From Terriglobia bacterium (lineage in GTDB: Bacteria > Acidobacteriota > Terriglobia > Acidiferrales > UBA7541), in NCBI GenBank assembly GCA_020072785.1, contig JAIQGG010000001.1, forward strand, positions 434,001 through 498,000: a stretch of DNA of 64,000 bases, written 5' to 3'. Each line of letters starts with the position of its first letter. Position 1 is the first letter of the stretch. The translations under genes were made by a program, and so were the position numbers. Positions 1 through 64,000 of this stretch are shown here, piece after piece. The notes below the pieces were generated by a model. The model was not told the origin of the DNA, did no database searches, and saw only the letters and a list, made by a program, of their open reading frames with translations.

Positions 1-2
1 CT

Positions 3-701
3 TTTCACCAGAAATTTCAGATTCAGGAATGGCACGAGAATTGGATCAAGCTCAATCTCGACCCGGCCCTGAGCGGTGTCCTGGATCAGGACAACCTGAC
101 CCTGGTCGTTCAGCGCGCCGATGGCATGCAAGCCAGCAAGAGCGGATTCAAATTCTATGCCGCGCGCGAAACGAAGCTGCTGCGCCAAATCCCCCAGCAA
201 TATTTCTCGCTCGACAAGTTCCGCCCCGACTATGCGGCCACATCGAATTGGCAGGCTACCTACACCTCTCCCTCGTCGGCCTCGGCAGAGCCTTTCTTTG
301 CTGGTCTGACCGCCGAGGTGAGGTGGCTGTTTGGGGGGCAATCCGAACTGTCCAGCAGCAAGTTTGATCCGTATGTCCTGCGATCGGGGGATGACTTTTA
401 CGATTTCGGCCATCTGCAGCCGGGCTTCACGCCCGACTCCGCGTGGATGGAGTGGTCGGATATCGGCTGCGATCCGGGCAATCTGGTCACCGCAACCGGC
501 GGAAAATTTGCGATCGAATGGACGAATGACAACCGGCTGCATGTTTTTTGGACGGGAGAAATTTGCAAAGCCCATCAGGGAGGTTTTGGCGTTCAAAGCG
601 ATGATTTTCAAGAGCCGCCAGGGTCGATGTACGGAGTGAACGTCTGGGTGACGGGCCCGCGGGGAGTGGATCCCTGGACAGGAAATCAGGCCCGTCCGTG
701 A
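3..701 (+). CDS. Secreted surface protein, C-terminal part (5' end outside window)
   Basis: The frame is already open at the window edge and ends with TGA at 699-701, so the N-terminus lies upstream. The visible 232 residues align with the C-terminal half of the protein at 8677-10128: both have an LDQDNxTLV strand, then KSGFKFYAxRE, then RIP, and both finish with a VWVTGPRGVxPW motif before the stop. They are clearly paralogues. The upstream part of the complete paralogue has a signal peptide and an IPT/TIG-like beta-sandwich, so this is probably also an exported surface protein. No catalytic motif is visible. The function is unknown; the family assignment rests only on the paralogue in this window. 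Confidence 0.75.
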   Translation, partial: FHQKFQIQEWHENWIKLNLDPALSGVLDQDNLTLVVQRADGMQASKSGFKFYAARETKLLRQIPQQYFSLDKFRPDYAATSNWQATYTSPSSASAEPFFAGLTAEVRWLFGGQSELSSSKFDPYVLRSGDDFYDFGHLQPGFTPDSAWMEWSDIGCDPGNLVTATGGKFAIEWTNDNRLHVFWTGEICKAHQGGFGVQSDDFQEPPGSMYGVNVWVTGPRGVDPWTGNQARP

Positions 702-798
702 GCGTAACGTCCGACTAGCGGCAGCCCACCCTGGAAAGTCAAGGCAGCCAGCGGGCAAGAGCAATGAAATGTGGACGACGCAGACGAGGAGGTGCAGC

Positions 799-1878
799 GT
801 GACAGGAATTAGAAAGACGAAATTGCCGGCGCTTTTGATCCTGGTGCTCGGCGCGGCGCTTTGTCCAGTGATGATCGGCCAGGGATCTCCCAAGCCGCTG
901 AGCAACGCCGATGTGATCAAGATGGTGAAGAACGGCCTGCCGGAATCGGTGATCATCTCCTCCATTCGATCCAGCGCGTCACGATTTGATTTGTCGCCCA
1001 ACGGACTGATCAGCTTGCACAAGGCAGGCGTCAGCCAAAAGACCATGGATGCGATGATGGCGGCTGGTGAAAGCAAAGCTCCCGCTGAGGCTGCGGCCCC
1101 TCCTTCCGGCGCCGCAGCAACAGCCCGCGCACAAGCGCCTCCGCCGCCCCAGACGAAGTCGAAGATCCCCGTGGCGGCTATATTGCAAAATGGGGCCTGG
1201 CAGAAATTGACCGTGGAGAAGGCGCAATTGGCGCAAACCAAGACCAAGCCAACCTCCATGGCCAAGCTGGCTGCGGACAGCGCGCTGCTGCAAGGCTTTC
1301 AGGCCACGATGAACTCCGCCACGGCGGAAGCGGCCAGCCATATTGGTTCGAGAACCGCGGGTTCCGCGCTGGGACAGGCGGGGGGCGTCTTTTCCGGCGT
1401 ACTGGCTCAGCGCAAGCCAAAAATAACCTACGTCTGGGCGATCGCCAATCCTGCCTCTTCCAACGTCTTGCAGGAGGACACACCGGAATTCGCGGTGAGC
1501 TTCGCGGGCTTGCCGGGCGTAAATGCGGAGGACTTCGAGCCCGCCATCGTCAAACTCACTCCCGCGCAGAATGCGTTCCGGCTTGTCGGCGCAACGCAAG
1601 GGAAAGAGGATGCAACCTCCAGTTTCTCCGCTGACTGGGAGATCTATTCCGGATTTCTCGAGGAGCGGGTCAAGATTCAATCCCAGAAAATCGGAGACGG
1701 CCAATATCAGATCTCTCCCGCCTCGCCACTGGCACCCGGGGAATACGGGGTGGTGGTACGCCCGACATCGAAATCCAAGAAATTCTCCGGCGGAGATGTG
1801 GCGCGGTACCAAGGAGACGGAATGATGTTTGGCTCGGTGTGGTCGTTCCAAGTTTCAGCGGGAGAAAATGCACAATAG
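799..1878 (+). CDS. Secreted protein of unknown function with N-terminal helical repeat
   Basis: About 359 residues. I chose the GTG at 799 because an AGGAGG Shine-Dalgarno lies at about 786-792; an in-frame ATG at 769 has none. The N-terminus is a signal peptide (basic residues, then a hydrophobic stretch ending near VMIGQG). Next comes a small helical module, SNADVIKMVKNGLPESVII, followed by FDLS and a KAGVS turn. This module recurs in secreted acidobacterial proteins, as far as I recall. After an Ala/Pro-rich linker there is a mixed beta region with no known catalytic motif. It lies between a surface-protein paralogue and an OmpA-domain protein, which fits an envelope role. The function is not recognised. 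Confidence 0.7.
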   Translation: MTGIRKTKLPALLILVLGAALCPVMIGQGSPKPLSNADVIKMVKNGLPESVIISSIRSSASRFDLSPNGLISLHKAGVSQKTMDAMMAAGESKAPAEAAAPPSGAAATARAQAPPPPQTKSKIPVAAILQNGAWQKLTVEKAQLAQTKTKPTSMAKLAADSALLQGFQATMNSATAEAASHIGSRTAGSALGQAGGVFSGVLAQRKPKITYVWAIANPASSNVLQEDTPEFAVSFAGLPGVNAEDFEPAIVKLTPAQNAFRLVGATQGKEDATSSFSADWEIYSGFLEERVKIQSQKIGDGQYQISPASPLAPGEYGVVVRPTSKSKKFSGGDVARYQGDGMMFGSVWSFQVSAGENAQ

Positions 1879-1987
1879 GAATTTGGAAAGCAGCGTCACA
1901 GGTAATTTCAACAGGCCACGCGGGCTGCGGTTTGAGCCGCGAGAACCAGGGCCAGGCCGGCTAGCTTGATGGTTCGGAGCGAGGGAC

Positions 1988-3628
1988 ATGGACACAACGT
2001 GTTCAAAATGTGGAGCGCCTTTCGGAAAGGAGCGGAGATCTTGCCCGCTGTACGGCACGCAACGCAGCAGCGCCGCGCCCGGCGCTCGCGCGCCACGGCT
2101 TGGATCGAATTCCGGCAGCGCTCAGACGAAACTCGTCGTGGTGATCGCTTTCCTCCTCTGCCTGGCATTGCTAGGAATGGGGAGCCGTATGTACAGGTCA
2201 TACCGGGCCAAGAAGAAGTCCGAAGGATCCGAAAAGAGCTGGAAGAGCCAGGGAGCTGCGAGCACAGCGCCAGCGCCACAGAAGGGCGCTCCGGCCAATC
2301 CCCCCGCAGCCCTTCCGCCCGTCAGCACAAACGCGCCCTCGAAATTCGTTCCGGTCTCGGGGCCAGAAACGGAACGGACGGAAGGAGGGCCGGAGGCCGA
2401 TCTGGTGGTGCGCACGGGCGACATCAACAATCTCGGATTTGGCTGGCCGCAGGGATTCGATCCATTTTCCGGCGAGTCCACACCGCCGCATCCTTTTCCT
2501 TGGACGCCGCCGCCGGGATCGCCCGACGGAACCGACCGCCTGATGATCGGTTCGGCCGTGACGCAAATGGATTACGGCGTCAAGCCGCACGACGGCTACA
2601 GCACTATCCTCAGGCCGGCGACCCCGGCGCCCAACGCGCCTCCCTCCCAGGCGCGGCAGGATTCCATGCCCAGGCCGATCACGCTCGACGTGGGGGCTCT
2701 GCCCGCGAAGATTGACGCGGTCCTGTTCCAGATTTTCGTGGATGATTTTCAGGCGCCTGTCTGGCATTCGCATTTTCAGGTGACGCTGAACGGCACGCGG
2801 ATCCCTTCGTTTGAGGAGGCCATCAACGCGCTCGATCAGACGGGGCCCATCGGCAAGCTGGTGAGCCTCCGGCTGCTGCCCGAATACTGGCCCCTCTTGC
2901 AATCGGGCACGGTCAAGCTGCTGATCGACGATCCGACCACGCACATCCCGGATGGGTATGCGATCGATTTCGTGCGCATTCTGGTGAACCCGCACAAATT
3001 CAAGTACGAAGTCTCGCTGGCGGCCTCTGTTGTGGACGCTGACAAACACTCCCCGATCGCGGGGGCTACCGTGACCGCGGCGCTCGTTTCTACAGCGACC
3101 GACCGGCATGGGAAAGGTGCTCTAAAGGAACTGCCCGCAGGCCTGGTGGTTGCGAGCGCAAGCGCTCCAGGCTACGATGCGGACTCCGTGACGGTTGACC
3201 TCGTGGCCGGACAGACCGGCAAGGCCGAATTTCAATTGCACCGGCATGAGGAAGGCACGGCTGCGCTGGAGCGCGCCATTGCGCAGACCGGCTCGGCCAC
3301 TATTTATGGGATACATTTCGACACGGGCTCGGCAAAGCTGAGGCCCGACAGCGCGCCCGCGCTGGCCTCCATCCTCGGACTGATCAATGGCCGCCCCGGA
3401 TCGCGCTGGATCATCGCGGGACACACCGATAATCAGGGCGGCAGCGACGACAACCGGAAGCTTTCCGAGGCCCGGGCAGGTTCGGTTGTCGCATGGCTGG
3501 GCGCGCATGGAGTGGAGGCAAACCGGCTAGCGCCGAAGGGTTTTGGAGCGAGCCGGCCGGTCGCCGACAATGCGAGCGCCAACGGGAGGGCGCTCAATCG
3601 GCGCGTGGAAATGGCGCCGGCAAATTAG
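1988..3628 (+). CDS. Membrane-anchored OmpA-like peptidoglycan-binding protein
   Basis: The protein has 546 residues and an ATG start behind a GAGGGA ribosome site. It opens with a zinc-ribbon-like head (Cys5, Cys8, Cys19), but the expected fourth Cys is Tyr in CPLYG. A single transmembrane helix follows at about 49-70. The middle is proline-rich plus a carboxypeptidase-regulatory-like sandwich (SPIAGATVTAALV). The last 120 residues are an OmpA domain: IHFDTGSAKLRPDS, IIAGHTDNQGG, LSEARAGSVVAWL and NRRVEM. OmpA domains bind diaminopimelate in peptidoglycan, so the C-terminus should be periplasmic and the N-terminus cytoplasmic. It probably ties an inner-membrane element to the wall. The C-terminal assignment is secure; the head's role is not. 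Confidence 0.85.
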   Translation: MDTTCSKCGAPFGKERRSCPLYGTQRSSAAPGARAPRLGSNSGSAQTKLVVVIAFLLCLALLGMGSRMYRSYRAKKKSEGSEKSWKSQGAASTAPAPQKGAPANPPAALPPVSTNAPSKFVPVSGPETERTEGGPEADLVVRTGDINNLGFGWPQGFDPFSGESTPPHPFPWTPPPGSPDGTDRLMIGSAVTQMDYGVKPHDGYSTILRPATPAPNAPPSQARQDSMPRPITLDVGALPAKIDAVLFQIFVDDFQAPVWHSHFQVTLNGTRIPSFEEAINALDQTGPIGKLVSLRLLPEYWPLLQSGTVKLLIDDPTTHIPDGYAIDFVRILVNPHKFKYEVSLAASVVDADKHSPIAGATVTAALVSTATDRHGKGALKELPAGLVVASASAPGYDADSVTVDLVAGQTGKAEFQLHRHEEGTAALERAIAQTGSATIYGIHFDTGSAKLRPDSAPALASILGLINGRPGSRWIIAGHTDNQGGSDDNRKLSEARAGSVVAWLGAHGVEANRLAPKGFGASRPVADNASANGRALNRRVEMAPAN

Positions 3629-3779
3629 CAGCGATGGAGACTTTCCGCGGCGATGCAGCAAAAGAACGAGGCGGCGGAGCGACCTTCGGCTTGGTCTGTT
3701 TTCTTCCGAGCCGAGCTGAAGCAGAGACGCGGTAAAACGAATCGGCGTGCAATAAATCGGCAATTTCAAGGAGGAATGG

Positions 3780-4304
3780 ATGCGAAAGCTAGTCGTTCTG
3801 GGCGTGTTTTTCTCGTGGGTTCTTGTGGCCATGGCGGGTGATAAGGTCCAACCGCTCAACATCAAGACGGGCCTCTGGCAAGTAACCATGACCACCGCGG
3901 TCAGCGGGCGTCCCCCGATACCCGCGGATGTCCTGGCCCGGATGAGTCCGGAACAGAGAGCCAGGTACGAGGCGGCGATGAATAAGATGGCCTCTGGAGC
4001 GCCAAAGACCAGGACCCGCAATAACTGCGTGACAAAGGAACAATTGAACAAGGACCCGTTCAGTGACGAAAAGAAATCGTGCACCCGGACCGTGCTGAAG
4101 TCGACCGGAAGCAAGATGGAGATACGAGAAGTGTGCGAGGGTGACGGCGTAAAAAGTGACATCACCATACAGATTGAGGCCCTCAATTCCGAGAACATCA
4201 AAGGGTCGAGCCACGTCACTGCAGCGGGCGGCGATAAGTCCATGAACGTCAGCACAAACTTCACCGGGAAGTGGATCGGCGCGGTGTGCACCGACAAGAA
4301 GTGA
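3780..4304 (+). CDS. DUF3617 family exported protein
   Basis: The protein has 174 residues, with an ATG at 3780 preceded by AAGGAGG at about 3768-3774. A short signal peptide (MRKLVVLGVFFSWVLVAMA) leads into NIKTGLWQVTMT, the typical opening of DUF3617 proteins, followed by the Cys-containing CVTKEQLNKDPF segment and three further Cys (CTRTV, EVCEGD, AVCTDKK) likely to form disulfides in the periplasm. DUF3617 has no established biochemical role. It is transcribed in the same direction as the OmpA-domain gene 150 bp upstream, with its own ribosome site. Confidence 0.85.
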   Translation: MRKLVVLGVFFSWVLVAMAGDKVQPLNIKTGLWQVTMTTAVSGRPPIPADVLARMSPEQRARYEAAMNKMASGAPKTRTRNNCVTKEQLNKDPFSDEKKSCTRTVLKSTGSKMEIREVCEGDGVKSDITIQIEALNSENIKGSSHVTAAGGDKSMNVSTNFTGKWIGAVCTDKK

Positions 4305-4364
4305 GAACCAAGCCTGGACGGTAGAGCGGTTGGCTCTCTTGCCGCTCACTCCCGCGGGCTTCGG

Positions 4365-4383
4365 TGTCCCATGTGATGGGACA
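4365..4383. other. Perfect 8-bp inverted repeat in the 4305-4632 gap
   Basis: TGTCCCAT and ATGGGACA flank a GTG loop. It lies in the 328-bp gap between the convergent DUF3617 gene and the IPT-repeat gene. No T-run follows on either strand, so an intrinsic terminator is not demonstrated. I see nothing else convincing in this gap. Confidence 0.4.
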
Positions 4384-4632
4384 TCCCCTGACACGCTAGA
4401 AGGCCGGGCAGGCAATCACCGCGGCGAACTCGTCCGGCAGTGAACTGTTTTGGAAGGAAGCAATTCCAGCCTTGGGCTGCGGGAGAATGCAAGGATGTTG
4501 CGAAGGCAGAGTAACCAAGAAATAGCATTCTTGGTTTAAAAGGGCGATTCGTTTGGGAAGCTTCCGGCTTTCGAGAAAGCCGCACGCCGCACGTTTTCCT
4601 GGCGACAAAAATTTCCGCAGCGTGGCGCGAGA

Positions 4633-7600
4633 TTACATCATGCGGTGGTGGCCCCAGACGACGGTCCAGACCAGGGCCAGCACTTCATCCCTGATGTTGG
4701 TGTTGCTGATGACGTCCTTGCTCTGGGTGGTGTTGCCCTGGAAGGAGAGGGTGCTGAATTTCAGGTCGCCCGGCATGGTCCAGGAGATGCGCCCGCCGTA
4801 CTGCGTGGTGGTCAGGTTGTTGGTGAGGATGCCGGTGAGCAGCTCGGTGCGCGTCTGGTTGTAGGAAATGACGGGCTGCACCTGCAGGTGCGTTTTCTGC
4901 CAGAGGAAGACCGGCTGCAAGTAACCGCTGAGCGTGCGCGTACCGCCGATGGTGCTCTTTTCCGCGGAGATCCAGTTGACGCTGAAGTTGGTGTTGAGCT
5001 GGAAGAAGCTGGCGGCGTTCAGGCTGGCGCCCATGAGCACGGAAGAGGTGATGGTATCGGCGCCGGTCATCAGGTTGTTGCGGAACCAGTCGCGCGCCCC
5101 GCCCAGGCTCAGCGTCCAGCGGCCCACCTGGCGGGCCACGGTCAAGTTGCTGCCCAGGTCGCGTTGATCCGCTTCCAGCGCCGCCTGCTGGTCCGGCGGC
5201 AGGAGCAGCACCGCCGCGGGAACATTTCCGGTCGTCGTCAGGGTTTCGTGCGCGGCCAGGGTCAGCGTGGTTTTCGGCCCCAAGGCGCGTGACCAGCTCT
5301 CCATCAGGCCGTTCATGCGGATGGCCGGAGAGGACGCGGAGCCCACGTTGCTTTCCAGAAAGGAGTAGCTCAGGGAGAAGGTGCCCGCGGCGGTAGGCAG
5401 CGCCGCCGTGGAGGTGATGCCGCGGCGCCCCGGATTGCTCATGGCGCTCAGCATGGGATTGGCCGGCGAGGAGAAATTCTCGCCGACGTCGAAATATCCG
5501 AAGTTGAGCATGGCCCGGCCGAGCGAGCCGGCGATGCCGGAGCGCCAAGCGCGTCCGAAAGTGTGCTGCGGGGAGCCCGCGAGGTCCAGGGTGTTGTAGC
5601 CCCAGGCGTATTCCGAATTCCACAGCCAGCTCTGCGAGAGGTGCACCTGCAGGAGCGCGCCGTAGAGATCGCCGCCGCCGGCGGTCAGCGCCGAACTCAT
5701 GGAGGACTCTCCGCTTTCCTGGCTGCCCAGCCACATCAGGCGCAGTTCCACGCGCTGCTTAGGCAGGGGCAGATCCCAGCTGGCGCCGAGAATCTGCTGG
5801 TGGAAGGCCAGGCCGGAGCCTCCGCCCGGGGCGAGGTCATTGGTGTTGGCGTAGAAGCCGAACGTGCCTCCCGGTGTCTTCAGCTGCGTTTCCACGCCCT
5901 GGCGGGGCACCGCGGTGGTGATGAACTGCGAGTTGAGATACAGGGCCGGTGCGACGATGCCGAAGCGCAGGTTGAATCCCCAGTTGCCGCGCTGCAGCCC
6001 GGTTTGCATCACGTAGTCACCCACGCGCCCGAGGCTGGTGCGCATCGCATCCGGAGCGAGCGTGCTGTTGAGCAGGCCGCTGCCGTTCATCTGCACGGTC
6101 CAGCCGTTTTCCCGGAAGATCAGCTGCTGGCCGAAGGTCAGGGCATTCATGTCCGCGGCGGAGCCGGAGACCCAGTTGGTGTTGGCGCTGAGCTGCGATT
6201 GCATCTCCATGGTGGGACCCTGCTGCGCTTCGCCCTGCTGTGCAGCGGTGGCCGCGGCTTTGATTTCGGCGGGGGTCTGCGCGGGAGGCGCTTCGGCGTC
6301 GGTGCCGGACTGCACGGGCGTACCCCCGGTGGAAGTGCCCATGTTTTCGGCGGCGACCTGGGCGCCGGCTTTCACCGTGAATTTCCAGCTGGCGGTGTCC
6401 GGGCCGAGGGTGACATTCACCTTGTGCTCGCCGTCGCTGAGGGGGATGGCCGGGGTGTAGGAAACCGTGGCTTCGGAGACCTGGGCCATGGAGGTCACGT
6501 CCGTGTCGTCCACCATCAGCGCCAGGTCAAAGGCATTCACTGCGGTTTTGAACTCGATCTTCAGCAGGCCTTTCGGATCGCTCAGAGTGCTGTCCGCGGC
6601 CGGCGTGCGGTTGACGATCTGCGGGCCGAGGTCGGCGGGCAGCGGCTCCGCGGGCCGCGAAAAATCGCGCTCCGGGCCGCCCGTCCGGTAGGCGGCCAGC
6701 ACGAAACCCGGAACCCCCGGCTGCTCCGCGCGGCTGGAGCGCGAAGCGGGCGGCGCGGGCGGTTCGAACATGTGCGTGGGTCCGGTCAGAATCGTGCGGC
6801 CCTCCGGGGTGACCGCATCCACGCGCCAGTAATAGGTTTTCGCGGGATCCCACTTGCCGGACAGCGCGCGCAGGTCCACGCGGGGATCGGCGGTAAGGTA
6901 GCGGCGCAGCGGTTTGCTGCCCTGGGGGTCGCTGCTGATGGTGATGCGGTAGACGTAATGGCCCTGCAAGCCTTCCCATTCGAGAAGGGGATTGCCGGCC
7001 GAGGTCAGGCGCGGACGTTCCGCGGTGGCCGCCAGGGCGTTTTCCGGGAAGCGCCGCAGCAGGCGCATGGGCACCGGCTTGCGCGTCTCGCCGGACATCT
7101 CCACGGTGCGCACCGACCAGTAGAGGTCGCCCTGCGGCAGATGCTCCCAGACGTTCTGGGGTACGACCCATTCGTTATCGGTGGCGTCGTGCCATTCCGT
7201 GATCGTCGAGAGATAGGGCCGCGCGGAAAAGCCGACCTGGTACTTGGCCGCGCCCGGCACGGGCGTCCAGCGCAGCCGCGGCAGCAGATTCATCTTTATC
7301 CCCGCGCCGTAGGGCGGAGAGAGCAGGCGCTGCAGCTGCCAGGTGCCGGGATTGACGACCACGGTGACGGGCCTGGAGAGCAGCTGGTTGGGCTGCAGGA
7401 TGCGCAGCTCGACGGTGTGCGAGCCGAGGAACGAAGTCGGGAAGGGATGCCGGCTGCGGATGGTCACGCTCTGCCCGCCGGCGAAGACCGCCGCGAACTG
7501 TTCGGTGATGTTGCCGTCCCACAGCCAGGCGCCGACCACGCTGCCGCTGCCCGTGCCGGCGAGGGTGGCTTCGCCGAAGAGGTCGTCGCCCTGCATGACC

Positions 7601-8358
7601 AGCGTGCCGTTGCGGGGGTGCAGGATCGAAAGAGTGGTGATGGAAAGCGGCGCGCCCAGGGAGTTGCCGGCAACCACCTGCAGGGGCTGGGTCGTTCCAA
7701 CGTTAAAACCCGGGGTGGCTATCGTCGAGGTGCCGTCGAGGTTGCGCACGTCCACGGCGCGCAGGCCCAGCAGGGCCCCCGGGCTCACGCTGACGACGGC
7801 GACGATGATGTTGCTGTTGAGCACGCTGACGCTGTCGATGGAGATGTCGCCCGCCTGCGTGGCGGCGTTGGACTGCAGCAGGCTGGGGAGTGGCGGCGAG
7901 ATGACCACCGTGGCCCCGGCACGGAAGTTGCTGCCGATCAGGGTAAGACGCAGCCCCGCGGCGCCCTGTGCCGATATGCCCGGCGCCACACTGGTCAGCG
8001 CGGGCGGCGGGAGAGCGGTGACGAGCAGATTGACGGTATTGGAAACGGGACCGGCCGGGAGAAAGACGGTGATGGCCAGCGCCCCGGGCGTGGCGATATC
8101 GGAAGCCAGAATCGTGGTTTGGAGCTGGTTTGCGGAAAGGAAGACCGTGGCGCGGCTGACGCCGTTGACCTGCACGAGGGCATTCGCCGCGAAATTGGCG
8201 CCGTTGACCGTCAAGGTGAAGGCTGGCCCGCCGGCCGCTACGCTGGGCGGATTGAGCGAGGTGATGGTCTGCGCAGAAAGCTGCGGCGCCGCCAGAAACA
8301 AGACGAACAGAGCGAGCCCGATGGGAAGCGAAGGGATGCGGAGTGGTCTGCGCGTCAT
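4633..8358 (-). CDS. Large IPT/TIG-repeat secreted protein with outer-membrane-barrel-like C-terminus
   Basis: The protein has 1241 residues. The ATG at 8358 has GAGG 8 nt upstream. A signal peptide ends in the AAPQLSAQ region. Two IPT/TIG domains follow at about 30-110 and 115-215 (ITSLNPPSVAAGGPAFTLTV; LTSVAPGISAQGAAGLRLTL). Next come fibronectin-like segments with PRLRWTPVPGAAKYQV and YYWRVDAV, and an Ala/Gln/Pro linker at about 640-700. The last 500 residues are rich in alternating polar and hydrophobic strands (GNWGFNLRFG, GTFSLSYSFLES, WTLSLGGARDWF), resembling a beta-barrel. It is probably an outer-membrane protein with exposed adhesion-type domains. The ligand is unknown. A long open frame on the opposite strand is a GC artefact. 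Confidence 0.8.
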   Translation of the reverse strand: MTRRPLRIPSLPIGLALFVLFLAAPQLSAQTITSLNPPSVAAGGPAFTLTVNGANFAANALVQVNGVSRATVFLSANQLQTTILASDIATPGALAITVFLPAGPVSNTVNLLVTALPPPALTSVAPGISAQGAAGLRLTLIGSNFRAGATVVISPPLPSLLQSNAATQAGDISIDSVSVLNSNIIVAVVSVSPGALLGLRAVDVRNLDGTSTIATPGFNVGTTQPLQVVAGNSLGAPLSITTLSILHPRNGTLVMQGDDLFGEATLAGTGSGSVVGAWLWDGNITEQFAAVFAGGQSVTIRSRHPFPTSFLGSHTVELRILQPNQLLSRPVTVVVNPGTWQLQRLLSPPYGAGIKMNLLPRLRWTPVPGAAKYQVGFSARPYLSTITEWHDATDNEWVVPQNVWEHLPQGDLYWSVRTVEMSGETRKPVPMRLLRRFPENALAATAERPRLTSAGNPLLEWEGLQGHYVYRITISSDPQGSKPLRRYLTADPRVDLRALSGKWDPAKTYYWRVDAVTPEGRTILTGPTHMFEPPAPPASRSSRAEQPGVPGFVLAAYRTGGPERDFSRPAEPLPADLGPQIVNRTPAADSTLSDPKGLLKIEFKTAVNAFDLALMVDDTDVTSMAQVSEATVSYTPAIPLSDGEHKVNVTLGPDTASWKFTVKAGAQVAAENMGTSTGGTPVQSGTDAEAPPAQTPAEIKAAATAAQQGEAQQGPTMEMQSQLSANTNWVSGSAADMNALTFGQQLIFRENGWTVQMNGSGLLNSTLAPDAMRTSLGRVGDYVMQTGLQRGNWGFNLRFGIVAPALYLNSQFITTAVPRQGVETQLKTPGGTFGFYANTNDLAPGGGSGLAFHQQILGASWDLPLPKQRVELRLMWLGSQESGESSMSSALTAGGGDLYGALLQVHLSQSWLWNSEYAWGYNTLDLAGSPQHTFGRAWRSGIAGSLGRAMLNFGYFDVGENFSSPANPMLSAMSNPGRRGITSTAALPTAAGTFSLSYSFLESNVGSASSPAIRMNGLMESWSRALGPKTTLTLAAHETLTTTGNVPAAVLLLPPDQQAALEADQRDLGSNLTVARQVGRWTLSLGGARDWFRNNLMTGADTITSSVLMGASLNAASFFQLNTNFSVNWISAEKSTIGGTRTLSGYLQPVFLWQKTHLQVQPVISYNQTRTELLTGILTNNLTTTQYGGRISWTMPGDLKFSTLSFQGNTTQSKDVISNTNIRDEVLALVWTVVWGHHRMM

Positions 8359-8381
8359 GAAGAAAGCCTCGTTTCTATGTA

Positions 8382-8429
8382 ACGGGGCCAGCAGCCCCGT
8401 AAATTCACAGCCTGCCTCATCCGGCAGGC
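8382..8429 (-). other. Two perfect hairpins in the 5' leader of the IPT-repeat gene
   Basis: The 8359-8676 gap separates divergent genes. On the IPT-gene side it holds two perfect inverted repeats: ACGGGGC/GCCCCGT at 8382-8400 and GCCTGCC/GGCAGGC at 8410-8429. The nearer hairpin ends 24 nt before the start codon, just ahead of the ribosome site. They could modulate translation or act as attenuator arms. I could not match them to a riboswitch class. The rest of the gap shows no clear element. Confidence 0.4.
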
Positions 8430-8676
8430 ACCCATCTGTTAACGGTGGAGTGAGGAAAAACCTCCAGAATTATCCTTGCCGGTCGTCCGGTTGCCAATGG
8501 GATTTTCCGGAGCCGGCTCTGACTGTGCAACAGCGTTCTCTCCGCGCGAGCAGGGCCGTGCTGCGCCGGTCCCCGCGGTGGCTGCGGGCATCCGGGGCAG
8601 GTTGACCAGTGCAACTTGCAGTGTTAAGGTCTTTCGCATTCACCAGACAACTCTACTCACTGGAGGACCACCACGT

Positions 8677-10128
8677 ATGGAACGCGAGGATAAGTGCGTC
8701 ACGAGTTGGATTGCCGCCGGCGCCAGTTTCGTGTTGCTGCTGAGCGTTTCTTCGGGGTGGGCGGGCCCTGTTCCCCAAGTGCTGAAGGGGTCGAAGCCGA
8801 ACTCGGCCACAGCGAGCGGGCAACAGATGAAACTGACGCCGCAGCAACTCCGCGAGTACATTGCCAAGAAAGCCGCGGCGGGACAGGCCAGGACCAGCCC
8901 GAAGATGACGAACCCGCGCGGCGGGAGCAAGGCTATGAATTCCAGCCTCATTGCCGTGCTTCGCAATCAGAAGCAGGTCGCTGACACCGAACGAAGTGCG
9001 ATTCTGGCGTCCCCGCGCGGGGCACGAATGGCCCCCAAAGTGGCTGGCGTCAAAGGTCCTGGGCTCTCTCCCACGCATACGATGAGTAATCCGGTTCCCA
9101 CAGATCCGGCAACGGGAGCGCCGCCGGCAGGAACGCCTGGGGCTACCCCGCCATCCAATCCCGGCACGACCCCGCCCGCAGGAACGCCGCGCGGGGCCCC
9201 GACTTCCGTCGGTTCGAGGAGCGCGGCAACGGCTGTAATGCGGATGCCAACGAGTACGGCGGTTCCGCCATCACCCCCCCAGCCGGCCCCGCCCGCTTCC
9301 GCCGGACTGGGAGTTGCCACCATGGCCGTTTGCCAGCACCCGAGCATCGGCACGGTGAACGGGCACACGACGGGGGCGGTATTTACGCCCGACCCGCAGT
9401 ACAACCTGTACACGATCAAAGGCTGCCTGTTCGGCGACACGCAGGGCCAGGCGCATCTGTATGGGGCCTTTGCCGCGGGACAGGTAGGGCTGCAAATCGA
9501 ATTCTGGAGCGATACGCAGATCGTCGCTAAGGTGGATTCGCAGGTCAGCGGGGAACTGGATCAGGACAATGTGACTTTGGTCCTGGCGCCTTCCGGTGCG
9601 CCGCAAGTGCAGAAGTCCGGTTTCAAGTTCTATGCGCTGCGCGAATCCACGCTGCTGACGAGAATTCCCATGAGCACCGTGGCTCTCGCGCAAGTGACCG
9701 ATACCGGCGGCCACCCGGTCAATTTCGGCCCCCAAGACAACAGCAAGTACCTCTCGCCCACAAGCGGCAGTCAGCAGTTTGCCGGCATGTCCGCGGAAGT
9801 CAGCCGTGCCGCTACCTATGTCTTTAACGGCGGGCAGGACCTCTTCGACTTCAGCAAAATGAAGCCGGGATTCACCACCGACAACATGCAGCTGAAGTAT
9901 TCGGTGTTGCCGAACACGTGTGGGGACAACTACCAGATTCAGGGCACCTGGAACGCGGAATGGGTCGGAGACAACATTCGCGTGAGCTGGCAGATGCAGC
10001 ATTGCCATGAGGCTTCGTCCGCGGTTTTTGGCGTTGGTTCTGTGGACTACAGCCTTTCGGACTATGGTCTGAGCGTGTGGGTGACCGGCCCCCGGGGAGT
10101 GAATCCCTGGCCGAGCAATCTGCAATAG
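8677..10128 (+). CDS. Secreted proline-rich surface protein, full-length paralogue of the gene at the window start
   Basis: The protein has 483 residues. The ATG at 8677 is chosen because TGGAGGA lies just upstream at about 8661; the frame is open further upstream but without a ribosome site. A signal peptide spans about 9-33. A low-complexity Pro/Gly/Thr linker at about 140-210 (repeats of the form PPAGTPGATPPSNPGTTP) probably spans the cell surface. The next domain, YTIKGCLFGDTQGQ to IEFWSDTQIVAKV, resembles an IPT/TIG sandwich. The C-terminal module with KSGFKFYALRE and VWVTGPRGVNPW is shared with the partial gene at 3-701. No enzyme motif is visible. It is followed by a strong terminator. 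Confidence 0.75.
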   Translation: MEREDKCVTSWIAAGASFVLLLSVSSGWAGPVPQVLKGSKPNSATASGQQMKLTPQQLREYIAKKAAAGQARTSPKMTNPRGGSKAMNSSLIAVLRNQKQVADTERSAILASPRGARMAPKVAGVKGPGLSPTHTMSNPVPTDPATGAPPAGTPGATPPSNPGTTPPAGTPRGAPTSVGSRSAATAVMRMPTSTAVPPSPPQPAPPASAGLGVATMAVCQHPSIGTVNGHTTGAVFTPDPQYNLYTIKGCLFGDTQGQAHLYGAFAAGQVGLQIEFWSDTQIVAKVDSQVSGELDQDNVTLVLAPSGAPQVQKSGFKFYALRESTLLTRIPMSTVALAQVTDTGGHPVNFGPQDNSKYLSPTSGSQQFAGMSAEVSRAATYVFNGGQDLFDFSKMKPGFTTDNMQLKYSVLPNTCGDNYQIQGTWNAEWVGDNIRVSWQMQHCHEASSAVFGVGSVDYSLSDYGLSVWVTGPRGVNPWPSNLQ

Positions 10129-10193
10129 GTCAGGCCGTTTCCGGGATGAGTTGCGGGCGGCAATCCCGCCGGAAGTCTCCTCCGAAACGGAGA

Positions 10194-10232
10194 GAGGCGG
10201 CAACGGGTGACCGTTGCCGCCTCGTTGTTTTT
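10194..10232 (+). terminator. Intrinsic terminator after the surface protein gene
   Basis: A 13-bp perfect stem (10194-10206 with 10211-10223), a GTGA loop and a following T-rich tract. It lies between convergent genes and most clearly serves the plus-strand gene ending at 10128. Confidence 0.8.
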
Positions 10233-10259
10233 GGATGCGAGTGCCGGGGGGACTGCGCC

Positions 10260-11372
10260 CTAGCGGATGAGCCGCGACAGCGTCAGGAACTTGATCTTTT
10301 GCTGGGCCTCGCTGCTGGCCATCGGCGAATAGTAGTAGGAGAAATTGGCTTCCAGGCGCGCCTGTTTGCCCGGGGGCACCAGGAAGAGGAAGGTCTCCGT
10401 GCGCGTCTCCTTGGGAGCGAGGCGCGTGTCCTTCAGGACCCTGGCGGCTTTGAGAAAGGCCACGTGCTCGCGCTGCACGACGGCGCCTCTGGCATCGGCG
10501 ATGGTCCGCGTGTAGATGCGTTGATCGTGCTGGGGCGGCCCGTCGCCGAAGGGCTCCAGGCGCACGTCCAGGATGAGCTGGCGCAGGGGAGAGCCGGTAG
10601 GCACGAAGTGCCCGGCGCCGGCGTTGGTCACTTTCACGGTGACCTGGATGCGGTTGCCCTGGCGCTCCGCGGAGAGCTGCGCGCGAATGGCCTTGTTGAG
10701 CTGGTCCACGCTGTGGCTGCCGGGCATCTGGTGCAGGTTGATCCCCTCACTCGTGGCGCGCTGCACGCGCGGATCGACCACGTCTCCCCGCACGTTGTAC
10801 ATGTGGCAGTTCTGACACTCGATTTTTTCCCTGGCGTAGGGGCTCTCATTCCATTCCGAATAGGTGGTCAGCACGGGAAAGCCCTGGGCATTCTTGTATT
10901 CATGGCAGGAAACGCAGGCCAGCGAGGAAGTATGCACTTCGGAAAAGGCCGTGCCGTGCGCGGGCGAGACCGCATCCTTCTCCGGGCCGCTCTTCACGTT
11001 CGAAAACTCCACGCGGGCTTTGGGATTGGCGGCGGAGAGCGTGACCTCGCGGAGGGAGTGGCAGTAGTCGCAGGTGATTCCTTCCCAGCTCACTTTGCGG
11101 ATCAGCGCAAAGTCATCCACCATCCCGGCCACCGGGGAATGGCAGCGCAGGCAAACCTTGCGCGCCTCGCTCCCGAACTCGCTGTCGGCCATCTTCAGCG
11201 CGTCCTGAAACAGGCGGCTCTCCATGGCCGCGGCATGCGCGGACTGCTTCCAGCCGTCGTAAATGGCGCGGTGGCAATCGCCGCAATACTCCGCGCTGTG
11301 CGGGGAAGACGTTTGCTGGGCGAGCGCTCCGGCGGGAACGAGGAGCAGGAGAAGAAGAACGGCTGTGCGCAT
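10260..11372 (-). CDS. Secreted pentahaem cytochrome c
   Basis: The protein has 370 residues, with an ATG at 11372 behind GAGAGGTGG. A clear signal peptide (MRTAVLLLLLLVPAGALAQ) is followed by five CxxCH haem-attachment motifs: CGDCH, CLRCH, CDYCH, CVSCH and CQNCH, with further His residues available as distal ligands. The C-terminal 130 residues form a beta-sandwich containing TNAGAGHFVPTGSP, a segment I associate with multihaem cytochromes of the c554/decahaem type. It should carry electrons in the periplasm or at the outer surface. No partner oxidoreductase is next to it; the glycan locus lies upstream on the same strand after 153 bp. Confidence 0.85.
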   Translation of the reverse strand: MRTAVLLLLLLVPAGALAQQTSSPHSAEYCGDCHRAIYDGWKQSAHAAAMESRLFQDALKMADSEFGSEARKVCLRCHSPVAGMVDDFALIRKVSWEGITCDYCHSLREVTLSAANPKARVEFSNVKSGPEKDAVSPAHGTAFSEVHTSSLACVSCHEYKNAQGFPVLTTYSEWNESPYAREKIECQNCHMYNVRGDVVDPRVQRATSEGINLHQMPGSHSVDQLNKAIRAQLSAERQGNRIQVTVKVTNAGAGHFVPTGSPLRQLILDVRLEPFGDGPPQHDQRIYTRTIADARGAVVQREHVAFLKAARVLKDTRLAPKETRTETFLFLVPPGKQARLEANFSYYYSPMASSEAQQKIKFLTLSRLIR

Positions 11373-11525
11373 GGGCCACCTCTCGCGGAAACGAACTACT
11401 CCCGAGCGGAATCAGAGAAGGGCGGCATCGCCGCACAGCACCACGGCCATGCCCAGCTGCAGGAGATTTTACCTCAAGCGGAGCGGGCGGGCTCAACTCT
11501 TTTCCGCCCCGTGTGCCAGGCGCGC

Positions 11526-12938
11526 CTAATTGGTATTCGCCGACTGCAGTCCCTTGCGGCGCATGGCCCGCCAGACCAGGTCCCCGCGGAGGTACTGCCA
11601 CAGGCCCTGCAGCCGCCAGAGCATGTGCAGCTGGCGGTAGGGGAAATGTTCCAGGAAGCAGTAGCTCACCAGGCGCACCATGTCCTGCCAGTCGTTGTAG
11701 CGCTTGTAGGTGATCTCTTCCTGCAGCACGGCGCCGATGGAGATGGCCGTGGCAAAGGCGTAGCCGAAAAGCAGGAACTGGAAAAAGAAATGACGGCTGA
11801 GCGCCCCGAAGCAGGCGGCCAGGATGATGGTGCTGATGCCGGCCAGCTCGATCACCGGCGCGAAGAGCTCGAACAGCCAGAGATAGGGAAGGGCGAGCGC
11901 TCCGATGCGCCCGTAACGCGGGCGAAAGAGCATGTCGCGGTTGGGCCACAGGACGTCCAGCAGGCCCTTCTGCCAGCGCGCCCGCTGGCGCCCCAGCGAG
12001 CGCAGGTCCGAAGGCACTTCCGTCCAGCACACCGGGTCGGGCACGAACTGGATGCGGTAGCCGGCCTTCTGCTCGAGCAGGTAGCGATGCAGCCGCGTTA
12101 CCAGGTCGAAATCCTCGCCGATGGCCCGCGCCCGGTAGCCGCCCACGGCGCGCACCAGGTCCGTGCGGAAGACCCCGAAGGCTCCGGAGATAATCATCAG
12201 CATGTTCCCGTTGGCCCATCCTTCTCTTCCGATCAGGAAGGCGCGCAGGTATTCGATGACCTGGATCACCTCGATGGCTTTTTTCGGCAGGCGCACGCGG
12301 AGGATGTTGCCGCTGCGGATCTCCGAGCCGTTCAGCACGCGCACGATGCCGCCGACGGAGACCACGCGCTTGGGGTCCGTGAGAATGGGCACCATGATGC
12401 GCAGCAGGGCGTCGCGTTCCAGCACCGAATCGGCGTCCACCACGCAGACGTAGGGCGAGCTAGCCGCGTTCAACCCGGCGTTGACCGCATCGGCCTTGTT
12501 TCCGGCCGGCTCCTTGTCCACCACCAGCAGCCGGGGTTGCGTGCCGCTGCGGTAGAGCCCGCGCACCCGCGCGCACTGTACATGCGGCACGTAGACCACG
12601 TTGACCGGCCGCAGCTGGAATTCCTCCTGCAGCTCCTGCAGCGTGCGGTCCTGCGAGCCGTCATTGACGGCGATGACTTCCAGCTCCGGATAATCCAGGC
12701 TCAGCAGGTTGTGCACGGCGATGCGGATCGATTTTTCCTCGTTATGCGCGGGCACCAAAACGGTGATGGGGGGCACCAGGGGCGTTTCCTTGAGCCAGGA
12801 GAGGCGCAGGCTTTCCAAGCGGCGCTGGTGCGCGACGCTGGTCTTCAGGGCCACGATCAACAGCAGCAGGTAGGTCAGGTTGCACGCCAGGTAGTAGTAG
12901 AAAAAGCCGTGGTTGGCGAGGTCCAGAAAGCGGATCAC
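11526..12938 (-). CDS. Processive family 2 glycosyltransferase, inner-membrane polysaccharide synthase
   Basis: The protein has 470 residues, and its start overlaps the stop of the HEAT-repeat gene by 4 bp (ATGA), implying translational coupling. One N-terminal membrane helix is followed by the GT2 core: ITVLVPAHNEEKSIR, VNDGSQDRT, VVDADS (UDP/metal site), GEDFDLVTRLHR and QRARWQKG, the QxxRW motif of processive synthases such as BcsA, PgaC and hyaluronan synthase. Three to four C-terminal helices follow (LPYLWLFELFAPVI onward). It should polymerise and extrude a beta-linked glycan. The sugar cannot be read from the sequence. It is the last gene of a three-gene set with the HEAT and YaiO-like proteins. 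Confidence 0.88.
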   Translation of the reverse strand: MIRFLDLANHGFFYYYLACNLTYLLLLIVALKTSVAHQRRLESLRLSWLKETPLVPPITVLVPAHNEEKSIRIAVHNLLSLDYPELEVIAVNDGSQDRTLQELQEEFQLRPVNVVYVPHVQCARVRGLYRSGTQPRLLVVDKEPAGNKADAVNAGLNAASSPYVCVVDADSVLERDALLRIMVPILTDPKRVVSVGGIVRVLNGSEIRSGNILRVRLPKKAIEVIQVIEYLRAFLIGREGWANGNMLMIISGAFGVFRTDLVRAVGGYRARAIGEDFDLVTRLHRYLLEQKAGYRIQFVPDPVCWTEVPSDLRSLGRQRARWQKGLLDVLWPNRDMLFRPRYGRIGALALPYLWLFELFAPVIELAGISTIILAACFGALSRHFFFQFLLFGYAFATAISIGAVLQEEITYKRYNDWQDMVRLVSYCFLEHFPYRQLHMLWRLQGLWQYLRGDLVWRAMRRKGLQSANTN

Positions 12939-14146
12939 GGCTGCAGTCCCGTTCCCGGCGGCGGCGTTTTGCGCAGGGGCTCGGCGGGCAGCTTCCCGCC
13001 GCGGAGAAAATCGAACAAGCGCTTGCGCAGCGGTTCGCTGACGTGCGGCGACGCGGCCAGTTCGGCTTCGAGCCTGGCGCGCAAGCCGGCGTTTTCCAGG
13101 GCCGTGCAGTAGGCGTGCAAGCCGTACTGATCTTCGGACGCGGCAACCTGCGCGAAGACGGGCACCATCTCGATTTCCGGGTTGACCAGCCCTTCCGCGG
13201 CCCGCAAACGCACCAGCCGGTTGGGGTCGCTCAGCCCGCGCAACAGCAACGGGACGGCGCCCGGATGGCCGAGCTTGGCGAGACTTACAAAAGCGCGCAG
13301 GCGCACAAACCAGACCGGGTCCTGCGCCAGCGCCCCCAGAACCTCCAGCGCCAGGGCCGGCGGCGCGTGCGCCAGGGCCCGCGCCGTGGCCGCGCGCAGT
13401 TCGCTCAGTTCATCCTTGGCGAACTCCAGGAGTTCCGTGCCCAGGGCCGGCGTGGCCACTTCGCCGAGGACCCGCCCAAGGACCTCGCGCACCGTGCCCT
13501 GCGCCCGCCGCAGGTGGGGCAGCAGCACTTGGGGATTTTCCGCGCAGCACTGCACCAGCGCGTCCTGCAGGGGCAGCGGTGGCACGGTCAGTCCCCCCTC
13601 GGCCACCCAGCGCAGAATCTCCTGGGCGGCTTCCGGAGAAGCGGTGCGGCTCAGGCCGCGCAGCGCCGCCAGGCGGGTTTCCAGGTGCCGGTCGCGCAGG
13701 CCATCCGCCAGGGTGAGAATCCCTTCGGGAGCGCGCGTGCGCCCCAGCGCCACCAGAGCGCGGCGGCGGCGCCAGCCGTGCAGCTGCTGGGCGTCAAAAA
13801 TCAGGCGGTCGATCAGCCCGCTGCTGCGCAAGAATTTCAGCAGCTGCGCCGATTCCGCGGACTCCGCCGCTTCGAAGGCGTCCAGGGCGATGCCCTGGAT
13901 GATGCGGCGGTCGAAGGGCTTGTTGCGCCACGTGGCGTAGGGGATCGTGCCGGAGACGATCGCGGCCCATTGCTGGCGGATTTCGAAGACCCGCGCATCG
14001 CGCCGCGCGAAAAACCGCCGGCGATAGCCGCGGCGCAGGAGAATGAAACCCAACAGCAGCCCGTCGAGGATGATGGCCGCGAGGATGGCCTCCAGCACGA
14101 ATGCCGCCGGCCCCAGCCTTTGGAAGGATTCAAAAGCGGATGCCAT
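12935..14146 (-). CDS. Membrane-anchored HEAT-repeat protein
   Basis: The protein has 403 residues. The start is the ATG at 14146, inside the end of the upstream YaiO-like gene (17-bp overlap); a longer open frame exists but would run deeper into that gene. An N-terminal helix (AFVLEAILAAIILDGLLLGF) precedes a basic stop-transfer segment. From about residue 90 onward there are repeated paired helices with LRGLS, RALVALGRTRAPEGI and VRLRAFVSLAKLGHPGAVPLLL, typical of HEAT/PBS-lyase repeats. HEAT proteins are scaffolds, so this one may bridge the synthase and the outer-membrane exporter. The role is inferred only from gene order. Confidence 0.8.
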   Translation of the reverse strand: MASAFESFQRLGPAAFVLEAILAAIILDGLLLGFILLRRGYRRRFFARRDARVFEIRQQWAAIVSGTIPYATWRNKPFDRRIIQGIALDAFEAAESAESAQLLKFLRSSGLIDRLIFDAQQLHGWRRRRALVALGRTRAPEGILTLADGLRDRHLETRLAALRGLSRTASPEAAQEILRWVAEGGLTVPPLPLQDALVQCCAENPQVLLPHLRRAQGTVREVLGRVLGEVATPALGTELLEFAKDELSELRAATARALAHAPPALALEVLGALAQDPVWFVRLRAFVSLAKLGHPGAVPLLLRGLSDPNRLVRLRAAEGLVNPEIEMVPVFAQVAASEDQYGLHAYCTALENAGLRARLEAELAASPHVSEPLRKRLFDFLRGGKLPAEPLRKTPPPGTGLQP

Positions 14147-15446
14147 ATTCAAATCCAAAACTCGTTTGCTGACGGTCCTGCGTGCGCCGCTGATAGGCCG
14201 CGAAGCCGGAAAGATACTGGCGGGCGGTGAACTGGAAGCGCAGCCCTCCGCCGTAGGTCTGCGAGGAAAAACTTCCGATCTGGTCCACCTTCGCGAAATT
14301 TTCCGTGCCCACGGCAAAAAAGAGATTTCCCGCGAGCCGCCGGTCGCCTCGCGTGCGCAGCGGAAAGCCCAGTTTGGCCACGCCGGAGGGGCGCCATTCC
14401 ACGCCGGTGCCCGAGAAATGGCTGCGCGCCGCGGTGATCCCCAGGGTCCAGGTCCACTCGCGCGGCAGATAGAGAATCGCCGCACTGTTGAGCGTCAGGA
14501 TGCGCGCGGTGGTGAACCAGTACCAGTGCTGCCCATAGGTGACTTCGATGCCGCGCAGCACTCCGTGCTTTCCCAGATTCCAGCCGCGGTCATAGTCGAA
14601 GAACGCTTCGCGTTTCGGAATGATGCCGTTGTCGTGGGCCGCGGCGCCGCCCAGCGTCAGCGCGCCCCAGTGGGCCCGGCTGGCGGTCGCGCTGGCCACG
14701 AATTTTCCGGCGTTCACGCCCGCGCGCTGGAAGAAATTGCCTCCCACATTGGTGCTCCAGTTCGGCGTCCAGCGCGAGGTCAGGCTCGTGCCTTCATCGT
14801 GCAGGGCACCGGCATAGCTGAGCAGGTCGGTGTTCATGCCCACATGCAGTTCGTGCCGGGGCTCGCTGCGCACGGAGAGCAGCCCAGCATGAGCCTCTCC
14901 GTTCCCGGGTTCGAGCTCCAGCGCCTTCCGAAATTCGCGTTTTGCGGAGCGGGGGTTTCCGGCTGCGCGCCAGGCGCGCCCGCGCGCCGCATGCAAATCC
15001 GCGCGTTGGGGATCCAGCGCTACCGCGCGGTCGAAAGCGTGCAGCGCCTCCTGCGCGCGTCCCTGCCGCAGCAGCACGCTCCCCAGTCCGAGCCAGTTGT
15101 CCGGATCGTGGGAGTTGACGGCGAGAATCTCGCGGTACTCGCGCTCGGCTTCCGGCAGCCGCCCGGCCCCGGCCAGTACGCGCGCGTGCCAGGCTCGCAC
15201 ATCCATGTCCTGGGGCGCGCGGGCCATCACCTGCTCCACGATGCGCAGCGCCGCTGTCCAATCCTGCGCCGCGGCGGCGCGGCGCACCTCCGCCTGCCAG
15301 TCCGGCGCCTGCTGCTGTCCGCGGGCGAACCCCGGGCAGAGCCACGCAGCGGCCAGCAGACAGAGCAGCGCACGGCGCAGCGTCGCGGCCGGCTTCCGTG
15401 CAAGGAAAAGTTTGCGAGGTTTCCTACGGAACGGATGGTGCGTCAT
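14130..15446 (-). CDS. TPR protein with YaiO-like outer-membrane beta-barrel
   Basis: The protein has 438 residues. The ATG at 15446 is preferred, with AAGGA 11 nt upstream. A signal peptide (LLCLLAAAWLCPGFARG) precedes about four TPR units at 35-180 (AAAQDWTAALRIVEQVMARAP; GRLPEAEREYREILAVN; GRAQEALHAFDRAVALDP). The last 230 residues are barrel-like (LHVGMNTDLLSYAG, HWYWFTTARILTLNSAA, SFGFEYGIRF) and end on Phe, the usual BAM recognition residue. This TPR-plus-barrel layout matches YaiO and, functionally, exporters such as PgaA and BcsC. With the GT2 synthase downstream it plausibly forms the exit pore. Confidence 0.82.
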   Translation of the reverse strand: MTHHPFRRKPRKLFLARKPAATLRRALLCLLAAAWLCPGFARGQQQAPDWQAEVRRAAAAQDWTAALRIVEQVMARAPQDMDVRAWHARVLAGAGRLPEAEREYREILAVNSHDPDNWLGLGSVLLRQGRAQEALHAFDRAVALDPQRADLHAARGRAWRAAGNPRSAKREFRKALELEPGNGEAHAGLLSVRSEPRHELHVGMNTDLLSYAGALHDEGTSLTSRWTPNWSTNVGGNFFQRAGVNAGKFVASATASRAHWGALTLGGAAAHDNGIIPKREAFFDYDRGWNLGKHGVLRGIEVTYGQHWYWFTTARILTLNSAAILYLPREWTWTLGITAARSHFSGTGVEWRPSGVAKLGFPLRTRGDRRLAGNLFFAVGTENFAKVDQIGSFSSQTYGGGLRFQFTARQYLSGFAAYQRRTQDRQQTSFGFEYGIRF

Positions 15447-15683
15447 ACCGCCCAATTTCCTTGCAATACAGACGCCAATCGCGGCATCTACATGGCCGGG
15501 TATCAGGCACTAACGAGCTGTCGAATCTGCAGATTAGCAGAGTCTTAAAAAAGCGGAAGAGGTCTCTGCACGGCAATTGTTTTTTTGGGATGACTTCCGT
15601 GCCGAATTGGCACTCATCTGGTTTTATTGAACCAGCCATGCCCGCGCGGCAACTGAAGTCATCGCGCGGTTCATTCCCGTGCT

Positions 15684-16325
15684 TCAGGCGAAGCGCAGCG
15701 TGCCGAACGATTCCGGCACATGAAAGTTGGGCTGCGGCGTGCCGGTTGGTCGCCAGGCAGAGTAGAAGCGCGGTTCCCGCGGCCCCTCGACGCGGTAGAA
15801 ATTGGCGCGCCACGTGCCCTGGGGATCGAAGCGCGCGGTGAGCGCCGCCATGGGGATGGCCAGCTCCGCGGTCCACAGGTGGCACGCGTCGTCGCGCTGC
15901 ACGCGCCGCGCCAGGCCGCTGTGCAGATCGCGTTTGCGCTCCGCGGCCGGATCCAGATTGATGTCCAGATCGATCCACAAGCCGTTGGGGCTGACCTCGA
16001 ACTCCCGGTAGCGCAGCGGCGCGGCGGGGTCGGGCTGGAGAAAAGCTTCGACGACGTCACGATCCCAGAGCAGGTCGCGGCGGCCACCGGGCTGGGCGTC
16101 GGAGAAGACGGTGATCTCCCGGTAGCGCGCGCGAAACTGCAGGTACAGGGTTTGGCGTGACCACAACAGCCGCACCTGCGTCTCCCGCGCGGGGTCCGCG
16201 TTCTTCCCCTGCCAGTCCGCGCAGAAGCTCACCGGGGCGGCGCTCTGCCACTCCGCGGCGGCGGGGAAGGCGCCGTGGTGCGGAATGTTTTGCAGAGCTG
16301 TGGCGACTGCCATGTCCGTCGTCAT
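15684..16325 (-). CDS. CBM9/DOMON-like carbohydrate-binding family protein
   Basis: The protein has 213 residues, with no signal peptide and no membrane helix. The fold signature of family 9 carbohydrate-binding/DOMON-like proteins is present: TQVRLLWSRQTLYLQFRAR, then WDRDVVEAFLQP, YREFEVSPNGLWIDLDI, TAELAIPMAAL and WRANFYRVEG. The family binds reducing ends of sugars in glycoside hydrolases, but stand-alone acidobacterial versions of this size are uncharacterised to my knowledge. It stands alone, divergent from the thiolase gene. The 228-bp gap between it and the YaiO-like gene shows no element I can support. Confidence 0.75.
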   Translation of the reverse strand: MTTDMAVATALQNIPHHGAFPAAAEWQSAAPVSFCADWQGKNADPARETQVRLLWSRQTLYLQFRARYREITVFSDAQPGGRRDLLWDRDVVEAFLQPDPAAPLRYREFEVSPNGLWIDLDINLDPAAERKRDLHSGLARRVQRDDACHLWTAELAIPMAALTARFDPQGTWRANFYRVEGPREPRFYSAWRPTGTPQPNFHVPESFGTLRFA

Positions 16326-16498
16326 GCTTTAAGCCGCTCCGGTCCTCGGTTGCGGTGCTGGGGGGAGAATACAACAGGGGAGCGCCGCGCGGCCGGTTTC
16401 CTGCCTCCACCCCCGCCGACCGATTGCACACCGCCGCGGGCCGGCGGGCCGCGGCGGCTTGCGGGGCTGTGTTAGCATCGGGGGAGAGAGCGCAGGCC

Positions 16499-17779
16499 AT
16501 GAATCCCGTCTATCTTGTCAGTGCGGTGCGCACGCCCATCGGAAAGTTTGGCGGCGCGCTGGCCGATGTTCCCGCTGCGGACCTCGGCGTACTCACGGTG
16601 CGCGCCGCTCTGGAGCGCGCCTTCGGGGAATTGCCGGCGGAGCGCATGCCCATCGAAAAGCCGGACTGGAGCACGATTCCCCGCTTCTCCCGGGACGCCG
16701 CCGCGGCCACGCGCACCACGCGCTACCGCGTGGATGAAGTCATCGTCGGCAACGCCCGCCCCGCCGGCGTGGGGCCGAACCTCGCCCGGCAGATCGCCTG
16801 GCGTGCCGGGCTGGGCGACGACGTGCCGGCCTTTACCGTGAACATGGCCTGCGCCTCGGGCCTGCGCGCCATCCTGCTCGGCTGGCAGCAGATTCTGCTC
16901 GGCGAGGCGGAAATCGTGGTGGCCGCCGGGGCGGAATCGATGAGCCGCGTGCCGTATCTGGCGGAGGCGCGCTGGGGCTTCAAGCTCGGGCACCAGCCGC
17001 TGGTGGACTCCATGTACCGCGACGGCCTCTTCTGCCAGATTTCGAAAATGATCATGGGCGAAACCGCCGAAGTCCTGACGCGCCACTACCAGATCAGCCG
17101 CGAGGAGCAGGATGCCTACGCTCTGGAAAGCCAGCAGCGCGCCGCGCGGGCCATGGCCGAGGGGCGCTTCGGCGCCGAGCTCATTCCCGTGGTGCGCAGC
17201 GACGCCAAGGGGCGAGAGACGCGCTGCGAACAGGACGAGCACGTGCGGCCGGACACTTCCCCGGAAAGCCTGCGCAAGCTGGCGCCGGTCTTCGCCAAGG
17301 ACGGCAGCATCACCGCCGGGAACGCCAGCGGGATCACCGACGGCGCCGCCGCGGTGGTGCTGGTGAGCGAAGCGAAGCTGCGCGAGCTGAAGCTTGTTCC
17401 GCTGGCGCGCATCGTGGACGCCACGGTAGCCGCGGTGGATCCGCGCATTATGGGCGTGGGCCCGGTGCCCGCGGTCGAGAAGCTCGTGCAGCGCACCGGC
17501 TGGAAGCTCGCGGACTACGACGCCGTGGAGTTGAACGAAGCATTCGCCGCCCAGGTGCTGGCCTGCGACCGCGAGCTGCACTTCGACCGCGCGCGGATGA
17601 ATCCCAACGGCGGGGCCATCGCTCTCGGCCATCCCATCGGCTGCACCGGCGTGCGCATCGTCACCACGCTGGTGCACGAACTGCGCGGCACCGCCGCGCG
17701 CAAACCCGGCCGCCGCGGGCTGGCCACGCTGTGCGTTTCCGGCGGCTTGGGCGCGGCCCTGGCGCTGGAAACCTGTTAG
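16499..17779 (+). CDS. Thiolase (acetyl-CoA C-acyltransferase)
   Basis: The protein has 426 residues, with an ATG at 16499 behind GGGGAGAGAG. The thiolase signatures are all present: the nucleophile Cys118 in [20 protein letters not shown], the catalytic His378 and Cys382 in GHPIGCTG, and [10 protein letters not shown] at the C-terminus. It condenses or cleaves acyl-CoA in the cytoplasm. It is longer than the usual 390 residues because of an insertion near residues 45-75 ([14 protein letters not shown]). The enoyl-CoA hydratase gene follows after 20 bp, so the pair is likely a fatty-acid or aromatic-acid beta-oxidation unit. Choice between FadA and AtoB is not possible from sequence reading. 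Confidence 0.9.
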
Positions 17780-17799
17780 CGCAAGAGGAGAGGAATTTC

Positions 17800-18624
17800 A
17801 TGGTGGAACCGGTCAATCCCGAAGAGTTCGTCACCCGCGCCGAGCGGCGGCGTCCCGAAGAGTTCCAGTTCGTGAAGCTGAGCGCGGCAAACGGCGTGGC
17901 CCGCCTGACCCTGGACCGCCCCGAACACAATCTCCTCAACGAGGCCATGCTGCGGGAGATCGCCGACGGCCTCGACTGGGTCGGGCAGCAGCCGGAGCTC
18001 AAGCTCATCGTCCTGGATTCCGCGCGCAAGGTCTTCTGCGGGGGCATCGATCTCGGCGAATACACCTCGCAGCGCGTCTATCAGATGATTGACGCCTTCC
18101 ACACCGCGTTTACCGCCATGTTTGAAGTCGGCAAGCCCGTGCTCTGCGTGGTCAATGGCCCGGCCATCGGCGGCGGCGCGGAACTGGCGGCCTTCGGCGA
18201 TCTGGTGATAGCCACGCCCAAGGCCCGCTTTGCCCAGCCGGAGATCAGCATCGGCATCTTTCCTCCGCTGGCCTCCACGATTCTCCCGTTCCTGGTGGGG
18301 CCCAAGGTCGCGCTGGAGATCGTGCTGACCGGCGAGCCGATTACCGGGGAGCGCGCCCTGGAGCTGGGCCTGGTCAACCGCCTGGTGCCCGAAGAGAAGC
18401 TGGAGCAAACGGTGAAGGAGCTGGCGGCGAAAATCTCCGCGCACTCCGGCCCCGTGCTGGCCATGGCCAAGCGCGCCATCCTCGGCGGCATGGGCCTTTC
18501 CCTGCAGGAGGGTCTGAAGCAGTCCAAGAATATCTTCCTGAACGAGCTCTACCGCCTGGAGGACTCCCAGGAAGGCGTGCGCGCGCTGGTGGAAAAGCGC
18601 AAGCCGCAGTGGAAGAACCGCTGA
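17800..18624 (+). CDS. Enoyl-CoA hydratase/isomerase family protein
   Basis: The protein has 274 residues, with an ATG at 17800 behind AGAGGAGAGGA. It is a crotonase fold: NGVARLTLDRPEHN, the oxyanion-hole segments CGGIDLGEYT and GPAIGGGAELAAFGDLV, and the two acidic positions of true hydratases (Glu in GGGAELA and in QPEISIG). The N-terminal 25 residues are an extension. The N-terminal pattern FVKLS...GVARLTLDRP resembles cyclohexadiene-carbonyl-CoA hydratases of aromatic degradation, a guess that needs a search. It forms an operon with the thiolase. The next feature downstream is the B12 promoter. Confidence 0.88.
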   Translation: MVEPVNPEEFVTRAERRRPEEFQFVKLSAANGVARLTLDRPEHNLLNEAMLREIADGLDWVGQQPELKLIVLDSARKVFCGGIDLGEYTSQRVYQMIDAFHTAFTAMFEVGKPVLCVVNGPAIGGGAELAAFGDLVIATPKARFAQPEISIGIFPPLASTILPFLVGPKVALEIVLTGEPITGERALELGLVNRLVPEEKLEQTVKELAAKISAHSGPVLAMAKRAILGGMGLSLQEGLKQSKNIFLNELYRLEDSQEGVRALVEKRKPQWKNR

Positions 18625-18661
18625 GGTCCGGCCGCGAAATATTTTCGCGCGGCGGGCTGCG

Positions 18662-18690
18662 TTGACACGGCCCCGCGCGCGGCTTACACT
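18662..18690 (+). promoter_or_regulatory. Sigma70-type promoter of the B12 uptake operon
   Basis: TTGACA at 18662-18667, exactly 17 bp, then TACACT at 18685-18690. Transcription should start near 18697, immediately ahead of the cobalamin aptamer. This is the best sigma70 match in the window. Confidence 0.75.
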
Positions 18691-18697
18691 ACGCTTC

Positions 18698-18818
18698 TAA
18701 TTTGCAGGCCCGGGAAGCGGGGAAGGCCGTGCGATTCGGCCGCGGTCCCGCCACTGTGATCGGCCGGAAACGGCCGTAAGCCAGGCTACCCTCCCCAGCC
18801 CCATCGCCAGCCTACTTC
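18698..18818 (+). promoter_or_regulatory. Cobalamin riboswitch 1, upstream of btuFCD
   Basis: The conserved core of the B12 aptamer is easily read: GGGAAGCGGGGAAGG, the GCGGTCCCGCCACTGTGA B12-box region at about 18741-18758, and AAGCCAGGCTACC at about 18778-18790. Outer boundaries are approximate. An intrinsic terminator follows at 18844-18872, so ligand binding most likely causes premature termination of the btuF-btuC-btuD transcript. The class is well known to repress B12 transport genes when cobalamin is plentiful. Confidence 0.92.
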
Positions 18819-18843
18819 GCGAGAAAGTGCGCGGCGCTGATTC

Positions 18844-18872
18844 CCCCACGGCATCTCGTGGGGATTTTTTTT
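18844..18872 (+). terminator. Intrinsic terminator, expression platform of riboswitch 1
   Basis: CCCCACG (18844-18850) pairs perfectly with CGTGGGG (18857-18863) around a 6-nt loop and is followed by A and eight T. It sits between aptamer and start codon, as expected for transcriptional control. Confidence 0.88.
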
Positions 18873-18919
18873 CTCCGGAAGGCTGGGCTCCGGATTTTGC
18901 ATCGAGTCAGGGAGACGAT

Positions 18920-19990
18920 TTGTCCGTTCGTAACGCAAAGCGCATGGCGCGCGCGGGCTCTCCGGCGTTGCTGGCCCTGCTGTTTCTGGCGGCGGCGCCG
19001 GCGCTGGCGCAGAACTCCGGCCTGCCCCCTGCCGCTCCGGCCTTCCACGAAGTGACCGATGAAGCGGGGCGCCACGTGCGCGTGCCGCAGGTGGTGCAGC
19101 GCATCGTCTCCCTGGCGCCCAGCCTGACGGAAACCGTATATGCCCTCGGCGCGCAGGACCGCCTCGTGGGGGACACCGATTTCTGCGACTATCCCGCCGC
19201 GGCGCAGAACAAGCCCAAGGTCGGCGGCGCCATCAATCCCAGCATCGAGCAGATCGTCGCCCTGCGCCCGGACCTGGTGCTGGTCACCAAGGGCCTGAAT
19301 CGCTTCGACACCGTGCTGGCCCTGGAGCGCATGAATATCCCCGCCTATGCCACCGATCCGCACACCGTGACCGACGTGCTGGCTTCGACCGCGCGCCTCG
19401 CCGAAGTCCTGGGTATTCCCGAGGCGGGCCGTGCGCTTACCGAAGATCTGCAGCACCGCCTGGCGGATCTCCAGGCGCGCCTCGCCGGGCGCGCCCCGCG
19501 CCGCGTCCTCTTTGTCGTGTGGGCCGAGCCGCTCATCTCCATCGGCCAGAATACATTTATCGCCGACGCCCTGCGCCACGCCGGCGCCGTTTCCGTCGTG
19601 GAAGCCGCGCAGGACTGGCCGCAGGTCAATCTCGAGGAAGCCGTGCGCTGGCGTCCGGAGTTTCTGGTCTTCGCGGCGTCGCATTCCGAGAGCGTGGCGC
19701 GGAATTTCCAGGCGCTGGCGGAGCGGCCAGGCTGGCGGGACCTGGAAGCGGTGCGCCAGCGCCACATCGCGGTCATCAGCGATGCCGTCAACCGTCCCGC
19801 GCCGCGGCTGATCTCCGCGATCGAGGACCTTGCCCGGCAGATTCATCCGGAAGCCTTTTCCGAAAAGGGCAGGACGGAGAACGCCGCGCCGGCGGAAAAA
19901 CCTTCTCCGCGCCGGGCCGCCTTGCCGCCGCCGGCCGCGCGGCAAGCCGCCGCCATTTCTCTGCGGGGAGGTTGCACATGCGGCCGCTGA
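18920..19990 (+). CDS. btuF: Cobalamin-binding periplasmic protein BtuF
   Basis: The protein has 356 residues if it starts at TTG 18920, which has AGGGAG 5 nt upstream; the in-frame ATG at 18944 lacks a ribosome site, and both are downstream of the terminator. A signal peptide (ALLALLFLAAAPALA) leads to the helical-backbone binding fold: RIVSLAPSLTETVYALGA, LVGDTDFCDYP, KVGGAINPSIEQIVALRPDLV and RVLFVVWAEPLISIG. This is the class III solute-binding family shared with haem and siderophore receptors; the cobalamin riboswitch and adjacent btuB decide the ligand. The C-terminal 50 residues are an Ala/Pro-rich tail. The end overlaps btuC by 13 bp. Confidence 0.88.
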   Translation: MSVRNAKRMARAGSPALLALLFLAAAPALAQNSGLPPAAPAFHEVTDEAGRHVRVPQVVQRIVSLAPSLTETVYALGAQDRLVGDTDFCDYPAAAQNKPKVGGAINPSIEQIVALRPDLVLVTKGLNRFDTVLALERMNIPAYATDPHTVTDVLASTARLAEVLGIPEAGRALTEDLQHRLADLQARLAGRAPRRVLFVVWAEPLISIGQNTFIADALRHAGAVSVVEAAQDWPQVNLEEAVRWRPEFLVFAASHSESVARNFQALAERPGWRDLEAVRQRHIAVISDAVNRPAPRLISAIEDLARQIHPEAFSEKGRTENAAPAEKPSPRRAALPPPAARQAAAISLRGGCTCGR

Positions 19991-21018
19991 CCCTGCGACG
20001 CCTGCTCGCGCGCTGCGCCATTCTCGCGGCCGTGCTCTTTCTGGTGGTGATCGTGGCGCTGAAGCTCGGCGCCGTGCCCGTCTCGCTCTACGGCCTGGGC
20101 ATGGACCTCATTCGCGTGGCCCTCGGCAAGAGCAGCGAGCTCTCCAGCGAGTACCGCCTCATCGTCTTCGATATCCGCATGCCCCGCATCATCCTGGGGA
20201 TTTTCGTGGGCGCGTGCCTCTCCGTGGCGGGCACCAGCTTCCAGGCCCTGCTGCGCAATCCTCTGGCCGATCCCTACGTTCTCGGCGTATCCAGCGGCGC
20301 CGCGCTCGGCGCCATCCTCGCGCTGATCGCCACGCCCCATCTGAACCTGCCGCCCGCCGTGGCCGCGTTGTTCACCCCGCTCGGCGCGTTTCTCGGCGCG
20401 CTGGCCACCATCGCCGCCGTCTATTTCCTCGGGCGCCGCGAGGGCCAGCTCGACAGCGGCACGCTGCTGCTCGCCGGGATCATCTCCGCTTCCTTTCTTT
20501 CCGCGGTGATCATGTTCCTGATGACCACGCTGACCGGGCGCGACCTGCGCGGCATGGCCTTCTGGCTGATGGGCGATCTTTCCACGCCGCTGCTGGCGAG
20601 CCTGCGCTGGTGCGTGGGGCTGGGCTTTTTCGCGGCCTCCGGAGCCATCTATACCGTCGCCGGGGACCTCAACCTGCTGCTCTCCGGGGAGCAGGAGGCG
20701 ATGTACCTCGGCGTGGACATCCGCCGCGTGCGCCTGATCGTGTACATCGCCGCCTCGGTGCTCACCGGGCTGGCCGTTTCCGTCAGCGGCGCGATCGGCT
20801 ACGTGGGCCTGCTGGTGCCCCACGCCATGCGCCTGCTGTTCGGTTCGGACCATCGCGTACTCCTGCCCACCGCCGCGCTGGGCGGGGCCATCGCCGTGGT
20901 TCTCGCGGACACCTTGGCGCGCACCGTGGTGGCTCCCACGGAGCTGCCCGTCGGGGCCATGACCGCGATGGCCGGCGCGCCGCTCTTCATCTATCTCCTG
21001 CGGCGGAGGCTGGCATGA
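19978..21018 (+). CDS. btuC: Cobalamin ABC transporter permease BtuC
   Basis: The protein has 346 residues. It starts at ATG 19978, inside the end of btuF. It is a FecCD/BtuC-type permease with about ten hydrophobic helices. The family signatures are present: IRMPRIILGIFVGACLSVAG, FQALLRNPLADPYVLGVSSGAALGA, the EAMYLGVDIRRVR coupling segment that contacts the ATPase, and GAIGYVGLLVPHAMRLLFGSDHR. It moves B12 across the inner membrane. The stop overlaps the btuD start (ATGA). Confidence 0.92.
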   Translation: MRPLTLRRLLARCAILAAVLFLVVIVALKLGAVPVSLYGLGMDLIRVALGKSSELSSEYRLIVFDIRMPRIILGIFVGACLSVAGTSFQALLRNPLADPYVLGVSSGAALGAILALIATPHLNLPPAVAALFTPLGAFLGALATIAAVYFLGRREGQLDSGTLLLAGIISASFLSAVIMFLMTTLTGRDLRGMAFWLMGDLSTPLLASLRWCVGLGFFAASGAIYTVAGDLNLLLSGEQEAMYLGVDIRRVRLIVYIAASVLTGLAVSVSGAIGYVGLLVPHAMRLLFGSDHRVLLPTAALGGAIAVVLADTLARTVVAPTELPVGAMTAMAGAPLFIYLLRRRLA

Positions 21019-21872
21019 ACGCGGTCTCGTCTACGGTGGCGCGCATGCCCGGCGACACGGCGCGCAACGCCACGGAAATTCGCCTCAGCGTCGAGCAGGC
21101 CAGCTACGCCTATTTGCCCAATGCTTCGCAGGCGCCCCTCTTCACCCTGGAAGCCACCAGCTTCCAGGCGCGTCCCGGCGAAGTGGTGGCCATTCTGGGG
21201 CCCAACGCCAGCGGCAAATCCACGCTGCTGAAGCTGGTCTCCGGCGCGCTGGCCCCGCTTTCCGGCCGCGTGCTGCTCAACGGCGTGGCCGTGCACAGCC
21301 TCGAGCCGCGCACCCGCGCCCGGCTCATCGCCGTGGTGCAGCAGGAAAGCACCCTGCTCTTTCCCGCACGCGTCTGGGAGTATGTCCTGCAGGGCCGCCA
21401 CGCCCATGGCCGCGGGCTGCGATTTGAAAGCGAGGAGGATCTGGCTATCGCCCGCGGCGCGCTGGCCCAGGTCGGCGCGGAACATCTCAGCGACCGCTGG
21501 ATGGACCAGATCTCGGGCGGGGAGAAGCAGCGCGTGATCCTGGCGCGCGCGCTGGCGCAGCAGCCGGTGCTGCTGCTGCTGGATGAGCCCACGCTGCACC
21601 TGGATATCGGCGCGCAAGTGGACCTGCTCGACGCCCTGCGCCGTCTGGCGGCGCTACACGGCTACACCGTGGTGGTGGTCACCCACGAGCTGAATTTGGC
21701 CGGGGAGTACGCCGACCAGATCGTGCTGCTGCAGCGCGGCCGAACGCTGCGCGTCGGCCCGCCGGCGAACGTGCTGCAGCGCGAGCTGCTCGAACAGGTT
21801 TTCCAGACGCCGCTGAGCGTGGAGCTGGGCCCTTCCGGCCGGCCGCGCGTCAGCGTGCTCTCGGGAAGGTAG
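21015..21872 (+). CDS. btuD: Cobalamin ABC transporter ATPase BtuD
   Basis: The protein has 285 residues; its start overlaps btuC by 4 bp. It has Walker A GPNASGKST (62-70), Q-loop near VVQQES, a signature ISGGEKQR (166-173, Glu in place of the usual Gln), Walker B VLLLLDEP (185-192) and H-loop His224 in VVTHELN. It powers BtuC in the cytoplasm. It has an N-terminal extension of about 20 residues relative to typical FepC/BtuD proteins. A terminator follows after 15 bp, closing the btuFCD transcript. Confidence 0.92.
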   Translation: MNAVSSTVARMPGDTARNATEIRLSVEQASYAYLPNASQAPLFTLEATSFQARPGEVVAILGPNASGKSTLLKLVSGALAPLSGRVLLNGVAVHSLEPRTRARLIAVVQQESTLLFPARVWEYVLQGRHAHGRGLRFESEEDLAIARGALAQVGAEHLSDRWMDQISGGEKQRVILARALAQQPVLLLLDEPTLHLDIGAQVDLLDALRRLAALHGYTVVVVTHELNLAGEYADQIVLLQRGRTLRVGPPANVLQRELLEQVFQTPLSVELGPSGRPRVSVLSGR

Positions 21873-21887
21873 GAAAAGTTTTTTCGC

Positions 21888-21917
21888 AGCCGCCGCGCGC
21901 ATGCGCCGCGGCTTTTT
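21888..21917 (+). terminator. Intrinsic terminator after btuD
   Basis: AGCCGC pairs with GCGGCT and, inside a single mismatch, GCGC pairs with GCGC; five T follow. It separates the btuFCD transcript from the second riboswitch transcript. I did not find a convincing promoter between here and 21966. Confidence 0.65.
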
Positions 21918-21965
21918 CGGCCACCCCAACCGGGCGCGTGGTTTTCGCCCAGCCAGATCCACCGT

Positions 21966-22170
21966 GGACCTCGCGCAAGGGAAGACGGGCAACCGCTGTG
22001 CGGTTGCACTCGCAAGAGAAGCCGTCGCCGCCGCGCGACTGTAAGGCGGATTCGAGTTTGCGTTGGTCACTGCGGCATCTCCCGCTCGGAGCGGGATGCC
22101 GTGGGAAGGCCGCGCGTTCCCGGGCCAATCGGGAAAGCAGTGCCGCCAAGCCAGGAAACCTGCGAGGTCC
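21966..22170 (+). promoter_or_regulatory. Cobalamin riboswitch 2 (expanded, divergent), upstream of btuB
   Basis: A 9-bp closing helix (GGACCTCGC at 21966-21974 with GCGAGGTCC at 22162-22170) encloses AAGGGAAG, GCGCGACTGTAA (22033-22044, where GCCACTGTNA is usual), GTGGGAAGG (22101-22109) and AAGCCAGGAAACCTGC (22148-22163). It is about 205 nt because of extra hairpins, including a perfect GCAACCGC/GCGGTTGC stem at 21989-22007 and a TCCCGCT/AGCGGGA stem near 22079-22096. No terminator follows; CACCTCC at about 22210 could pair with the GGAGGAG ribosome site at about 22233, suggesting translational control, which is inference. Confidence 0.82.
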
Positions 22171-22245
22171 GCAGCCCGCGCCTCCCTTACCGGAAGCGCC
22201 GGCCAGCCTTCACCTCCCGCGCGAGAGGGAGCGGAGGAGACAAAA

Positions 22246-24513
22246 ATGAAGAAAACGTATTTCCATTTGGTCCTGCTGGTTTCCCTGTTGGTGGTTCCGC
22301 AGATTCTTCCGGCGTCCAATCCGGCTCAGCTTTCCGGAGTGTTGACCGATCCCAGCGGCGCGGGCATTGCCGGCGTGCGCATCACCGCCGTCAGCGAGGG
22401 CGCTTCCCGTTCCGATACTTTTTCCGCGACATCCGCCGCGGCGGGAGAGTTTTCCCTGCGGCTGCCGCCGGGCCGCTATCGCGTGCGTTTTGAGAAGGAG
22501 CCATTCACGCCCCGCGAACAGATGCTGGAACTGGCCGCGGGAGAGAGCCGCACCCTCGCTCTGCGTTTCGAACTCGCGCGGCTCTCCTCGCAGGTCCTGG
22601 TTACCGCGCAGGCCGAGCCCGTGGAGGCTGCGGCTTCCCCGGCTCCCGCGGATTTCTTCACGCGCCAGGAGATTGCGCAGCGCGGCAGCGTCGCGCTCAC
22701 CGATCTCCTGCAGTTTCTCCCGGCCCTGAGCATCGGCCGCTCCGGAGCGGAGGGCGGACAAACGTCGGTCTTCACCGGCGGCGGCAATTCCAGCTACACC
22801 AAGGTGCTCGTGGACGGCACACCGGTAAACGAGCCCGGCAACGCCGTGGATTTTTCCAACTTCACGCTGGACAACGTGGACAAGGTGGAAGTGGTGCGGG
22901 GCGCGGAGAGCGCGCTTTATGGCACGGACGCCGTCGCCGGCGTGATCCAGGTGTTCACGCACCGGGGCACGACGCGTGTTCCGGAGGTGGCCCTGTTCGG
23001 CGAAGGCGGCGGCTTGGCCACCGGCCGCGGCGGCGCGCAGCTCAGCGGGCTCCTGGGCAAATTCGATTACTCCACGGCGGCTGCCTATTTTCAGACGGAC
23101 GGCCAGGGTGTAAACGATGCATTCCGCAACCGCACACTCTCCGGCAACTTCGGCTGGAGCTTCCGCGAAACCAACCAGCTGCGTCTCACCCTGCGCAACA
23201 ACACCAGCGACGCCGGCATTCCGGGGCAGACGCTCCTCGAGCCGCCCAACCTGGATCAGCACAGCGCCCTGCATTTCTTCAGCGCCGGCTTGCACTGGAA
23301 TCTCTCCAGCGGCAGGCACTGGCGCCACGAACTCCGCGCCGCCGAATCCTACAACCGCGAATTCATCGACAACCCGGGGCAGGATTTCTACAACCCCGGC
23401 GATCCCTACTGCCCGCAGGCTTCGCCCACGGCGGTGGTCTCCGCGTTCTGCGACTACACCTTCACCGCGCGCAATCAGTACAACCGCGCGGGTTTCGCCG
23501 CACAGTCCAGTTACACGCTGCCGAAGCTCGGCGTGACCGCCGGTTATCAATACGAGGTCGAGAACGCCTTTCTCAGCGCGCTCTCCGGGGCCCACGTCCG
23601 CCGCAACAATCAGGGCGGCTTCCTCGATGCGCGCTGGACGCCGCTTTCCCGCCTGACGCTCTCCGCCGGGCTGCGCGCTGAGGCCAACGCCAATTTCGGC
23701 ACTCGGGTCGTGCCGCGCGCCGGCGTTTCGCTCGCCCTGCGCTACGGCCAGGGCTTCTTCGGCGACACCCGCGTGCGCTTCTTCTACGGCCAGGGGGTCA
23801 AGGAGCCGCGTCTCGACCAGTCCTTCGGCAGCGATCCCTGTTATCCGGGCAACGCCGCGCTGCGTCCCGAACGCAGCCGCACGTGGAGCGCGGGCCTCGA
23901 GCAGAAGCTGGCTTCCGACCGCTTGAAGGTCTCCGCGGAATATTTCCAGAATCGCTTCTACGACATCGTCAGCTTCACCTTCTGCTACCCGGGCGGACCG
24001 TGTCCCGTGGCGCCCCCCAACGGTTGCGGCTTCGGCTTCGGCACGTTTTTCAACACCGACCTGGCGCGGGCCCGCGGCACCAACATCGCCGTGGAAGCCA
24101 AGCCCTTCTCCTGGCTCAGCATCGCCGGAAACTACTCCTACGACGACAGCCTGGTGCTGGCTTCGCCCAACGCCTACGACCCCGCGCAGCTTCCCGGAAA
24201 CCGTCTGATCCGCCGGCCGCCGCACTCCGGCTCGCTGATCCTGAACGCCGCCTTCCGCCGCATGAACTGGAATTTCGCCGGCTATTTCAGCGGCGCGCGC
24301 ACGGATAGCGACTTCCTCGGCCTGGGGCTGACGCGCAATCCGGGTTACGCGCGCTTCGATCTGGCCAGCAGCTACGATCTCGGACGCGGCCTCAAGCTCA
24401 CGGGCCGGGTCGCCAATCTGTTCGGGAAGCAGTATCAGGACGCGCTCGGCTACCCGGCGCTCGGCCGCGACTTCCGCCTGGGCATGAACTACCGCTTCGG
24501 CGGCAGGGAGTGA
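22246..24513 (+). CDS. btuB: TonB-dependent cobalamin receptor BtuB-like
   Basis: The protein has 755 residues, with an ATG at 22246 behind GGAGGAG. A signal peptide is followed by a carboxypeptidase-regulatory-like domain at about 27-110 (GVLTDPSGAGIAGVRITAVS). The plug at about 130-240 reads FFTRQEIAQRGSVALTDLLQ, VLVDGTPVNEP and VEVVRGAESALYGTDAVAGVI. The barrel carries RFDLASSYDLGRGLKLTG near its end. The last residues are RFGGRE rather than a terminal aromatic. The added N-terminal sandwich is common in acidobacterial and Bacteroidota receptors. The riboswitch identifies cobalamin as the likely substrate. Its stop overlaps the next gene (GTGA). Confidence 0.88.
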   Translation: MKKTYFHLVLLVSLLVVPQILPASNPAQLSGVLTDPSGAGIAGVRITAVSEGASRSDTFSATSAAAGEFSLRLPPGRYRVRFEKEPFTPREQMLELAAGESRTLALRFELARLSSQVLVTAQAEPVEAAASPAPADFFTRQEIAQRGSVALTDLLQFLPALSIGRSGAEGGQTSVFTGGGNSSYTKVLVDGTPVNEPGNAVDFSNFTLDNVDKVEVVRGAESALYGTDAVAGVIQVFTHRGTTRVPEVALFGEGGGLATGRGGAQLSGLLGKFDYSTAAAYFQTDGQGVNDAFRNRTLSGNFGWSFRETNQLRLTLRNNTSDAGIPGQTLLEPPNLDQHSALHFFSAGLHWNLSSGRHWRHELRAAESYNREFIDNPGQDFYNPGDPYCPQASPTAVVSAFCDYTFTARNQYNRAGFAAQSSYTLPKLGVTAGYQYEVENAFLSALSGAHVRRNNQGGFLDARWTPLSRLTLSAGLRAEANANFGTRVVPRAGVSLALRYGQGFFGDTRVRFFYGQGVKEPRLDQSFGSDPCYPGNAALRPERSRTWSAGLEQKLASDRLKVSAEYFQNRFYDIVSFTFCYPGGPCPVAPPNGCGFGFGTFFNTDLARARGTNIAVEAKPFSWLSIAGNYSYDDSLVLASPNAYDPAQLPGNRLIRRPPHSGSLILNAAFRRMNWNFAGYFSGARTDSDFLGLGLTRNPGYARFDLASSYDLGRGLKLTGRVANLFGKQYQDALGYPALGRDFRLGMNYRFGGRE

Positions 24514-25214
24514 CGCACGCGGTGACGGGATTGCCCGAGCCCGTCCTGTTCTGCTGGAGCGGCGGCAAGGACAGCGCCATGGCGCTGCACGCCCTCCAGC
24601 AGGACGCCGCCGTGCGCGTGGCGGGGCTGTTGACTACCGTGACCGAAGGCTACGAACGCATCAGCATGCACGGCGTGCGGCGGGAGCTGCTCGCGCGGCA
24701 GGCGGCTGCGCTCGGGTTGCCACTGCACGAAGTGCGCATCCCGCCGCAGTGCGCCAATCCCGTGTACGAAGCGCGCATGCAGGAGGCCCTGCACGGGTAC
24801 TACGAGCAGGGCGTGCGGCGCGTCGCGTTCGGCGACATTTTTCTCGAGGAACTGCGCGCCTACCGCCAGCGCAACCTCGCGCGCATGGAGATGCAGGCGG
24901 TTTTCCCCCTCTGGAAGCGTGATACGCGCCGCCTGGCGCGCGAATTTCTGGAACAGGGCTTCCGCGCCGTGGCCGTGTGCGTGGACGGCAAGGTATTGGA
25001 CCGCAGCTTCGCCGGCCGCGCGCTCGACGCCGCTTTTTTCCGCGATCTGCCGCCGCGCGTGGATCCCTGCGGCGAAAACGGGGAGTTCCACACCTTTGTG
25101 TTCGCTGGACCCAATTTCCGCGCGCCTCTCGGCTTCCACACGGGCCAGGTCGTCGAGCGGGAGTCGTTCTATTTCTGTGATCTGCTGCCGGAAGAAAAAG
25201 GAGAGAGACAATGA
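24510..25214 (+). CDS. DUF71/COG2102 PP-loop ATP pyrophosphatase family (B12-linked subgroup)
   Basis: The protein has 234 residues. The GTG at 24510 overlaps the btuB stop by 4 bp. The N-terminus has the PP-loop SGGKDSAMAL (about 16-25), and the family motifs RISMHGVRRELL, RVAFGDIFLEELRAYR and GENGEFHTFVF follow. The archaeal and eukaryotic relatives are Dph6 diphthine-ammonia ligases, but bacteria lack diphthamide. Comparative genomics has proposed that a bacterial DUF71 subgroup acts in B12 salvage; the riboswitch-btuB operon here is exactly that context. A likely chemistry is ATP-driven amide formation on a corrinoid side chain, which is inference. Confidence 0.82.
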   Translation: MTHAVTGLPEPVLFCWSGGKDSAMALHALQQDAAVRVAGLLTTVTEGYERISMHGVRRELLARQAAALGLPLHEVRIPPQCANPVYEARMQEALHGYYEQGVRRVAFGDIFLEELRAYRQRNLARMEMQAVFPLWKRDTRRLAREFLEQGFRAVAVCVDGKVLDRSFAGRALDAAFFRDLPPRVDPCGENGEFHTFVFAGPNFRAPLGFHTGQVVERESFYFCDLLPEEKGERQ

Positions 25215-25768
25215 ACAGCGAAGAAACAAGAGGCACCAGCACCGTACTCCGCCTGGCCGTCGTGCTCGGGATGATCGCCCTCGCGGCGGTTCTGCGCGTC
25301 CTGCCGCATCCCTGGAACCTGGCTCCGGTCGGCGCGATGGCGCTCTTCGGCGGGGCCATGCTGCGGGACCGGCGCGCCGCGTTTTTTTTGCCGCTTGCGG
25401 CGCTTTTTGCCGGCGATCTGTTCCTTGGTTTTCACAAGCTGATGCCGGTGGTGTATGCGAGCTTTCTCGTGAGCGTGGCCATCGGCTTCCGGCTGCGCGA
25501 ACGGCGCACGGCGGCGCGCGTCGCCGGCGCAGTGTTCCTCGGCGCGTCGCAGTTCTTTGTGGTCACCAATTTTGCCGTGTGGGCGGCGGGCGGCCTCTAT
25601 CCCCGGTCCGGCGCGGGCCTGGCCGCTTGCTACATCGCCGCGATTCCGTTCTTCTGGAACACCCTGGCCGGCGACCTGCTCTATTCCGCGCTGCTCTTTG
25701 GGGGTTTCGCGCTGGCCGAGCGCCTGCTGCCGGCCTTGCGGCCGTCGCCCGTGCGGAGCGCCGCCTGA
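25211..25768 (+). CDS. Small integral membrane protein, DUF6580-like, in the B12 operon
   Basis: The protein has 185 residues, with its ATG overlapping the previous stop (ATGA) and AGGAGAG upstream. It has five to six hydrophobic helices with NLAPVGAMALFGGAML, FFLPLAALFAGDLFLGFHK, FVVTNFAVWAAGG and YIAAIPFFWNTLAGDLLYS. The pattern fits a family I know as DUF6580, whose size and topology resemble ECF-transporter substrate subunits. Co-transcription with btuB and the DUF71 enzyme suggests a role in handling corrinoid or a precursor at the inner membrane. No ATPase or T-subunit lies beside it. The transport role is inference. Confidence 0.7.
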   Translation: MNSEETRGTSTVLRLAVVLGMIALAAVLRVLPHPWNLAPVGAMALFGGAMLRDRRAAFFLPLAALFAGDLFLGFHKLMPVVYASFLVSVAIGFRLRERRTAARVAGAVFLGASQFFVVTNFAVWAAGGLYPRSGAGLAACYIAAIPFFWNTLAGDLLYSALLFGGFALAERLLPALRPSPVRSAA

Positions 25769-25800
25769 CCGCGGGGAAGCCTGGGATGTGCGCCGCCTGA

Positions 25801-25809
25801 TGCTATAAT
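25801..25809 (+). promoter_or_regulatory. Extended -10 promoter of gatB with near-leaderless start
   Basis: TGCTATAAT is a perfect extended -10 (TG, one base, TATAAT at 25804-25809). No -35 is visible at the right distance. Transcription should begin near 25816, only about 6 nt before the gatB ATG, and no ribosome site is visible, so gatB may be translated from a nearly leaderless mRNA. Confidence 0.65.
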
Positions 25810-25821
25810 CAGCGCTCGGTC

Positions 25822-27303
25822 ATGGCGAAAACGGCTTCCGAATCGGCACCCCTTGCGCCGGAGATTCTGGCGAAATACGAGCCCGTCATCGGGCTGGAAG
25901 TACACGTCCAGCTGCTCACGCGCACCAAGATCTTCTGCGGCTGCTCGACGCGCTTTGGCGCTCCGCCCAACACCAACGTCTGCCCCGTCTGCCTCGGCCT
26001 GCCCGGCACGCTCCCGGTGATGAACAAGCGGGCCCTGGAGATGGCCGTGCGCGCCTCGCTCGCGCTGCACTGCACCGTGCACGAGCATTCGCGCTTCGCC
26101 CGCAAAAACTATTTCTATCCCGACCTGCCCAAGGGCTACCAGATCTCCATGTACGAGATGCCCCTGGCCACCGGCGGCTGGCTGGAGATCGAACACGAGG
26201 GCGTGCGCAAACGCATCGGCATCACGCGCCTTCACCTGGAAGATGACGCCGCCAAGGCACTGCACGAAGGCTTCGGCGCTGCCGACAAGACCTACGTGGA
26301 CTACAACCGCGGCGGCACGCCGCTCGCCGAAATCGTTTCCGAGCCGGACATCCGCACGCCGGCCGAGGCCTACGCCTATCTCGTCACTCTCAAGCAGCTC
26401 ATGCTCTACACCGATACCAGCGACTGCAACATGGAGGAGGGTTCGCTGCGCTGCGACGCCAACGTCAGCGTGCGCCGGCGCGGCGCCGAGCGGTTCGGCA
26501 CCAAGGTCGAAGTGAAAAATCTGAACTCCTTCCGCTACCTGCAGAAGGCCCTGGAGCACGAGATCGAGCGGCACATCGCGGTGATCGAAGGCGGCGGAAC
26601 GATCGTGCAGGAGACCCGCCTGTGGAACCAGGCCGAGGGCCGCACCATCTCCATGCGCTCCAAGGAAAAGGCCCACGACTACCGCTACTTCCCGGAGCCC
26701 GACCTGCTCCCCCTGCACGTCAGCGCGGAGTGGCGCGAAGCCATCCACGCGGCCATGCCCGAGCTGCCGGACGCCAAGCGCGCGCGCTTCATCGCGCAGT
26801 ACGGCGTGACGCCCTACGACGCCGGCGTGCTCACGGAAACCCGCGCCCGCGCCGCCTATTTCGAAGAGGCCGCGTGCGCCGGGGCCCCCGGCAAGAGCGC
26901 CGCCAACTGGATGCAGACCGAGCTGCTGCGGCGCCTCAACGATTCCGGCAAGGAGATCGAAGCCAGCCCGCTCGCGCCCGCCGCCCTGGCCGAGCTCATC
27001 CAGCTCATCGAATCCGGGCAGATCACCGCCGCGGTGGGCAAGAAGGTGTTCGGAACGATGTTCGAATCGGGCCGCTCCGCGAAAGAGATCGTCGCCAGCG
27101 AGGGCCTGGCGCAGACCATCGACACCGGGGCTATCGAACAGGCCGCCCGCGAAGTGATCGAGAAAAACCCCGAGAACGTGGCGAAATACAAAGCCGGCAA
27201 CGAGGGCGTCTTCAAGTTTTTCGTGGGCCAGGTGATGCGCGCCACGCGCGGCCAGGCCAATCCCCAGCTCATCAACGACATTCTGAAGCGCCTGCTCTCC
27301 TGA
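25822..27303 (+). CDS. gatB: Aspartyl/glutamyl-tRNA amidotransferase subunit B
   Basis: The protein has 493 residues, full length for GatB. The signature segments are YEPVIGLEVHVQLLT, KIFCGCSTRFG, CPVCLGLPG and FARKNYFYPDLPKGYQIS, with the zinc Cys pairs CGC and CPVC, then YTDTSDCNMEEGSLRCDAN. The C-terminal YqeY-like helical tail runs from about 330 (TAAVGKKVFGTMFESG). It is the tRNA-binding kinase/transamidase subunit of GatCAB, converting Glu-tRNA(Gln) or Asp-tRNA(Asn). gatA and gatC are not in the window. The peroxiredoxin gene follows after 20 bp on the same strand. Confidence 0.96.
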   Translation: MAKTASESAPLAPEILAKYEPVIGLEVHVQLLTRTKIFCGCSTRFGAPPNTNVCPVCLGLPGTLPVMNKRALEMAVRASLALHCTVHEHSRFARKNYFYPDLPKGYQISMYEMPLATGGWLEIEHEGVRKRIGITRLHLEDDAAKALHEGFGAADKTYVDYNRGGTPLAEIVSEPDIRTPAEAYAYLVTLKQLMLYTDTSDCNMEEGSLRCDANVSVRRRGAERFGTKVEVKNLNSFRYLQKALEHEIERHIAVIEGGGTIVQETRLWNQAEGRTISMRSKEKAHDYRYFPEPDLLPLHVSAEWREAIHAAMPELPDAKRARFIAQYGVTPYDAGVLTETRARAAYFEEAACAGAPGKSAANWMQTELLRRLNDSGKEIEASPLAPAALAELIQLIESGQITAAVGKKVFGTMFESGRSAKEIVASEGLAQTIDTGAIEQAAREVIEKNPENVAKYKAGNEGVFKFFVGQVMRATRGQANPQLINDILKRLLS

Positions 27304-27323
27304 GCCCGCGCAACGAGGAGCCC

Positions 27324-27797
27324 ATGGCCAAGAAAACGCTCAAGGAAGGCGACCCGGCCCCGGACATCCGGCTGAAAACCGACTCCGGCAACGAGGTCGC
27401 GCTTTCCGGCTACCGCGGCAAGCGTGTGGTCCTCTTCTTTTATCCCAAAGCCAACACTCCCGGTTGAATCATCGAAGCGTCCGAGTTTCGCGACGCCAAG
27501 AAAGAGTTCGACAAGCTGGGCGTGGTCCTCCTGGGAGCCAGCGGAGATTCGGTGAAGGCCCAGGCCAGCTTCAAGGCCAAGCAAAAGCTCAATTTCGACC
27601 TGCTGAGCGATCCGGAGTTCGCGGCCATCGAAGCCTTCGGCGCGCGCCGCATGAAGAAGTTTCTCGGCAAGTCCTTCCTGGGGATCGTCCGCAGCACCGT
27701 GCTCATCGGCCCCGACGGCACCATCGAAAAGATCTGGGACAGCGTCAGCGCCAAAGGCCACGCCGCCGAAGTCCTCGCCGAGATCAAAAAGAGGTAA
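27324..27797 (+). CDS. bcp: PrxQ/Bcp-type peroxiredoxin, probable selenoprotein (in-frame TGA = Sec48)
   Basis: The protein has 157 residues if TGA at 27465-27467 is read as selenocysteine. The ATG at 27324 has GAGGAG upstream. Residues 1-47 give the thioredoxin-fold start (GDPAPDIRL, VVLFFYPKANTPG), and the frame stays open after TGA: IIEASEFRDAKKEFDKLGVV to TAA at 27795-27797. The TGA falls exactly on the peroxidatic Cys of PxxxTxxC (here PKANTPG then TGA). The resolving Cys of alpha-type PrxQ, five residues on, is Ser53, and the whole protein contains no Cys. A SECIS-like hairpin follows the TGA. It should reduce hydroperoxides in the cytoplasm. The alternatives, a nonsense mutation or base-call error, are less likely. 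It is co-directional with gatB and ends at a strong terminator. Confidence 0.82.
27477..27496 (+). other. Bacterial SECIS-like stem-loop
   Basis: GCGTC (27477-27481) pairs with GACGC (27492-27496), then CGA (27482-27484) with TCG (27488-27490), with C27491 bulged and a GTT apical loop at 27485-27487. All eight pairs are Watson-Crick. The loop begins with G-U and lies 17 nt after the TGA, matching the bacterial SECIS rules (G early in a small loop, 16-37 nt from UGA). It is inside the coding frame, as in fdhF. Confidence 0.65.
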
Positions 27798-27814
27798 GGC
27801 GCCTCCCGGCGAAA

Positions 27815-27854
27815 CGAAAAAGGGCGGCGCGCTTGGCGCGCGCCGCCCTTTTTT
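27815..27854. terminator. Strong bidirectional intrinsic terminator
   Basis: A 13-bp perfect GC-rich stem (27820-27832 with 27838-27850) with a 5-nt loop, A-run on the left and T-run on the right. It serves both the peroxiredoxin gene and the facing glycine-zipper gene. Confidence 0.92.
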
Positions 27855-27875
27855 CTTGCTGCAATCCGTGAATCT

Positions 27876-28454
27876 TCAGTTGATGCTGACGGCCGATTCG
27901 GTCTGGAACTCCAGCCGCGTTTCCACCGGGAATTCCACTTCCTTCTTGCCCGTGGCTGCCGCTCCGGCCGTGCCCGCTGCCGCGCCCGCGAGTGCGCCGA
28001 TGGCCGCGCCCTTGCCGCCGCCGGCCAGTGCGCCGATGATCGCGCCCGCGCCCGCGCCGCCGCCGACCGCGACGGTATCCCGCTTGCCCTTACCGCCCAT
28101 GGTCTTTCCGGCCGCAGTGGTGACGATCGAGTGGGTCTTGCCGTGCACCGTCACGCTGCTCAGCCGCAAATAGAGCTTGGCTGGCGTGGAAAGCCGCCCG
28201 GAACGCTGCACGCTGGTGACCTTGAGCTTCGCAGAGGAGCCCCGCGGGATGACCACGTGCCCTCCTGCCGAAACGTCGTGAGTCACCGAGCCATCCACCA
28301 GGTCTCCGGGGCGCGCGGTCTTGGAACTTATGGCCTGTTCCAGCGTCACGGTGATCGTCGTGCCGGAGGGCAGATTGCTGGCGGCAAAGGCCAGCGCCGG
28401 CACAATCAAGCTGAGGGCCAGCAGTATCGCTATGTTTCGAAACTTTCTCATCAT
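27876..28454 (-). CDS. Exported glycine-zipper protein of unknown function
   Basis: The protein has 192 residues. Start is one of two adjacent ATGs (28454, 28451), with AAGGAG upstream. A signal peptide (IAILLALSLIVPALAFA) is followed by a small beta domain: PSGTTITVTLEQAISSKTARPGDLVDGSV and HVVIPRGSSAKLKVTSV. This pattern resembles the TrbI/conjugal-transfer-like "tunable pore" beta domain often seen in acidobacterial secreted proteins. A glycine zipper at about 130-165 (repeated GGxxGAxIGALAGGG) should insert in a membrane. The role is unrecognised. It is last in a run with panC, DinB and panB but has an 85-bp gap and its own ribosome site. Confidence 0.7.
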   Translation of the reverse strand: MMRKFRNIAILLALSLIVPALAFAASNLPSGTTITVTLEQAISSKTARPGDLVDGSVTHDVSAGGHVVIPRGSSAKLKVTSVQRSGRLSTPAKLYLRLSSVTVHGKTHSIVTTAAGKTMGGKGKRDTVAVGGGAGAGAIIGALAGGGKGAAIGALAGAAAGTAGAAATGKKEVEFPVETRLEFQTESAVSIN

Positions 28455-28539
28455 GGATCTCCTTGCGGGGGAAATTGGGCTGGTATCTAAGTCTAGCAGA
28501 AAGCGGCAAAAGGCAAGAATCTGCTGCCAAGGGTTGCGC

Positions 28540-29421
28540 CTAAAGATCAAACCGCAGTTCTCCGCGGTCCCCGGCGGCCGGCTCGATGCGCATATTGTCC
28601 AGCAGCCGCGTCCCTCCGAGAAACACTGCGAGCAGCGCGTAGCAGGCGCGCCCAACGCGGGTGACCGGCTCGAACGTCTCCGCGTCCACGATCTCCGCGT
28701 ACTCCGTGGCGGCCAGCGGCTCGGCGTCCAGCACCCGGCGCATGATCGCCTGCAACTGCAGCGCGTCGTGCGTCCCCGCGGCCATCCCCTGCCGCGCCGC
28801 CTCCAGCGCGCGGTGCAGCACCGCCGCCGCGCGGCGCTCTTCCGGCTTCAGATAGGCGTTGCGCGAGGACATCGCCAGCCCGTCCGCCTCGCGCACGATC
28901 GGGCAGAGCACGATTTGCGTGTCCAGATTCAGGTCGCGCACCATCTGCTGGATCAGCCGCGCCTGCTGCGCGTCCTTCCGCCCGAAATAGGCGAAGTGCG
29001 GCTGCACGATCTCCAGCAGCTTCAGCACCACGGTGGTCACCCCGCGGAAATGGCCCGGCCGCGAGCGCCCCTCCAGCCGTTCGCTCAGCCCCTCGACGCT
29101 GACCCAGGTGCGGAAACCCGCCGGATACATCTCCGCGGATTCCGGCGCGAAGACGCAGTCCGCGCCGAGGACCGCAAGCTTTTCCGTGTCGCTTTCGAGA
29201 GTGCGCGGATATCTGGCGAGATCTTCCTGGGGGCCGAATTGCGTGGGATTGACGAAGATGGAGACGACCACCGGGGCGCATTCCTGCTGCGCGCGCCGCA
29301 CCAGCGAGAGATGCCCCGCGTGCAGCGCGCCCATCGTCGGCACCAGGCCCACGATGCGCCCTTCGCCGCGCGCTTGCCGCGACGCTTCTTTCATCCACGC
29401 GATGGTGCGGATGGTTTCCAC
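28540..29421 (-). CDS. panC: Pantothenate synthetase
   Basis: The protein has 293 residues; the start is GTG at 29421 without a visible ribosome site. The family motifs are clear: VPTMGALHAGHLSLVRRA (HxGH nucleotide site), VSIFVNPTQFGPQEDLARYPR, GHFRGVTTVVLKLL, FGRKDAQQ and MSSRNAYL. It condenses pantoate with beta-alanine using ATP in the cytoplasm. panB lies two genes upstream with a DinB-like gene between, all on the same strand with short gaps, so coenzyme A precursor synthesis is a shared unit. Confidence 0.96.
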   Translation of the reverse strand: METIRTIAWMKEASRQARGEGRIVGLVPTMGALHAGHLSLVRRAQQECAPVVVSIFVNPTQFGPQEDLARYPRTLESDTEKLAVLGADCVFAPESAEMYPAGFRTWVSVEGLSERLEGRSRPGHFRGVTTVVLKLLEIVQPHFAYFGRKDAQQARLIQQMVRDLNLDTQIVLCPIVREADGLAMSSRNAYLKPEERRAAAVLHRALEAARQGMAAGTHDALQLQAIMRRVLDAEPLAATEYAEIVDAETFEPVTRVGRACYALLAVFLGGTRLLDNMRIEPAAGDRGELRFDL

Positions 29422-29445
29422 GGGGGGAGGAGCGCGGCTAGGGAA

Positions 29446-29955
29446 TCAGGCGCCGGCGGCCGCGGCGCGCTCGCGGTAGAAGCGGATCAGGTCCAGCGCG
29501 GCGCCCTTCGCGTCCAGTTGCCGGAGAAAGGCGGTCACCTGGCCGCGGTGGTAGCTGCCGTGATTGACCAGGTGCTGCAAAGCCTGCCAGAGCGGGAGAG
29601 GCTGGCGATCTCCCTTGAGGTTCGGAAATTCATGGACGCGCGCCAGGTCCGCGGGCGTCAAACCGGCGACGAACTGCAGGAGGTTCGCTTCCACCGCCGA
29701 CCAGCGGGCGCGCAGATCGGCGAGGGCCGGGAACTGGGCGGCGGGAGGCAGTGTCGCAGGAACGCGCCCGTGGAAACGCTCATACCAGATCGACTCCGCG
29801 CCCAGGATGTGCGCCAGCGTGTCGCGCACGGAAGGGAAGCTGGAGTGCAGGTCGCGCGTGAACTGTTCCGGCGTCAGCGCCGCGCAGGCGTCGAGAAGAC
29901 GATGATTGGCCCAGGAGTTGTATTCATAGAGCAAGCGCATCTCTTCGGGCGTCAT
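29446..29955 (-). CDS. DinB family putative metal-dependent protein
   Basis: The protein has 169 residues, with an ATG at 29955 behind AAGGAG. It is a four-helix bundle with the DinB/YfiT pattern YNSWANHRLLDACAAL, SVRDTLAHILGAESIWYERF and HLVNHGSYHRGQV, giving the three histidines (in LAHIL, LVNHG and YHRGQ) that bind a metal in this family. DinB-like proteins act as thiol transferases or remain unassigned. It is embedded between panB and panC, with 24 and 38 bp gaps. No direct link to pantothenate is known to me. Confidence 0.88.
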   Translation of the reverse strand: MTPEEMRLLYEYNSWANHRLLDACAALTPEQFTRDLHSSFPSVRDTLAHILGAESIWYERFHGRVPATLPPAAQFPALADLRARWSAVEANLLQFVAGLTPADLARVHEFPNLKGDRQPLPLWQALQHLVNHGSYHRGQVTAFLRQLDAKGAALDLIRFYRERAAAAGA

Positions 29956-29993
29956 GCGTTTTCTCCTTGGGGATTGGGGGCTGGGCGCCGCGC

Positions 29994-30884
29994 TCAGCTC
30001 ACCACGCGGATCTTCTTGCGCTCGCTGGCCGCTTTCGGCATGTGGTAGGACTCCGCGTCCGACGGGAAGGCGCCGCCGCGCACGTCCTCGCAGTATTCGC
30101 GCACCGCGCCGGAGATGATCTCCCCGACATTGGCGTAGCGCCGCGCGAATTTCGGCGACGCGCCGAAGGTCAGCCCGATCAGGTCGTTCAGCACCAGGAT
30201 CTGCCCGTCGCAGTCCGGGCCCGCGCCGATCCCGACCGTCGGGATGCGCAGGTCGGCGGTGATCTGTGCGGCGAGTTCCCGCGGCATGCCTTCGAGCACG
30301 ATGGCGAAGGCCCCGGCGGCTTCCACGGCCCGCGCATCGCGCAGCACCTGCTCGGCCCCGTCCGGCGTTTTGCCCTGTACCCGGAAGCCGCCCATGGCGT
30401 GCAGCGACTGCGGCGTCAGCCCCACGTGGCCCATCACCGGAACTTCCGCTTCCACCAGCCGGGCGATCAGCTCCATGCGCCGCTCCCCGCCCTCGATCTT
30501 TACCGCTTCCGCGCCGGCTTCCTTCACGAAGCGCATGGCATTGCGCAACGCTTCGGGAAGCTCCGCGTGGTAGGTGCCGTAGGGCATATCGGCCACGATC
30601 AGCGCGCGGCGCGTCCCGCGGCGCACGGCCCGCGTGTGGTGCAGCATCTCCTCCAGCGTCACCGGCAGCGTGCTTTCGTAGCCCAGTACGGTCATGGCCA
30701 GCGAATCGCCCACCAGCAGCACGTCCACGCCGGCTTCATCGAGCAGGCGCGCCGTGGGATAGTCGTACGCCGTCAAGCAGGTGATCTTGGCGCTGTTGGA
30801 AAGGGAATCGGGAGAAACGTGCTTGCGGTTGAGAATTTCGGGAACGGTTACTTTGCCGTTGCCCGCATGCGGACCGACACTCAT
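29994..30884 (-). CDS. panB: 3-methyl-2-oxobutanoate hydroxymethyltransferase
   Basis: The protein has 296 residues. I chose the ATG at 30884 because GGAGG stands 6 nt before it; a longer frame to 30947 has no ribosome site. Signatures: ITCLTAYDYPTARLLDEAGVDVLLVGDSLAMTV in two stretches, ADMPYGTYH, VKIEGG, VMGHVGLTPQS, VGIGAGPDCDGQILVLNDLIG. Metal ligands Asp (LVGDS) and Asp (VADMP) and the catalytic Glu (ALVLEG-type, here IVLEGMP) are present. It transfers a hydroxymethyl from methylene-tetrahydrofolate to ketoisovalerate, the first pantothenate step. Confidence 0.96.
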   Translation of the reverse strand: MSVGPHAGNGKVTVPEILNRKHVSPDSLSNSAKITCLTAYDYPTARLLDEAGVDVLLVGDSLAMTVLGYESTLPVTLEEMLHHTRAVRRGTRRALIVADMPYGTYHAELPEALRNAMRFVKEAGAEAVKIEGGERRMELIARLVEAEVPVMGHVGLTPQSLHAMGGFRVQGKTPDGAEQVLRDARAVEAAGAFAIVLEGMPRELAAQITADLRIPTVGIGAGPDCDGQILVLNDLIGLTFGASPKFARRYANVGEIISGAVREYCEDVRGGAFPSDAESYHMPKAASERKKIRVVS

Positions 30885-30998
30885 AAAGGCCTCCGGTGCC
30901 ATTCCCATACTTCGGGATACAGCCCTGTACCTATCTTCCCAAAACATAACAAACCCCGGCCCGGATTGCCAGCGGAATTCCCGGCGGTACCCCGGGGA

Positions 30999-32162
30999 TT
31001 ACCCCGGGTGCGGGGCCTGCGCCCGGCCCTTCCACTCGCCGCCCTGCCCGAACCAGTAGCGCGTCGCGGAATCCAGCGTCGCCGCAAGATAGAACAGCGC
31101 AATCAGCGGCAGCAGCGGCGCCCACAGCAGCGATTGCCGGTAGAAGCGCAGCGCAGGTGCGAAGCCCGCGGCCATCAGCAGCCACGCACCCAGCCCCAGC
31201 CACCGCGCCGGAGCGTGCGCCCCCAGCGCCAGCACCACCGGCGCGACATACGTCACCAGCAGGCCCGCGACGGCCCCGCCCAGCTGCAGCGCGGAGTAGC
31301 GCAGTTGCGTGAAGGCCGTGCGCGCGATCATCTGTTCGATTTCGGCGAAGCGGCCGTAGACCCGCACGCTCACGCTCACCCGGCTCAGCCCCATCCAGAT
31401 CCGCCCGCCGCTCTTCTTCACCGCGCGGGCCAGCGCGCAGTCGTCAATCACTTCCCCGCGGATGGCCTGGAAACCGCCGATGCGCTCGAGCGCTTCGCGG
31501 CGCAACAGGATGCAGCCGCCCGCCGCGCCCGCGGTGCGCGCGCGCGGATCGGCGATCCAGCGCGGAGGGTAAAGCTGCAGAAAGAAAAAGAGAAAGGCGG
31601 GGATCAGCGCGCGCTCGGGAAACGTCCAGGTCTGCAGGAAAACCATGAGCGAGGCCAGGTCCAGGGCGTCGCGCTCCGCGCGGCAGACCATGCGCCGCAG
31701 CGTCTCCGGCGCAGGGGCGACGTCCGCATCCGTGAACCAGTAGAAGCCCGGTGCTGGCTCTGCGCCGCCGGCCACGCCCTGCGCCATGGCCCACACCTTG
31801 CCCGCCCAGCCGCCGGGCAGCGCCGCCGCCGCATGCACCCGCACGCGCGCCGCGCCGCCGCACTCTCGCGCGGCCTGCCGGGCAACCTCCGCCGTGCCGT
31901 CCTCGCTGTGGTCGTCCACCAGCACGATCGAGAGCCGCCCGGGATAGTCCTGCTGCAGGAGCGCGCGGATCGTCTGCGCTACGTTCTCCGCTTCATTCCG
32001 CGCCGGAACAATGGCCACGACCGCGGGCCATTCGCGCGGAGCCTCCGCCGCATCGCCATCCGCAACGAACCTCCGCACGCGCCAGTATCCGCCGCGCCCT
32101 GCCAGCAAATACACCCAGATCCCCAGAGAAAGAGTCGCGAGGATGAGCGTGAGCGGCGGCAC
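30999..32162 (-). CDS. hpnB: HpnB-like membrane glycosyltransferase
   Basis: The protein has 387 residues, with a GTG start at 32162. The N-terminal helix is followed by a GT2 fold: VAIVPARNEAENVAQTI, VLVDDHSEDGTAEVA, GGWAGKVWAMAQGV, FTDADVAP, then AGGCILLRREALERIGGF and GEVIDDCALARAVKKSGG, and IWMGLS. These match the hopanoid-associated glycosyltransferase HpnB. The C-terminus has about four helices, including LLPLIALFYLAATLDS. No squalene-hopene cyclase or other hpn genes are visible here, so its acceptor is open. The next gene downstream (panB) has its own ribosome site. Confidence 0.82.
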   Translation of the reverse strand: MPPLTLILATLSLGIWVYLLAGRGGYWRVRRFVADGDAAEAPREWPAVVAIVPARNEAENVAQTIRALLQQDYPGRLSIVLVDDHSEDGTAEVARQAARECGGAARVRVHAAAALPGGWAGKVWAMAQGVAGGAEPAPGFYWFTDADVAPAPETLRRMVCRAERDALDLASLMVFLQTWTFPERALIPAFLFFFLQLYPPRWIADPRARTAGAAGGCILLRREALERIGGFQAIRGEVIDDCALARAVKKSGGRIWMGLSRVSVSVRVYGRFAEIEQMIARTAFTQLRYSALQLGGAVAGLLVTYVAPVVLALGAHAPARWLGLGAWLLMAAGFAPALRFYRQSLLWAPLLPLIALFYLAATLDSATRYWFGQGGEWKGRAQAPHPG

Positions 32163-32199
32163 GGTTTCCAGGAGCTGTAGAAAAAAACAACCACGGTCG

Positions 32200-32232
32200 T
32201 TCTTCAGCCCCGGCCTGTCCAGGGCTGAAGAA
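32200..32232. other. Perfect 11-bp inverted repeat between the oxidoreductase and hpnB-like genes
   Basis: TTCTTCAGCCC (32200-32210) and GGGCTGAAGAA (32222-32232) flank an 11-nt spacer. On the minus strand a T-run appears about 12 nt beyond the stem, too far for a canonical terminator. The 222-bp gap holds nothing else I can support. Confidence 0.5.
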
Positions 32233-32384
32233 TCTCAACGTAGAGTATGGCAGACCCCGGCGGTTGAAATCCTTTCCGCCAGGACCGGAATCTTTCCGAC
32301 AAGGCCGGAATGCAAGATCGAGCGCCCGCGTTCAGCGACCGCAGAATGACCGCCGCGCAAAAATGTCTCCGCTTTCCCGGCCTG

Positions 32385-34547
32385 TCAGGCCAGGTCCTCG
32401 GCCCGGATGGGCAGCCGCCGGATGGGCTTGCCGGTCGCCGCAAAGATCGCGTTGCAGACCGCCGGTGCGATGGGCGGCGTGCCGGGTTCGCCCACGCCGC
32501 CGGGCGCTTCGTTGCTCGGGACGATGTGCACTTCGATCTGCGGCATTTCGTTAAGCCGCAGCACCTCGTAGTCGTGGAAATTGCTCTGCTCCACGCGGCC
32601 CCCGGCGATGGTGATGGCGCCCTTCAGGGCGGCAGAGAGGCCGAAGACGATGGCGCTTTCCATCTGCGAAGCAATGATGGCCGGATTGATGAAGCGGCCG
32701 CAATTCACCGCGCATACCACGCGATGCACGCGCACTTCCCTGGCGCTGCGATGCACATCGACTTCCGCCACCTGCGCGACGCAGCTCCCGAACGATTCCA
32801 GAACCGCGATTCCTCGCGTGCGGCCTGCGGGCAGCGCCGCGCCCCAGCCGGCCTTTTCAGCGGCCAGCTCCAGCACGCCGAGGTGGCGCGGCGCTTTTGC
32901 CAGCAGCTTGCGCCGGAATTCGAAAGGGTCCTTGCCGCCGGCCCTGGCCAGTTCATCGATGAAGCATTCCGTGAAAAATCCATTGAACGAATTTCCCACC
33001 GAGCGCCAGAAGCCCACGGGCACCCCGGCGTCGGTCAGCACGTAATCGGTGTAGAAATTGGGGATGGCGTACTGGATGTCCGCGGCTCCTTCGACCGCCA
33101 GCGGGTCGAGCCCGTTCCGCACCGCAGCCGGGTTGAAGCGCAGCATGACCGCGGGGCCCACGATGCGCTGCTTCCATGCCAGCGGCCAGCCTTCGGCGTC
33201 GAGTCCCGCCGCAAGCCTGGTGTAGGCCGCGGGGCGGTAGAAGTCATGCCGCATGTCGTCTTCGCGTGTCCAGGTAACCTGTACGGGCGCGCCGGCGGCC
33301 TTCGAAAGCTCGACGGCGTCGGCTACGAAATCCACTTCCCCGCGCCGGCCGAACCCCCCGCCGAGAAAAGTCGTGTGAACGCGCACCTGTTCCGGCTTCA
33401 GTCCCGTGATGGCCACCCCGGCCCGCTGCGTGCCGGTCTGCAACTGCGTGGGCGCATAGATGTCGCAACCGTCACGGCGCACGTCGGCGGCGCAGTTCAT
33501 CGGTTCCATGGTGGCATGGGCGAGGTACGGCACTTCGAATACAGCCTCGATCTTTTTTGCCGCGCCCGCGAGTCCGGCTTCGGCGTCTCCATCATTGCGC
33601 GCCACCGCTCCCGGCTGCTCCGCGCGCTCGGCGTAAAGCTTGCTGATTGCCTGGCTTGAAATTGCGGCCTTGGGTCCTTCGTCCCAGACGATCTCCAGCG
33701 CCCGGCGGCCCTCCAGGGCCGACCAGGTATTGTCCGCGATGACGGCTACGCCGCTGGAAATCTGCACGACCTGGGTCACGCCGCGCACGGCCTTGGCCCT
33801 TGTCGCGTCGAAACTTTTCACCTTGCCGTCGAAGACCGGACAGCGCTCCACGGCCGCATGCAGCATCCGGGGCAGGCGCACGTCCATGCCGAACCCGGCG
33901 CGGCCGGTCACTTTCGAAAACGTGTCCAGGCGCTTTAACGGCTTGCCGATGAAGCGGTAGCTCCGGGGGTCTTTCAGCGCGGGCTTTTCCGGCACGGGGA
34001 GCTTCGCAGCTTCTTCCGCCAATGCGCCGTAACCGATGCGGCGCTTGCTTGCGTGATGCACCACGCCGCCGTTCTCCGCGCTGCAGGCGGAGGCAGCCAC
34101 GCCCCAGCGCTTGGCCGCGGCGGCGATTAGCATTTCGCGCGCCGCCGCCCCCGCTTTAGCCAGCGGGGCCCAGGATCCGCGGACGCTGGTGCTTCCGCCG
34201 GTGCCCTGGACGCCGAAAAGTGGATTGATATATTCCGGCGCGGCGGGCGCAAATTCGGTCCGGACCTCGTTCCAGTCGAGATCCATTTCCTCCGCGAGCA
34301 CCATGGCCAATGAGGTCATGACGCCCTGGCCCATCTCCGATTTGTCGATCAGTATGGTCGCCGTGCCGTCCGGTGCGATGCGCACCCAGGCATTGACGGC
34401 CACGGGTTTGCCGGAAAGCTCCGCGGCGAGCGCTTCGTGCTTGCCGGGCAGGTAAAGTTCCAGCACCAGGCCCGCGCCGACCGCCGTTGTCGTCTGCAAG
34501 AACTCGCGGCGGGGCATTTTCCCTGTCTTGGTTTCCCCTCGAGACAT
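32385..34547 (-). CDS. Molybdopterin-binding subunit of Tat-exported isoquinoline-1-oxidoreductase-type enzyme (copy 1)
   Basis: The protein has 720 residues, with an ATG at 34547 behind AGGAGG. The N-terminus is a twin-arginine leader ([18 protein letters not shown]). It then follows the IorB layout: [50 protein letters not shown] and the a/b hammerhead segment [22 protein letters not shown]. Molybdopterin-site segments are [33 protein letters not shown], and [21 protein letters not shown] with the catalytic Glu. It hydroxylates an aldehyde or N-heterocycle in the periplasm, with electrons going to a cytochrome. The substrate is unknown. It lies 33 bp after copy 2. Confidence 0.9.
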
Positions 34548-34580
34548 CGCTTCCTCCTCGACGATGGGTATCGGGTTGGC

Positions 34581-36824
34581 TCAGGCCAGCTCCTGCACGC
34601 GGATGGGCAGCCGCCGCACGCGCTTGCCCGTCGCCGCGTACAGCGCGTTGCACAGCGCCGGCGCGATCACCGGCACGGCCGGCTCGCCGATCCCCGTCGG
34701 CTTCTCGCTGCTGGCCACGATGTGCACCTCGACCGGCGGCGCTTCCTGGATGCGCAGCATCTCGTAATCGTGGAAATTGCTCTGCGCCACCCGCCCGCGC
34801 TCGATGGTGATGGCGTCCTTCAGCGCCGCGGTTAGCCCGTAGATCACCGCGCTCTCCACCTGCGCCCGCACGCCCAGCGGATTCACCGCCCGGCCCACGT
34901 CCACCGCCGCCACCACCCGCAGCACCCGCACCGCGCCCTTCTGCACCCGGGCTTCGATCACCGCCGCCGCGTAGGAATTGAACGAAAAATACCCGGCAAT
35001 CCCCCGGCCCGTCCCCTTGGCCGGTGCCTTGCCCCATCCGGCCTTTTCCGCGGCCAGTTTCAGCACGCCCTTCAACCGCGCCGTGTCCAGCGGGTCGCCG
35101 GTCGGGGAGGTGAAGTCCGGAATCTTACGGTCGCCGCCTATCAGCCGCAACCGGAACTCCAGCGGGTCCACCTTGGCCGCCGCGGCCAGCTCATCCACGA
35201 AGCTCTCTACCACGAAGCCGCAACCCGAATTTTCCACCGAACGCCACCACGCCCGCGGCACGGCCGATTTTCCCAGCGTGTATTCCACGCGGTAACCCGC
35301 CGCACGGTAGGGCAGGAACGCCGCCATCGCGAATTCGCTCGCTTCCGGCTTTTCCGCGCCGTCTTTCTCCCACACCACCGCGATCGACGTCGAAGTCTGA
35401 AAATGCTTCCACGCCGCGAGGCCTCCTTGGCCGTCCAGCGCCCCGGCCATGCGGTGCAGGGATGCCGGGCGGTAGAAGCAGTGCTGCAAGTCGTCTTCGC
35501 GCGTCCACAACACCATCACCGGCTGGCCCACGGCCTTGGACACCTGCGCCGCTTCGGCCGCGAAATCCGCCTGGTAGCGCCGCCCGAAGCCGCCGCCCAG
35601 CAGCGTAGTGTGCACCGTGACCGTCTCCGGCTTCAGTCCGGTGACCTGCGCGATGATGTCGCGCGCCCACTGCGGCGCCTGCGAGGGCACCCAGGCTTCC
35701 GCGCCGTCGGGGCGCACGTGCACCGTGCAGTTCATCGGCTCCATGCAGGCGTGCGCCGCGAACGGCACTTCGTAGTCCGCCTGCACCGCGCGGCTTCCCG
35801 CGGCCGCCAGCGCGGCCTCCGCGTCGCCGTCGTTGCGCACGATCTTTCCGGGCTTTGCCGCGTTCTCCAGGAACTGCTGGCGCAGCGCTGCGCTCGATTC
35901 TCCCGCCGCCGCGCCTTCGTCCCAGGAAATCTCCAGCGCCTGGCGCCCCTGGATCGCCGCCCAGGAGGAATCCGCCACCACGGCCACGCCGCCCGCCGTG
36001 AACGCGCCCTGGCCGATGGCGTCTATCGCCACGACTTCGCGCACCCCGGCGACGCCCTTGGCCTTCGCCGCGTCGAACTTCGCCACCTTCCCGCCGAAGA
36101 CCGGGCAGCGCGCGACCACGGCGTAGAGCATTCCCGGCACCCGCACATCCAGCCCGAATCGCGCCGTGCCGCCGCTCTTCGTGCGTGCATCCACGCGGTG
36201 CGTGTCGTGGCCGACGATGGTGAACTCGGCCGAATTCTTCAGCGGCACCGTCTTGAAATCCGGGATCGGCAGCATGGCCGCCTCTTCCACCAGCTGGCCG
36301 TAGCGGAAAATTTTTTTGCGCGCCCCGTGAATCACCGCACCGTTTTCGGCCTTGCAGGTGTCGCGGTTGACACTCCAGCGCTGCGCCGCCGCCGTCACCA
36401 GCATCTCCCGCGCCGCGGCTCCCGCCTGGCGCAGCGGCAGCCAGGACTCCGGCACGCTGCTGCTGCCTCCCGTGCCGTGTTCGTAGATCGCGGGGTCCGT
36501 GGGCGCCTGCTCCACACTCACGCTCTTCCAGTTCACGCACAGCTCTTCCGCCAGGATCATCGGCAGCGCCGTCATCACCCCCTGGCCCATCTCCGATTTG
36601 GCCAGGATCAGCGTGACCCGGTTGTCCGCCGCGATGCGCACCCAGGCGTTGAAGGGGTTGGGGATTTTCTTTTCCTGCTGCTGCGCTTCGTCGGCAAAGG
36701 CGCGGAAAGGCAGGTGGAAGCCGACGACCAAGGCCGCGCCTCCCGTGGCCGTGGTCTTGAGAAACGTACGGCGATTCATAAGAGTTGACCGCTTTGCGGT
36801 CCCAGAAGGAGTCGATGTGGTCAT
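34581..36824 (-). CDS. Molybdopterin-binding subunit of Tat-exported isoquinoline-1-oxidoreductase-type enzyme (copy 2)
   Basis: The protein has 747 residues from ATG 36824, which has AGGAGGT 8 nt upstream. A second ATG at 36779 begins directly with the Tat motif MNRRTFLKTTATGGAALVV but has no ribosome site; the 15-codon difference is occupied by a dispersed palindrome (36782-36807). The body mirrors copy 1: [87 protein letters not shown]. Both copies keep the terminal Glu motif GEP, so both look active. They share one small subunit, encoded just upstream. Confidence 0.9.
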   Translation of the reverse strand: MTTSTPSGTAKRSTLMNRRTFLKTTATGGAALVVGFHLPFRAFADEAQQQEKKIPNPFNAWVRIAADNRVTLILAKSEMGQGVMTALPMILAEELCVNWKSVSVEQAPTDPAIYEHGTGGSSSVPESWLPLRQAGAAAREMLVTAAAQRWSVNRDTCKAENGAVIHGARKKIFRYGQLVEEAAMLPIPDFKTVPLKNSAEFTIVGHDTHRVDARTKSGGTARFGLDVRVPGMLYAVVARCPVFGGKVAKFDAAKAKGVAGVREVVAIDAIGQGAFTAGGVAVVADSSWAAIQGRQALEISWDEGAAAGESSAALRQQFLENAAKPGKIVRNDGDAEAALAAAGSRAVQADYEVPFAAHACMEPMNCTVHVRPDGAEAWVPSQAPQWARDIIAQVTGLKPETVTVHTTLLGGGFGRRYQADFAAEAAQVSKAVGQPVMVLWTREDDLQHCFYRPASLHRMAGALDGQGGLAAWKHFQTSTSIAVVWEKDGAEKPEASEFAMAAFLPYRAAGYRVEYTLGKSAVPRAWWRSVENSGCGFVVESFVDELAAAAKVDPLEFRLRLIGGDRKIPDFTSPTGDPLDTARLKGVLKLAAEKAGWGKAPAKGTGRGIAGYFSFNSYAAAVIEARVQKGAVRVLRVVAAVDVGRAVNPLGVRAQVESAVIYGLTAALKDAITIERGRVAQSNFHDYEMLRIQEAPPVEVHIVASSEKPTGIGEPAVPVIAPALCNALYAATGKRVRRLPIRVQELA
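36782..36807. repeat. Dispersed palindromic element, copy 1
   Basis: GACCGC-TTT-GCGGTC core within a 26-bp unit that matches 51938-51963 at 24 of 26 positions. It lies inside the first codons of the copy 2 oxidoreductase gene. Confidence 0.6.
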
Positions 36825-36985
36825 GGCGAGAGACCTCCTGAGGAAAGGGCAATGAAGAATTCCGGTGGTTCAGCCCGGCAGCCCGGGTTCGGCGCGCCGC
36901 CTGTGGCAGCAGCGCCGGGGGCCCGCCAGGCAGAGGAGCGGCCCTCCCGGGACACCCGCCACGGGCAGACCTCCCGCGGGAACGC

Positions 36986-37474
36986 TTAGCGCGCCGCGGC
37001 TTTTTCCTGGGCCGCGCCGCCGTGCAGCTCCGCCGCGCGGTGAATGGCTTTGCGGATGCGCTGGTAGGTGCCGCAGCGGCAGATGTTGCCCTGCATGGCG
37101 TCGTCGATATCCGCATCCGACGGATTGGGTTTCTTGGCCAGCAGCGCCGCCGCGGACATGATCTGCCCGGACTGGCAGTAGCCGCACTGCGGCACGTCGA
37201 TTTCCACCCACGCCCGCTGCACCGGATGGCTGGCGTCCGCGGCCAGTCCCTCGATGGTCGTCACGTGCTTGCCGGCCACACTGGAGACGGCGGTGATGCA
37301 GGAGCGCGTGGCCTCCCCGTTCACGTGCACGGTGCAGGCGCCGCACAGCGCCATGCCGCAGCCGAACTTCGTGCCCGTGAGGTTCAGCGTGTCGCGCAGC
37401 ACCCAGAGCAACGGCATCTCCGGGCTGACGTCCACCCTCTGCGCTTTTCCGTTCAATGTGAATGTGATGGCCAT
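36986..37474 (-). CDS. 2Fe-2S subunit of isoquinoline-1-oxidoreductase-type enzyme
   Basis: The protein has 162 residues, with an ATG at 37474 behind GGAGGAGG. The plant-type 2Fe-2S cluster is bound by the Cys residues in [17 protein letters not shown]; the helical second cluster domain has [10 protein letters not shown] and [14 protein letters not shown]. This is the IorA/CoxS small-subunit layout. It should pass electrons from the molybdopterin subunits to a downstream acceptor. No FAD subunit is encoded nearby, as expected for the IorAB type. There is no Tat leader of its own; it would be exported with a partner. The 160-bp gap to copy 2 is not otherwise explained. Confidence 0.92.
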
Positions 37475-37556
37475 GGGGACCTCCTCCGTGAGCCCGCCTA
37501 TCCTACCGCAACTCTCCCAGGGTTGAAAATCAAGGATTCTCCGCGCGCGGGGCCGT

Positions 37557-40500
37557 TCAGGCGGGCGCCATGTCGCGGGGGGGTTCCGGCTCGACGCCGC
37601 GCCAGCCCACCGGCCGCCCGCTCACCGCTTCCTTCACGGAGCGGAACAGCACCACGTACATCAGTTGCCGGTAGTAGAAGCGCTGCAGCAGCACGGGCAC
37701 CAGCAGCGTCCAATCCTCGCCGCGCTCCAGGGCGAACGCCACCACGCAGGTGAATACGTCAATCAGCAGGAAGCCCAGGAAAAACAGCACCGACTTTTCC
37801 ACGTCCGCTGCGGTCCAGATCTGCGGCAGCCGCAGCACGTGCAGCTGCGCCATCGCCCACAGCCCCACCGACCCCAGGAACATCAGGTCGATGACCGGGG
37901 AGATCAGCGGCAGCACCAGCTGGAAGACGAAAATGTTGGGCAGCGCGATCGACCCCAGGGTTCCGTACTTCGGCCGGAACAGCGTGTCGCGGTGCTTCCA
38001 GAATGCTTGCAGCGTCCCGAACGTCCAGCGGAAGCGCTGCCCCACCAGCGCCGATGCCGTCTCCGGAGCGTCGGTCCAGGCGATGGCCTCTTCTTCATAT
38101 CCGATCCGCCAGCCCAGCCGCCGGATGGCGATGGTCAGGTCGGCGTCCTCGGCCACGGTGTCCGCGGTGATGCCGCCAGCCGCCTCGATCGCCTCTTTGC
38201 GCCACGCCCCCAGCGCTCCCGGCACCACCGTGATGCAGTTCAGCAAATCGAAGGCGCGCTTCTCCATGTTCTGGCTGGTGATGTACTCCAGCGCCTGCCA
38301 GCGCGTCAGCCAGCGCGTGCGGTTGCCCACCTTCACGTTCCCGGCCATGGCCCCCACCCGCGCATCCGAAAAATGCCGCAGCAGCTTGGGCACCGCGTCC
38401 GGCTCCACTTCCGTATCCGCGTCGATGGTGACCACGATCTCCGTGGCCGCCTCGTCCATGGCGCGGTGCAGCGCCGCCGATTTTCCGCGGTTCACCTGGT
38501 GGAGGATGCGCACCCGCGGGTTTTTCCCGAAGTGTTCTTCCAGGAGTTCGCCCGTGCGGTCCTTCGAGCCGTCGTTCACCACGATCACCCGCAGATCCGG
38601 CACGCGCGAGGCCAGCGCCGCCGTCACCGTCTCCACGATCACGTCCTCTTCGTTATGCGCGGGGATCAGCACGGTCACCGACGGCAGCGGCTCCGCGAGC
38701 GCCGCGCGGTCCGGCCGCATCTTCTCCACCAGCGCCAGAAATCCGATAATCAGGGCGCGCCCGCTCACCAGCACAATCCCCGCCACGAACAGGGTGCTCA
38801 TCCCCAGGCGCAGCCAGTGATACAGCCCGAAGACGAATCCATCGGCGCGGGCGTCCATCTCCTCGCGCGGACTCAGCGGCAGCATCACCTCCGCGCGCGT
38901 CTTTCCCAGCAGCTCCGAGACCGAGACCATCTGGTAGCCCCGGGCCCGCAGCCCGTCGATGATCTGCGGCAGCGCCAGCACCGTCTGGCTGCGGTCCCCT
39001 CCGCCGTCGTGCAGCAGGATGATGTTTCCCTTCGTCGCCTGCTGCAGGACCCCCGCGACGATCTCCTCCGCCGGAATCTGCCGTCCCTCCGGCTGCCGCC
39101 AGTCCTGGGGGTCGATCCGCGAGCCCACCAGCAGATACCCCATCTCCTGCGGGATGGGCAGCTGCTCCACCTCCTCCGCGTATTCCGGCTGGTGGTCGAT
39201 TCCATACGGCGGGCGGAAAAGCATGGACTTCACACCCAGCCGGCTCTCCAGCAGCCGCTGCGTCAGGTTCAGCTCGATGTGCAGTTGCGCGCGCGAAATC
39301 TCGTCGAAGTGCGGATGCGTGTAGGTATGATTGCCGATCTCGTGCCCTTCCGCGTATTCCTGCTGCAGCAGTTGCGGGGCGCGGCTGGCCTCGTCTCCGA
39401 TCACGAAGAACGTCGCCGGCGCTTTCTTCTCCTTCAGGATCTTCAGAATTTCGGGCGTCCAGCGCGTGTCCGGGCCGTCGTCGAAAGAGATCGCTATCTT
39501 CCCCCGTGCCGCTCCGAGTTGCTCGATGTTGTAGGAGAGCGGGTAGGCCGTGTACGTTTCCGTGGTGATCAGGTCCGTTGCCGGGTCGTAGCTGAAGGTC
39601 CGCCGCCCTTCCTTCGGCGTGTCCGCGATCCGCCAGATGTCGCCGTCGCCCTGCAGGATCAGGTCCGGCCCCGGCTGCACCGTCTCCAGTTTGGCGCGCG
39701 CCGCGTCGTCCGGCCGCGTGGCATCCCAGAGGGCCCACAGCGAAGTATCCACCGAGCCCAGCCGCCACAGCGCCGTCCCCTGCGTCCCCGCGCGCTCGCT
39801 CGTCCGCAGTTGGTTGTAGCCGGTCACCGCGTCCAGCATCCACACCTGGTGCACGTGGTCGTGCTCGTCGGAGTAGGAGTAGTGCGGGTTCAGCGATTCC
39901 GCGTCGAATTCCACCTGCGATTCCGATTCGTAGGCCCGCAACAGCGCTTCCTGCACGCTCAGGCTTTCCGCCGGCTCATGCGCTTTGGCGGGCGCCTCCG
40001 ACCAGTCGTAGGCGTAGTTCGCGATGCCCATCACGATCTTCGCGGGCGGCACCACCCGCGCCACCTGCCGCAGGTTCTCCACGAACCAGTCCTGCGCCGC
40101 CACCGGCCCCGGCGGCGACGTGAGCCAGTGCTGGTCGTAATTCATCAGGATGATGGCGTCGCACTGCGCCCCGAAGTACGCGTAGTCATAATCCGCATCC
40201 CGCGCGGGCAGCGCCACCATCAGCTTCAATCCCACCGCGTGCAGCGCCGGCCCCAGCTCCCCCACGAACTGCCGGAAGTGGTGCTGGCTCGCCTGCGGCA
40301 CTTCCTCGAAATCCACCACGATCCCGGCCTGCCGCGCGCGCACCGCGTATTCCGCCAGATCCCGCGTCAACCGCTGCCGCGAGGCCGGATTCCCCAGCAG
40401 CGCCGCCAGCTCTTTCACCCGCCAGTTCTTCCCGTCGTAGTTGTTCACCAGCCCCATGATCGGCATCTCGACGTTCGCCGAGCGCATCCACTGGTGCAGC

Positions 40501-40979
40501 TTGTCTCCGCGCAGCAGCCCCAGCGCCTCTTCCGGCGACGCCGCAAAGACCTGGTTGCGTTCGTAATCCACCACCGTCAGCCCGCCGTCCGGCGTCACGG
40601 CGTGCAGTTGCTCGGGGATGAGCAGGTCGAGGTCCTTGTAGTGATGCTTCAGCGCCGCCAGGCTCGTGGGGTCCCAGCTCACGAAAAACGCCGCGCGCAA
40701 GGGATCGTATTTCTCCGGCACCTTGCCGATGCTCGCCACCCGCCGCTTCCGCCTTTCCCGCACCGCCGTGGTCTTGGCGCTCTTCTTCGCCGGCACCGCG
40801 TGGTACACCGGTCTCCCACCCGGCTGCAGCACCGCCGGCAGATACACCGGAATCACGATGGTAATGAAAAAATAGACCAGCAGCACGGTCGCCACGCCCG
40901 CGCAAATCTCCAGCACCCGGCTGGTCCGCCGCCAGCGCACTCGCTCGGCGTCATAGAAGATGGGTTTCCGCAGCTTCAT
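37557..40979 (-). CDS. GH18-NodB deacetylase-GT2 synthase fusion
   Basis: The protein has 1140 residues. An N-terminal helix at about 25-45 is followed by a GH18-like domain at about 85-440 ([51 protein letters not shown]). A polysaccharide deacetylase domain follows at about 490-690 with metal and catalytic motifs [10 protein letters not shown] (D-D at 500-501), [10 protein letters not shown] and LFRPPYGID. After two helices, a processive GT2 domain starts near 780: [15 protein letters not shown], Asp853/Asp855 in [23 protein letters not shown] and [15 protein letters not shown]-terminal helices complete the synthase. All activities of a poly-N-acetylglucosamine-type machine (make, deacetylate, cut) are in one chain. 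The GH18 DxE signature is reduced, so it may only bind. Confidence 0.9.
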
Positions 40980-41065
40980 CTATTCTTTCAAGCTAGCCGC
41001 CCGCGCCGAGCCTGTCAATCTTTCCCCACCTGCGCGATTCCTGCGCGCGCCCGCCATGAGGTACC

Positions 41066-42541
41066 ATGCGCAAGCACCTCATGAAACGCCTTCTCGCCAA
41101 TCCGTGGCTGGCCCTGGCCGCAGGACTCCTCCTGCGCCTGTTCTTCGTTTTCCGCTTTCCCTCGGATTCCGGCGACACCGTGCTCTACGAGGAGATTGCC
41201 GCCAACTGGCTGAAACACGGCGCCTACGCCATGCGGATCGGCGGTCAGGTTATCCCCGTAGATCTGCGCATGCCCGGCTACCCCGGCTTCCTGGCCGCCA
41301 TTTACGCCCTCTCCGGCCACACCGGCGCGGCCGCCCGCCTCTGGGTCTTCCTCGCCCAGGTTTTTGTCGATCTGCTTTCGTGCCTGCTCATCGCGGCCCT
41401 TGCGGCGCTTCTCGCTCTCCTGATGCCCTTCCGGGCGCACAGCCGCCGCATTTTTGTGGCGGCCCTCTGGCTGTCCGTGTTGTGTCCCTTTATCGCCAAC
41501 TACACGGCGGTGCCGCTCACCGAAGTTTTTGCGGCGTTTCTGACGGCGGCAACCCTTCTCGCGCTGCTCGCGCAAATCGGGCCTGCCTGCGGCGGGCAGA
41601 TTTCCCTCTTCCAGTCGGAATGGGCGGCCAGAAACGCCGAATCGATCTTCGCCGTTCTCGCCGGCTTCCTCACGGGTCTCGGGACGCTCTTCCGCCCCGA
41701 GGCGCCCCTGCTGCTCGCGGAGTCGTGGATCGTTCTGGCTTTCGTCTTGTGGCGCCGCCGCCGCTGGGCCTTCTGGGTGCAGCTCGTGGTGCTCTCGGCC
41801 CTCGGATGCTTCCTGCCGCTGGCGCCCTGGGCCGCGCGCAACGCCGTTACGCTACACGAAGCGCAATTCCTCACGCCGCGCTATTCCCAGCTTCCCGGCG
41901 AAATCGTGCCCCGCGGCTTCATCGCCTGGGAGCGGACCTGGCTCTGGCGTTTCCGCGACGTCTATCTCGTCTCCTGGAAGCTGGAGGAAGAGCCCATCCG
42001 CATGGCGGAGATTCCCCGCGCGGCCTTCGACACCCCGGAGGAAAAGTCGCGCATCGCTGCCGCGCTCGCCATCTACAACCGCACCGTGAACTTTACCGAG
42101 GAAGAAGACGCCGTCTTTGCCGTCGTCGCCCGCGAGCGCACCGCCCGCCATCCGCTGCGCACCTTTGTGCGCATCCCGCTCGCTCGCGCCGCGGCCATCT
42201 GGTTTACCCCGCGCATCGAGCTCCTGCCCTATTCCGGGAAAATCTTTCCGCTGCGCGAAGCCATTGCCGAGGACTGGATCGATTTTTCCGTCACGGCCGG
42301 CTTCTTTCTTCTCAATTGTTTCTACGTCGGACTGGCCGCGTGGGGCGCTCTGCGCCTCTGGCGCGGCAACGCTGCCGCGCGCCCGGCCGTGGCCCTGCTC
42401 GCCGGCTACGTCCTCCTGCGTACGGCTTTCCTCACCACCATCGAAACGCCCGAGCCGCGTTACGTCGTCGTCTGCTTTCCGATTCTGCTGGCCCTCGGCG
42501 CCCAGCTCTTCGCCCGCCGCCAGGACTCCCCGGCTTTGTAG
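41066..42541 (+). CDS. GT39/ArnT-like membrane glycosyltransferase
   Basis: The protein has 491 residues and about ten to eleven hydrophobic helices. The first loop holds DSGDTVLYEEIAANWLKHGAYA and DLRMPGYPGFLAAIYAL, the pattern of polyprenyl-phosphate-sugar transferases of the GT-C fold (ArnT, PMT), with acidic residues after the first helix. There is a large cytosolic/periplasmic segment at about 200-350. The start is ATG 41066 with GAGGT close by; ATG 41081 is an alternative. It probably moves a sugar from a lipid carrier to a surface acceptor. It is divergent from the GH18-NodB-GT2 gene, and the 86-bp gap between them should hold both promoters. Confidence 0.75.
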   Translation: MRKHLMKRLLANPWLALAAGLLLRLFFVFRFPSDSGDTVLYEEIAANWLKHGAYAMRIGGQVIPVDLRMPGYPGFLAAIYALSGHTGAAARLWVFLAQVFVDLLSCLLIAALAALLALLMPFRAHSRRIFVAALWLSVLCPFIANYTAVPLTEVFAAFLTAATLLALLAQIGPACGGQISLFQSEWAARNAESIFAVLAGFLTGLGTLFRPEAPLLLAESWIVLAFVLWRRRRWAFWVQLVVLSALGCFLPLAPWAARNAVTLHEAQFLTPRYSQLPGEIVPRGFIAWERTWLWRFRDVYLVSWKLEEEPIRMAEIPRAAFDTPEEKSRIAAALAIYNRTVNFTEEEDAVFAVVARERTARHPLRTFVRIPLARAAAIWFTPRIELLPYSGKIFPLREAIAEDWIDFSVTAGFFLLNCFYVGLAAWGALRLWRGNAAARPAVALLAGYVLLRTAFLTTIETPEPRYVVVCFPILLALGAQLFARRQDSPAL

Positions 42542-42618
42542 CGCCGGACGGAATTTATTCCGGCGCAGACGGGAGACGGGCCTCTTGGTTTTGCGACGGC
42601 ACCGGCGCAAGCCGGTGC
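42541..42618. repeat. Two palindromes in the gap between convergent genes
   Basis: GCGCCGGA/TCCGGCGC at 42541-42566 and GCACCGGC-GCAA-GCCGGTGC at 42599-42618. They occupy the whole 76-bp gap between the GT39-like and CDF genes. No T-runs follow, so they are more like REP elements or rho-dependent end signals than intrinsic terminators. Confidence 0.6.
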
Positions 42619-44042
42619 TACGGGCGTTCCTCGGCCGGCTCGGGATGAATCGTCACCCGGTAAATTTGCGGAAAGCGCTCCTTCACGCGATCCTCGAGCG
42701 CCGCCGTCACGTCGTGCACCTGCGTAATCGGCAGCTCGCTGCGCATCGTGCAGTGACACGACACCAAAATGTGGTGCTCCACCTGCCGCACCCGCACCTC
42801 GTGGCAATTCAACAGCCCCTCGAACCCCTTCGGCAGCAGATTCAGAAACTCCTCCACCTCCCGCGAGAGCTGCTTCATCTCTCCCGCGCTGCTGTCGCTC
42901 GTCGGAATGCTCTTCCCCAGCGGCTCGATGTGGATGTTCACTTCCGTGCGCGCGGCGCGCAGCGCGCGGATGCCGTCTTCCAGTTCCGTGGCCTGGCGGT
43001 GCGCCTCCCCCAGGCTGAGTTGTTCGTCCACTTCCAGGTGCAGCTCCACGAACAATTTTCCGTCCAGCTGCTGCGCCGTCAGGTCGTGGATGGCCAGCCC
43101 CTGGCGCTGCGCCAGCGCGCGGATCGCTTCGAAGAGGTGCTCACCCTCGGGAGCCCGCGGCTCCACGTGTACCATCACGTCCGCCGGCACGATCTCCCCG
43201 ATGCGCGCCTCGATCGCGTCCGTCAGCGCGTGCACCTGCTCCAGGTTGGTGCTCCGCGGCACGCTCACCGTTACATCCACGAAGTGCCGGTTGCCCGCGC
43301 GCCGCACGCGCACCCGCTCCGTATCCAGGATCCCGTCCATCTGCGCCACGGCCTGCGCGATACGCCGCTGCAGCCCCACCGGCGCCGTGTCCAGCAGCGC
43401 GTCCAGCGTGCGCCGCCCCAGCTGCGAACCCACCCAGATCACCACCCCGGCCACCGCCAGCGCCGCCAGCGCGTCCGCGTACACCAGCGAAGGAATGTTC
43501 CAGGCTTCCCCGGCCCACACCAGCGCGATCCCCGTGATCACCACCAGCGTGCTCCACACGTCGGTCGAGAAATGCAGCGCGTCCGCTTCCAGCGCCTCGC
43601 TCTGGAATTTCCGCGCCGCCTGCCCCAGCGCCCGCGCCCGCGTCAGGTCCACCAGCAGCGCCACGAAGAGCACCACGAGGGCCGTCACGCTGGGCTGGAT
43701 GTGCACGCTGCGGAAGAAAAGCCGAACGAACGCCTGGTAGATGATGTACAGCGCGGTGACCAGGAGCAGACCGGTTTCCACGAAGGCCGAAAAATTCTCG
43801 AACTTCCCGTGCCCATAGGGATGGTTCTCGTCCGCCGGCGCGTCCGACATGCGCACCGACAGATACGTGATCACCGCCGCCACCAGGTCCAGCCCCGAAT
43901 GCAGCGCTTCCGAGAGCACGCCGAGGCTTCCCGTGCGCAGCGTCAGAAACGTCTTCAGTCCCAGCAGCACCGCCGCCGAGCCCACGCTCAGCAGTGCCGC
44001 GCTCCGTTTCTCCCGCATGTCTTCCAGCAGCCGCGTAACCAT
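42618..44042 (-). CDS. Cation diffusion facilitator with three tandem C-terminal domains
   Basis: The protein has 474 residues; the usual CDF length is about 300. Six helices occupy about 15-205, with the zinc-site motifs HSGLDLVAAVITYLSVR (H..D), ENHPYGHGKFE and HFSTDVWSTLVVITG (H..D). The cytosolic part holds three consecutive dimerisation-type domains, ending in VMVHVEP, VNIHIEP and VTIHPEP; the third has CHEVRVRQVEHH and CHCTM, extra Cys/His for metal. It should export Zn, Fe or Mn in exchange for protons. The divergent gene upstream begins 154 bp away. Confidence 0.9.
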   Translation of the reverse strand: MVTRLLEDMREKRSAALLSVGSAAVLLGLKTFLTLRTGSLGVLSEALHSGLDLVAAVITYLSVRMSDAPADENHPYGHGKFENFSAFVETGLLLVTALYIIYQAFVRLFFRSVHIQPSVTALVVLFVALLVDLTRARALGQAARKFQSEALEADALHFSTDVWSTLVVITGIALVWAGEAWNIPSLVYADALAALAVAGVVIWVGSQLGRRTLDALLDTAPVGLQRRIAQAVAQMDGILDTERVRVRRAGNRHFVDVTVSVPRSTNLEQVHALTDAIEARIGEIVPADVMVHVEPRAPEGEHLFEAIRALAQRQGLAIHDLTAQQLDGKLFVELHLEVDEQLSLGEAHRQATELEDGIRALRAARTEVNIHIEPLGKSIPTSDSSAGEMKQLSREVEEFLNLLPKGFEGLLNCHEVRVRQVEHHILVSCHCTMRSELPITQVHDVTAALEDRVKERFPQIYRVTIHPEPAEERP

Positions 44043-44195
44043 GATGGTCCGCCTAGACTACCTCAACTCGGGGGTATTTCGCCCCGGCAAGCTCCTCCGC
44101 AAAGCCCTGCTCAGCGTCCTCGGTTCCGGCCGGTCCTAGCCTTGCGCGGCACGTGACGCTGGAGTATCGTCGGCGGGTCCCTCCAGGAGGTTTTC

Positions 44196-46661
44196 GTGAA
44201 ATCTTCCCGGCTTCTTTCCTTTTTCTTGATCGCCGTCTGCGTTTCTTCCGTGCGGGCGCAGTCCGCGCCGGGCGCGGCGGACGCCGCCGCGGTGTGGCAA
44301 GCGCTTTCCGCACCGGCCATGGACCCCGCGAAATTCGCCCGCGTGGAAAATATCGATCTTGTCCGCGACCGCATTCACATCAAACTCCTGAACGGCACAA
44401 TCCAGTTTACCCAGCCGGTGAACGGTGTCGTCTTTGGCGCCGTTTTCCACGGGGAGGGCCGCCTGTTGGCGGACCCGCCCAACGGTGTGGAGGCCTATGA
44501 GCTGAGCCTGTTCACCAAGCAGGACAAGCTGGACATGGCCTTCAGCGAGGCCACCTTCAGCTTCACCGACGACCTCCTCGAGGGAGTTGCCCGCGAGGTA
44601 AAGTGGCTTTCGGGCGGTACGAGCGACGATCTCTACGCCAGCCGCCAGAAGGAACGCGAAGACCTCGGCGCCGCCTACCTCCCGCGCCTCTTCAAGAGCG
44701 TGCTTTCCCCTGACCGCAAGCGCACCGCATATTTCCTCGCCGATCTGAAAACCAAAGACAAGGGCTGGGTCGAAGTCCACGACGACGCCATGCAGCCGGA
44801 GGAGATCCGCGTCGGGCACTGGGGCGAAATCGACAGGATTAAGGTGCCGGACGTGTGGATGCAGTTCCCTGCCGCAGGCCGCAATCCGCGCCACGCCTAT
44901 GACGATCCGGCCGCACGCATGGATTATCTGATTCCGTCCTACAAAATTGACGCGAGTGTCGAGGAGAACGCGGATCTCAATGCCACCGCGCACGTCACGA
45001 TTCAGCCGCGCTATTCCGGCGAGCGCGTCCTTCTCTTCTCCCTCGATTCGAACCTGCGTCTCAGCGCGGTCAAGGATTCGCAAGGCCGCAACCTGGACTT
45101 TTTTCAGCCGCAGGAGAAAAAGAACCGCTTCCAGTCCTACGGCGATTACGTCGCCGTCGTATTGAAGGATGCGGCGCAGGCCGCGCAGAAGGAGACTCTC
45201 GAATTCCAGTACGGTGGCAAGCGCGTGGTCTACCGCGTCGGCGACAAGAGCTACCTCTGCAAGAGCTATGGCTGGTACCCGGTCGTGTATACCGGCGAAC
45301 TGGGTGCGGAGGTATTTGCTTTCCGGTCGGATTTCGAACTGAATTTTCGCAGTCCTAAGAAATTCGGTCTTATTGCAACGGGAAATAAGGTCCGCGAGGC
45401 CACCGAAGGAAACATCCGCGTGACCACCTGGAAGAGCGAAATTCCGCTGGCCGTGGCGGGCTTCGCCTTCGGCGACTACAAGCTCTACACCGAGAAAGCC
45501 GGCGACGTGGATGTGCAGGTCTTCGCCAATCAAGGCCGGGATGATCTGATGACAGCCATCCACAATGCCGACGACAATCCCCTCAAGGACCTGGCGGTTG
45601 GACCGGGCGCATCACACATGGGCGAGGACATCATGGGCCAGCTGTCTCCGGCGGACCTCGCCAAGACCGTCGGCGGGGAAACCGCCAACACGCTGCGCGT
45701 GTTTCAGAATTACTTCGGGCCCTATCCCTACAAGCAGCTGGCGGTCACCAATATCATTGGCAGCTACGGGCAAGGCTGGCCCGGCCTTCTGTATCTCGGC
45801 TGGTTTACCTTCCTCGATTCCACGCAGCGTTATCATCTCGGGGCTACGGGCAGGCAGCAGGTGCAGCTGACGGATTTTTTCCGCGCCCACGAAAGCTCGC
45901 ACCAGTGGTGGGGCCACCGCGTCGGCTGGAAAAGCTATCATGACCAATGGCTCTCCGAGGGCTTCGCGGAGTTTTCGGGCATGCTCTACGTGCAATTCCG
46001 CCGCAGCCCTAAAGAGTTTCTCTTCCAGTTGCATCATGACCGGGACTTGCTGGAATCCGGGGACCTGCATAGTCGCAGGATAGAATCCCTCGGCCCCGTC
46101 TGGATGGGCCGGCGCATCATCTCTTCGGAAACGAACAATTCGTCCTATCAGAACCTCATTTATTCGAAGGGCGCCTACGTCCTGCAGATGTTGCGCATGC
46201 AACTCTTTGACCCCGGCAATCGCGACCCGGATCACCTCTTCAAGGAGATGATGCAGGACTACTGCCGCACCTATGACAACAAAGCCGCCTCCACCGAGGA
46301 CTTCAAGGCCATCGTCGAAAAGCACATGACTCCCGACATGAACCTCGATGGAAATCACAAGATGGACTGGTTTTTCAACCAGTACGTCTATGGGGTAGGG
46401 ATCCCGCAGTACACCCTGCATTACTCGCTGACGCCCATGCCTGACGGCAAGATGGAGCTCAAGGGCAAGCTGACTCGCAGCGGCGTGCCCGACAATTGGA
46501 AAGATGCCGTGCCGCTCTACGCCCACGTAGGAGACAAGATGTTCCGCATCGGCTTCATCGGCGCGACGCAGCCCGATACGCCGTTCGACACCATCCTGCC
46601 CGTCAAAGTGGACAAGTTCACCCTGAACGATATGGAAGATATGCTCGCCGACGTGAAGTAA
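44196..46661 (+). CDS. Secreted M1-family-like zinc metallopeptidase
   Basis: The protein has 821 residues. The GTG at 44196 has AGGAGG 6 nt upstream. A signal peptide (RLLSFFLIAVCVSSVRA) is followed by a long N-terminal beta region and a second beta domain (NADLNATAHVTIQPRYSGE). The gluzincin site HESSHQWWGH is at 565-574 with Glu588 in WLSEGFAEF, the exact HExxH-18-E spacing of M1 peptidases. The GxMEN exopeptidase motif is not recognisable, so aminopeptidase activity is uncertain. It acts in the periplasm or outside the cell. The TldE-like gene converges 28 bp away. Confidence 0.85.
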   Translation: MKSSRLLSFFLIAVCVSSVRAQSAPGAADAAAVWQALSAPAMDPAKFARVENIDLVRDRIHIKLLNGTIQFTQPVNGVVFGAVFHGEGRLLADPPNGVEAYELSLFTKQDKLDMAFSEATFSFTDDLLEGVAREVKWLSGGTSDDLYASRQKEREDLGAAYLPRLFKSVLSPDRKRTAYFLADLKTKDKGWVEVHDDAMQPEEIRVGHWGEIDRIKVPDVWMQFPAAGRNPRHAYDDPAARMDYLIPSYKIDASVEENADLNATAHVTIQPRYSGERVLLFSLDSNLRLSAVKDSQGRNLDFFQPQEKKNRFQSYGDYVAVVLKDAAQAAQKETLEFQYGGKRVVYRVGDKSYLCKSYGWYPVVYTGELGAEVFAFRSDFELNFRSPKKFGLIATGNKVREATEGNIRVTTWKSEIPLAVAGFAFGDYKLYTEKAGDVDVQVFANQGRDDLMTAIHNADDNPLKDLAVGPGASHMGEDIMGQLSPADLAKTVGGETANTLRVFQNYFGPYPYKQLAVTNIIGSYGQGWPGLLYLGWFTFLDSTQRYHLGATGRQQVQLTDFFRAHESSHQWWGHRVGWKSYHDQWLSEGFAEFSGMLYVQFRRSPKEFLFQLHHDRDLLESGDLHSRRIESLGPVWMGRRIISSETNNSSYQNLIYSKGAYVLQMLRMQLFDPGNRDPDHLFKEMMQDYCRTYDNKAASTEDFKAIVEKHMTPDMNLDGNHKMDWFFNQYVYGVGIPQYTLHYSLTPMPDGKMELKGKLTRSGVPDNWKDAVPLYAHVGDKMFRIGFIGATQPDTPFDTILPVKVDKFTLNDMEDMLADVK

Positions 46662-46689
46662 TGACGCTCCGCCCCGCGGCCTCCGGGAA

Positions 46690-48522
46690 CTACGGCGCCG
46701 CGGTCAGCGGCGGCGCCGGGAGCAGCGGCAGACGTTTCGGCTCGCCGCGCGCTCCGCGCACATCCAGTTCGTCGAAGAGCAGCGACGGCGCCACCACCGA
46801 GGCCGGCAGCCCGCCCTGCGCCGAGCCGAAAGCTCCCAGCGCCGTCCCCGCAAATCCCGCGATCTGGCTCTGCATGTAGTTATAGACGAACGCATCGTTG
46901 CCGATTCCCGCGACGTTGCGCAGCGCCCGCGTGTTTATCCCGATCAGCCGCGCCCCGCGCACCAGCTCTTCGCGCCCGTCCGCCGGGTATACCCGGTAGA
47001 TGACCAACGGCAAACGGTCGCCCGTCCCCGCGCCGCCCCCAAAGCTCGCCAGCAGCTCGGAAAAATCGTCCTGCCGCTGCAGGCTCAGCGCCGGATTGTC
47101 CATCTGCCGCACCACCAGGCAGTAGGGCAGCTTCTCCTCGCGGCACTTGTCCAGGAATTGCTTGCGCAGCTCCGCGGGCGAAACGCTTTCGCTCGAGGTG
47201 AACAGCAGATTGCTCATCGTCGGCCGCGGATCGTTCAGAAACGCCGAGCGTCCGTGCCCGTTCGAGCCGTTAAAGTCCGGGCCCGGCCGCCGCGACATCA
47301 GCAGGTTCTTGAGCGTGCCCTTTTCCACCAGCGTCACTTTCTGCGCCCGCACTCCCTCTTCGTCCACCGCGTAGCCGCCCAGCAGCGGCTTTCCCTGATA
47401 CTCCGTCGCGCCCGGATCATCCACCAGCGTTACGCTGGCCGGCAGCACCCGCGCTCCGAGCCGCCCCATCCAGTCGCTCCGTCCGCCCAGCCCGCTGAGC
47501 ATCTGCTCCACCACCGGCTGAAACGACAGCGGCGGCCGCGACCCGTTCAGCGCCGGCCCCAGCACCTGTGCCACAAGCGCCGCCGCTGCCCGTGCTTCGA
47601 ACAGCACCGGCCCGGTGTAGTCCTGCGCCGGCGGCGCCGTGCGCATCGCCATCAACTCCGCCGCCGCGACGTTCAGACCCTGGCGCACCGCCTCCACGGC
47701 CGGCAGCTCTGCCGGCCGCAGCGCGTACGCCGCATAATAATGATGCAGCGCCATGCCGTCTTCGCCCAGCGTGTCGAAGCCTGCTTCGATCGCCGCCAGG
47801 CTGCGGCTGCTGCGGATTTCCGTGCCCTCGCTCGTCAGCAGGTATTCCGTGGCGTACACCAGGTAGTAGGTCACCCGCGAGTTATAGAGCTGCGGATACG
47901 CGCGTAGCGCCGCCGAAGTCTCCCGCGCCTCCTGCTCCCAGTTGCGCGCGCTCCAGTCCGGCTCCAGTCGCGGCCCGATCGAGACCAGGACATCCTCGCG
48001 CGATAAATCGTCGATCTCCGGCGGCCGCGCCAGGCTGCTCAGATACGCTCGCTTGCGCGAATAGGTTTCCACCGCTTCCTTGAAGGCCTGGTCCGTGGCG
48101 ATCCACAGGTCCTGGCGCAGGGAATCGTAGTCCCGGTCGATGCCCACCGCCCCGGTGGGGCCGATAAAGCCGCGGAACCCGTCGTCGCTGATGTAATTGG
48201 AGCTGTCCAGCTTGTAGGTGCCGATGCGCGCGTCCACATCCATGAAGCGGTTGCGCGTCGTGGTGCTGGACACCAGGGCCCCGAACTCCGCCACCACCTG
48301 CTTCACGTCCAGATCCAGCAGCCGGTACTGTAGAAAATACGGCCGCACGGGCTGCTCCGTCCCCGGAATGCGCAGCTCCAGCCGGGTCTTGGCACGCGCC
48401 ATTTCGTCGCGCATGGCCCGCAGCGTCTGGTCGTTATCCTTGCTCTGCGCGCGCAGCGGCGTGCCGTTCAGCAGCGCAACTCCCGCCAGCAGCAGAACGG
48501 CACAACGCATCGCGCGGCTCAT
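46690..48522 (-). CDS. Secreted TldE/PmbA-like partner protein
   Basis: The protein has 610 residues. Start ATG 48522 overlaps the stop of the TldD-like gene (ATGA), with GGAGGTG upstream. It has a signal peptide (AVLLLAGVALLNGTPLRA). The TldD/PmbA fold is shown by VTLVDDPGATEYQGKPLLGGYAVDEEGV, QKVTLVEKGTLKNLLMSRR and RLIGINTRALRNVAGIGND. The HExxxH metal site of TldD is absent, as in TldE/PmbA. Cytosolic TldD-TldE pairs process peptides such as microcin B17 and PQQ-type substrates; the exported version suggests proteolysis in the periplasm. The substrate is unknown. Confidence 0.85.
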   Translation of the reverse strand: MSRAMRCAVLLLAGVALLNGTPLRAQSKDNDQTLRAMRDEMARAKTRLELRIPGTEQPVRPYFLQYRLLDLDVKQVVAEFGALVSSTTTRNRFMDVDARIGTYKLDSSNYISDDGFRGFIGPTGAVGIDRDYDSLRQDLWIATDQAFKEAVETYSRKRAYLSSLARPPEIDDLSREDVLVSIGPRLEPDWSARNWEQEARETSAALRAYPQLYNSRVTYYLVYATEYLLTSEGTEIRSSRSLAAIEAGFDTLGEDGMALHHYYAAYALRPAELPAVEAVRQGLNVAAAELMAMRTAPPAQDYTGPVLFEARAAAALVAQVLGPALNGSRPPLSFQPVVEQMLSGLGGRSDWMGRLGARVLPASVTLVDDPGATEYQGKPLLGGYAVDEEGVRAQKVTLVEKGTLKNLLMSRRPGPDFNGSNGHGRSAFLNDPRPTMSNLLFTSSESVSPAELRKQFLDKCREEKLPYCLVVRQMDNPALSLQRQDDFSELLASFGGGAGTGDRLPLVIYRVYPADGREELVRGARLIGINTRALRNVAGIGNDAFVYNYMQSQIAGFAGTALGAFGSAQGGLPASVVAPSLLFDELDVRGARGEPKRLPLLPAPPLTAAP

Positions 48523-50285
48523 CGCCCACCTCCCGTTTTCACCGCGTCGTGCGCTGGCGGCGGCAGGATCGGCGGCTTGTCCGTCGCGCTCTCCTTCTTC
48601 TGCACTTCCAGCTCGGAGATCAGAATCGCCGGCGAGGCGGCCGACACCGGCACCGATCCCGATTCCGCTCCGCAATATCCATTGAACACTTCCGGGGTGT
48701 CCCCGGTGGCTACGATCTTCGTCAGCGACACCAGCGGCGTCCCCACGATGTCCACCCCGCGCACCAGTTCATCCGGCCGCCCGTCCGTGTACACCTTGTA
48801 GACCACCAGCGGCAGCACCTGAAACGCCTGCGGCTGTCCCCGCCCGGTGAACGTGAACCCGCCTTCGATGTCGTCGATCAGCAGCCCGAACGATTTGCCC
48901 TGTTCCCTGGCCAGCGCGATCAGCTTCGCGCGCAACTGCGCGTTGGTCATGGTCTTGCTGCTCTGCACGATCAGGTTGCCCTGCCGCGACACCGGCGCAT
49001 AGCCCACCTGCCGCCGCCCGTGTCCGTTCGAGTGCGGAAATCCCAGCAGCGGCGAGCGCGACATCTCGAAGCCCCGCAGGATGCCGTGCTCCACCAGCGT
49101 CACGCGCTGCGCCGGCACGCCCTCGTCGTCGAACTGGTAGTAGCCCAGCAGGTCCGTCTTCCCCAGCCGCCGCAGGGTCGGATCGTCCGTGATGCTCAGA
49201 AAATCCGGGAAAATCGCCTCGCCCACCTTGCGCGCAAACGTCTGCCCCTCGCTGATGTCCTTCTGCCTGTGGCCTTCGGCGCGGTGCCCGAACACTTCGT
49301 GGAAGAAAACCGCCGCGGCGCGCCCCGTGAGCATCGCCGGACCCGCCGTGGGTTCGATCAGGGGCGCCGCCACCAGGCCCTCCAGCTCCTTGCGCAGCGT
49401 GGCCTCCGCCGCATACACGGCCTTGTCGTCCGGAGCCTCCCCTGGGTTCACCCAGTCGAAGTTGTAGTAGCGGTTGATGTCCATTCCATCCGGCGCTTTG
49501 CCCTGGATGAACAGCTCCAGGCGGTAGCGCGTCTGCCCGAACTGCAGCTGCGTCCCTTCGCTGGTTACCTGGTACTGCGTCTGCGCCAGCGCCGTGAACG
49601 TCACGATGGAGTTGATGATCGCCGGTGACGCGCGAAGCGCTTGCGTGTACGCTCGCACTTTCTGTTCCCACGGCTTGCGGTCCAGCGTGAACGACGCCAC
49701 CGGCCCGATCGCCGTGTGTGGCTCTTCCCTTGAAAAATCCGGCGCCTGCCCTTCCGCTGTCTCGACCTTTACTTCCTTGCCGGTCTTGATCTTCATCAGC
49801 GCTTCCGCCGCCGCGCGGTACTGCCGGTCGGTCTCCAGCCAGATCGTCCGCCGCAGCACCTCGGCGTCGTCATCCAGCGGCACGGGCCCGCCGGGGCCTG
49901 CTGTCGGCGATTGCCGCTCGCCCACCTTGCGCGTGTTGTCCAGCGCGTAGCTGCCCGCGCGCACCGCCACTTCCAGCCAGCGGCTCTTGCCCTCGCTGCT
50001 GGAGAGCAACGCGCCGTTCGAACCCGACACCTCGGCCCGCTGCGACTCCGTCACCGTGTAGCCGATGTAATAGGCCGGAGGATCGAGCTTTCCCAGGACC
50101 CCCAGCGAGCGGTCGAGTTCCGTCTGCATCGCATCCAGCAGCGGCGAACGCGCGGCGGCCTTGACTGGCCCGGCGCCGTCCCGCGGCGCCGCCTGCGCCG
50201 CCGGCACGTTCACCGGCCCGCTCACGGCCAGCAAACCTAGACTGAGAAGCAGAGACAGCCGGAAGATGGGCATCAGCGTGTTCAA
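48519..50285 (-). CDS. Secreted TldD-like metallopeptidase
   Basis: The protein has 588 residues. TTG at 50285 has GAGG 6 nt upstream; the in-frame ATG at 50273 is less well placed. The signal peptide spans about 8-32. The TldD motif HEVFGH (329-334) lies in AAVFFHEVFGHRAEGH, with the later metal Cys region represented by FNGYCGAESGSVPVS. The segments SITDDPTLRRLGKTDLLGYYQFDDEGVPA and AQRVTLVEHGILRGFEMSRS match the family. It should form the active half of a heterodimer with the TldE-like protein, encoded next with a 4-bp overlap. Confidence 0.88.
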   Translation of the reverse strand: MNTLMPIFRLSLLLSLGLLAVSGPVNVPAAQAAPRDGAGPVKAAARSPLLDAMQTELDRSLGVLGKLDPPAYYIGYTVTESQRAEVSGSNGALLSSSEGKSRWLEVAVRAGSYALDNTRKVGERQSPTAGPGGPVPLDDDAEVLRRTIWLETDRQYRAAAEALMKIKTGKEVKVETAEGQAPDFSREEPHTAIGPVASFTLDRKPWEQKVRAYTQALRASPAIINSIVTFTALAQTQYQVTSEGTQLQFGQTRYRLELFIQGKAPDGMDINRYYNFDWVNPGEAPDDKAVYAAEATLRKELEGLVAAPLIEPTAGPAMLTGRAAAVFFHEVFGHRAEGHRQKDISEGQTFARKVGEAIFPDFLSITDDPTLRRLGKTDLLGYYQFDDEGVPAQRVTLVEHGILRGFEMSRSPLLGFPHSNGHGRRQVGYAPVSRQGNLIVQSSKTMTNAQLRAKLIALAREQGKSFGLLIDDIEGGFTFTGRGQPQAFQVLPLVVYKVYTDGRPDELVRGVDIVGTPLVSLTKIVATGDTPEVFNGYCGAESGSVPVSAASPAILISELEVQKKESATDKPPILPPPAHDAVKTGGGR

Positions 50286-50509
50286 AGGGATCCTCGTTTT
50301 CGCGGACCGCAGAGCGGCCGGTGTTTCCGTTGCCCGCCAGGCGGGCTACTCACGATCTTAGACGCAACCGCCAAAAATTCAGTGTACGCCAGTGCCACGG
50401 CGCCGCACAAATTCCCGTTTTTCCGTGCGCTTTCTTCGATGGCAGGGGCGGGCTTCCCGTTGCTTGCCCGTTGCTTGGATGGCGGCGCGCCTCTTCCGGC
50501 GCGGCGCCC

Positions 50510-51280
50510 TCATTTTTCGCAGTGCAGAACGGCCACGGTCATGTCGTCATGTTGCGGCTGCCCGTGGGTGAACTCTCCGACGCCGCGGAAGATGCGCTCC
50601 AGAAGCTCCGCCGGGGGCGCGCTTCGGTGCTGCGCGCAGAGTTGTGCCAGCCGCTCAATTCCGTACGATTCGTCTTTCTGGTTCATGGCATCGCTGATTC
50701 CGTCGGTGAAGAAGACCACCGAATCGCCCGCTTCCAGCTCCAGCGTCGTAACCTCATAGCCCGCTTCCATCAGCAGCCCCGGCGGAATCCCCGGCAGCAG
50801 CAATTCCCGGCAGCCGCGCGCCGTCAGGTGCAGCGGTCCGGGCACTCCCCCGTTCGAGATGTGCAGACGCCGCGTCGGCGGATCATAGAGGGCGTACTGC
50901 GTGGCCGCGTAGCGCGAAGGAATCCCGCGCATCGTCAGCCGCTTGTTGAGCAGCTCCAGAACCGTCGTCGGGCACGCTCCCGTCTTCTGCACCCCGCGCA
51001 GCGTTCCCACCGCCAGCGCCGCATACAGCGCCGCGGGCAAACCCTTTCCCGAGACGTCGCCGAGATACAGTCCCAGGGTCGCGTCCGAAAGCGCGAAATA
51101 GTCCAGGAAATCGCCCCCCACCTCGGTCATGGGCACGACCTTGTGGGCCATTATGACGCTGCCGATGGCCAGCCTCTCGGGCGGAAACATCCCTTGCTGG
51201 ATGATCCGTGCTTCCTCCAGTTCCTGTTCGTGCCGCCTGTCCATCATGGGCAAATCGGCAGCCGGAAGTATCAGTTCCAT
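50510..51280 (-). CDS. PP2C-type serine phosphatase of the RsbU/SpoIIE group
   Basis: The protein has 256 residues. I prefer ATG 51280, with GGAAG 5 nt upstream, over a TTG at 51292. A short N-terminal coiled-coil segment (RRHEQELEEARIIQQGMFP) is typical of these phosphatases. The metal-binding motifs are GGDFLDYFAL, GDVSGKGLPAALYAA, FFTDGISDA and HDDMTVAVL. There is no receiver, PAS or membrane domain, so the sensor must be separate. It probably dephosphorylates an anti-sigma-factor antagonist. No such partner lies next to it. The 224-bp gap to the TldD-like gene holds nothing I can support. Confidence 0.88.
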   Translation of the reverse strand: MELILPAADLPMMDRRHEQELEEARIIQQGMFPPERLAIGSVIMAHKVVPMTEVGGDFLDYFALSDATLGLYLGDVSGKGLPAALYAALAVGTLRGVQKTGACPTTVLELLNKRLTMRGIPSRYAATQYALYDPPTRRLHISNGGVPGPLHLTARGCRELLLPGIPPGLLMEAGYEVTTLELEAGDSVVFFTDGISDAMNQKDESYGIERLAQLCAQHRSAPPAELLERIFRGVGEFTHGQPQHDDMTVAVLHCEK

Positions 51281-51444
51281 AAATGCTTCCAAGAAAAATG
51301 GGCGCCGGGAGGGGGGCTCGTACGCTGGCGCCAGTGTAGCAGAAGCCCGGCCCGCCGCTGCAAAACCTTCCCCCCGTGTGCACTAGTACACGCCCCCTGC
51401 CCGTGCTTCTTGCGGCGCGGCCAGGGCCGCGGGAGAATTTCCGC

Positions 51445-51834
51445 ATGCGCGGTTTTATCGGCATTCTCGTCGTCGCGGCCGTCAGCGGCCTCGTCTACTA
51501 TTTCTACATCAAGAACATGCCCTCGGCCGCCCCGGGCACCGTTCCCACCCAGGCCATCTCCATCACCGGCGTGCAGAATGACCTCCTGCAGATCGCCAAG
51601 GCTGAACGCAGCTACATTCTCGAGCATGACTCCTGCAGCACCCTGGAGCAGCTCACCTCTTCCGGCTCGCTGGTGATGGCCAAGTACGAGCGCGATGGTT
51701 ACTCCTACTCGATCGACTGCGCCGGCGCGAACTTTACCGTAAACGCCCAGCATGCCCCCGCCCCCGAGGGCTCCCCCATCCGCTACCCCGCTTTCGTCGC
51801 CGACCAGAACATGGAAGTCCGCGAAGCGCAGTAA
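51445..51834 (+). CDS. Small pilin-like membrane-anchored protein
   Basis: The protein has 129 residues, with an ATG at 51445 and GGGAG 9 nt before it. An N-terminal hydrophobic helix (GFIGILVVAAVSGLVYYFYI) is followed by a globular part with two cysteines (DSCSTLEQL; SIDCAGANFTV) that could form a disulfide, as in type IV pseudopilins. The pattern IAKAERSYILEHDSCSTLEQLTSSG resembles the pilin alpha/beta region. The GF-T-x-x-E prepilin site is not present, so it is not a standard pilin. The function is unknown. Confidence 0.68.
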   Translation: MRGFIGILVVAAVSGLVYYFYIKNMPSAAPGTVPTQAISITGVQNDLLQIAKAERSYILEHDSCSTLEQLTSSGSLVMAKYERDGYSYSIDCAGANFTVNAQHAPAPEGSPIRYPAFVADQNMEVREAQ

Positions 51835-51937
51835 CTCCCCCGGATATCGTGCCGCGGAACTTTCTCCCCCGCGCTTCCGTACCTTCTTCTGACAGCGGTT
51901 CTCGCAGCGTCGAAATCCAAGCGCCACCGCCGCTTTC

Positions 51938-51963
51938 GAGTTGACCGCTTCGCGGTCACAGAA
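51938..51963. repeat. Dispersed palindromic element, copy 2
   Basis: GACCGC-TTC-GCGGTC core in a 26-bp unit nearly identical to 36782-36807. It lies 20 bp upstream of the 51983 start codon. Confidence 0.6.
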
Positions 51964-51982
51964 ACAAAAGAAGGAGCACACC

Positions 51983-52333
51983 ATGAACGGAGATTTCATC
52001 GGCCTCGTTGCCGTGATCATGATTTTCGGGATTCCCCTGGCCGCGCTGTACACCTACTACCGGGTGCGCAAACTGCGCACCGAGGAGAAGCTCGCCGCCA
52101 TCGCCCGCGGCGTTCCCGTGCCCATGGAGCCGGAACTCTCGCAGGCGGCCCGCTCGCGCCGCGCCGGCATTGTCCTGGTGGCCGGCGCACTCGGCTACAT
52201 CGCCACGTTTGCGCTCATCGCCCGTTCCGAGCCGGAGGCCCTCGTCGCCGCCAGCTTCGGGGCCATCCCCCTGGCCATCGGCCTCGGCTACTTCCTGGAT
52301 GCCACGCTCGTCCGCCGCGACGCCCGCTCCTGA
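51983..52333 (+). CDS. Two-helix membrane protein, DUF6249-like
   Basis: The protein has 116 residues, with an ATG at 51983 behind AAGGAG. Helix 1 is at about 4-24 (FIGLVAVIMIFGIPLAALYTYY), followed by RVRKLRTEEKLAAIARGVPVP, a conserved basic linker typical of this small family, then two further hydrophobic stretches (GIVLVAGALGYIATFALIA and AIPLAIGLGYFL). The linker pattern is common in small acidobacterial and Bacteroidota membrane proteins of unknown function. A palindrome lies directly upstream. Confidence 0.72.
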   Translation: MNGDFIGLVAVIMIFGIPLAALYTYYRVRKLRTEEKLAAIARGVPVPMEPELSQAARSRRAGIVLVAGALGYIATFALIARSEPEALVAASFGAIPLAIGLGYFLDATLVRRDARS

Positions 52334-52465
52334 CAACTCTTGTGGAGGGGCGGGCTGTGTTCCGGCGCAAAGCGAAGGATCAGCCTGCCCCCGGCCCCTT
52401 CAACGGAGGCGCGCGCCAGGAACCGGGAGCACGGGTTTCCGTCGGTGCTCCCGCGCGCGGCCTTC

Positions 52466-52663
52466 CTACGGCGTGCGTTTTTGGTCCGCCACCAGTACGC
52501 CCGCTTCGGCGTAGTTCGCCGCCGGGACGTCGTGAAACGCCACGTGAATGTTCTCCCGCTTGGCCTTCCCATCCTCGATCAGCACCTGCGTCACCCGCTC
52601 GGCAATCTTCCGCTTCTGCTCCGGCGTGCGCCCCTCCACCCACGTAATCTGAACGTGCGGCAT
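52466..52663 (-). CDS. 4-oxalocrotonate tautomerase family protein
   Basis: The protein has 65 residues. The ATG at 52663 is preceded by AAGGAGGAGG; a longer frame exists but is not needed. After Met removal, Pro1 becomes the catalytic base (MPHVQITWVEGRTPEQK), and the helix RKIAERVTQVLIEDGKA with the strand ENIHVAFHDVPAANYAEAG completes the beta-alpha-beta unit of the tautomerase superfamily. It likely works as a hexamer in the cytoplasm. The neighbours give no substrate hint. Confidence 0.88.
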   Translation of the reverse strand: MPHVQITWVEGRTPEQKRKIAERVTQVLIEDGKAKRENIHVAFHDVPAANYAEAGVLVADQKRTP

Positions 52664-52753
52664 CGCTTCCTCCTCCTTGAACAGCCGCTGCATTCTATCC
52701 GCTGCGCGGGTTCCTGGAAAGATGCCCCGGGGCGTGTGCTAAACTTTCACCCC

Positions 52754-53521
52754 ATGCACCCCGCCCTTCCGCGTCTCGTCGAGCTTCAGCGCGTGGACCA
52801 GCGCATCGCAGCGCTGCGCGCCGAAATCGACGCCTTTCCTAAGCGTATTCGCGACGCCGACGCCAAACTCTCCGGCGCGCAGAAGGAAGTTGCCGCCGCC
52901 AAAGAGGCGCTCACCGCCAGCCTCAAGGAGCGCAAGACGTTCGAGTGGGACGTGGAGCAGTGGAAGGAGCGCGCCCGGAAATACCGCGACCAGAGCGGCC
53001 AGGTCAAGACCAACGAAGCCTACAAAGCCCTGCAGCACGAAATCGCCAATGCCGAAGACCAAGTTGCCAAGGCCGAAGACCGCGTCCTCGAGCACCTCAT
53101 GTCCGCCGAAGCCCTGGAGCGCCGCGCCAAAGACGCCGAGTCCGCGCTGAAGGACGCTCAGCAGGTGATCGCCGCCGAGCGCAAGCAGATTGAAGCGGAG
53201 CGGGCCGCGCGCCAGAAGGAACTCGAAGCCTCTCGCGCCGAACATGAAGCCGCACTGGCTCCGGTCCCCGAAGAGCTGCGCGAAAAATACCTGCACGTCG
53301 CCAAGCGCCACCATGGCGTGGCCCTCGCCGAAGCCCGCGACAGCCAGTGCCGCGGCTGCGGCATGCGCGTCCTCCCGCACATCTATCAGGAGCTGTCCCG
53401 CGCCGGCGACGAAACCATCTTTACCTGCGAAACCTGCGGCCGCATCCTCTACGTCGTCGAGCCTCCTCCCGCACCACCCTCTTCCGCTCCGGCGGCTTCC
53501 GCCGGCGACGCTAAGTCATGA
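52754..53521 (+). CDS. Coiled-coil zinc-ribbon protein (C4-type, DUF164/CdsZ-like)
   Basis: The protein has 255 residues, with an ATG at 52754. A long antiparallel coiled coil covers about 5-185 (LVELQRVDQRIAALRAEIDA; LKDAQQVIAAERKQIEAER). The C-terminus is a C4 zinc ribbon: CRGCGMRV and CETCGRIL, followed by a Pro/Ala-rich tail. Related proteins are conserved next to rnhA or nif3-like genes; CdsZ in Chlamydia is a substrate-interacting factor of a secretion system and similar proteins bind nucleic acids. The rnhA-like gene overlaps its stop by 4 bp, so the two are translationally coupled. The function is not settled. Confidence 0.88.
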   Translation: MHPALPRLVELQRVDQRIAALRAEIDAFPKRIRDADAKLSGAQKEVAAAKEALTASLKERKTFEWDVEQWKERARKYRDQSGQVKTNEAYKALQHEIANAEDQVAKAEDRVLEHLMSAEALERRAKDAESALKDAQQVIAAERKQIEAERAARQKELEASRAEHEAALAPVPEELREKYLHVAKRHHGVALAEARDSQCRGCGMRVLPHIYQELSRAGDETIFTCETCGRILYVVEPPPAPPSSAPAASAGDAKS

Positions 53522-54186
53522 GCAAACGGCCCGCTCCACCCTCCGGCGCACGGCTCTTTGACGAGCCCGCCGCACCCGATCCGCCGCGCTCCGGCTCCTA
53601 CACCTGCAACATCGACGGCGCAGCCCGCGGCAATCCCGGCCCCGCCTCCTACGGCGTGGTTGTGCGCGATTCTTCCGGCGCCATCGTCGCCCGTCTCAAG
53701 AAATATATCGGCCGCTTCACCAACAACGTCGCCGAATACTACGCCCTGATCGCCGCCCTCGATTACGCTCAGGCCCACAGCGTGCGCAGCGTGCGCATCC
53801 AGAGCGATTCCGAGCTGCTCGTGAAACAGATGCGCGGCCTGTACAAGGTGAAAAGCCCCGATCTGCGCCCGCTCTTCGAGCGCGCCAAGAAGATGTCGCA
53901 GTCCTTCGCCTCCTTCGTTATCGAGCACGTCTACCGCGAGCAGAACCGCGAAGCCGACGACCTCGCCAACGAAGCCCTCGACGCCACCGCCCCCGGCGCC
54001 GCGCAAACGCCACACGGCGCCGCGCCCGCAAAGGTGCACGCCGCCGCCAAGGCCGCAGCGCGCGCCGGCAAGCTGGAATCCGGGCGCTTGCGCGCGCGCT
54101 ACTGCCGGGGCGCGCTGGTCCTCGCCGAGCCCCTGAATATTCCCGAAGACAGCGAAGTCGAAATCCAGGTTCGCTTGGTGGATTGA
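53518..54186 (+). CDS. rnhA: Ribonuclease HI family protein with C-terminal extension
   Basis: The protein has 222 residues, longer than the usual 150. The catalytic acids of RNase HI are present: Asp in NIDGAARGNPGPASYG, Glu in FTNNVAEYYALIAAL, Asp in IQSDSELLVKQM and Asp in EQNREADDLANEAL. The C-terminal 75 residues begin Ala-rich and finish with a strand-rich segment (RARYCRGALVLAEPLNIPED), not part of the RNase H fold. It cleaves the RNA strand of RNA-DNA hybrids. It is coupled to the zinc-ribbon gene (ATGA overlap). Confidence 0.92.
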   Translation: MSKRPAPPSGARLFDEPAAPDPPRSGSYTCNIDGAARGNPGPASYGVVVRDSSGAIVARLKKYIGRFTNNVAEYYALIAALDYAQAHSVRSVRIQSDSELLVKQMRGLYKVKSPDLRPLFERAKKMSQSFASFVIEHVYREQNREADDLANEALDATAPGAAQTPHGAAPAKVHAAAKAAARAGKLESGRLRARYCRGALVLAEPLNIPEDSEVEIQVRLVD

Positions 54187-54219
54187 CCGTTTGCCGAAAA
54201 CTGCGTCCGCGGCCGCGAT

Positions 54220-55260
54220 TTATTTCAGGGCGTAGGAGCGGTAGAGGGTGTCGCGCTGGGCGGGGATGAAGCCGGCGTCGGAGATGACGCGGCGGAGCTC
54301 GCTTTCGTTGGTGCGGTTCTTCACGCCGGCGGCGAAGACCACGTTTTCTTCGATCAAAATGCTGCCCACGTCGTCGGCGCCGAACTGCAGGCCCACCTGG
54401 CAGACCTTGATTCCCGGCGTGAGCCAGCTGGACTGGATGTGGCCGATGTTGTCGAGATACAGGCGGCTGACGGCCAGCGTCTTCAGGTAATCCACGGCGG
54501 TGGTTTCCTGCACTTTTTTGCCGAGGGCGGTGTTGTCCGCGGCGAACATCCAGGGAATGAAGGCGGTGAACCCGCCGGTGTCTTCCTGGATGCGGCGCAG
54601 GCGCTCGAGGTGATTGACGCGGTGGCGCAGCTCTTCGCCGCAGCCGAACATCATGGTGGCGGTGGTGCGCAGGCCCAGGGCGTGCGCCGTGCGGTGCACC
54701 TGTTCCCACTCGTCGCTGGTGCACTTCAGCCGGGCGATCTTGCCGCGGATCTCGTCGTCGAGAATTTCCGCGCCGCCGCCGGGGATGGAGTCCAGCCCGG
54801 CGTCCATCAGGCGCTGGATGGTGTCGCGCACGCTCAGCTCGCTCACTTCCGCGATGCACAGAATTTCCGGCGCGGAAAAGCAGTGCAGGTGCACTTGCGG
54901 AAAGCGCTGCTTGAGCGAGCGCAGCAGGTTTTCGTAGTAGCCGATCTGCAGGTCGGGGTGCAGCCCGCCTTGCAGGAGAATGCCCGTGCCGCCCAGCTCC
55001 AGCATCTCTTCGATCTTCTTGTAGATGGCCTCGAAGGAGAGGATGTAGCCGTCCTTGGCGCCCAGCGGGCGGTAGAAGGCGCAGAAGGAACAGTACTCGG
55101 TGCAGAAATTGGTGTAATTGATGTTGCGGTCGATCTGGTAGGTGACGATCCGCGGATCGTTCTTCTTCAGGCGCAGCTGGTGCGCGGCCATCCCGAGGCC
55201 CACCAGGTCATCGGAGGCCAGCATCTCGAGCGCTTGTTCTTTGGTCAGTCCCACGGCCAT
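54220..55260 (-). CDS. mqnC: Cyclic dehypoxanthine futalosine synthase (radical SAM)
   Basis: The protein has 346 residues. The radical SAM cluster is bound by Cys53, Cys57 and Cys60 (CTEYCSFC). Other family segments: TYQIDRNINYTNFC, GTGILLQGGLHPDL, HCFSAPEI, IPGGGAEIL, ATMMFGCGE, TAFIPWMFAADNT and YLKTLAVSRLYLDNI. It closes the ring of dehypoxanthine futalosine in the futalosine menaquinone pathway. mqnA follows upstream on the same strand. The 33-bp gap to rnhA holds no clear terminator. Confidence 0.94.
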   Translation of the reverse strand: MAVGLTKEQALEMLASDDLVGLGMAAHQLRLKKNDPRIVTYQIDRNINYTNFCTEYCSFCAFYRPLGAKDGYILSFEAIYKKIEEMLELGGTGILLQGGLHPDLQIGYYENLLRSLKQRFPQVHLHCFSAPEILCIAEVSELSVRDTIQRLMDAGLDSIPGGGAEILDDEIRGKIARLKCTSDEWEQVHRTAHALGLRTTATMMFGCGEELRHRVNHLERLRRIQEDTGGFTAFIPWMFAADNTALGKKVQETTAVDYLKTLAVSRLYLDNIGHIQSSWLTPGIKVCQVGLQFGADDVGSILIEENVVFAAGVKNRTNESELRRVISDAGFIPAQRDTLYRSYALK

Positions 55261-55384
55261 TCCTTTTTTACTTGCGCATCCATTCTAGCGAATGCCGGGC
55301 CTAAACTCGAATCCGCGCCCTAGCACGGCGTGCCCGCTGTAAGCGCGGCCAGGACTCACCGGGCGGGCGGGAGGTATCGCGCCT

Positions 55385-56287
55385 CTACGGCTTTGCCGAT
55401 GCGCGTGCTCGCGTCACTGCCGCCCAGGCGACGGGCTTGGCGCGCGGGATGAGCCCCAACTCGGCGGCGCAGTCGAAGTACAGGACCAGGCCGCGGCGGT
55501 TTTCTTCGCCCAAGGTGAAATCGATGTTTTCGCGCAAATAGCGGTCCAGCTCATCAGCGGGCAGGTGCAACGCACGCGCCGCTTCAGCGGCGATCTCCGC
55601 GATGCGCGCCACGCCGTAGTCGCACGAAGCCCGAAAATCGGCGACGACTTCCGGGGTCACGGCCGCGCGGCGCCCCGCCCAGAACGCCAGCACCGTGGGA
55701 AGGCCGGTCATGCGCCGCCACTGCTGCACGATGTCGTAGACGAAGAGCGCGCCGCCTTCCGCGAGGCCCGCGGCCTCCGCGCGGCAGCGCATGCTGCCGT
55801 CGGGCTGAGGCTCCGCCGTTCCCGCAATGCGCAGCGCCAGGCGCAGCGCCGGGTCGCCGATGAGCAGCGCCGCGTCCGCGTCGCGCAGCATCGCGGCGGC
55901 ATCCGGCGCCGCCTCGGTGAATTCCGGGGCGATCTTCCAGAGCTTCGCGGAGAGAATCTTCACCAGGGCCTGCGTGCTGCGCGAGCTGCGGTCCAATGCG
56001 ATGCGCCGGGCCTGGGCGATGGGCTTCCTGGCGATCACCAGCAGGCTGCGCACCTCCTGCTGCGCGGCGATGGCCAGGTCCGGCAGGACCACCAGATCGT
56101 CGATGCGCTGGTATTCGATGGCCGGGAGGATGGCGATATCGGCGGCGCCGGTGCGCAGGGCTTCGGCGCACTGCGACGGCACGGTGAAGGACAAGTCGTA
56201 CTTGCCCTGGAGCGGGCCGTGCGTGAAGCCGCGAACCAGCGGCGCGGTGTTCAGGTATTGCACGATGGAGATGCGGAGTTTAGCCAT
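55385..56287 (-). CDS. mqnA: Chorismate dehydratase
   Basis: The protein has 300 residues from ATG 56287. The periplasmic-binding-like fold of MqnA is indicated by RISIVQYLNTAPLVRGF, FTVPSQCAEALRTGAADIAILPAIEYQ, ALDRSSRSTQALVKIL and ALLIGDPALRL. It dehydrates chorismate to 3-enolpyruvylbenzoate, the first step of the futalosine route. mqnC is 124 bp downstream on the same strand. A -10 for this gene is visible just upstream (56314-56319 on the minus strand). Confidence 0.92.
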   Translation of the reverse strand: MAKLRISIVQYLNTAPLVRGFTHGPLQGKYDLSFTVPSQCAEALRTGAADIAILPAIEYQRIDDLVVLPDLAIAAQQEVRSLLVIARKPIAQARRIALDRSSRSTQALVKILSAKLWKIAPEFTEAAPDAAAMLRDADAALLIGDPALRLALRIAGTAEPQPDGSMRCRAEAAGLAEGGALFVYDIVQQWRRMTGLPTVLAFWAGRRAAVTPEVVADFRASCDYGVARIAEIAAEAARALHLPADELDRYLRENIDFTLGEENRRGLVLYFDCAAELGLIPRAKPVAWAAVTRARASAKP

Positions 56288-56313
56288 GTTACCGGTTCTC
56301 TCGCGGAAGCCAA

Positions 56314-56356
56314 AGTATAACAGAGAGAATTTTATACGCGCTTCTTCTGGTATAAA
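56314..56356. promoter_or_regulatory. Divergent extended -10 promoter pair
   Basis: On the minus strand TG-T-TATACT (-10 at 56314-56319) precedes mqnA by 27 nt. On the plus strand TG-G-TATAAA (-10 at 56351-56356) precedes the protease gene by 29 nt. Neither has a good -35. They are recognisable extended -10 elements in the 98-bp gap. Confidence 0.5.
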
Positions 56357-56385
56357 GAATCCGCAGCGTTCCGGAGGCCTTAGCC

Positions 56386-58860
56386 ATGCCGAAGTTTCTC
56401 CCGTTTGTTCTGTTTGCCGCCGTTCTGTGCGCGCCGCTGGGTGCGCAACTGCGTCCCGAAGCGGCAACCGCGCCCGCCGAAGAGAAGACGATCGCCGAAA
56501 AGACCGCGGGGGCGCAGAAGCTCCCGGGCTACTTCAATCTCTACTGGGACGCCAAGCAGGGGAAGCTGTGGCTGGAAATCGACAAGCTGGGCGCGGAGTT
56601 TCTCTACCAGAGCGGGCTGTCCGCCGGCGTCGGCTCGAACGACATCGGGCTGGACCGCGGGCAGCTCGGCGCGACGCGCGTGGTGCGCTTCGAGCGCAGC
56701 GGGCCGAAGATTCTGCTGGTGCAGTCCAACTATGACTACCGCGCGGGGAGCAGCGATCCCGACGAGCGGCGCGCCGTGCGCGACTCGTTCGCCGAATCCG
56801 CGCTGTGGGGCTTTACCGTGGCCGCCGAAGAGGATGGCCGGATTTTCGTGGACGCCACCGATTTTTTCCTGCGCGACGCCCACGGCGTTCCCGCGGCGCT
56901 GCGGCGCACCAAGCAGGGCGCCTATCATCTGGACGCGGCGCGCTCCGCGCTGTACCTCCCGCGAACCAGGAATTTTCCGCTGAACACGGAAGTGGAGGCC
57001 ACGCTCACGTTCGCCGGCGACGACCCCGGCGAGTGGGTGCGCCAAGTGACGCCCGCTCCGGAATCCATCACCGTGCGCGAGCACCACTCCTTCGTGCAGC
57101 TTCCCCCGCCGGGCTACCGGCCGCGGGCCTTCGATCCGCGCTCCAGTTTTATCGGGATGCAGTACCTGGACTACGCCACGCCGGTCAGCGAATCCGTCGT
57201 CAAACACTTCATCATCCGGCACCGCCTGGAGAAAAAGGATCCGCGGGCCGCGGTGAGCGAGCCCGTGCAGCCCATCGTCTATTATCTGGACCGCGGCGCG
57301 CCCGAGCCCATTCGCTCGGCGCTGCTCGAGGGCGCACGCTGGTGGAACCAGGCGTTTGCAGCCGCGGGCTACAAGGACGCGTTTCGCGTGGAACTGCTGC
57401 CGGAAGGCGCCGACCCCATGGACCTGCGTTACAACGTGATTCAGTGGGTGCACCGGGCGACGCGCGGGTGGTCCTACGGCGCTTCGGTGATCGATCCGCG
57501 CACGGGGGAGATCCTCAAGGGGCACGTCACGCTGGGCTCGCTGCGCGTGCGCCAGGACTACCTGATCGCGGAAGCGCTGCTCGCGCCGTATGAAAAAGGC
57601 CAGGGCATCTCGCCGAAGATGCAGGAGATGGCGCTGGCGCGGCTGCGGCAGCTCGCGGCGCACGAAGTGGGGCACACGCTGGGGCTGATGCACAACTACT
57701 CGTCGAGCACGGTGAACCGCTCCTCGGTGATGGATTATCCGCCGCCGCTGGCCAAACTCGCCGCGGACGGCAGCATCGATCTTTCGCAGGCTTACGCCAC
57801 AGGCATCGGCGAATGGGACAAAGTGTCCATCGCGTACGGCTATCAGGATTTCGCGCCGGGCACGGACGAGCACGCGGCGCTGGGGAAGATTCTGAACGAC
57901 GCATTTGCACGCGGCCTGCGCTACCTCACCGACCAGGACGCGCGCCCGGCGGGATCTTCCAGCTCGCTCGCACATCTCTGGGATACGGGCGCGAACGCGG
58001 TGGACGAGCTGAACCGGCTGATGCAGGTGCGCGCGGCGGCGCTGCGGCGTTTTGGCGAGAACAACATCCGCGAAGGCGCGCCGCTGGCGTCGCAAGAAGA
58101 GGCCCTGGTGCCGCTGTACATGCTGCACCGCTACCAGGTGGAGGCGGCGAGCAAGCTGGTGGGCGGGATGGATTACACGTTTGCGCTGCGCGGCGACGGG
58201 CAAACGCCCACGCAGATCGTTGCGCCGGCGGAACAGAGACGGGCGCTGGCGGCGGTGCTGGCCACGCTCCAGCCCGCGGCGCTGGCCTTGCCGGAATCGC
58301 TGCTGAAGAGCATTCCGCCGCGCGTGCCGGAGTCGGACCGCGGGCGCGAACTCTTCAAGATTCACACCAGCCCGGCGTTCGACGCCCTGGCCCCTGCGGA
58401 AGCCGAGGCCAAGCAGACGCTGCAGTTTCTGTTCAATCCGGAGCGGGCGGCGCGGCTGGTGGAGTTCCACGCGCGCGACGCGGGGAATCCCGGGCTCGAG
58501 GAGGTTCTCGACGCGGTGCTGGCCGCGACGTGGAAGGCGCCGCGCGGCACGGGTTATCCCGGGGAAATCGGGCGCGTGGTGGACCAGGTCGCGCTGTACG
58601 ACTTGATGGCGCTGGCCGCCAACGAACGCGCTTCCGGCCAGGTTCGCGCCGTGGCCGCGCTCAAGCTCGAGGAGCTGAAGAGCTGGCTCACGGCCGCGCA
58701 GGCGGGCACGAAAGACGAAGCCGAGCGGGCGCATCTTTTCTTCGCGGCGGCGCAGATCGCGGAATTCCAGAAGAATCCCAAGGCCATCCCCGTGGCTGCG
58801 CCGGCGGAGCCGCCGGACGGTCCGCCCATCGGGGGCATGGACGAGGAGATCGATCCGTAG
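56386..58860 (+). CDS. Secreted zinc metallopeptidase with DUF5117/DUF5118-type layout
   Basis: The protein has 824 residues, with an ATG at 56386 behind GGAGG. A signal peptide (FVLFAAVLCAPLGAQ) is followed by LPGYFNLYWDAKQGKLWLEID, the N-terminal beta region of DUF5118/DUF5117. The metal site HEVGHTLGLMHN is at 426-437, a metzincin-like HExxHxxGxxH with a Met-turn candidate SSVMDYPPP nearby. The C-terminal third is helical (DUF4953-like). It is a periplasmic or extracellular zinc-dependent protease of unknown target. It reads divergently from mqnA. Confidence 0.88.
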   Translation: MPKFLPFVLFAAVLCAPLGAQLRPEAATAPAEEKTIAEKTAGAQKLPGYFNLYWDAKQGKLWLEIDKLGAEFLYQSGLSAGVGSNDIGLDRGQLGATRVVRFERSGPKILLVQSNYDYRAGSSDPDERRAVRDSFAESALWGFTVAAEEDGRIFVDATDFFLRDAHGVPAALRRTKQGAYHLDAARSALYLPRTRNFPLNTEVEATLTFAGDDPGEWVRQVTPAPESITVREHHSFVQLPPPGYRPRAFDPRSSFIGMQYLDYATPVSESVVKHFIIRHRLEKKDPRAAVSEPVQPIVYYLDRGAPEPIRSALLEGARWWNQAFAAAGYKDAFRVELLPEGADPMDLRYNVIQWVHRATRGWSYGASVIDPRTGEILKGHVTLGSLRVRQDYLIAEALLAPYEKGQGISPKMQEMALARLRQLAAHEVGHTLGLMHNYSSSTVNRSSVMDYPPPLAKLAADGSIDLSQAYATGIGEWDKVSIAYGYQDFAPGTDEHAALGKILNDAFARGLRYLTDQDARPAGSSSSLAHLWDTGANAVDELNRLMQVRAAALRRFGENNIREGAPLASQEEALVPLYMLHRYQVEAASKLVGGMDYTFALRGDGQTPTQIVAPAEQRRALAAVLATLQPAALALPESLLKSIPPRVPESDRGRELFKIHTSPAFDALAPAEAEAKQTLQFLFNPERAARLVEFHARDAGNPGLEEVLDAVLAATWKAPRGTGYPGEIGRVVDQVALYDLMALAANERASGQVRAVAALKLEELKSWLTAAQAGTKDEAERAHLFFAAAQIAEFQKNPKAIPVAAPAEPPDGPPIGGMDEEIDP

Positions 58861-58873
58861 GCTGCGCGGAGAG

Positions 58874-58949
58874 GTGACTCGTGACTGGTGACTCGTGACT
58901 CGTGGAAGAATTGAAAACCGGCAGTTGACAGCTAACAGTTGAAAGTTGA
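58874..58949. repeat. Two 7-bp-period tandem repeats
   Basis: At 58874-58901 there are four units of GTGACTC (one with G in place of the last C). At 58922-58949 there are four degenerate units of CAGTTGA. Both have an exact 7-bp period and sit just after the protease stop codon. Confidence 0.8.
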
Positions 58950-59090
58950 GAGCAAGCGGTTCGGAGAGGTCCCTCGGCTCCCGCTGGTCGCTCGGGACAG
59001 ACATCTCCGGCCGGGCCGGAGTCCAAACACCGGACCTCATCGGATGTGTGGTTAACCGTAAGACCCCCCACCCCCGGGTATTTTTGTAAG

Positions 59091-59207
59091 TGCGGATTCC
59101 AAAGGACTTTAAGTCGTGCAATTCGTATGTGCGGATTCTAAACGGTTTATAGGCGGTTTTTTTGCAAGTGTGGATTACAAAGGAGTTGCTGGAAATTGCG
59201 GCTGGGG
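59091..59207. repeat. Three degenerate copies of a 39-bp tandem repeat
   Basis: A TGYGGATTnY core begins at 59091, 59130 and 59169, exactly 39 bp apart, followed in each by a similar AAA..G..TT stretch. Read on the minus strand each unit would give a 13-residue phase with an F-x-I-R/H-T pattern, but I see no supported gene there. The repeats fill the middle of the 571-bp gap 58861-59431, whose AT content is higher than its surroundings. Confidence 0.75.
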
Positions 59208-59431
59208 CCGGGGAGGGAAAGAAATGGGGCGGCAGGTTTCGAACGAGGAATTGGCGCAACACGAAAAAGGATAGCAGAAGAGTAACTTTAATTCAATAGA
59301 TTACAAAATAGTATTCGAATGAGTTGTGGAAAAGTATTGGAAAAGACCCGCCTTTGTGTGGCCGCGACGTGAGATGGCGCGAGTGGGAGGCGGGAATGGA
59401 CGCGTGGCAGGTTCGCGGATAAGATTTGGGC

Positions 59432-62400
59432 ATGATTCAGGAAGATCAAGCGGCGGCACCCATCAGCGAACAAGAAGCTGTGCGGCTGGCCCGGGAAATT
59501 TACGGGCTGGAGGTGTCGGCGCGGGCGCTGCCGGGGGAGTACGACCACAATTTTCATCTGACGACATTGGAAACCGTGGCCGCAAAGCGGCCAACGGACG
59601 GGCGCGGGTTGGTGCTGAAGGTAATGCACCCGGCGCGGGAGCGGGCGCTGATCGATCTGCAGTGCGGGGCGCTGCAGCATCTGGCGCGGCGGGCGCCGCA
59701 ACTGGCGCTGCCGCGGGTGGTGGCGGCGCGCAACGGGGAGGCCTACCAGAGCCTTACCGTTGCCGATGGCACGCAGCGGCTGGTGTGGATGCTGACGTAC
59801 GTGCCGGGGACGGTGCTGGCGGAAGCGCGGCCGCACGCGCCGGAACTGCTGGAAAGCCTGGGGCGGCTGCTGGGGGAGATGACGGCGGGCCTCGCGGATT
59901 TTGCGCATGCGGCGGCGCAGCGGGAGTGGAAGTGGGACTTGGCGCGGGCGGGATGGATCCGCGGGTATCTGCAGCACATTGCGGATCCGGGGCGGCGGGC
60001 GCTGGTCGAGCGGTTTCTCTCCCTGTACGAAAGCGAAGTGGTGCCGGCGCTGGGGCGGCTGCGGCGCAGCGTGATCTACGGGGACGCCAACGACTACAAC
60101 GTGCTGGTGGGCGAGGCCTGGCCGCAGCCGCGGCAGGCCGTCAGCGTGATCGACTATGGCGACATGCACCACAGCGTGACCGTGGCGGAGCTGGCGGTGG
60201 CCGTGGCCTACGCCATCCTGGGGAAGAAGGAGCCGCTGCGGGCGGCGGCAGCGGTGATTGCGGGGTATCACCGGGCGTTTCCGCTGCGCGAGGAGGAAGT
60301 GGCGCTGCTGTATGCGCTGGCGGGGGCGCGGCTGGCGGTGAGCGTGGTGAATTCGGCGCATCGCAAGACGCTGAAGCCGGATGATCCGTACGTGACGATC
60401 AGCGAGGCGCCGGCCTGGGAGGCGCTGGAGAGTCTGGCGGAGATTCATCCGCGGTTTGCGCACTACATGTTCCGCGCGGCCTGCGGGATGGCGCCGGTGC
60501 CGCAGAGCGGTGCGGTGCGGCGGTGGCTCGCGGAGAACGCGGGGACCGCGGCTGCGCTGCTGGATACCGATGTGCGCCGGACGCCGCTGCGCGTGTTTGA
60601 TCTCAGCGTGGGCAGCACGCTGCTGGGCGCGGACCCGCGCGCGGCGGAGACTGCGGCGCTCACGGAAACGATTTTCCAGGAGATGAAGAAGGCCGGCGCC
60701 GCGGTGGGCGTGGGGCGGTACGACGAGGCGCGGCTGCTGTACACGTCGTCCATTTTCGGGGCCGGCGACAATCCCACCGACGAGCGGCGCACGATTCACC
60801 TGGGCCTGGACCTTTTCGTGGAGCCGGGAACGCCGATTTATGCGCCGCTCGAGGGCGTGGTGCACACGGTGGCCAACAACACGGCGCTGCTGGACTACGG
60901 GCCGCTGGTGATTCTGCGGCATGGGACGAGCGACGGCGTGCCGTTCTTCACGCTCTACGGGCACCTCACCGAGGACACGCTGAGCGGGCTGCATGCCGGG
61001 CAGCACGTGGCCCGGGGGCAGCGCATTGGCCGCGTGGGCACGGCGGCGGAAAACGGGGGCTGGGCGCCGCACGTGCATTTCCAGGTGATCGTGGACCTGC
61101 TGGACCGCGGCGCGGATTTTCCCGGCGTGGCCTATGCCGCGGAGCGCGCGGTGTGGCGCGATCTTTCGCCCGATCCGAATCTGCTGCTGGGGATTCCCGC
61201 GGAGCGGTTTCCCGCACCGGCGCCGGACCCGGAGGCGACGCTGGCGGCGCGGCGGACGCTGCTGGGACCGAGCCTGAGCATCTCGTACCGGAAGCCGCTG
61301 AAGATCGTGCGCGGGTGGATGCAGTATCTCTACGACGACACGGGGCGGGCGTACCTGGACGTGTACAACAACGTGCCGCTGGTGGGGCACAGCCATCCGC
61401 GGGTGGTGCGCGCGGCGCAGAAGCAGCTGGCGCTGCTCAACACCAACACGCGGTATCTGCATGACAATGTGGTGCGCTACGCGGAGCGGCTGACGCGGCG
61501 GATGCCCGCGCCGCTGCGCGTCTGCTACTTCCTGAACTCGGGCAGCGAGGCCAACGAGCTGGCGCTGCGGCTGGCGCGCACGCACACGGGGCGGGAGGAC
61601 GTGATCGTCCTCGAACACGCCTATCACGGGCACACCAATACGCTGATCGATGTGAGCCCATACAAGTTCGAGGGGCCCGGGGGGCGCGGGCGCAAGCCGT
61701 GGGTGCACGTGGCGCCGCTGGCCGATGACTACCGCGGGGCGTACCGGCGCGAGGATAAGGAAGCCGGGGCGAAGTACGCGCGGCACGTGGCGGAGATTCT
61801 CGAGCGCGTGCGTGGGGAGGGGCGCGGCGTGGCCGCGTATCTTGCGGAGACGCTGCCGAGCGTGGGCGGGCAGATTGTGTTCCCGCCGGGGTATCTGGCG
61901 GAGGCCTACCGGCACGTGCGCGCGGCGGGCGCGGTGTGCATCGCCGACGAAGTGCAGGTGGGCTTCGGGCGGCTGGGCACGCACTTCTGGGGCTTTGAGA
62001 CGCAGGGCGTGGTGCCGGACATCGTGGTGCTGGGAAAGCCGATCGGGAACGCGTTCCCGCTGGCGGCGGTGGTGACGACGGCGGAGATTGCGGCGTCGTT
62101 TGCGAACGGGATGGAGTTTTTCAGCACCTTCGGAGGGAATCCGGTGGCGTGCGCGGCGGGGCTGGCGGTGCTGGATGTGCTGGAGGAGGGACACCTGCAG
62201 GAACAGGCGCTGCGCGTGGGCCAGCATTTCATCGCCGGGCTGAAAGCGCTGGCGGGGCGGCACGCGCTGATCGGCGACGTGCGCGGCTCGGGGCTGTTTC
62301 TCGGGGTGGACCTGGTGCGCGACCGCACAACGCGCGCGGCGGCGACGGAAGAAGCCGGCTACGTGGTGAACCGCCTGCGCGACTGCGGCATCCTGGCGGG

Positions 62401-62530
62401 GACGGACGGGCCGCAGCACAACGTGCTGAAGCTGCGGCCGCCGCTGGTGTTTACCGAGGGCGACGCGGATTTCTTTGTGGACACGCTGGACGCGATTCTT
62501 GCCGAGGACGCAGTGCAGCCGCGCCACTGA
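59432..62530 (+). CDS. Kinase-M23-aminotransferase fusion protein
   Basis: The protein has 1032 residues from ATG 59432 (a TTG 6 nt earlier is an alternative; no strong ribosome site). Residues about 1-330 are an aminoglycoside-phosphotransferase-type kinase with VIYGDANDYNVLVG (Tyr where His is usual) and VIDYGDMHHS. At about 440-560 lies an M23 LytM-like domain with metal residues His456/Asp460 (IHLGLDLF) and His547/His549 (PHVHF). From about 590 a class III aminotransferase fold follows with IADEVQVGFGRLG and the PLP Lys869 in VLGKPIGNAFP. The kinase plus aminotransferase pair is that of hydroxylysine kinase and phospho-hydroxylysine phospholyase; the M23 insertion is known from bacterial fusions. 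The combined reaction is unknown. Confidence 0.88.
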   Translation: MIQEDQAAAPISEQEAVRLAREIYGLEVSARALPGEYDHNFHLTTLETVAAKRPTDGRGLVLKVMHPARERALIDLQCGALQHLARRAPQLALPRVVAARNGEAYQSLTVADGTQRLVWMLTYVPGTVLAEARPHAPELLESLGRLLGEMTAGLADFAHAAAQREWKWDLARAGWIRGYLQHIADPGRRALVERFLSLYESEVVPALGRLRRSVIYGDANDYNVLVGEAWPQPRQAVSVIDYGDMHHSVTVAELAVAVAYAILGKKEPLRAAAAVIAGYHRAFPLREEEVALLYALAGARLAVSVVNSAHRKTLKPDDPYVTISEAPAWEALESLAEIHPRFAHYMFRAACGMAPVPQSGAVRRWLAENAGTAAALLDTDVRRTPLRVFDLSVGSTLLGADPRAAETAALTETIFQEMKKAGAAVGVGRYDEARLLYTSSIFGAGDNPTDERRTIHLGLDLFVEPGTPIYAPLEGVVHTVANNTALLDYGPLVILRHGTSDGVPFFTLYGHLTEDTLSGLHAGQHVARGQRIGRVGTAAENGGWAPHVHFQVIVDLLDRGADFPGVAYAAERAVWRDLSPDPNLLLGIPAERFPAPAPDPEATLAARRTLLGPSLSISYRKPLKIVRGWMQYLYDDTGRAYLDVYNNVPLVGHSHPRVVRAAQKQLALLNTNTRYLHDNVVRYAERLTRRMPAPLRVCYFLNSGSEANELALRLARTHTGREDVIVLEHAYHGHTNTLIDVSPYKFEGPGGRGRKPWVHVAPLADDYRGAYRREDKEAGAKYARHVAEILERVRGEGRGVAAYLAETLPSVGGQIVFPPGYLAEAYRHVRAAGAVCIADEVQVGFGRLGTHFWGFETQGVVPDIVVLGKPIGNAFPLAAVVTTAEIAASFANGMEFFSTFGGNPVACAAGLAVLDVLEEGHLQEQALRVGQHFIAGLKALAGRHALIGDVRGSGLFLGVDLVRDRTTRAAATEEAGYVVNRLRDCGILAGTDGPQHNVLKLRPPLVFTEGDADFFVDTLDAILAEDAVQPRH
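59576..59595. repeat. Dispersed palindromic element, copy 3 (inside a coding frame)
   Basis: GGCCGC-AAA-GCGGCC with GT and AAC flanks is the reverse-complement form of the 36782 and 51938 elements, with paired changes (GACCGC/GCGGTC to GGCCGC/GCGGCC) that keep the stem. It is in frame inside the kinase domain. Confidence 0.5.
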
Positions 62531-62540
62531 GCGTTCCAGC

Positions 62541-62568
62541 CGAAACTCGAAATGCGAAATTCGAAACT
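62541..62568. repeat. 7-bp-period tandem repeat
   Basis: Four degenerate units of CGAAAYT with an exact 7-bp period, right after the fusion gene stop codon. It is a different sequence from the 58874 and 58922 repeats but has the same period. Confidence 0.75.
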
Positions 62569-62640
62569 CGGCCCTTTTCGGCAAGCTGAGCTGCGCTGGC
62601 GAATTTCGATTTGCAAACCGCGGATTTCCTTTTTTCAGCA

Positions 62641-62674
62641 TTGACAGGCGCCTTTCACTTCGCACTACTTGACA
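62641..62674 (+). promoter_or_regulatory. Possible dprA promoter
   Basis: TTGACA occurs twice, at 62641-62646 and 62669-62674. The first is followed after 17 bp by ACTACT, a weak -10; the second has TAGGCT at 18 bp. Either could serve dprA at 62708. Confidence 0.35.
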
Positions 62675-62707
62675 AGGCGGTTACCCTGCACGTAGGCTCG
62701 GCACGCG

Positions 62708-63835
62708 ATGGAGCCTGCTGCTTCCCTCTCCTGGCTCGCGCTGACGCTCACCCATGGGCTGGCGGCGCGTCTTGCGGCGCGCCTGCTGCGCCAGTTCGAA
62801 TCCCCCGAAGGCGTCTTCCGCGCTTCGCTCACCGAGCTGGAAGGGTGCAACCTGCCCGCGCCGGTGGCCCAGGCGATCTTCAAGAAAGAAGCGTTGGCGC
62901 GCGCGGAAAAGGAGCTGGCGGGAGTACAGAAGCTGGGCTGCCGGCTGCTGAACTGGACGGAGCCGGAATATCCGCGGACGCTGCTGGAAATCTACGATCC
63001 GCCGGTGCTGCTCTACGTGCGCGGGGATGCGCAGATCCTGAACTGCGCGGCGATCGGGATCGTGGGCACGCGGCGGCCGACGCTATACGGCACGCAGATG
63101 GCCGAGCGCATCGGGCGGGACCTGGCGGTGCGCGGACTGGTGATCGTCAGCGGGATGGCGCGGGGGATTGACGCGCTGGCGCACCGCGGGGCGCTGGCTG
63201 CGCCGGGCGGGCGGGCGATCGGGGTTCTGGGCACGGGCATCGATGTCTGCTACCCCAAGGAGAACAAGAAGCTGTACGAGAAGGTGCTGGAGCACGGGGC
63301 GCTGATCAGCGAATTTGCGCTGGGGACGCATCCGGCGCCGGAGAATTTTCCGATGCGCAACCGCATCGTGGCCGGGATGCCGCTGGGGATCGTGGTGGTG
63401 GAAGGGGCGCAGTATTCGGGTTCGTTGATTACCTCGCGGCTGGCCATGGAGTACGGCCGGGAGGTGTTCGGAGTGCCGGGGAACGTGACCCAGCCGGTGA
63501 GTTTCGCGCCGAACCAGCTGATCAAGCAGGGGGCCAAGCTGGTGACCGGCGCGGAGGACGTGATCGAGGAGCTGCCCACGCCGGTGCGCGCGGCGCTGGT
63601 GCAGGCGATGCAACCGGAAGCGGGGCAGGGGAATCTATTGGTTGCGGAGGGGCTGAGCGCGTCCGAGCGCAAGCTCTACGAGCTGCTGAGTTCCGATGAG
63701 CCGCTGCCGATTGACGACCTCGTGGAGCGCTCCGGCTTGAACTCTTCGGAAGTTCTCGCTACGCTTTTTGATCTGGAGATGAAAGGCATCGTCCGGCAGC
63801 TCCCCGGCAAGCAGTTCAGCAAGGTCCTTCTCTGA
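62708..63835 (+). CDS. dprA: DNA-processing protein DprA/Smf
   Basis: The protein has 375 residues. The Rossmann core carries VGTRRPTLYGTQMAERIGRDLA, VSGMARGIDALAHRGAL, VLGTGIDVCYPKENKKLY, SEFALGTHPAPENFPMRNRIVAG and VVEGAQYSGSLITSRLA, all diagnostic for DprA. An N-terminal helical (SAM-like) domain occupies about 1-75, and a C-terminal winged-helix-like domain about 310-375 (LSSDEPLPIDDLVERSGLNSSEVLATLFDLEMKG). It loads RecA on incoming single-stranded DNA during transformation. The topA gene follows, a common arrangement. Confidence 0.96.
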   Translation: MEPAASLSWLALTLTHGLAARLAARLLRQFESPEGVFRASLTELEGCNLPAPVAQAIFKKEALARAEKELAGVQKLGCRLLNWTEPEYPRTLLEIYDPPVLLYVRGDAQILNCAAIGIVGTRRPTLYGTQMAERIGRDLAVRGLVIVSGMARGIDALAHRGALAAPGGRAIGVLGTGIDVCYPKENKKLYEKVLEHGALISEFALGTHPAPENFPMRNRIVAGMPLGIVVVEGAQYSGSLITSRLAMEYGREVFGVPGNVTQPVSFAPNQLIKQGAKLVTGAEDVIEELPTPVRAALVQAMQPEAGQGNLLVAEGLSASERKLYELLSSDEPLPIDDLVERSGLNSSEVLATLFDLEMKGIVRQLPGKQFSKVLL

Positions 63836-63969
63836 CGGTTATCGGGTCTTGTGCCGGGCGCCGGACCAGGCCGCCGTCATACACCGACAGGCAGCGCAAG
63901 GTAGCGGAAAAGACACAGCGTTCGCCGCCGAACCTTCCTGAATCACGTTCCGGGGTTACAAACATAAAC

Positions 63970-64000
63970 ATGGCACGTTCGCTCGTAATCGTCGAATCGC
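63970..64000 (+). CDS. topA: DNA topoisomerase I, N-terminal start only
   Basis: The last 31 bases give MARSLVIVES in frame from ATG 63970. SLVIVESPAKAKTI is the near-invariant opening of TopA (TOPRIM domain), and topA often follows dprA. No ribosome site is clear. The gene continues past the window. Confidence 0.75.
   Translation, partial: MARSLVIVES

Follow-up and report, generated by a model that had tools for sequence, protein, structure and literature searches.

The window, a 64,000-nucleotide stretch of DNA from a soil acidobacterium related to Candidatus Acidoferrales, carries directly downstream of gatB a gene for a PrxQ/Bcp-type peroxiredoxin with one in-frame TGA (Table 1). Its frame starts at an ATG (27324) preceded by a ribosome-binding-like GAGGAG motif, 20 nt past the gatB stop, and closes with a TAA at 27797, the TGA at codon 48 of 158 being the single interruption. 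With TGA read as selenocysteine (U), the product (MAKKTLKEGDPAP...YPKANTPGUIIEASEFRD...) has 157 residues, zero Cys and Ser at residue 53. The first-pass annotation had proposed both that a PrxQ/Bcp frame is broken solely by this TGA, at the peroxidatic Cys, and that the protein is Cys-free with Ser53 at the resolving position, and the translation agrees with it on both points. No other PrxQ match was found in the source genome at E 1e-20. Because gatB itself ends in TGA, this codon is an ordinary stop in the organism. The close coupling to gatB suggested earlier is also borne out: next to the short gap, the adjacency is conserved in the order, with gatB directly upstream of PrxQ at 29 of 29 loci with 1.5-kb flanks. 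No gatB match was seen beside the more distant PrxQ homologues examined, and a functional link between PrxQ and gatB is not implied. Farther upstream, two cobalamin riboswitches lie on the + strand of the window (18695-18811 and 21954-22181); the second is closely followed by a TonB-receptor-like ORF, which ends at 24513.

Table 1 Coordinates of the features at the PrxQ locus, numbered from the first nucleotide of the window
Feature	Position	Strand	Basis or remark
gatB, adjoining upstream gene, normal TGA stop	25822..27303	+	Adjacency conserved among order homologues
Predicted Sec-containing PrxQ/Bcp peroxiredoxin gene	27324..27797	+	157 residues, U48; TGA=U translation, Pfam/NCBIfam, AlphaFold model
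In-frame TGA, predicted selenocysteine 48, peroxidatic Cys site of PxxxTxxC	27465..27467	+	Homologue column is TGA/TGC/TGT
Predicted bacterial SECIS element, GCGTC-CGA-(GTT loop)-TCG-bulged Y-GACGC	27477..27496	+	Fold, frozen synonymous sites, pair counts
Codon 53 (TCC, Ser), within the SECIS stem	27480..27482	+	Usual PrxQ resolving-Cys position

Sequence and modelled structure place the product in the Bcp/PrxQ group, which we take to be COG1225. It matches AhpC-TSA/Redoxin in Pfam and, with Cys substituted for Sec, scores 145.8 bits against the 140-bit cut-off of the Bcp equivalog PRK09437 (NCBIfam). An AlphaFold model, also with Cys for Sec, reached a mean pLDDT of 95.5, and its best PDB matches were the Bcp chain 9a4d_B (TM-score 0.94) and bacterial PrxQ structures, among them Xanthomonas PrxQ 5iiz (0.87). 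In this model, U48 sits at the start of helix 46-57 and Ser53 takes the usual place of the resolving Cys in the same helix. Across 38 aligned sequences, T45, column 48 and R123 are invariant and P41 is conserved in at least 90%, and both the PxxxTxxC(U) motif and the active-site Arg typical of Bcp/PrxQ are present. A resolving Cys is absent from the whole 157-residue chain; such a residue occurs in 2-Cys PrxQ and not in 1-Cys members, and membership does not need one.

The first-pass annotation had proposed checking homologues for Cys or TGA at the peroxidatic column, and this is what an order-wide search spanning 95 genomes returned: codon 48 is TGA in 58 genes from 58 separate genomes and TGC/TGT in 23, with no other alternative, many of the relatives compared being metagenome-assembled genomes. 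The two closest relatives (93% and 88% identical) both carry TGA, as do at least 12 homologues outside the order within the phylum, where position 53 of the TGA forms is sometimes Ser, Arg or Cys. Since so many genomes inside and outside the order share the codon, the TGA is neither chance nor the artefact of a single assembly.

Starting 10 nt behind the TGA, the RNA is predicted to fold into a hairpin (GCGUC-CGA-GUU-UCG-Y-GACGC, -9.8 kcal/mol) whose apical G, in a GUU loop, lies 18 nt after the TGA. The bacterial SECIS rule, as given in PMC1088965, calls for a hairpin shortly behind the TGA with a G in a small apical loop, and the PrxQ gene has both. Its shuffle z-score was -2.6 for a 29-nt stretch versus a non-significant 0.16 for 56 nt with more flank, a loss that we counted against the Sec reading. 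An RNAalifold consensus of the gapless codon alignment gave just a short weak stem, and codon-level constraint and counts of named pairs are more telling than this consensus. The strongest evidence pointing to a SECIS element is codon choice: among the 58 TGA genes, Ala52 is GCG (57/57), Ser53 is TCC (53/53), Glu54 is GAG (57/57), Phe55 is TTT (57/58) and Asp57 is GAC (58/58), whereas the Cys-form genes vary in codon choice at Ala52, Glu54, Phe55 and Asp57. In TGA genes, the mean normalised synonymous entropy is 0.23 at codons 51-58 versus 0.70 in the rest, and in Cys genes 0.70 versus 0.67; such constraint, seen in the TGA genes and absent from the Cys genes, is the signature of a bacterial SECIS element. 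When stem pairing was scored as the best of two registers, a stem with all eight pairs was obtained for 59 of 71 TGA genes and for none of the 57 Cys genes; 70 of the 71 TGA genes have the GTT loop. Because the stem hardly varies, two-sided changes are confined to its top pair, where a compensatory change from A-U to G-C was found in nine distinct sequences. Furthermore, Arg56 is CGG rather than CGY in Thr53 genes (ACC), and the stem of distant Cys53 genes (TGC) restores its pairing by a shift of the bulge; both changes look compensatory and fall partly at synonymous sites. These distant Sec PrxQ genes thus retain the hairpin, in a shifted register, despite Cys53, and we abandoned the idea that the SECIS element rules out Cys at this codon.

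The selenoprotein reading had been tied to a search of the genome for selA, selB, selC and selD, and would have failed had selB or tRNA-Sec been missing. All four are present in the source genome (3.73 Mb, 98.9% complete): SelA (451 bits), SelB (356 bits, cut-off 242), SelD (349 bits, with one in-frame TGA of its own) and two tRNA-Sec genes with a UCA anticodon (66.2 and 60.9 bits). SelD (G000:C1:111200-112165, locus L018) is likely a selenoprotein itself because a stable predicted hairpin follows its in-frame TGA. The tRNA-Sec pair (G000:C2:1112064-1112158 and 1115713-1115807, locus L133) is 3.65 kb apart and 88% alike across a duplicated segment of 153 bp, part of which is upstream sequence, and the second copy scores lower. 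The two genes flank a large, repetitive ORF which, read by eye, we take to be of Ig-like/beta-propeller type; one relative (G410) also carries two tRNA-Sec genes, 259 bp apart. SelA was found in 56 of the 58 genomes with a TGA-form PrxQ, the remaining two being incomplete (85% and 79%). Counting against the Sec reading, tRNA-Sec was not found in two nearly complete genomes with a TGA-form PrxQ and SelA (G451 and G460). In genus g222, all five genomes with a PrxQ match have Cys forms, and four of the five are without SelA and a high-scoring tRNA-Sec; other Cys-form genomes retain the Sec machinery, and Sec/Cys switching is thus not merely a consequence of its loss.

It might be argued that a suppressor or a reassigned code makes the TGA encode Cys, Trp or Ser, since tRNA-Sec is initially charged with Ser and since allo-tRNAs, non-canonical serine-type tRNAs, are reported in Acidobacteria (PMC7609411). 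This is very unlikely, however, considering that the TGA stop of adjacent gatB points to a standard code, that both UCA tRNAs score as tRNA-Sec, that the selA/selB/selD set is complete, and that the context hairpin is conserved. Taken from the genomes, Sec decoding of TGA codon 48 is strongly supported.

Between the source genome and five relatives, dN/dS was 0.05-0.18 behind the TGA (codons 49-155) and similar before it (0.09-0.24, codons 5-47), and the low values behind the TGA therefore indicate that the downstream part is translated. A single base separates TGC/TGT from TGA, which speaks for a pseudogene or an assembly error, with a Cys codon mutated or misread, but this is scarcely credible when the TGA is kept in 58 genomes of the order, purifying selection acts downstream of it and the SECIS constraint is confined to TGA genes. 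Termination at the TGA with a separate 91-aa protein from GTG 27522 has a vanishingly small chance, for although such an ORF exists in the ORF list, it would start inside the conserved Prx fold with the active site missing, and the codons on both sides of the TGA are similarly constrained. We are highly confident in a functional selenoprotein gene, in which the hairpin would direct Sec48 into a Cys-free PrxQ/Bcp reduced by an external thiol. The protein is very probably a 1-Sec PrxQ, and the first-pass annotation, which had thought a 1-Sec peroxiredoxin likely, is supported by the Sec machinery, the conserved TGA, the SECIS-like hairpin in TGA genes only and the lack of Cys; because the chain is without any Cys, this reading is right at the sequence level.

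In this selenoprotein, the hairpin behind the TGA would direct SelB and Sec-tRNA(UCA) to decode codon 48, and the PrxQ/Bcp chain would be made in full length, Cys-free and with Sec in the peroxidatic position. Sec48 would then attack the peroxide and turn into a selenenic acid, to be reduced by an external thiol; the candidates are thioredoxin/bacilliredoxin and low-molecular thiols, for instance bacillithiol. As a chain with no Cys would form no intramolecular bond, the oxidised Sec would have to be reduced from outside. BshC of bacillithiol synthesis is present in the source genome (436 bits) and no GshB match was found there, which makes a bacillithiol or thioredoxin-like partner seem likelier than glutathione; judged by gene presence, bacillithiol and thioredoxin are candidate reductants.

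Less expected is how the residue at the resolving position goes along with Sec or Cys at residue 48. In a quick maximum-likelihood PrxQ tree, from which columns 46-58 were left out and in which many forks are weakly resolved, the order's PrxQ grouped into a single set of 80 rows; of these, 56 of the 57 Sec forms and none of the 23 Cys forms have Ser/Thr at position 53. Parsimony gave six changes of Ser/Thr at this position and six Sec/Cys switches, or seven with a doubtful TGA form in G475 (locus L224), which is nested among Cys forms, has Ile53 and is without a SECIS element. The latter may be an error, a recent stop or decaying gene, or a fresh Cys-to-Sec change, and was counted against the Sec reading. 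An independent-pairs test of Sec versus residue 53 had 3 usable pairs only and no power, and given this and the weakly resolved forks, the coupling is a pattern, not a proven correlation. Another genome (G470, locus L181) carries one PrxQ of each form, Sec and Cys, as tandem genes separated by ~130 bp, an arrangement that may represent an intermediate stage of a Sec/Cys switch. Tentatively, and with the odds rather against it, one orthologous peroxidase might repeatedly switch throughout the order between (nearly) Cys-free 1-Sec forms with Ser/Thr53 and Cys forms that never have Ser/Thr53, the Sec form acting as a selenoperoxidase that depends on bacillithiol and would be a bacterial equivalent of glutathione peroxidase.

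These results add a well-supported order-wide selenoprotein for a group of soil bacteria represented here largely by metagenome assemblies; in these, gene calling with the standard code would cut the PrxQ product at the TGA. Moreover, the 58 Sec and 23 Cys orthologues offer a natural experiment on Sec/Cys exchange, in which the SECIS element is lost and the resolving position changes too, and could test whether Sec makes the resolving Cys dispensable. A literature search for PrxQ with selenocysteine found nothing relevant, and no description of the Cys-free form and the order-wide Sec-Ser/Thr53 pairing was found in an incompletely covered literature, which leaves their novelty unproven. In comparison with PrxU, likewise a Sec peroxiredoxin, the acidobacterial protein scores 40 bits against the 270-bit cut-off of NF040737, taken from its name to be the PrxU family of Eubacterium acidaminophilum, and so belongs to a different peroxiredoxin subfamily. 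PrxU is the Sec peroxiredoxin of that species as cited in PMC13188914. With Bcp/PrxQ proteins such as E. coli Bcp and Xanthomonas PrxQ (5iiz), the acidobacterial protein shares the PRK09437 sequence family and the fold, but it has Sec for the peroxidatic Cys and no resolving Cys. Sec peroxiredoxins of COG1225 were the second most abundant previously known selenoprotein family in the Sargasso Sea set (PMC1088965), Sec peroxiredoxins with a TxxU motif are listed in later surveys (PMC1794560, PMC13188914), and selenoproteins are recorded in Acidobacteria (PMC1794560). As Sec peroxiredoxins of COG1225 have been known since 2005, the acidobacterial gene is a further example of an already known selenoprotein type. 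It shares with the TxxU set the Prx fold, the PxxxTxxU motif, widespread Cys homologues and a bacterial SECIS element directly behind the TGA, and differs in its occurrence among relatives of Candidatus Acidoferrales, its Cys-free chain and a nearly fixed Ser/Thr53, features that we state of the acidobacterial clade alone.
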